Source: a virus. From it: a stretch of DNA of 20,028 nt. The notes under the pieces were generated by a model. That model was not told where the DNA came from, did no database searches, and saw only the letters and a list, made by a program, of their open reading frames with translations. A program made the position numbers and the translations under genes. The first letter of the stretch is position 1; each line of letters starts with the position of its first letter. Shown in pieces: positions 1 to 20,028 of this stretch. Where the stretch lies: IMG/VR virus record IMGVR_UViG_3300044527_000008, positions 1-20,028 of that record; one strand, written 5' to 3'.

Positions 1-511
1 AGGCTTCTGATCCGCCAGACTGAAACGCAGCAACGCTTGTTTGTGCTGGTGTTCCTGTGGTGTAGTTAGAACCCCTAGAAGGCACTGAGTAGGAGTTTGT
101 ACCGTAAGAAGTGCTATTAGACTGTGTGGTTGGCTTGAGGTTGTAGTAACAGATCTCTAGCTCATACAGAGCAGGTAGATACCAGTCTGAGTAGCCGTTG
201 ATTGTTAGTGCGGCACACCACTGAGCAGCAGGGTAGGTAGATGAATCTAACTCTGCTGTATTAGTCGCACCGTCATAGGAAGATAAACCTAAAGAGTCTG
301 AGGTTGCAGAGGTCTTGTAGTTGATAGACGCGTTCTCACCCGATGACTTAGGCGAGACAAGTAGATAGTAAGTGTTGCCACCAAAGGAGATCTGTCCTGC
401 GTAGTAGCCACCTTCCCAGAACTCACCGATAGCAGACGGTCCAAAGCGATTACGAGCACCTGGGCCAAAGCCTCTGACAGAACCGCCTCCTAATGCTTCT
501 AGGACAGGCAT
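1..511 (-). CDS. DUF1566/Lcl-like virion-associated protein (N-terminal part, runs off left edge)
   Basis: An open frame starts at an ATG at 511-509 and stays open to base 1, giving about 170 residues with no stop, so the C-terminus lies outside the window. The ATG shares its A with the TAA stop of the preceding gene (TAATG), a typical coupled start. The N-terminus (MPVLEALGGGSVRGFGPGA) is Gly-rich. It is followed by a segment with WEGGYYAGQI and later NGYSDWYLPALYELEI near residues 105-121. This DWYLP-x-x-ELE pattern resembles DUF1566/Lcl C-terminal domains, which are lectin-like folds seen in fibre-associated proteins of environmental phages. It follows two other fibre-associated genes, so a surface or receptor-contact role is plausible but inferred. 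The family call is by eye; the exact function is unknown. Confidence 0.75.
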   Translation of the reverse strand, partial: MPVLEALGGGSVRGFGPGARNRFGPSAIGEFWEGGYYAGQISFGGNTYYLLVSPKSSGENASINYKTSATSDSLGLSSYDGATNTAELDSSTYPAAQWCAALTINGYSDWYLPALYELEICYYNLKPTTQSNSTSYGTNSYSVPSRGSNYTTGTPAQTSVAAFQSGGSEA

Positions 512-1074
512 TATGCGTACCTGGACTGACTAGCCAAAACAGTGAACGTTGCTGAGCCTGTCTTGATGATGGAGTAGGAATACACGTCGATAGAACTAGC
601 ATTGCCTGCTGTAGGAGCAGTGCCACCTAGCCATTTAGGTGTAACCGACGAACCATCTACTTGCACCGCAGAGTTGTAGTAAGCAGTGCTTCCATTAGTG
701 ATTAAGAAGGCACAGGTCAAAACTTCTCCGGTCGCCATTGCGGTATTCAGTGACGTACCAGAAGAGGCTCTAAAGTTAACTGTAAAGTTCCCAGAGGCGT
801 TAGTTGTGTAGTACAAAACACCTTGGGTTGTCGTGTCAAAGTTGATCGTACCTGTTGCTGCTGTTGCTGATACCGTGATTGTCTCAACAACACCTTGCAG
901 CTTTGCACCGATCTGAGAGGATGTGGATGCTAGAGAGAGTTGTTTAGCAAAGGTTGCTGCTTGTGAAGCAGAGATGGTAAGTGCTGTCGTACCTGCTGTC
1001 TTGATTTCTAGGATGTCTGTATTGTCAGACGTAATAGAGGTTCCAGCGGTAGCAGCATTAAGGACGTTAGCCAT
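511..1074 (-). CDS. Conserved phage virion/fibre-associated protein
   Basis: A 187-residue Ser/Thr/Ala-rich beta-type protein. The N-terminal part (MANVLNAATAG, then DILEIKTAGTTALTIS) resembles fibre-shaft sequence. The C-terminal two thirds carry the pattern NFRASSGTSLNT, AYYNSAVQVDGSSVTPKWLGG and YSIIKTGSATFTVLASQ, which I recognise as a common structural protein of aquatic phages with no defined biochemical role. A good ribosome site (GAGGT, 7 bases upstream) precedes the ATG. The gene overlaps the end of the upstream gene by 8 bases and the start of the downstream gene by 1. Position and composition suggest a distal fibre or decoration component. It lacks recognisable catalytic motifs or membrane segments. 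Confidence 0.8.
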   Translation of the reverse strand: MANVLNAATAGTSITSDNTDILEIKTAGTTALTISASQAATFAKQLSLASTSSQIGAKLQGVVETITVSATAATGTINFDTTTQGVLYYTTNASGNFTVNFRASSGTSLNTAMATGEVLTCAFLITNGSTAYYNSAVQVDGSSVTPKWLGGTAPTAGNASSIDVYSYSIIKTGSATFTVLASQSRYA

Positions 1075-1429
1075 TATTTACCTCAACCCAGTTAACGGTT
1101 GCTTCATCCCAACTGTACATCTTTCCGTCTGTAGGCATCGCTACTGGCGCTTCCCACTGTGCATTAGCGTTAAGTAACCAGCTAGCAAAGGGCTTAGGCG
1201 GTACGAAAGCGTCTATATCTTCGCGGTAGGTATAACCAATCCCTGCGTAGTTCTTACGCATGTTTCCGTTGTAGGAAGTCTGCTTCCAAGTACCACCGAG
1301 AATCTTTTCTAGGTGTGCAGCGCCGATATGCTCTTTCTCAACACCGGAAGCGTCAGAGGTGTCTTTGTTATCAACAACTACCACCTGAGTAACGATGTTG
1401 TTTTCATCTAATTTGCAAAAGTGAGCCAT
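1067..1429 (-). CDS. Small conserved phage protein of the KNYAGIGYTY type
   Basis: A 120-residue protein beginning MAHFCKLDENNIVTQVVVV, followed by the signature GGTWKQTSYNGNMRKNYAGI at roughly residues 45-64. An acidic/proline segment (AFVPPKPFASWLL) and a Trp-rich C-terminus (WEAPVAMPTDG, then WDEATVNWVEV) follow. Proteins with this order of motifs recur in cyanophages and other aquatic phages of different morphologies, usually beside fibre genes. Their role is unknown, and a structural or fibre-associated role is likely. The start overlaps the oxygenase stop as TAATG, and a strong site (GGAGG) lies inside the end of the oxygenase gene, so translation is probably coupled. Confidence 0.8.
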   Translation of the reverse strand: MAHFCKLDENNIVTQVVVVDNKDTSDASGVEKEHIGAAHLEKILGGTWKQTSYNGNMRKNYAGIGYTYREDIDAFVPPKPFASWLLNANAQWEAPVAMPTDGKMYSWDEATVNWVEVNNG

Positions 1430-2031
1430 TACGCCTCCAGCTTTAATCCGGTTAAATCCATTTCTTCCCCGACAACACCGACTGGGAAAGTGTTAAACGA
1501 TAGTGAGATTCTTACCTCATCGCCTTTGACTTCAGGAACCATATGGGTTAACGATGAAGGAAACAGAATCAATCTGCCTGCATAAGCCTCAAACCACCAA
1601 CTCTCAGAGTTGTACGGGTTCCACTGGTCAGGAGGAAACTTGATCTGCTGCCAGCCATCTTTGTAGAAGTAAATCCTGTCATCAGGGTTGGTCTGGACGT
1701 AGAACACACCTGAGATGTAACTATTAGGATGAGCGTGTTTGTGGTGATACTGACCTTGTTCGCTATAGTTGCACCAGCTTTGCGTGACTCTTAAGGATAC
1801 ATTGTGCTTAGGATTGACTGTGCTTTTGAAGTAATCCGAGACGCTATCTTCTATGAATGAGCGCAGGCTTGTCAGTACAGGGCTACGAAGTACGAAGTTA
1901 TCAGTGCTTGTCGTATTTCCCTGATTAGGTCTTGTCTCAAGCTCACGGATGAAGAACAACTCCTCATCAGACAAGGGACGACCTAACTCAGCAAATCCAA
2001 CAGGGATGGGGAATAAGTTATGCAACTGCAC
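1429..2031 (-). CDS. Putative 2OG-Fe(II) oxygenase (TIGR02466-like)
   Basis: About 200 residues with the hallmarks of the phage and marine 2OG-Fe(II) oxygenase family (TIGR02466/PF13759). An early LFPIPVG motif is followed by an HAHPN segment (His99 and His101 from the chosen start) running into SYISGVFYVQ. Then comes the LFPSSLTHMVP segment (His163) and VRISLSFN (Arg174), which matches the iron-ligand and 2-oxoglutarate-binding pattern. Such enzymes hydroxylate proteins, nucleic acids or small molecules; the substrate here is unknown. The longest frame starts with TTG at 2037, only 4 bases after a GAGG. I prefer GTG at 2031, which has about 9 bases of spacing. Either start overlaps the upstream gene. 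Its place among fibre genes suggests a virion protein as substrate, but this is inference. Confidence 0.85.
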   Translation of the reverse strand: MQLHNLFPIPVGFAELGRPLSDEELFFIRELETRPNQGNTTSTDNFVLRSPVLTSLRSFIEDSVSDYFKSTVNPKHNVSLRVTQSWCNYSEQGQYHHKHAHPNSYISGVFYVQTNPDDRIYFYKDGWQQIKFPPDQWNPYNSESWWFEAYAGRLILFPSSLTHMVPEVKGDEVRISLSFNTFPVGVVGEEMDLTGLKLEA

Positions 2032-2272
2032 GTTCAAATTCCTCTTTGGCTATGCCCATCTCGCGGAGTTGCTCGTCGGTGTAGATTGTAGGGATGCTGT
2101 CCTCAAACTCTCTGATCTTGTCTATCACCCAATAGACCTCTTCAATACTCGGGCAAGGTCTAGGATCATCCCAACGTGTAAAGACGTTGTTAGAAATTTC
2201 CCACTTCGCCCCAGGACGAAGAAGGTGCATAGCTGTGTCTATTCCTAAGAATTTATAAACTTTTGTAGTCAT
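2018..2272 (-). CDS. Small phage protein of unknown function
   Basis: An 84-residue protein (MTTKVYKFLGIDTAMHLLRP at the start) with a Trp-rich middle (AKWEISNNVFTRWDDPRPCP) and an acidic helical C-terminal half containing IEEVYWVIDKIREFEDSI. I do not recognise a defined family. The length, composition and location just after the fibre genes would suit a small fibre-assembly or accessory protein, but there is no direct support. No convincing ribosome site precedes the ATG, which lies one base after the stop of the glycine-rich gene, so it probably depends on translational coupling. Its last bases overlap the start of the oxygenase gene. Confidence 0.7.
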   Translation of the reverse strand: MTTKVYKFLGIDTAMHLLRPGAKWEISNNVFTRWDDPRPCPSIEEVYWVIDKIREFEDSIPTIYTDEQLREMGIAKEEFERAVA

Positions 2273-2273
2273 G

Positions 2274-3944
2274 TTATTGATTGATTTTGATAATTACGAT
2301 ACCGGAAGAACCATTTCCTCCTGCAAATGCAGTTCCGGGGCCGCTTCTAGCACCACCGCCACCGCCAGAACCAGTATTAGCAGACGGCGCATTTGACCCT
2401 GAAGTAGTCCCAGAACCATTGCCTCCAATGCTTGACCCTCCAGTACCCCCGCCCCCTCCTGCGTATGATCCACCTCCACCTCCACCAGCATAAGTCCCGC
2501 CGCCTAAAGCAGCACTAACTGTAGTGCCTGCTCCGCCGTTACCACCTGAAGAACTGCTGCCATTAGAACCAGTACCACCGCTACCACCACCGCCGCCTGC
2601 GCCATAATTACCGCCGCTTGTAAAATTGCTTCCTCCGGTATTTCCCTGCGCTGGAGAAGTAGAAGGCGTATCCCCCGCTCCTCCTGATCTGCTTATTCCA
2701 CTAGCGCCACCAGCACCACCGCCAGAACCGCCAGCAACACCATTTGCTACATTCCCCCCACCTTGATCTCCATAACCTCCACCTCCACCTCCAGCAGAAA
2801 CGATTCCCGGTGAAGCAAATGCACTAGGACTTGTGCCGCCAACTATAGAAGAAAGATTTCCGCTACCGCCAGAGGCAACAGGAGATGTAGTGCCGCCGTT
2901 ACTTCCTCCAGCACCAACTGTAATTGTGTAATCAGCGTTTGCTGATACAGTCGTTGTGCCTGTTCTATAACCTCCGGCTCCACCACCACCGCCTCCGTTA
3001 GCACCACCACCACCGCCACTTGCAACCACAAGGTAGTCCACACTGGTCACACCAGTAGGACATTTCCACGTAGTCGTGCCTTTGAATACAAAGACGGTTT
3101 GGCTAGCAACGGTGTACTTTAGGATGACGATACCGGAGCCGCCGTTAGCACCATTTCTTGTTCCTGGTGTCCATCCACCGCCGCCACCTGAACCTGTGTT
3201 AGTTGCGCCTCCAGTTAGGTTATTAGCGCCAACAGGAGCCTCTCCTTTCCCGCCAATTGAATTAGTGCTTGTGTTTGTAGTTCCTCCAGTACCACCAGCA
3301 GCATAATAAGTAGCAGTACCAGTAATAGAAGATAGTGATCCAGACCCTCCGCCAGAAGTGCCTTGACCACTCCCGCCATTCCCCCCCGCTCCACCTCCAC
3401 CACCATAATCAGTCCCGCCGGTATTGCCCTGTGATGGTGTTGTAGATGGGGTATTACCTGCTGCTGCTGGATTTCCCGTTCCTGCGCTACCGCCGCTTGA
3501 CCCCCCAGGTGCTCCGGCATTATTTCCGTTAGATCCGCCACCGCCTCCACCATATGCCTTAAATGTGTTAGTTCCGGCTCCAGACGGGTTTTCTATTATA
3601 GGAGCGCCTGCTATGGATGAATTGCCGCCAGAACCACCTTTTGCTGAACTGCTTATTGAACCAGTTCCTGCTGCACCAACCTCAATTGTGTAATCATTTC
3701 CTGCCGTGACACTTAATCCTGTGCCGGTTCTAAACCCGCCTGCGCCACCGCCTCCAGCAGCATTATTACTAGCAAAGCCACCACCCCCACCACCAGCCAC
3801 CACCAAATACTCAACCTCTGTCACCCCAGCAGGGCAAGTCCACGTAGAGGTAGCTGTAAAGGTTTGGATGACGGTGTAGCCACCACCGCCGCCCCCTGAA
3901 CCAGCAAAGGCAGCAGCAATCATTGCACTTAATGCACCAGCCAT
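2274..3944 (-). CDS. Tandemly duplicated glycine-rich fibre/adhesin-like protein
   Basis: A 556-residue protein made of two related units. Unit 1 (about residues 33-287) begins YTVIQTFTATSTWTCPAGVT, with EYLVVAGGGGGG just after, and ends GSGIVILKYT. Unit 2 (about 291-556) begins TVFVFKGTTTWKCPTGVT, with DYLVVASGGGGG just after, and ends SSGIVIIKINQ. Both carry the YRTGT/FRTGT, DYTI-VGAGG and TPST-P-QGNTGG landmarks typical of phage glycine-rich domains (PF21722-like). These are thought to form polyglycine sheets or helices similar to the receptor-binding tip of T-even gp38-type adhesins. The short N-terminal stretch (residues 1-16) is hydrophobic. The stop is one base from the next gene. A tail-tip or receptor-binding role is inferred. 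The antisense proline-rich frames are composition shadows. Confidence 0.85.
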   Translation of the reverse strand: MAGALSAMIAAAFAGSGGGGGGYTVIQTFTATSTWTCPAGVTEVEYLVVAGGGGGGFASNNAAGGGGAGGFRTGTGLSVTAGNDYTIEVGAAGTGSISSSAKGGSGGNSSIAGAPIIENPSGAGTNTFKAYGGGGGGSNGNNAGAPGGSSGGSAGTGNPAAAGNTPSTTPSQGNTGGTDYGGGGGAGGNGGSGQGTSGGGSGSLSSITGTATYYAAGGTGGTTNTSTNSIGGKGEAPVGANNLTGGATNTGSGGGGGWTPGTRNGANGGSGIVILKYTVASQTVFVFKGTTTWKCPTGVTSVDYLVVASGGGGGANGGGGGGAGGYRTGTTTVSANADYTITVGAGGSNGGTTSPVASGGSGNLSSIVGGTSPSAFASPGIVSAGGGGGGYGDQGGGNVANGVAGGSGGGAGGASGISRSGGAGDTPSTSPAQGNTGGSNFTSGGNYGAGGGGGSGGTGSNGSSSSGGNGGAGTTVSAALGGGTYAGGGGGGSYAGGGGGTGGSSIGGNGSGTTSGSNAPSANTGSGGGGGARSGPGTAFAGGNGSSGIVIIKINQ

Positions 3945-3945
3945 A

Positions 3946-4695
3946 TTAGGTCACTCCTGCACCAGAGACATACCATGTATCCGTAGCAACCTTAAGTAAG
4001 GTAGCCATTCCCTTTGTCGCCACTGTCCTGTTACCCGTAGCACCATTGGCAAGCTGAAAGGTAACACCAGCACCAGAGATCGTAAGGTTTCCAGAGTTGT
4101 TATTAACGACAAGGATCGTTGTACCGACATCAATCGCCGTAGTTGCGTTTGTGTTTACCGTAAGGGTTGCTGTAGAGCCACCAGTAAAGTAAATATGCTT
4201 ACCCGCATCGCTTGCAGCCACAGTCGTATTCGTGCTCTGTGGAGCGCCGATATAACCAACCTTGTTAGTACCATCTACCGTACAGTTACTTAGATTACCC
4301 GATGTAGGTGTTCCTAAGATCGGAGTTACTAAGGTAGGTGTATTAGCAAAAACATTAGCACCTGTACCTGTCTCATCCGTAAGCGCTGCTGCTAAGTTTG
4401 CAGACGATGGCGTGGCTAGGAAGGTAGCTACGTTAGCTGCAAGGCCAGATATACCTGTACTTACTGGTAAGCCTGTACAGTTTGTGAGCGTACCTGATGA
4501 TGGTGTGCCTAACGCACCGCCAGAGGTTAGTCCTGTAGCAAAGGTTAGGTTGCCTGAGCCATCAGTTTGTAGAAACTGATTAGCACTACCGTCTGTGCCA
4601 GGAAGCGTAAAGGTTGTGTTGCTGCTGGTATTGGCAGATTGGACGGTTGTTGTCCCTGTCCCAGAAGCGTTACCCTGAAGTTTGATCTTTGACAT
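3946..4695 (-). CDS. Short tail fibre protein
   Basis: A 249-residue Ser/Thr/Asn/Gly-rich protein. The N-terminus (MSKIKLQGNASGTGTTTVQS) is a known phage fibre start. It is followed by a TTFTLPGTDGSANQFLQTDG shaft segment that also occurs in the 944-aa fibre upstream. The C-terminal half has SDAGKHIYFTGGSTATLTVN and ends GMATLLKVATDTWYVSGAG, a beta-rich cap found at the ends of many environmental phage fibres. The gene sits 3 bases after the large fibre gene and 1 base before the glycine-rich gene, so all three are probably made from one message. Whether it forms a separate fibre or a distal segment of the 944-aa fibre cannot be told. The ribosome site is weak (GGGGT). Confidence 0.85.
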   Translation of the reverse strand: MSKIKLQGNASGTGTTTVQSANTSSNTTFTLPGTDGSANQFLQTDGSGNLTFATGLTSGGALGTPSSGTLTNCTGLPVSTGISGLAANVATFLATPSSANLAAALTDETGTGANVFANTPTLVTPILGTPTSGNLSNCTVDGTNKVGYIGAPQSTNTTVAASDAGKHIYFTGGSTATLTVNTNATTAIDVGTTILVVNNNSGNLTISGAGVTFQLANGATGNRTVATKGMATLLKVATDTWYVSGAGVT

Positions 4696-4698
4696 AAG

Positions 4699-7533
4699 TT
4701 ACCCCAAAACCATCCACGATTGACCATCTGGAACCGTCACAGCATAACCTGCCGCGACCGTGACAGGACTGACAGACAGTCCGTTTGTGTTGCTCGTAAG
4801 TGTGACATTGCTCGAAATCAAAATTTGCGATTCTAGGATTGGCCCACCTGCGCCACCACCTGTAGCCGACAGCGTACCAGCCGACAAACTAAGGCCAGAG
4901 CCTACCGTGACGTTACTAAACCCGCCCGTACCGTTGTTAGCTAAAAGCTCTGTATTCGCACCAGTAGGAGCAGGAGCAGCACCTAACGTATTGTAAGAAA
5001 GCGTGACTGCTGTAGAACCGTTAAATGTCGTTCCTGACGCTGCACCAGAACCAGAGTTATTGAGTGTTAATGCGTTAGTTGTTGTGCCACTTCCTCCGGT
5101 TGCGCTTAACGTACCAGCAGAGAACGATAGCCCCGTTCCTATCGTGACATTAGAAAAGCCACCAGACCCGTTTCCATACAGGATTGACGTTCCACTAGTA
5201 GCCGGAGCGTAATCCGTACCTGATGTGGCTGTCGTAAAGCCTGAGCCATTACCCTTGAGGATACCGTTAAGACTTGTTGTAACCGCAAGGGTTCCTGAAC
5301 TCGTTACCGGAGAATTGGAAACCGTAAAGCCAGAAGGCATGGTGAGGCCAACTGAAGTAACTGTCCCAGAGCCACTTCCTGCCGATGCCCATACAAACGC
5401 TGAACCATTCCACTGTAAATAAGTAGATGATGTCGTAGGAGCATCTATAAACGATGTCGCACCTACACCCGTCTGGTACACAATCTTGTTAGCAGAACCT
5501 CCAGATACATTCTGTGCGCCTGTTGCCGTTGTTGCAGAGGCTGCACTTCCAGTAATTGATATGGACCAGGTTCCGCTAGCGTTAGTACCCGTTGTGGATG
5601 GAGCGCCAATCGTGTTGTAACTAATGGTTCGCGCTACCGATCCATCGAAGGTTGTTCCTGAAGCAGCACCGGAGCCTGAGTTGTTGAAGGTTGCAGCATT
5701 GGTAGTCGTTCCACCACCGCCAGACGCAGCAGCCCAAACAAACCCCGTTCCATTCCAAGAGAGGTAAGTCGAGCTAACCGTTGGGCCTGCAATAAAGCTC
5801 GTAGTTCCTGAGCTTGTTTGGTAAGGGATCTGGTTAGGACCACCGCTAGCAAGGTTTGTCGAGGTTGTCGCAGAAGTCGCAGACGTTGCACTTGTCGCCG
5901 TTGCCGCGTTGATATTCCATGAACCTGTCGCGCCTGTACCTGTGATCGGCACATAGTCCGTACCAGCAGTTGCATTTGCAAAGCCACCAGAACCGTTAGC
6001 CTTTAAGATCGAGGTTCCTGTTGTCGCAGGAGCGTAGTCAATCCCAGACGATGCAGTAGAAAAGCCACCTGCGTTGTCGCCTTTTAGGATGCCTGTGCCT
6101 GACGTTGGTGGAGCGAAGTCAGTACCGGACACTGCCGCAGAGATAACGCCGCTAGCAGCCTTCAGAACGCCCGTAGTGCCTGCTGCTTTGACTAGCTTGC
6201 CCGTACTACCATCAAACAAAACGATTTGATTAGCGGTCGCTCCAGACGGTCCTACAACGTCACCCGTTCCTGCTGGAGTCGCCCAGGTTAGTGCGGTCCC
6301 ATTCCACGAGAGGTAAGTTCCTGACGATGATGGAGCGGTTACAAAGCCCGTTGTATTAGATGCGGTCTGTACCGCAAGACGATTGGCAGCACCGCCTGCA
6401 AGATTGGTTGCGGTTGTTGCCGATGTTGCACTTGTCGCACTATTGGCAGAACCAAGAATGTCGATGTTCCAGGTTCCAGTAGCGCCAGAACCCGTGTTAG
6501 AAGGAACGCCTAGATTGGTGCGAGCATCACTTGCTGTAGAAGCGCCTGTGCCACCGTCTGCAACGGCTAGGTCTGTAATCCCTGTGATCGAGCCACCAGA
6601 GATAGAAACCGAGTTAGCCGCTTGTGTAGCGATAGACCCAAGACCGAGGTTCGTTCTTGCGGTCGAGGCTGACGATAGGTCAGAGAGATTATTGGCCCTG
6701 TAAGCGTAGGTTGTATCCTGGCCTGTCGCGGTTACACCTAAGTTAGTGCGAGCATCCAGCGCAGAAGAAGCTCCGGTCCCACCGTCTGCCACGGCAAGAT
6801 CGGTAATGCCTGTAATTGAACCGCCAGTAATGGATACGCTAGCAGCGGACTGTGTGGCAATCGTGCCTAAACCTAGATTCGTGCGAGCAGTCGATGCCGA
6901 GGAGAGATCAGAGAGGTTATTGGACCTAAAGGCATAGGTTGTATCTTGGCCTGTCTCGGTGACACCCAAATTGGTTCGTGCGGTTGCGGCATCCGTTGCA
7001 CCTGTACCACCGCGAGCGACTGTCAGGGTTCCTGTCGTTCCCGCGATAATAGGAAGGCCAGTACCGTTAGTTAAGGTTACCGCAGAAGGTGTGCCGAGGT
7101 CAGGTGTCGTTAGTGCCGGAGATGACGCACGAACAACATTGCCCGTACCCGTAACGGACGAGAATGAGAGGTTTCCGGACCCGTCTGTGCCTAGTAGGGT
7201 ATTGGCAGCACCATCAGCAGAGGGCAGTACAAAGGTTGTGTTGGTGGAGATAGAAGCGGCAGCGCGTAACTCAACGTAGTTAGAACCGTTATCTGCATCC
7301 TCACCGAGACGAACGCGACCTGCGTTAGCCGTTACACCCTGAACCGTTAAGACATCAGAAGAGGTAAACGAGTCGCCATCTAAGCCTGCCTGTTGATTCT
7401 TGAGCTGCGACATAAGCTCACGAATCGCGTTGTTGATGTTACTAGGAGCGCATCCCTCAGCAATATCGATGCCATCAATATCGGTGTTGTTGCCTGGAGT
7501 TGAGGAGAACTCGGAAATCTTTGTCTTTGCCAT
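4699..7533 (-). CDS. Long repeat-rich tail fibre protein
   Basis: A 944-residue fibre. The N-terminus (MAKTKISEFSSTPGNNTDID, then AEGCAPSNINNAIRELMSQL) is a recognisable virion-attachment region of environmental phage fibres. The shaft includes about 75-residue tandem repeats (residues 172-342) built on the GGTGA-x-ARTNLGV motif, three STYLSWNG/STYLQWNG segments, several GTSILKANGSGGF-type segments, and two TFNNSGSGAASGTTF-type blocks. The C-terminus (NVTLTSNTNGLSVSPVTVAA, then VTVPDGQSWMVLG) is a short beta cap. No catalytic (depolymerase) motif is evident, and no chaperone domain such as peptidase S74 is seen. A clear GGAG precedes the ATG. The gene opens the fibre block directly after the ejection proteins. 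Confidence 0.9.
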   Translation of the reverse strand: MAKTKISEFSSTPGNNTDIDGIDIAEGCAPSNINNAIRELMSQLKNQQAGLDGDSFTSSDVLTVQGVTANAGRVRLGEDADNGSNYVELRAAASISTNTTFVLPSADGAANTLLGTDGSGNLSFSSVTGTGNVVRASSPALTTPDLGTPSAVTLTNGTGLPIIAGTTGTLTVARGGTGATDAATARTNLGVTETGQDTTYAFRSNNLSDLSSASTARTNLGLGTIATQSAASVSITGGSITGITDLAVADGGTGASSALDARTNLGVTATGQDTTYAYRANNLSDLSSASTARTNLGLGSIATQAANSVSISGGSITGITDLAVADGGTGASTASDARTNLGVPSNTGSGATGTWNIDILGSANSATSATSATTATNLAGGAANRLAVQTASNTTGFVTAPSSSGTYLSWNGTALTWATPAGTGDVVGPSGATANQIVLFDGSTGKLVKAAGTTGVLKAASGVISAAVSGTDFAPPTSGTGILKGDNAGGFSTASSGIDYAPATTGTSILKANGSGGFANATAGTDYVPITGTGATGSWNINAATATSATSATSATTSTNLASGGPNQIPYQTSSGTTSFIAGPTVSSTYLSWNGTGFVWAAASGGGGTTTNAATFNNSGSGAASGTTFDGSVARTISYNTIGAPSTTGTNASGTWSISITGSAASATTATGAQNVSGGSANKIVYQTGVGATSFIDAPTTSSTYLQWNGSAFVWASAGSGSGTVTSVGLTMPSGFTVSNSPVTSSGTLAVTTSLNGILKGNGSGFTTATSGTDYAPATSGTSILYGNGSGGFSNVTIGTGLSFSAGTLSATGGSGTTTNALTLNNSGSGAASGTTFNGSTAVTLSYNTLGAAPAPTGANTELLANNGTGGFSNVTVGSGLSLSAGTLSATGGGAGGPILESQILISSNVTLTSNTNGLSVSPVTVAAGYAVTVPDGQSWMVLG
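6508..7020 (-). repeat. Tandem ~75-aa coding repeats in the large fibre gene
   Basis: Residues 172-246 and 247-322 of the fibre are near-identical units, and residues 323-342 begin a third. Each unit runs GGTGA, ARTNLGV, TGQDTTYA, NNLSDLSSASTARTNLGLG, and ends GGSITGITDL. The DNA is also similar: the segment around 6703-6745 resembles that around 6931-6970, with scattered differences that include synonymous ones. This points to an older duplication rather than an assembly artefact. Confidence 0.85.
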
Positions 7534-7535
7534 GA

Positions 7536-9440
7536 TTACTCCGCTTGCATCCCTGAAATCAACGGCGCAAAGCCTAGATCCTCAGCTTTTTTCCGTAATG
7601 CCTTAGAAACAGGCTCAACCGTCATTTTAGAGGCTTTTTGCATCATTAGCGAAGCCAATTTCGGATCTAGCATGGCTTCGACGAGTAACTGACCAACACG
7701 CTCGTCAGGAATCTTGTATAAAAAATTAAGAGGCATAGCCAAAGACTTAACTGTTGCGGTATCCGCAAGCACATCAGAAAACATCGAGCCAATCAGGTTT
7801 GCAGTCGAAAAGTTTTTGAATGTATCGGAGCCTGGGCGTTGCGCCACCGCAGATGTTAGCGACGATGTTCTGTCTAAATCCTTAATTAAGTTATCAAGCA
7901 TGGTGGCTTGGCTTTGGTTTAGCGTGCGACCAATCTCTTGCGCCCTATTAGTTAACTGGCTTCTTAACTTCGCCTGGCTGAAGATTGGGATAGCATCTTC
8001 TGTGCTTGTTATATCTCTAGCCGCGACCGTAGATTTCTCTTGTATCTTTTGCAAGAGCTCCTTTTGGCTAATTGGAATAGACTGCCTGCGGTATTCAGAG
8101 AGGTAATTTTTGAACCCAGGTGCGCTCTGCTCGATAACATCATCAATTACAGACCTTATCTGCCCAAGTTCCTGAGCGGCAAGCCTTAGCCTGAAATCTT
8201 CTTTGTCGAACTTACCTTCTATGGCCTGATTGATGTCTTTGCGTATACCGTAAATCCGTTCTGGCGTTACCGGCACTTCTTCGACATCTTTAATCAAGCC
8301 CTGCACAAACTTCATTGCATCCCTAACAGGCTTAGAGCCACCTGTTTCGCCGCGAACTATATTGTTCATGGCTGACCTTACGGGATTAAGAGCATCGTAA
8401 GACATAGGCCCAAACTCTTTTTGAGCAAAGAAAGCCTCTTCTCGCATTGGCTTTGTTGTTTGTTTTCTGACCTTTTCTAACGATTTAATAACCTCTGGGC
8501 CAACTCCGGACTCAGCCTGAAATGCTTGCGATCGAGCAAGATTTTGCTGCGCCACGCGCTGACCAAGTAAATTTTGAACATCTAAAATCTTAGCAACAGG
8601 TGTTTGCAGACCAAGTAAGCCAGGGTCTCTAGCTGCCTCAGCAAGTGTCGGCATAGAACCAGGTATGTACTCAGGAGCTGCCATAGCCCTTGCAGCGGCA
8701 GACTCAGGTATCGTGGCAAATCGGTTAAGGATATTGCCAACCATTACCTCTCGACCTTCTTGCGTAAACGGCTGAACTACGCTTTTCGCAATTTGAGCGC
8801 CAGACCTGGCGACAGCCGGAGCGCCAGAAGGTGTCATCGACCCAACGATTCCCAGTCCCGCCTGAGCAATCGGAGGCAATCCTTCTTCTCTTGCTAAGCT
8901 AGATGCTCCAGCACCACCTAGTGTGGCAATACCTTGCGCCCTTGGATCTCTCGCTAAAGTTGCGGCAACTTCTCGTGTCACAGGGCTTTTTGCCACACGC
9001 TCAACATTTTTGGCAAGCTGAACAGCACCGCCAGTACCAACCAAAGCGGATGCCAAGTCTTGAGAGACACGCTCTTGCGCTGTCTGTGGTTGAGGAAGGA
9101 TTTTATTTAGAAGGTTTTGTATGGTCTCCCCAGGAGGCGCAGCGACTTGCCTTCCAGCGACAACATTCATGAGACCCGTAATAGGATCGGCAATCATCGT
9201 CGGTAATGCGGTTAAACCGCTAACAGCAGCCCTAGCTGTTAAACCAAGTTGCCTTGCAATACCACCAGGCGATACCTCTGGCTTACGCTCTGCTTGAGCA
9301 AGCATTTCATCAATAGGTTTTTTAATTGCCTTTGTTTGACCGGATACGACAATTGCTCGCAAACCCTCATCAGAAACCTTTGACATATCCCCAGAGGCAA
9401 TGGCCTCTAGGTCTTTGTCTGATAGCTTGCTTAAGTCCAT
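7536..9440 (-). CDS. Putative internal virion / DNA-ejection protein (634 aa)
   Basis: A 634-residue protein. The first 34 residues are two copies of a 16-17 residue motif (DLSKLSDKDLEAIASG, then DMSKVSDEGLRAI). This N-terminus is common in large internal proteins of podovirus-like environmental phages. An Ala/Gly/Pro-rich region follows (ARQLGLTARAAVSGLTALPT, later GTGGAVQLAKNV), then a mostly helical, charged region to the C-terminus (SKALRKKAEDLGFAPLISGM). No lysozyme or transglycosylase motif was seen. It is the third of three adjacent Ala/Gln-rich genes between the tail and fibre genes, the usual place for proteins ejected with the DNA. The ATG overlaps the previous stop by one base and has a GAGG site. 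The role is inferred from context and composition. Confidence 0.75.
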   Translation of the reverse strand: MDLSKLSDKDLEAIASGDMSKVSDEGLRAIVVSGQTKAIKKPIDEMLAQAERKPEVSPGGIARQLGLTARAAVSGLTALPTMIADPITGLMNVVAGRQVAAPPGETIQNLLNKILPQPQTAQERVSQDLASALVGTGGAVQLAKNVERVAKSPVTREVAATLARDPRAQGIATLGGAGASSLAREEGLPPIAQAGLGIVGSMTPSGAPAVARSGAQIAKSVVQPFTQEGREVMVGNILNRFATIPESAAARAMAAPEYIPGSMPTLAEAARDPGLLGLQTPVAKILDVQNLLGQRVAQQNLARSQAFQAESGVGPEVIKSLEKVRKQTTKPMREEAFFAQKEFGPMSYDALNPVRSAMNNIVRGETGGSKPVRDAMKFVQGLIKDVEEVPVTPERIYGIRKDINQAIEGKFDKEDFRLRLAAQELGQIRSVIDDVIEQSAPGFKNYLSEYRRQSIPISQKELLQKIQEKSTVAARDITSTEDAIPIFSQAKLRSQLTNRAQEIGRTLNQSQATMLDNLIKDLDRTSSLTSAVAQRPGSDTFKNFSTANLIGSMFSDVLADTATVKSLAMPLNFLYKIPDERVGQLLVEAMLDPKLASLMMQKASKMTVEPVSKALRKKAEDLGFAPLISGMQAE

Positions 9441-10876
9441 TATTGGCCTCGCGCTCTAAGTCTTTTTTGTATCTCTTCTTGCGCCGCTTTCATAAGATCT
9501 GTCGCGGCATCTGATTTAGGCGTTTCTTCTGGCGGCTCTGGCTTCGCGCCTTCAACACCCTTTGGTCTTTTTGCCGCAACATTGCCCATATCGGTAATGA
9601 TTCGTGACAATTCAGACGCTTGTTTATCAATAGCTTTTTTGCCAGTAAAGATACCCGTGACGGTTGTTGGATCTTGTACTAACTGCTCGATGATCGCCAA
9701 GTCAGGTCCGTTAAGAACGCCTAAGTTATAAGCCTCTTTAGCCTGTAACTGCATATTGCGATACTTAAGTTGTATGTCTGCGCGTTTAGTAGGGTTTGCA
9801 GCATCAGTGACTGTAAAACCAGAAAGCGATTTTCTAAACTCCTTGATGGCATCAACTGTGTTTTGAGCGCCAATGACCTGTTTCGCCTGAGCCTCTGGTA
9901 TCTTGCTTGCCGCCCCCATGACAGGCTGTCCCGTTTGGTCGGTTATTGGAATGGCTGGCATGCCAGGGATAGAGGAAACATACATCTGCCCCTTGTCGGT
10001 ATCAACAATCCTATACGCACCTCGTTCAAATTCGCCTTTAGCAAGATTAAGTCGTTGGCCTTCCATGCCAACGCGCTGACCTTCCATAGCAACTCTTCGA
10101 TTTTCAAGTTGAAGCCTTTGCTCATCAAGCATGATTCTCTTGGCTTCTGCTGGAGGTATGTTTTTCTTGATCTCTCCGGTAATCGTTCCGGTCGTTTTGT
10201 CTCTAAAAACAATGCGATCGCCTTGATCGACCTGCTCTTCGTTTGGCAAAGGCGAAGCGTTAACCGTTTTCATTGCACCTGTTTTGCTTAACTGAATAAG
10301 CGCCGGCCTTCCTCCAATCATCACAGTCGTTGGAGTTGTTGAGTATTCGTCTTTGAGTTGTTCGCCTAAAAACTTTGAGCCAGCCTCTGGTCCCATAATC
10401 CTTGCAATGGCTAGCTGTTCAGCGCTCAACGATCCAAATGGAGTTGCTTGTTTTTGCATGGCTTGCAGCCTATCTGCAGCCGCAGCGGTCGGTCCTTCTG
10501 TGCCCATCGCCCTTCCAGCAATAGCGGTTTGTTGCTCCGCTGTTGGACCCATCAGCATCCGATTAAACGCCTCTTCGCGCTGACGTTTTTTCGCAGCCTC
10601 TTCCAACTGCAAGCCCATCATCCTATCCTGCACCGCCTGCTGCATAGCACCACGATAGGCTTGCTGGCCTGCCTGTAAACCTTGCGCCACAAGCTCGCCC
10701 GTAGACTTTCTAACAGGGCTTCTGCCAGACCCTGCTAACAGAGAAAGCCCTAAGTTAAGCAAACCTTGATCTTGTGCTTGTTGGCGTAACTTCTCCTGCT
10801 CTTCCGCGCCTAACAGGCCACCCATGTAAGAAGGCATGTCGCCAAATATGCCGCCAAGGAAATTAGATGTAGACAC
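9440..10876 (-). CDS. Putative internal virion / DNA-ejection protein (478 aa, GTG start)
   Basis: A 478-residue protein. The N-terminus has a Gly/Leu-rich stretch (FLGGIFGDMPSYMGGLLG) and a second weakly hydrophobic segment near residues 39-50. Gln/Ala-rich helices follow. Residues 253-288 form a striking short-period repeat (RLQLENRRVAMEGQRVGMEG, then QRLNL) that probably forms a coiled coil. The C-terminal third is helical and charged. The start codon is GTG at 10876, supported by a strong GGGAGGT site and a 2-base gap from the preceding stop. Composition and position match ejection proteins of P22- and T7-like phages in general, with no family-specific motif recognised. It could also be a minor tail or internal core protein. 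Confidence 0.7.
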   Translation of the reverse strand: MSTSNFLGGIFGDMPSYMGGLLGAEEQEKLRQQAQDQGLLNLGLSLLAGSGRSPVRKSTGELVAQGLQAGQQAYRGAMQQAVQDRMMGLQLEEAAKKRQREEAFNRMLMGPTAEQQTAIAGRAMGTEGPTAAAADRLQAMQKQATPFGSLSAEQLAIARIMGPEAGSKFLGEQLKDEYSTTPTTVMIGGRPALIQLSKTGAMKTVNASPLPNEEQVDQGDRIVFRDKTTGTITGEIKKNIPPAEAKRIMLDEQRLQLENRRVAMEGQRVGMEGQRLNLAKGEFERGAYRIVDTDKGQMYVSSIPGMPAIPITDQTGQPVMGAASKIPEAQAKQVIGAQNTVDAIKEFRKSLSGFTVTDAANPTKRADIQLKYRNMQLQAKEAYNLGVLNGPDLAIIEQLVQDPTTVTGIFTGKKAIDKQASELSRIITDMGNVAAKRPKGVEGAKPEPPEETPKSDAATDLMKAAQEEIQKRLRARGQ

Positions 10877-10878
10877 AA

Positions 10879-11838
10879 TTACCTCCCAAGCAAGCCAAGC
10901 AATCCACCTGCCGCTGCGCCCAACCCAGTGCCAAGACCAGGAACCATACTGCCCAATCGAGCGCCTGTTAATGCGCCGCCAAGAGCACCTGCCAGCGGAT
11001 TAGAGTAGGTCGGCTGAATAGTCTGCTGCCCAGCAGGAGCGCCATAAGCACTCGATAAGAACGACTGTAGGTTCGCGTAAGGTTGCTGTTGTTGGTAGTT
11101 GAACTTCTGAATGGCATCCGCAAGAGCAGCCTGTTGGTATTGCTCTGCTGTCTGACCAACCTGAGCCAGTTGTGCAATGTCCGTGTAGTCCTGAGCAGCA
11201 AGACCTGGTGCAGCACCGATAGCCGCTTGTTGTCTAGCCTTCTCTTGCTCGTAAAGATTCGCACTGAGACCAAGCGCAGATTGCTGCCTTGCTCGCTCGT
11301 CTGCATAGTTTTGGTAAGCAAGCTGACCAGCCTGAGAAGTTAGCGCATTTGCTAACGCGCCCTGAGCACGAGCCTCTTGAGACATCAGAGCCTCGTTCAT
11401 CCCGTAGCGACCAGAAGCAGAAGCTCTAGACCTCATCTGGTTGATTGCGTCTTGATAAGACTGCGTTGCTTGAGAAAACCCTGGTTGTAAGGCTTGCGTG
11501 AGGTAAGGATTCGGGTTGAGGTAATTACCTGTAATTGTGCTTTGCAACAACGGGTTAAATTGGCCTTGTAAAGCTGTAGCCTGAGCGCCGCCTATCTGGC
11601 CTGCAAGTTGTTGTTGGGCTAAAGGTACAAGCGGATTGCCTTGCATAGCCCTTGTCTGCATCGCAGACATTGCGGCCTGAGTCTGTTGCGATGGGCCAAC
11701 GTACGTCTGCCCTGTGTAGGCTTGTGGGCCTCCAGTTGCGTATAGACGTTGAGCCTCAGATAGACCGTACTGAACGTACGGCTGCATAGACGGATCTAAT
11801 TCCGTCCTGGTTACTGTGTTTGTTGACCCGCCGGACAT
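10879..11838 (-). CDS. Putative internal virion / DNA-ejection protein (319 aa)
   Basis: A 319-residue Gln/Ala/Tyr-rich protein starting MSGGSTNTVTRTELDPSMQP and YVQYGLSEAQRLY, a pattern I know from structural or ejection proteins of environmental podovirus-like phages. The middle is a series of Ala/Gln helices (SRASASGRYGMNEALMSQEA region). The C-terminus (about residues 279-319) is a Gly/Ala/Leu-rich hydrophobic tail ending LGTGLGAAAGGLLGLLGR, which could insert into membrane during DNA entry. A GAGGT site precedes the ATG, and the stop of the upstream gene is one base away (TAATATG). The ejection role is inferred. Confidence 0.75.
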   Translation of the reverse strand: MSGGSTNTVTRTELDPSMQPYVQYGLSEAQRLYATGGPQAYTGQTYVGPSQQTQAAMSAMQTRAMQGNPLVPLAQQQLAGQIGGAQATALQGQFNPLLQSTITGNYLNPNPYLTQALQPGFSQATQSYQDAINQMRSRASASGRYGMNEALMSQEARAQGALANALTSQAGQLAYQNYADERARQQSALGLSANLYEQEKARQQAAIGAAPGLAAQDYTDIAQLAQVGQTAEQYQQAALADAIQKFNYQQQQPYANLQSFLSSAYGAPAGQQTIQPTYSNPLAGALGGALTGARLGSMVPGLGTGLGAAAGGLLGLLGR

Positions 11839-11839
11839 A

Positions 11840-12226
11840 TTAAACCTCTCTTACCCATTTCCTGGGCCTGAAACCCAACGCTTGAGCTTTGCGATCCCAG
11901 CCTTTACGCCACGAATCAAAGCTGATAGTCCTTGCGCCACCTTCTCTCGCAATGCGGAGAACATGATCCATGCCTGCATCAAAATCTCCCTTGCCATAAG
12001 CGCACCAAATATGCAAATTATCGCCGATAGGCTGCAAAACAACAAAGCCGCAAGGATAAGTATCCTCAACAAAGACCCAAAGAAGTGATCGCCCTGCAAA
12101 ACAGTCCGCGTAAATGTCCTCGGGTATCCATGCTTCTGGACTCTTTCTGAGAATGACTTCCAATCCCTGCCTAACGAACGGCCAGATTTTGCGAAGATTC
12201 TCCGGCTTAACGTATTGAACATTCAT
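11840..12226 (-). CDS. GNAT-like small protein in the tail/ejection module
   Basis: A 128-residue protein with the general outline of a minimal GNAT acetyltransferase. An N-terminal helix pair (NLRKIWPFVRQGLEVILRK) leads to strands ending GFVVLQPIGDNLHIWCAYGK, then a helix (FDAGMDHVLRIAREGGA), and the final ISFDSWRKGWDRKAQALGF with a basic tail. The canonical acetyl-CoA loop (Q/R-x-x-G-x-G/A) is not clear, so catalysis is uncertain. T7 gp13, also GNAT-like and needed for virion assembly, occupies a comparable place beside internal virion protein genes, so a structural or assembly function is plausible. The ATG overlaps the previous stop (ATGA). A second long frame inside this gene is discussed in the findings. 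Confidence 0.7.
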   Translation of the reverse strand: MNVQYVKPENLRKIWPFVRQGLEVILRKSPEAWIPEDIYADCFAGRSLLWVFVEDTYPCGFVVLQPIGDNLHIWCAYGKGDFDAGMDHVLRIAREGGARTISFDSWRKGWDRKAQALGFRPRKWVREV

Positions 12227-13005
12227 CCAACCACCACATAACCATAAGTCTTATCGGAGGTAGCGTTAGGAAAATGCGTAATCGTCGCGGAGCCATTCGT
12301 AACCGAAGAGATATACACCCCACCGTTAGAAAACCCCCCAACAAACTGCATCGTGGCAATCACAGAAGGAGTCGCAGGCCTCGTCGGACTCGTTTGAGTG
12401 GGGATGTGCTCGATGATGGCAAGCGTTGATGTCGTAGCCCACATAAGCTCAATATAGTCATTAGCCGCCAGGTCTATAAATAGATTAAGCGCAGCAATAA
12501 CGTGGCCTTTGACCGACCCATGTTTTGAGTCAATCGAAAACTTAGAGTTACTGTCAGCAACGTCAGTGCCGTTTTTTCTTATCCAAACATCTACGTCCTG
12601 TATCTGCGAGTCATCGTTAGCAAACTGAATCGAGAACTGGAAGTTGTACTTACCAGCAGCCCTTACATTGATCCTCGACGAGTTTGATAGGTAGACGTTA
12701 TTAGACAGGTCGGTGTTAGAAAACGTGATGGCATAGGCTGTTGTCGTGCTTGCGGCTGATTGATCGTTAACATCGAAAAACGAGCCGTATGGGACCGCAT
12801 CTGCGTAGGCATTGGCAGAATAAGGTACAAGGATGATCTTGCTTTCTACCCCTATTCTCGCGTCTGTAATCGTGGTTGTGGTGGCGTTTCCGGTATTAAG
12901 CGTCACCGTTCCCGTGTTGTTGGTCTTACCGTCCATGATGTTACGGACGATTTCGGCAACCGCTCTCGCATCGCCACCAAACGGAGGCAGCGTACGGAAG
13001 ATCAT
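12223..13005 (-). CDS. Virion protein with an inserted jelly-roll-like (C1q/TNF-type) domain
   Basis: A 260-residue protein. Residues 1-30 (FGGDARAVAEIVRNIMDGKT) are a probable virion anchor. Residues 31-70 (TGTVTLNTGNATTTTITDAR, then KIILVPYSANA) and 238-260 (GSATITHFPNATSDKTYGYV) look like the two halves of a small conserved phage beta domain. Between them, residues about 80-232 form a jelly-roll-like segment: an opening PYGSFFDVNDQSA, then AGKYNFQFSIQFA, DVDVWIRKNGTDV, LAANDYIELMWATTS and a closing SVIATMQFVGG. Such domains occur in trimeric surface spikes and head fibres. The gene overlaps both neighbours by ATGA and has an AGGGG ribosome site. It is likely a spike, fibre or decoration protein; domain identities are by eye. 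Confidence 0.75.
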   Translation of the reverse strand: MIFRTLPPFGGDARAVAEIVRNIMDGKTNNTGTVTLNTGNATTTTITDARIGVESKIILVPYSANAYADAVPYGSFFDVNDQSAASTTTAYAITFSNTDLSNNVYLSNSSRINVRAAGKYNFQFSIQFANDDSQIQDVDVWIRKNGTDVADSNSKFSIDSKHGSVKGHVIAALNLFIDLAANDYIELMWATTSTLAIIEHIPTQTSPTRPATPSVIATMQFVGGFSNGGVYISSVTNGSATITHFPNATSDKTYGYVVVG

Positions 13006-14453
13006 CTCAGCCCCTGCGGTACAACCGTGACATCTATTCCAACAGCAGAAGTCCAGACCCCAGAAGGCCTTACCTGCAACCGATGGTAGGTTCCAGAAGA
13101 ACGCAAACCAATGCGGTTGTCATCGTTTGCCGTATAACTTGAACCCGTAAACTGAGCAACCTGGCCCAAACGCTTTCTCGACGAGATTTGCACTGAGCAC
13201 GATCCCGTATCAATCACGGGCCTTACTAGCGTCACTACGCTAGGTGTATCGTTGAGCGATAAATCAGGTGTAATGATGTTTGCCGTTAATGCCGACCCAG
13301 AAAAGGCCACGATCTTTGCGCCTAGCGTACCCGTAAGCAGGTTGGATGTGACCGTATACCCAAAGGAATCAAGGCTTGCAGGAAGCGAATCAATGCTTCC
13401 GTAAGCGTCTAATTGCTCTAAGGTCAGGCCAGACGAAGAGGTTGTTGTGATAGCGGTCGAAGATGAGATCGTGTCTACATTCACCTCACCATAAGACCAC
13501 TTGTTAAGGTTGAAGTTGTAGATCAGGACGTTGGTTGATTGACTTGTCGTCTTAAAGCACCAGATAACGAGGTTTTTAAGCGGGTCAATCGCCGCACTCA
13601 TCGTAGATAACTGCGATATATCTACGTTGTTGAAGAACCACCTGTCTACCTTCTCGACAGAAATAGACTCGACTGCCTGACCATTGCAGCGATAAAACCC
13701 ATCATCAGACAAAAAGAACGACATGCCGCCATACTGGATGATCGAGTTGGGCTCCATACAACCCAAGCCCCTAGAGATCGTGTCGAACTGGAACACGAGA
13801 GGGCTTCCAACGTAGGACATACGGACAACCGCACGATCCATGTACACCAATCCATACTCACCACCCGTCAATCCCTTGACATGCCCACCATCAGGAATGT
13901 CCTGGTAGTCAGACTGTGTGAGAGCGGATGGGGTCCAATCGGTTTCGTCGCCCAAAGCGCACCATTCGACACGGTTAGGGTAGATCGTTGCCCCATTGTT
14001 AAAGCCTGCAACCACAAAGTCTCTAACCGTAGTGACGTACCGAGACTTAGGCGCAGCAGCACCAAGGTCTGCAAAAAGGGTCGATGAGCCCATGAGGTAG
14101 CCCTGGAGCCTGTCACCACCGTTAGCTGCGATCACTCGGTTGCCGAATTGGGTAAACCGCCACTTCTGATCCGATGGGGTTGTATAACCACCAGACTTTG
14201 ATACGTCAGACAAAGCTAAGTTCGTACCGAGCTTAAACAACTTCGTATCACCGCCAGCAAAGACCGTAACTGCTTCACTAGGTGCAGCAGCAGCAACAAC
14301 CGAGTTAAGCGTTTCTGATGCTGCGTTAGACCACTCAGCAGGAGCAGGAAGCGGTCCGTATCCTACTTGTTGTGGAATGACGTTCTTAGCATCCACAAGC
14401 GCACCAGCCACGCCTGGCTGATCGGGTAACCACTCACCAAAGTTAACTCTCAT
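13002..14453 (-). CDS. Putative tail nozzle / packaged-DNA stabilisation protein (P22 gp10-like)
   Basis: A 483-residue protein opening VNFGEWLPDQPGVAGALVDA and KNVIPQQVGYGPLPAP. This N-terminal pattern is frequent in nozzle or stabilisation proteins of short-tailed environmental phages. Repeated beta-strand blades follow: VTVFAGGDTKLFKLGT, NRVIAANGGDRLQGYL, GEYGLVYMDRAVVRMS, GMSFFLSDDGFYRCNG and LKNLVIWCFKTTS. These are consistent with the beta-propeller-like fold of gp10/T7 gp12-type nozzles. The C-terminus is beta-rich with little extra. It lies directly after the adaptor gene (ATGA overlap), the order expected for a portal-adaptor-nozzle stack. No clear ribosome site precedes the ATG, so coupled translation is likely. 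The exact homology (P22 gp10, SU10 nozzle or T7 gp12) cannot be decided by eye. Confidence 0.75.
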   Translation of the reverse strand: MRVNFGEWLPDQPGVAGALVDAKNVIPQQVGYGPLPAPAEWSNAASETLNSVVAAAAPSEAVTVFAGGDTKLFKLGTNLALSDVSKSGGYTTPSDQKWRFTQFGNRVIAANGGDRLQGYLMGSSTLFADLGAAAPKSRYVTTVRDFVVAGFNNGATIYPNRVEWCALGDETDWTPSALTQSDYQDIPDGGHVKGLTGGEYGLVYMDRAVVRMSYVGSPLVFQFDTISRGLGCMEPNSIIQYGGMSFFLSDDGFYRCNGQAVESISVEKVDRWFFNNVDISQLSTMSAAIDPLKNLVIWCFKTTSQSTNVLIYNFNLNKWSYGEVNVDTISSSTAITTTSSSGLTLEQLDAYGSIDSLPASLDSFGYTVTSNLLTGTLGAKIVAFSGSALTANIITPDLSLNDTPSVVTLVRPVIDTGSCSVQISSRKRLGQVAQFTGSSYTANDDNRIGLRSSGTYHRLQVRPSGVWTSAVGIDVTVVPQGLR

Positions 14454-15070
14454 CGTTTAGCAAGCGCCATCGCAAGAGGAACGCCCGAATACTGGCTCTC
14501 CTCGTCGGATCTCGTAAGCGCAGTGATCGCACGATCATACAAAACACCCCAGGTCTGCAACCGAGGGTCATTCATGAGATAAGGTTCAGCCTCTCCTAGA
14601 GCACCGTACAAAAGCGCATCAGGGCAAGTCGTTAGGAAGAGGTTTGTTGTGTTGGAAGTCGAGAGAAAAGCAGGCGCTGCGTAGTAGAGGATCTTAATCG
14701 TGTAATTGCTGTCAGGAATTGGCGCAAGCTGAATGGTCGAGCCGAGGATCGTGTAGAAAGCCGGTACACCACTCTCGTTCGTCCTGCCGTTCCTGATGAA
14801 GATACTCGGCGTTGCGAACGTGATCGGGAAGTCGGGATCAGAATCAACGTACACATCCCGCGCTTGCAGGAAGTCAGTAGGGAGGTTAATTGTTGCGCCA
14901 CCACCAGTCGCCGTGATCGATGTCTGGGTAAGCATCTGGCGCAGGCGTAGATCTCTGCGTAGGCGTATTTCCGCGAGTTGGATGAAGTCAGGGATCGCGG
15001 TAGTAAGATCATCTCTACTGAGATAATTAGCTATCGTCGTTTGTAGTTCGCTGTAAGTGCTTAGGGCCAT
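14450..15070 (-). CDS. Head-tail adaptor protein (SU10-type)
   Basis: About 206 residues, opening MALSTYSELQTTIANYLSRD and then IPDFIQLAEIRLRRDLR, the hallmark of SU10-type and related phage adaptor proteins that sit under the portal ring. The middle has NLPTDFLQARDVYVDSD and IQLAPIPDSNYTIKILYYA, and the C-terminus has CPDALLYGALGEAEPYLMND, also typical of the family. I place the start at the ATG at 15070. An in-frame ATG at 15079 is only 2 bases from the GGAG site, while 15070 is about 11 bases away. Either start lies inside the end of the glycosyltransferase gene (44-53 base overlap). The gene is followed directly by the nozzle candidate. Confidence 0.85.
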   Translation of the reverse strand: MALSTYSELQTTIANYLSRDDLTTAIPDFIQLAEIRLRRDLRLRQMLTQTSITATGGGATINLPTDFLQARDVYVDSDPDFPITFATPSIFIRNGRTNESGVPAFYTILGSTIQLAPIPDSNYTIKILYYAAPAFLSTSNTTNLFLTTCPDALLYGALGEAEPYLMNDPRLQTWGVLYDRAITALTRSDEESQYSGVPLAMALAKR

Positions 15071-15692
15071 ATTCGACATCGCTCCATCGATATTCGTACG
15101 TCCCGATGTGTCCTATCTCAAGACTCAATTCGTGATCCACGAACGTCTGAATACCGTGATCTAGGGCTTTTACACAAAAATGCACATCTTCGCCAATTAG
15201 ACCACCCGCCCCCCATACTACATCAAACCAAGGTTGGGGCATAGCCTCAAACACAGATTTATGGGTTAGCACAACCCCAAAACCTACAGCAGTGACAGCC
15301 TCGATACCCTTCTTACCTCTGCTCTCAATCTTCTCAAAGATTTCCTTGTCTTGATGGAAGTTAATAGCCGTAGGTAAAACGGGCTTTCGTCTCGTGACTG
15401 CGTTAACCCCGACGATCTGTTTGCCGTGAGCTAACAGACGCTCCAAGGTGTTCTTGGGGAACCTCATATCCGAGTCAACCCAGAGAATGTATTCCGCACC
15501 GTCTGCCAGCGCTTCTTTCGCTAGAGACTCGCGTTGAGAGAAGATCAGCGTGCCTGGCGCTGTGTAGAGCAATAAAGCGCCACCGTGTTTGCCGACCCGA
15601 TTAGCACCGTCATAAGCAGCCAATCGAGCCATGTCAAAAGATGTACCGGTCATCATCGTGTCCCTGCATGGGACGCACAGAGCTACTTTCAT
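15027..15692 (-). CDS. GT-A-fold glycosyltransferase-like protein
   Basis: A 221-residue protein with the outline of a minimal family-2-like GT-A enzyme. An N-terminal strand (MKVALCVPCRDTMMTG) leads to a nucleotide-binding region and a DSD metal-binding motif at residues 73-75 within AEYILWVDSDMRFPK. GVNAVTRRKPVLPTA follows, then VGFGVVLTHKSVFEAMPQPW, a GED acidic motif at 167-169 (IGEDVHFCVKALDHG), and a C-terminal His motif (SLEIGHIGTYEY). These features fit an NDP-sugar-dependent transferase. The acceptor is unknown: phage DNA, a virion protein and host surface glycans are all possible. It sits between capsid and adaptor genes with an ATGA start and an AGGA site, and its 3' end overlaps the adaptor gene. 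Confidence 0.85.
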   Translation of the reverse strand: MKVALCVPCRDTMMTGTSFDMARLAAYDGANRVGKHGGALLLYTAPGTLIFSQRESLAKEALADGAEYILWVDSDMRFPKNTLERLLAHGKQIVGVNAVTRRKPVLPTAINFHQDKEIFEKIESRGKKGIEAVTAVGFGVVLTHKSVFEAMPQPWFDVVWGAGGLIGEDVHFCVKALDHGIQTFVDHELSLEIGHIGTYEYRWSDVEYGPKHLQRTTNDDS

Positions 15693-15976
15693 ACTTTTCC
15701 TGGCCTCGTCCTGAAGTGTCTATTCTCTGGGTCGTTCATCCACGCCCTGAATCTTTTCTCGTCGATTACCGCAAACCCACGCATGATGCCCTTGGCGTTT
15801 AGGTCATCAATTACAACAAAGGGAAGTTGTGCGTAGCGTGTCCACTCTCCCCATCGCTCACGCTCGTCTGTCGCGTTGTACAGGGCTTTGTTCTGCTCAA
15901 CGATGTCCGTTATCTCTTGTGTCCTCTGAAACACAAACTGATCGTCGGTAGCGTGAAATGTTGTCTTTGTGCTCAT
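15689..15976 (-). CDS. Small conserved phage protein of unknown function
   Basis: A 95-residue protein. The N-terminal half is helical (VFQRTQEITDIVEQNKALYN). The second half has a WGEWTRYAQLPFVVIDDLN strand-helix and a C-terminal signature DEKRFRAWMNDPENRHFRTR. I have seen this C-terminal NDP-x-NR-x-FRT pattern in small proteins encoded near the capsid genes of varied phages, with no known function. The ATG directly follows the T-tract of the capsid-gene terminator, and no usual ribosome site lies in the expected window. The only purine-rich stretch (GGGAGG) is 21 bases upstream, inside the hairpin. The stop overlaps the glycosyltransferase start (ATGA). Confidence 0.75.
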   Translation of the reverse strand: MSTKTTFHATDDQFVFQRTQEITDIVEQNKALYNATDERERWGEWTRYAQLPFVVIDDLNAKGIMRGFAVIDEKRFRAWMNDPENRHFRTRPGKV

Positions 15977-16011
15977 AAAAAAAGGGAGGTTGTTACGCCT
16001 CCCTTCTTTTT
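15977..16011 (-). terminator. Intrinsic terminator after the major capsid gene
   Basis: Read on the minus strand, AAGGGAGG pairs with CCTCCCTT around an 8-base loop (CGTAACAA), and the right arm continues into seven T residues. A G-T wobble and four A-T pairs extend the stem to about 13 pairs. It lies 15 bases after the capsid stop and ends exactly at the start codon of the next gene. By analogy with T7, it would limit expression of downstream genes relative to capsid. On the plus strand it is also nearly symmetric, but no plus-strand gene uses it. Confidence 0.88.
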
Positions 16012-16026
16012 ACCACAGTTTATAAC

Positions 16027-16983
16027 TTAGGCAGACTTCAGATCCGCGAGGATACCGTGAGCTGCTTCGTTACGCATTTCCATCGTGAACTCAGCAAGGA
16101 TCTGGGTCTTTTCAGAGTCACCAGTTTTTGCAAGTTCGTTCGTCTGGAACGGACGGAGGTAACCAATCGCTGCGTACTCAGGGTCAAGGATGAACGCATC
16201 ACGGCTACGAATGAAACGATCTGGTACAACAGAGATCGAACCAAAGTCGCTGAGATAAACGTCAGCCGCGCCAATGATGGTCGTAGGAGCATCCGAAGGA
16301 GCCATGTAACGCTGTGCTGCGATACCAGCAAAGGTAGATACAGTCTGCTTCAGTGCAGGACCAACAACGAGGATCTTGGGGCTGCCGCCAGAGGTGTAAA
16401 CCTGCTGAACGCCATCCTTAAGGATTGCCTCGGTAAAGGTACGGGTCGTACCGTCGCTACGGGTCGAAACACCGATGGTGGTGGGGTTAGCACCATCCGA
16501 GGTGTTGTAGTTCGAGTTGGTCTTGAGCCAAGAAAGCAACGAACCCATCTTGCGAGCTGTCGATGCGCCACCAGCAGAACGGCCCTGGTTAGCAGCAATG
16601 ATCGTCTCTTGGTCACGCTTGAGTTCTTGCGAAGCCTTCGAGAGCTGGTAAGCCTTCTCTGCGCGGCGACCTGCAAGATCAACAGCCATCATCGTGCCGG
16701 AAACCTGGATCGTCTTAGCAACGATCTGGGTATAGTTACCGAGACGGGTTGTGGGAGAAAGCGTTGCAGCCGTAGCATCGTCACCTTCAACCTGTGCGTT
16801 GTTGGTGGTTGCTGCTGCGAGGGTATCCGTCTGCCACTCGTGGTAAACAGCGGTTGCCTTCGTGCGAGCAAGCGACGAAAGGATAGGGGTTTCTGTGGGG
16901 CTGATGTTGTAGATAACATCAGTCAAGTCCTCACGCTGACCGACAGCCGTGAAGGTTTGGTATGTACCTGAAGGGACAGACAT
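16027..16983 (-). CDS. Major capsid protein (SU10/DUF5309 family)
   Basis: A 318-residue protein with the DUF5309 (SU10 major capsid) signature. The N-terminus (YQTFTAVGQREDLTDVIYNI, then SPTETPILSSLARTKA) is followed by HEWQTDTLAAATTN, the VEGDDATAATLSPTTRLGNY segment and QIVAKTIQVSGTMMAVDLAG. The middle includes DQETIIAANQGRSAGG and SLLSWLKTNSNYNT. The C-terminal part carries KILVVGPALKQTVSTFAG, DVYLSDFGSISVVPDRFIRS and YAAIGYLRPFQTNELAKTGD. The length and motif order fit the HK97-fold capsid protein that assembles the icosahedral shell. A strong AGGAGAT site 7 bases before the ATG and the terminator after its stop suit the most abundant virion protein. It directly follows the scaffold gene. 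Confidence 0.93.
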   Translation of the reverse strand: MSVPSGTYQTFTAVGQREDLTDVIYNISPTETPILSSLARTKATAVYHEWQTDTLAAATTNNAQVEGDDATAATLSPTTRLGNYTQIVAKTIQVSGTMMAVDLAGRRAEKAYQLSKASQELKRDQETIIAANQGRSAGGASTARKMGSLLSWLKTNSNYNTSDGANPTTIGVSTRSDGTTRTFTEAILKDGVQQVYTSGGSPKILVVGPALKQTVSTFAGIAAQRYMAPSDAPTTIIGAADVYLSDFGSISVVPDRFIRSRDAFILDPEYAAIGYLRPFQTNELAKTGDSEKTQILAEFTMEMRNEAAHGILADLKSA

Positions 16984-16997
16984 CTTAATCTCCTAAA

Positions 16998-17933
16998 TCA
17001 TAAAAATCGTTCAAACACTCTGGCAGCATCTTGACGAGATCCCGTCTTCTTTAGCCGCGCAAAGTCCTGTTTTGCAGCCTCTGTGGCTATGGTCTTACCT
17101 GTTGCGTTCCCAGCCCTTAGCATCTTGGGAGCCTCGGTAACCTTCTTGGTTACACCAGGCTTTGCCTTCTGCAACTTCTGGTACTGGCTTGCCATCCACA
17201 ACGTCAATACAGCACGAGAGTCCGTTGCGTTAGCCAACTCGGTATCTGAATACCCGATTGACTTTGCAAAGCTACGAAGTTCAGACCGAACCTTCTCACC
17301 CTTTTCGGGGTGGGCATAGTCAGGAATTGCTTCCGCAACCCTCTTAGCCTCCTCAACAAGATGCTTCTCCAGGTGTGCCTCGCGCTCTGCCTGTTGCTCT
17401 CTAGCAATGCGTTGCTGCTCTGCACGAATCTGCTGGACCTGCTTTTCCTGCTGGGTTCGTTCTGCGACCTTCACTGCGTAAGCAATGGGATCGGTTTCCT
17501 TCAAGCTCTCAATATCCTCGCCACGCATTTGTTGGCTCAAAAAGTTATCCATTGCCTGCAAACGCTGCGAGTACGCATCTCTCGCCTGCTTTGCTTGCTC
17601 GATTGCGGTCTTTTCTGCCTCTACTGCCTTCCGCTGCTCGGCAAGCTGATTAGTCTTTTTGTGGTAATCCGTACCCTTTTGGTAGCCTTCGATCAGTTCT
17701 TGGAGGGTCACCTCGCGTTCTTCGCCTGCTGCTTTGACTACGAAACGCTGTTCCTCCTCTTGAACTTCCTCTCCAGACTCCTCTGGCTCAGATTCACTGG
17801 CAACAAGCTCTTGCTCGTCTGGTTGGTCTTGAACTTGCTCCTGCGGAGGTTCGCCGCCACCCATCATCCCTAAGAACGCATTTGCTGCCTGTCCCACTGT
17901 CAAGCTAGTCCCTTGCGGGTTGCTGCCTTCCAT
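16998..17933 (-). CDS. Capsid scaffolding protein
   Basis: A 311-residue highly charged protein. Residues about 29-62 are strongly acidic (EQELVASESEPEESGEEVQE). A segment VTLQELIEGYQKGTDYHKKT then leads into a long helical coiled coil (about residues 90-205) rich in Glu, Gln, Arg and Lys. The C-terminus is basic and ends GSRQDAARVFERFL, a pattern common to scaffold C-termini that contact the capsid. It lies directly upstream of the capsid gene with a GAGGT site, the canonical position for scaffold. No protease motif is seen, so proteolytic removal would need another gene. The identity is strong from context and composition, though scaffold sequences are poorly conserved. Confidence 0.88.
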   Translation of the reverse strand: MEGSNPQGTSLTVGQAANAFLGMMGGGEPPQEQVQDQPDEQELVASESEPEESGEEVQEEEQRFVVKAAGEEREVTLQELIEGYQKGTDYHKKTNQLAEQRKAVEAEKTAIEQAKQARDAYSQRLQAMDNFLSQQMRGEDIESLKETDPIAYAVKVAERTQQEKQVQQIRAEQQRIAREQQAEREAHLEKHLVEEAKRVAEAIPDYAHPEKGEKVRSELRSFAKSIGYSDTELANATDSRAVLTLWMASQYQKLQKAKPGVTKKVTEAPKMLRAGNATGKTIATEAAKQDFARLKKTGSRQDAARVFERFL

Positions 17934-17947
17934 AAACTAACCTCAAT

Positions 17948-18178
17948 TCAAAATATACGAAACCGTTTTTTCACCATCTCGCCTTCGGCGGCAATAGCTT
18001 CCAAACGGGCTTTTACCTGATTGACTGCCCGAATCGACCCGTAAGCCTCTTCGCGTTTGTCAATCTCATCAGGATTGCTGTTGATGATACGCAAGATGTT
18101 GTCTTTTTCCAACTCGGCAAAGACCTCTTGCAGAAACTCATCGCCAAGTAAAGCCTTGGCTCGCTCCCATTTCGTCAT
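17948..18178 (-). CDS. Small helical protein in the head module
   Basis: A 76-residue, mostly helical charged protein: MTKWERAKALLGDEFLQEVF at the start, a middle NPDEIDKREEAYGSIRAVNQ, and a basic end (EGEMVKKRFRIF). Small proteins of this type, with a DKREEAY-like helix, often precede scaffold genes in phages and have no assigned function. A head-assembly cofactor role is a guess. The ATG overlaps the upstream stop (ATGA), and no strong ribosome site is seen. Confidence 0.72.
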   Translation of the reverse strand: MTKWERAKALLGDEFLQEVFAELEKDNILRIINSNPDEIDKREEAYGSIRAVNQVKARLEAIAAEGEMVKKRFRIF

Positions 18179-19629
18179 AAGAGACTCTTAACCTTGTCTT
18201 TAGGTAACCGTGATTCGTTGAGTGCTTTCAAGAAATCCTCGCCGTATTTGTTGACCGCTTTCTTGCGGATGACGTACTCACCGACCTGGAGACTTCCGTA
18301 ACCATCATCTGGAGTCGGAGGGTTTGGGCCTAGCAGACCCTTTACCTTGCCGCCCTTCTCGTAAGCAATCTTCTCTTCGGTTATCTTGCCGCCTTTGTAA
18401 CTTGCTTGCTGCAACTGATCTTGAACCGACTCGCCGCCATAGGTTGCTCCGGTCTGAGCCTCATAACTTTTTTGCAGTTGCTCTTTATCGAAGATACCAG
18501 GCATAAATGCAGGCTTTGTTCCCGTGACAGCAGGAACGCCAAACTCTAAGGATTGAGGTAACAGACGCGTATATCCGGCAGCACCGGACTTGAACATATA
18601 CGGAGCTTGTTCAGTAGGACCGACACCGTAAAAGAAGTCCGTGGTCGGTGTTGCTAACTTGGTGTTGCCTCCACCAACCGTGAAGTTAGAAAAGGTGGCC
18701 GTAGGTATCTGAACGCCAGACAATGCCGCGTCAATCACACCAGGTTGTACACCTTGTGATAACGCATACTGCCTAACCGCTTGTGATGTTGCATACGGAT
18801 TGCTGTTGAGCAGGTTTTGGATGTACGGAATCATCTCCGCGCTTGTATAAGCAGAGAGCGGTCTTGTTCCTGTCGGAGTTGTTGGAGTTGTTGGTGTTGT
18901 TGGAGTCGTCGGGGTCGTTGGAGTTGTCGGAGTTGTTGGTGTAACTGGAGCCGTTGGGAACGTCAGGCCAGCAATCAACATCGGAATCTGGCCTTCAGGA
19001 ACGCCTTGCTGCGCGGCAAACGCTTGGAATTGCGCTGGCGTTACATACGTCCCTGCCGCTTGTTGTTGGGCGATGATGTTCTGAGCATACGGAATCATCT
19101 CGGCAATTGTGTAGTCAGCCATCGTTTTGTTGACGATGTTCCCGCTAGCATCGAGCTTCTGCCAGGACTCAAGCGTTGGAGTAACAGGTTGAGTTACCGC
19201 ATTGATTACATCTGTAATCGTTGGCGTTGTAACAGGTGGTGGCGTTACAACCGGAGGTGGCTCATAGACCGGAGGAGGTTCGTAAACTGGAGGAGGTTCA
19301 TAAACCGGAGGTGGCGCTGGAGGAGGTTCATAGACCGGAGGAGGCGCTGGAGGCGGCTCGTAAACCGGAGGTGGTTCGTAGACAGGCTCAGGCGTTCCTG
19401 GCTCAGGAGCAGACGAAGCAGAGAACACATCCGACACCGCTGCCTGTGCTTGGCTCGGACTAAAGCCCAACATATTAGTCAGGCCAAAGTAGAGCAACGT
19501 ATCAGGGTTGGTGTTTGGTATCAGACCCTGGTTGACAAGATACTGGATGTCCGCGCTATTCGGGTTTGAGAAATACTGATCGACAAACGCCCTAAGTTGG
19601 TCCGTTGTATAGCCGTTGTAAGTAGCCAT
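18175..19629 (-). CDS. Proline- and threonine-rich virion protein candidate
   Basis: A 484-residue protein with alternating helical and disordered parts. Residues 1-75 are helical. Residues 83-128 are six VYEPPP repeats with APPP spacers. Residues 164-228 are a helical module (DYTIAEMIPYAQNIIAQQQA), residues 231-253 are PTT repeats, and residues 258-313 are a second copy of the module (AYTSAEMIPYIQNLLNSNPY). The C-terminal 70 residues (YEKGGKVKGLLGPNPPTPDD, then GYGSLQVGEYVIRKKAVNKY) form a tail I have seen at the ends of other phage virion proteins. It sits between the portal and scaffold genes with a 2-base gap. No catalytic motif is evident. The function is unknown; a flexible head-associated or ejected protein is plausible. 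Confidence 0.75.
   Translation of the reverse strand: MATYNGYTTDQLRAFVDQYFSNPNSADIQYLVNQGLIPNTNPDTLLYFGLTNMLGFSPSQAQAAVSDVFSASSAPEPGTPEPVYEPPPVYEPPPAPPPVYEPPPAPPPVYEPPPVYEPPPVYEPPPVVTPPPVTTPTITDVINAVTQPVTPTLESWQKLDASGNIVNKTMADYTIAEMIPYAQNIIAQQQAAGTYVTPAQFQAFAAQQGVPEGQIPMLIAGLTFPTAPVTPTTPTTPTTPTTPTTPTTPTTPTGTRPLSAYTSAEMIPYIQNLLNSNPYATSQAVRQYALSQGVQPGVIDAALSGVQIPTATFSNFTVGGGNTKLATPTTDFFYGVGPTEQAPYMFKSGAAGYTRLLPQSLEFGVPAVTGTKPAFMPGIFDKEQLQKSYEAQTGATYGGESVQDQLQQASYKGGKITEEKIAYEKGGKVKGLLGPNPPTPDDGYGSLQVGEYVIRKKAVNKYGEDFLKALNESRLPKDKVKSLL
18868..18942 (-). repeat. PTT coding repeat (9-bp period)
   Basis: On the minus strand, Pro-Thr-Thr codons repeat about seven times with a 9-base period; on the plus strand it reads as GTTGGAGTT-type units. 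Synonymous changes among units (gtt/gtc, gga/ggt/ggg) argue that it is maintained as protein sequence. It encodes a flexible linker between two similar helical modules. Confidence 0.85.
19246..19383 (-). repeat. VYEPPP proline-rich coding repeat
   Basis: Six VYEPPP units, some separated by APP, are encoded on the minus strand. The codons vary (cct/ccg/cca for Pro, gtt/gtc/gtg for Val), so the DNA repeat is imperfect while the protein repeat is nearly perfect. This fits selection for an extended polyproline segment. Confidence 0.88.
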
Positions 19630-19631
19630 GA

Positions 19632-20028
19632 TTACCCTGGTATCTCGATGTTGCTGGTTATGCCTGCGCCTACCTTCATAGCCTTCATCTGAGCCTCGGC
19701 CTCGAACTCCATCTTCTTAAGCTCCAACTCGGCTATGGCCTTCTCTCTTGCAAGCTGGATGTCGGCCATTGCTTTCTGACGCTTGATCTCGATGTCTGCT
19801 TGAGCCTGCGCCATCATCATCTGGACCGCAGGATCTGGGCCTTGTTGTTGGGGTTGGGCAAGGGCTTGATCGACCTCTTGTGTTACGGGCTTGAAGAACT
19901 CAGCAGAATCCGCAAACCCTGCCGCCTCAACCAGTTTTCCGAGCGTTGCACGATATTGCGAGAGCGACACTAAAGGATTGTTTGGCCCCAACATTTGGAG
20001 CATCTGCTCTTGCTTTGAGAGAACCATT
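19632..20028 (-). CDS. Probable portal protein, C-terminal end (partial at right edge)
   Basis: The last 131-132 residues of a gene whose start lies beyond the window; the first in-frame ATG visible is at 20027 and is probably internal. The fragment has LQMLGPNNPLVSLSQYRATL and VEAAGFADSAEFFKPVTQEV. A Gln-rich linker (AQPQQQGPDPAVQMMMAQAQ) follows, then a coiled coil (residues about 70-117) of Lys/Glu/Ala heptads ending near AQMKAMKVGAG. I recognise this arrangement from the C-terminal barrel and tail of portal proteins of podovirus-like environmental phages. The position just upstream of the scaffold/capsid block supports it. The call is provisional because the conserved portal core is not in view. 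Confidence 0.7.
   Translation of the reverse strand, partial: MVLSKQEQMLQMLGPNNPLVSLSQYRATLGKLVEAAGFADSAEFFKPVTQEVDQALAQPQQQGPDPAVQMMMAQAQADIEIKRQKAMADIQLAREKAIAELELKKMEFEAEAQMKAMKVGAGITSNIEIPG

Follow-up and report, generated by a model that had tools for sequence, protein, structure and literature searches.

A terminator-like hairpin behind the major capsid gene, joined to the start codon of the next gene, in a distant relative of phage LUZ24

Phages need far more capsid than neck protein, and a leaky terminator is a known way to reach that ratio. In phage T7 the gap separating gene 10 from gene 11 holds the terminator Tphi, which sits 18 bases ahead of the latter. One study describes genes 11 and 12 as made only by read-through of Tphi and gives a predicted, about six-fold coupling of gene 11 with gene 10 (PMC5592923). 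The LUZ24 record carries an annotated terminator at the junction between the capsid gene and the PHROG 3982 gene, and a report on UFV-P2 gives a terminator at the capsid junction, its authors drawing two modules, ORFs 75-69 and 75-56 (PMC3890496). For SU10, whose capsid belongs to a related family (Pfam SU10_MCP), a published description puts a possible terminator between CDS 10 and 11, behind the head gene pair CDS 9/10 (PMC4281155). A hairpin that hides the ribosome site has been described for T4 homing endonucleases and some T4 late genes (PMC2988022). No ONT-cappable-seq study of LUZ24 turned up in our literature search.

We analysed 20,028 bases of an IMG/VR virus record (hereafter the window, meaning this whole stretch), in which the structural genes lie on the minus strand. 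The genes for scaffold, major head protein and PHROG 3982 protein follow one another as in the LUZ24-like phages LUZ24 and UFV-P2, the junction is the one seen there, and the hairpin described below occupies the same gap between the major head gene and the PHROG 3982 gene, LUZ24 being a distant relative. The sequence-only reading had proposed a post-capsid terminator, for which both the anatomy and the comparison speak (the LUZ24 annotation and the UFV-P2 report, PMC3890496), and its appeal to the T7 capsid terminator also holds good, given the position of Tphi and the read-through origin of the gene 11 and 12 products (PMC5592923). In view of the parallels with LUZ24, UFV-P2, SU10 and T7, a post-capsid terminator is an already known kind of element. 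The likeness to Tphi covers a terminator between capsid and neck gene, downstream genes reached by read-through and possible coupling; however, Tphi serves T7 RNA polymerase, and the SD of gene 11 (AAGGAGG) sits between terminator and ATG. LUZ24 likewise has a normal SD (GGAGG, -11.5) between hairpin and ATG, whereas the window has none and its T run touches the ATG.

Anatomy of the junction

The features referred to below are as follows.

16998-17933, minus strand: scaffold gene
16027-16983, minus strand: major capsid gene, which precedes the hairpin and codes for 318 aa; stop codon TAA at 16029-16027
15977-16010, minus strand: terminator-like hairpin of 13 bp with one G-U pair and an 8-nt loop
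16010-15998, minus strand: 5' arm of the hairpin, AAAAGAAGGGAGG
15998-16003, minus strand: GGGAGG, the sole SD-like sequence, in the 5' arm; 21 bases separate it from the ATG
15997-15990, minus strand: loop, 8 nt
15989-15977, minus strand: 3' arm, CCTCCC followed by seven T
15977-15983, minus strand: seven-T run, immediately 5' of the ATG; pairs with the A run at 16010-16007
15689-15976, minus strand: 95-aa gene; ATG at 15976-15974 joined to the T run; stop overlaps the next start
15027-15692, minus strand: glycosyltransferase-like gene, overlapping the end of the 95-aa gene; SD present (-6.1)
14450-15079, minus strand: adaptor (neck) gene (Pfam SU10_adaptor, E 2.5e-37); SD present (-5.6)

The capsid protein matches PHROG 1328, major head protein (E 1.6e-107), and Pfam SU10_MCP (E 8e-102), and is 39% identical to LUZ24 gp62. 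The 95-aa protein belongs to the same PHROG as LUZ24 gp61 (PHROG 3982, E 1.9e-17); it had no match in a Pfam search, and its AlphaFold2 model, of low confidence (mean pLDDT 64.7), gave 16 PDB matches, none with E <= 0.001. The glycosyltransferase-like protein matches PHROG 1574 (E 2.4e-17) and the glycosyltransferase PHROG 12406 (E 1.8e-4), with weak Pfam matches below cut-off. In the phiM5 record the 95-aa homologue is one of three CDSs in the stretch that lack the note 'detected in phage particle proteome', and gp61 in the LUZ24 record has no particle-protein label; these labels hint weakly that the 95-aa product may be needed in small amounts.

The minus-strand hairpin and the seven T joined to the ATG at 15976 were correctly placed and counted in the sequence-only reading. 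The capsid stop lies 50 bases from this ATG, 16 bases from the whole stem and 20 from its first G. As in an intrinsic terminator, a GC-rich, stable stem-loop is followed directly on its 3' side by a U tract, here one that can pair with the A run. The folding-energy calculation suggested beforehand bore out the fold: the 49-nt hairpin reaches -17.4 kcal/mol (z -3.68) and the hairpin with its flanks -22.2 kcal/mol (z -4.65), with 0/200 shuffles as good in either case. Unpaired probabilities are 0.00 for GGGAGG, 0.00-0.16 for the T run and 0.98, 0.40 and 0.24 for the A, T and G of the ATG, the last two bases being partly paired. Fold energy is not unique within the window, where 376 of the 19,980 minus-strand 49-nt segments fold at least as stably and the hairpin with its best flank comes sixth among separate minus-strand places, five being more stable; the case therefore rests on place, T run and comparison. 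A terminator-pattern scan of the window returned 21 terminator-like sites against 17.6 expected and listed the junction terminator on the plus strand only (15982-16005), probably overlooking the form on the minus strand since its T run is taken up by the stem. The hairpin is terminator-like on both strands; no gene was recognised near the plus-strand form, which could stop antisense RNA. An Rfam search of the window gave no match.

The hairpin in related phages

The capsid and 95-aa searches contributed the best 80 loci per scan (9 in one scan), and named phages added nine loci. This gave 419 sequences, including the window and LUZ24, of which 401 had both a capsid stop and a 95-aa homologue; seven had no downstream homologue, six no capsid match, four a capsid that ran off and one only a short match. 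Removal of one sequence too short for the hairpin search and of 12 capsids below 280 aa left 388. Starts of the 95-aa gene in relatives were assigned by rule, with a single ATG candidate in 390/401. Taking one representative per combination of capsid lineage (85% identity), hairpin and SD state yielded 122, of which 20 carried an insert of more than 120 bases and seven had a weak score, leaving 95 from 48 lineages.

The junction comparison that the sequence-only reading had called for shows a recurrent hairpin. Among the matches listed, a strong simple hairpin (<= -10 kcal/mol) stands behind the capsid stop in 110 of the 122 representatives (all 95 and 15 of the 20 with inserts). Full folds of the other 12 show a longer or bulged hairpin in 11, as judged by eye, and no hairpin behind the capsid stop in one (L259). 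In a less filtered set of 120 representatives from the listed matches, the 50 nt after the capsid stop have a median folding energy of -20.9 and a median z of -3.44, with z <= -2 in 98. The corresponding figures are -12.0, -0.35 and 13 in the capsid gene (final 50 nt) and -7.2, -0.38 and 16 in the 95-aa gene (initial 50 nt). Stem and loop sequences are diverse, with 27 different hairpins in the first 161 junctions among these matches. L029, L042, L063, L065 and others have a second small hairpin right at the capsid stop, ahead of the main one.

The T run is far less constant. Counting at least five T among the eight bases after the stem as a U tract, it is kept in 45/95 representatives among the matches listed, and 36/95 have three T or fewer. 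Intrinsic termination can therefore not be the whole conserved function, and many relatives, judged by their junction sequences, keep the hairpin without a canonical terminator.

Further genes separate the capsid gene from the 95-aa gene in 20 representatives; among the matches listed, 19 of these still have a hairpin after the capsid stop, which ties it to the capsid 3' end and not to the 95-aa gene. Where the insert codes for HNH proteins, this hairpin may be part of it. The junction is a recurrent insertion place for HNH genes (L199, L224, L231, L235 and L355; also L072, L299, L391, L214 and L389), and of ten inserted proteins tested, eight match Pfam HNH_3 above cut-off, one HNH below cut-off and one DUF6321. 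In the first five of these loci hairpin, T run and ATG are fused and the SD lies in the 3' arm, and in L199, L224, L231 and L235 a promoter-like site has its -10 within the 5' arm; the arrangement resembles the T4 homing-endonuclease scheme (PMC2988022). L072 has a near sigma-70 consensus (1524-1553; TTGACA, 17, TAGGAT; 10/12) right after the capsid stop, ahead of its HNH gene. The idea that the fused state is a scar of a lost HNH insert is unsupported: the 3' arm is G-rich in the five HNH inserts inspected but C-rich in the window.

These counts bear on a reading in which the chief task of the hairpin is protection or processing of the capsid RNA at its 3' end, as a barrier to 3' exonucleases or a guide for cleavage, with termination at the T run secondary or lineage-specific. 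It accounts for a hairpin that persists while the U tract varies (three T or fewer of eight in 36/95), for its place behind the capsid gene in 19/20 insert representatives and for the 28/95 that lack both a U tract and an SD-less short start (24 with an SD, two intermediate, two with SD-less long gaps), all among the matches listed; loops are, moreover, often stable tetraloops, for example of the UUCG or GAAA types. We nevertheless consider it unlikely, since the clade of the window has a full T7-T8 run at all sampled loci except the T6 repeat and L022 variants, some hosts may terminate without a U tract, and hairpins at HNH-coding inserts may be part of the insert.

An SD-less start at the foot of the stem

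SD strength was taken as duplex energy with the E. coli anti-SD tail, from which that of the host may differ; on this scale 18 of 20 window genes reach -2.1 or lower and 15 of 20 reach -5.6 or lower, while the 95-aa gene stands at +0.6 and the other exception, ORF 2018-2272, at +1.9. The claim that GGGAGG, 21 bases off and within the stem, is the only ribosome-site-like sequence was confirmed, and it provides no usable SD. A strong ribosome site or a true start elsewhere was looked for and none was found: from the in-frame stop upstream to where conservation of the frame begins there is no other ATG, GTG or TTG, and the starts in relatives fall at the equivalent position.

The sequence-only reading further held that GGGAGG would be locked in read-through RNA. 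It is fully paired, as stated, but too far from the ATG to act as a normal site if freed, so that simple unmasking of an SD from the stem is an unlikely control of the 95-aa gene; the freed 5' arm would form a duplex of -10.7 with the anti-SD, against -17.4 kcal/mol for the hairpin. In this the locus departs from the T4 cases. The likeness is a stem that locks an SD-like sequence beside a start codon on read-through RNA; in the T4 genes, however, about 8 nt separate SD and ATG, and stem-free RNA arises from an internal late promoter (PMC2988022), whereas no SD at a normal distance from the ATG is hidden in the window stem, and a sigma-70 consensus scan found no promoter at the junction that would make stem-free RNA.

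In relatives, too, an SD is missing more often before this gene than before its neighbours. Across the 70 junctions of a first set, an SD of -4 or lower precedes the 95-aa gene in 25/70 but the scaffold gene in 44/53, the capsid gene in 61/64, the glycosyltransferase-like gene in 61/64 and the adaptor gene in 59/64, among the matches listed. Of the 95 representatives, 28 have a short gap (10 bases or fewer from the last GC pair to the ATG) and 67 a longer one. Among the listed matches, 24 of the short-gap representatives are without an SD, three have it in the 3' arm and one is intermediate, while 12/67 with longer gaps are without one (Fisher p 6e-10, with related rows treated as independent). 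The 24 SD-less short representatives comprise 15 lineages, not to be read as independent events, and among these matches 14 have a T run and eight no U tract. On the capsid tree the SD-less short state requires at least 12 changes, where 200 shuffles average 21.5 and never need fewer than 17, and is therefore clustered but labile; SD-less and SD-bearing starts have replaced each other repeatedly. An SD-like 5' arm is present in 24/24 SD-less short representatives, a count we set aside as partly definitional because a G-rich 3' arm would itself count as an SD. The SD-less start, seen in many related lineages, is the unusual part of the junction. In a literature search covering a minority of subscription journals, no paper turned up in which a post-capsid terminator runs directly into a start codon.

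Fusion of T run and ATG, as the sequence-only reading had it, is present in the window and is not needed even within its clade: among the matches listed, where some contigs occur twice, 94 loci are fused, eight (six contigs) have a repeat spacer and one (L022) a single unit. In this spacer, four or five 10-base units that carry an SD (TTAAGGCTTATG) part the T run from the ATG, which shows that the phages can do without the fusion. Fused and repeat variants share the same hairpin arms, and this retention of the stem beside a displaced start argues for a function separate from the start codon. Every sampled locus of the clade has T7-T8 apart from the repeat and L022 variants, which have T6. L012, L023, L094, L096, L102 and L103 have 4-5 copies of a GCTCGTTAAG-like unit, each with an SD-like TAAGG, and copy number differs among near-identical phages. 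Elsewhere in the window the unit has eight matches with up to two mismatches, against 10.0 expected.

Possible control of capsid and neck proteins

We think it probable that the hairpin is a leaky terminator of the capsid gene and in addition impedes translation initiation at the 95-aa gene, whose SD has been lost and whose translation would be poor or coupled. On this reading it would close the capsid transcription unit at its 3' end as an intrinsic terminator that leaks: most late RNA would end at the T run and so yield abundant capsid RNA, while a minority would read through into the 95-aa and neck genes and thereby set the capsid-to-neck ratio. Leakiness is suggested by the closeness of the stem to the capsid stop and by the effect of ribosomes in E. 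coli, where terminators near a stop codon are repressed, where two series gave efficiencies of about 0.12 and 0.8 for distances of 17 and 18 nt, where efficiency is maximal beyond about 27-30 nt, and where effects at 17-18 bases are steep and sequence-dependent (PMC4824070). Ribosomes finishing the capsid gene 16-20 nt upstream would probably set part of the leakiness here. In relatives the stem starts 12 bases or fewer from the capsid stop in 58/95 and 27 or more in 2/95, among the matches listed. A sigma-70 consensus scan of the minus strand from 16996 to 12481 found no promoter-like site, and the RNA of the neck genes therefore seems to depend on read-through past the hairpin. In the clade of the window the 95-aa start would then have slid against the T run with loss of its SD, and read-through RNA would be poorly translated at this start, at the foot of the folded stem, or perhaps coupled to capsid translation. 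The sequence-only reading extended such a limit to the 95-aa gene and perhaps the neck genes. The former part is in keeping with the missing SD; the adaptor and glycosyltransferase-like genes have their own SDs, which would leave the translational brake mainly on the 95-aa gene and the neck genes within reach only through RNA level or coupling. Against the leaky-terminator reading stand the SD-bearing spacers in the same clade and the many equally stable folds in the window, and pairing of the stem with its own T run may alter termination.

It is also conceivable, if rather improbable, that the junction works as a coupling device independently of termination: a hairpin 3-10 nt before the ATG would repeatedly have replaced the SD, and the fold would bring the capsid stop near the next start, which would draw its ribosomes from those ending capsid translation instead of from the free pool, tying the 95-aa protein to capsid translation. 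That the hairpin is a terminator and nothing else, with SD loss a neutral genome compaction and the 95-aa start adequate through its A/T-rich context or ordinary coupling, would suit the lability of the SD-less short state (at least 12 changes) and the spacer variants in near-identical phages, but we regard it as quite unlikely given that neighbouring genes mostly retain an SD where the 95-aa gene does in 25/70, and that the SD-less state occurs in 15 lineages with 8/24 representatives lacking a U tract, among the matches listed.

Should the position of the start codon beneath the stem bring in control of translation as well, as in the leaky-terminator reading that we prefer, the ratio of capsid to neck protein would be set at two levels by a single short element. 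The natural variants of this junction (fused, with a repeat spacer, without a U tract, and with inserted genes) offer a ready series for studying a hairpin placed before an SD-less start.
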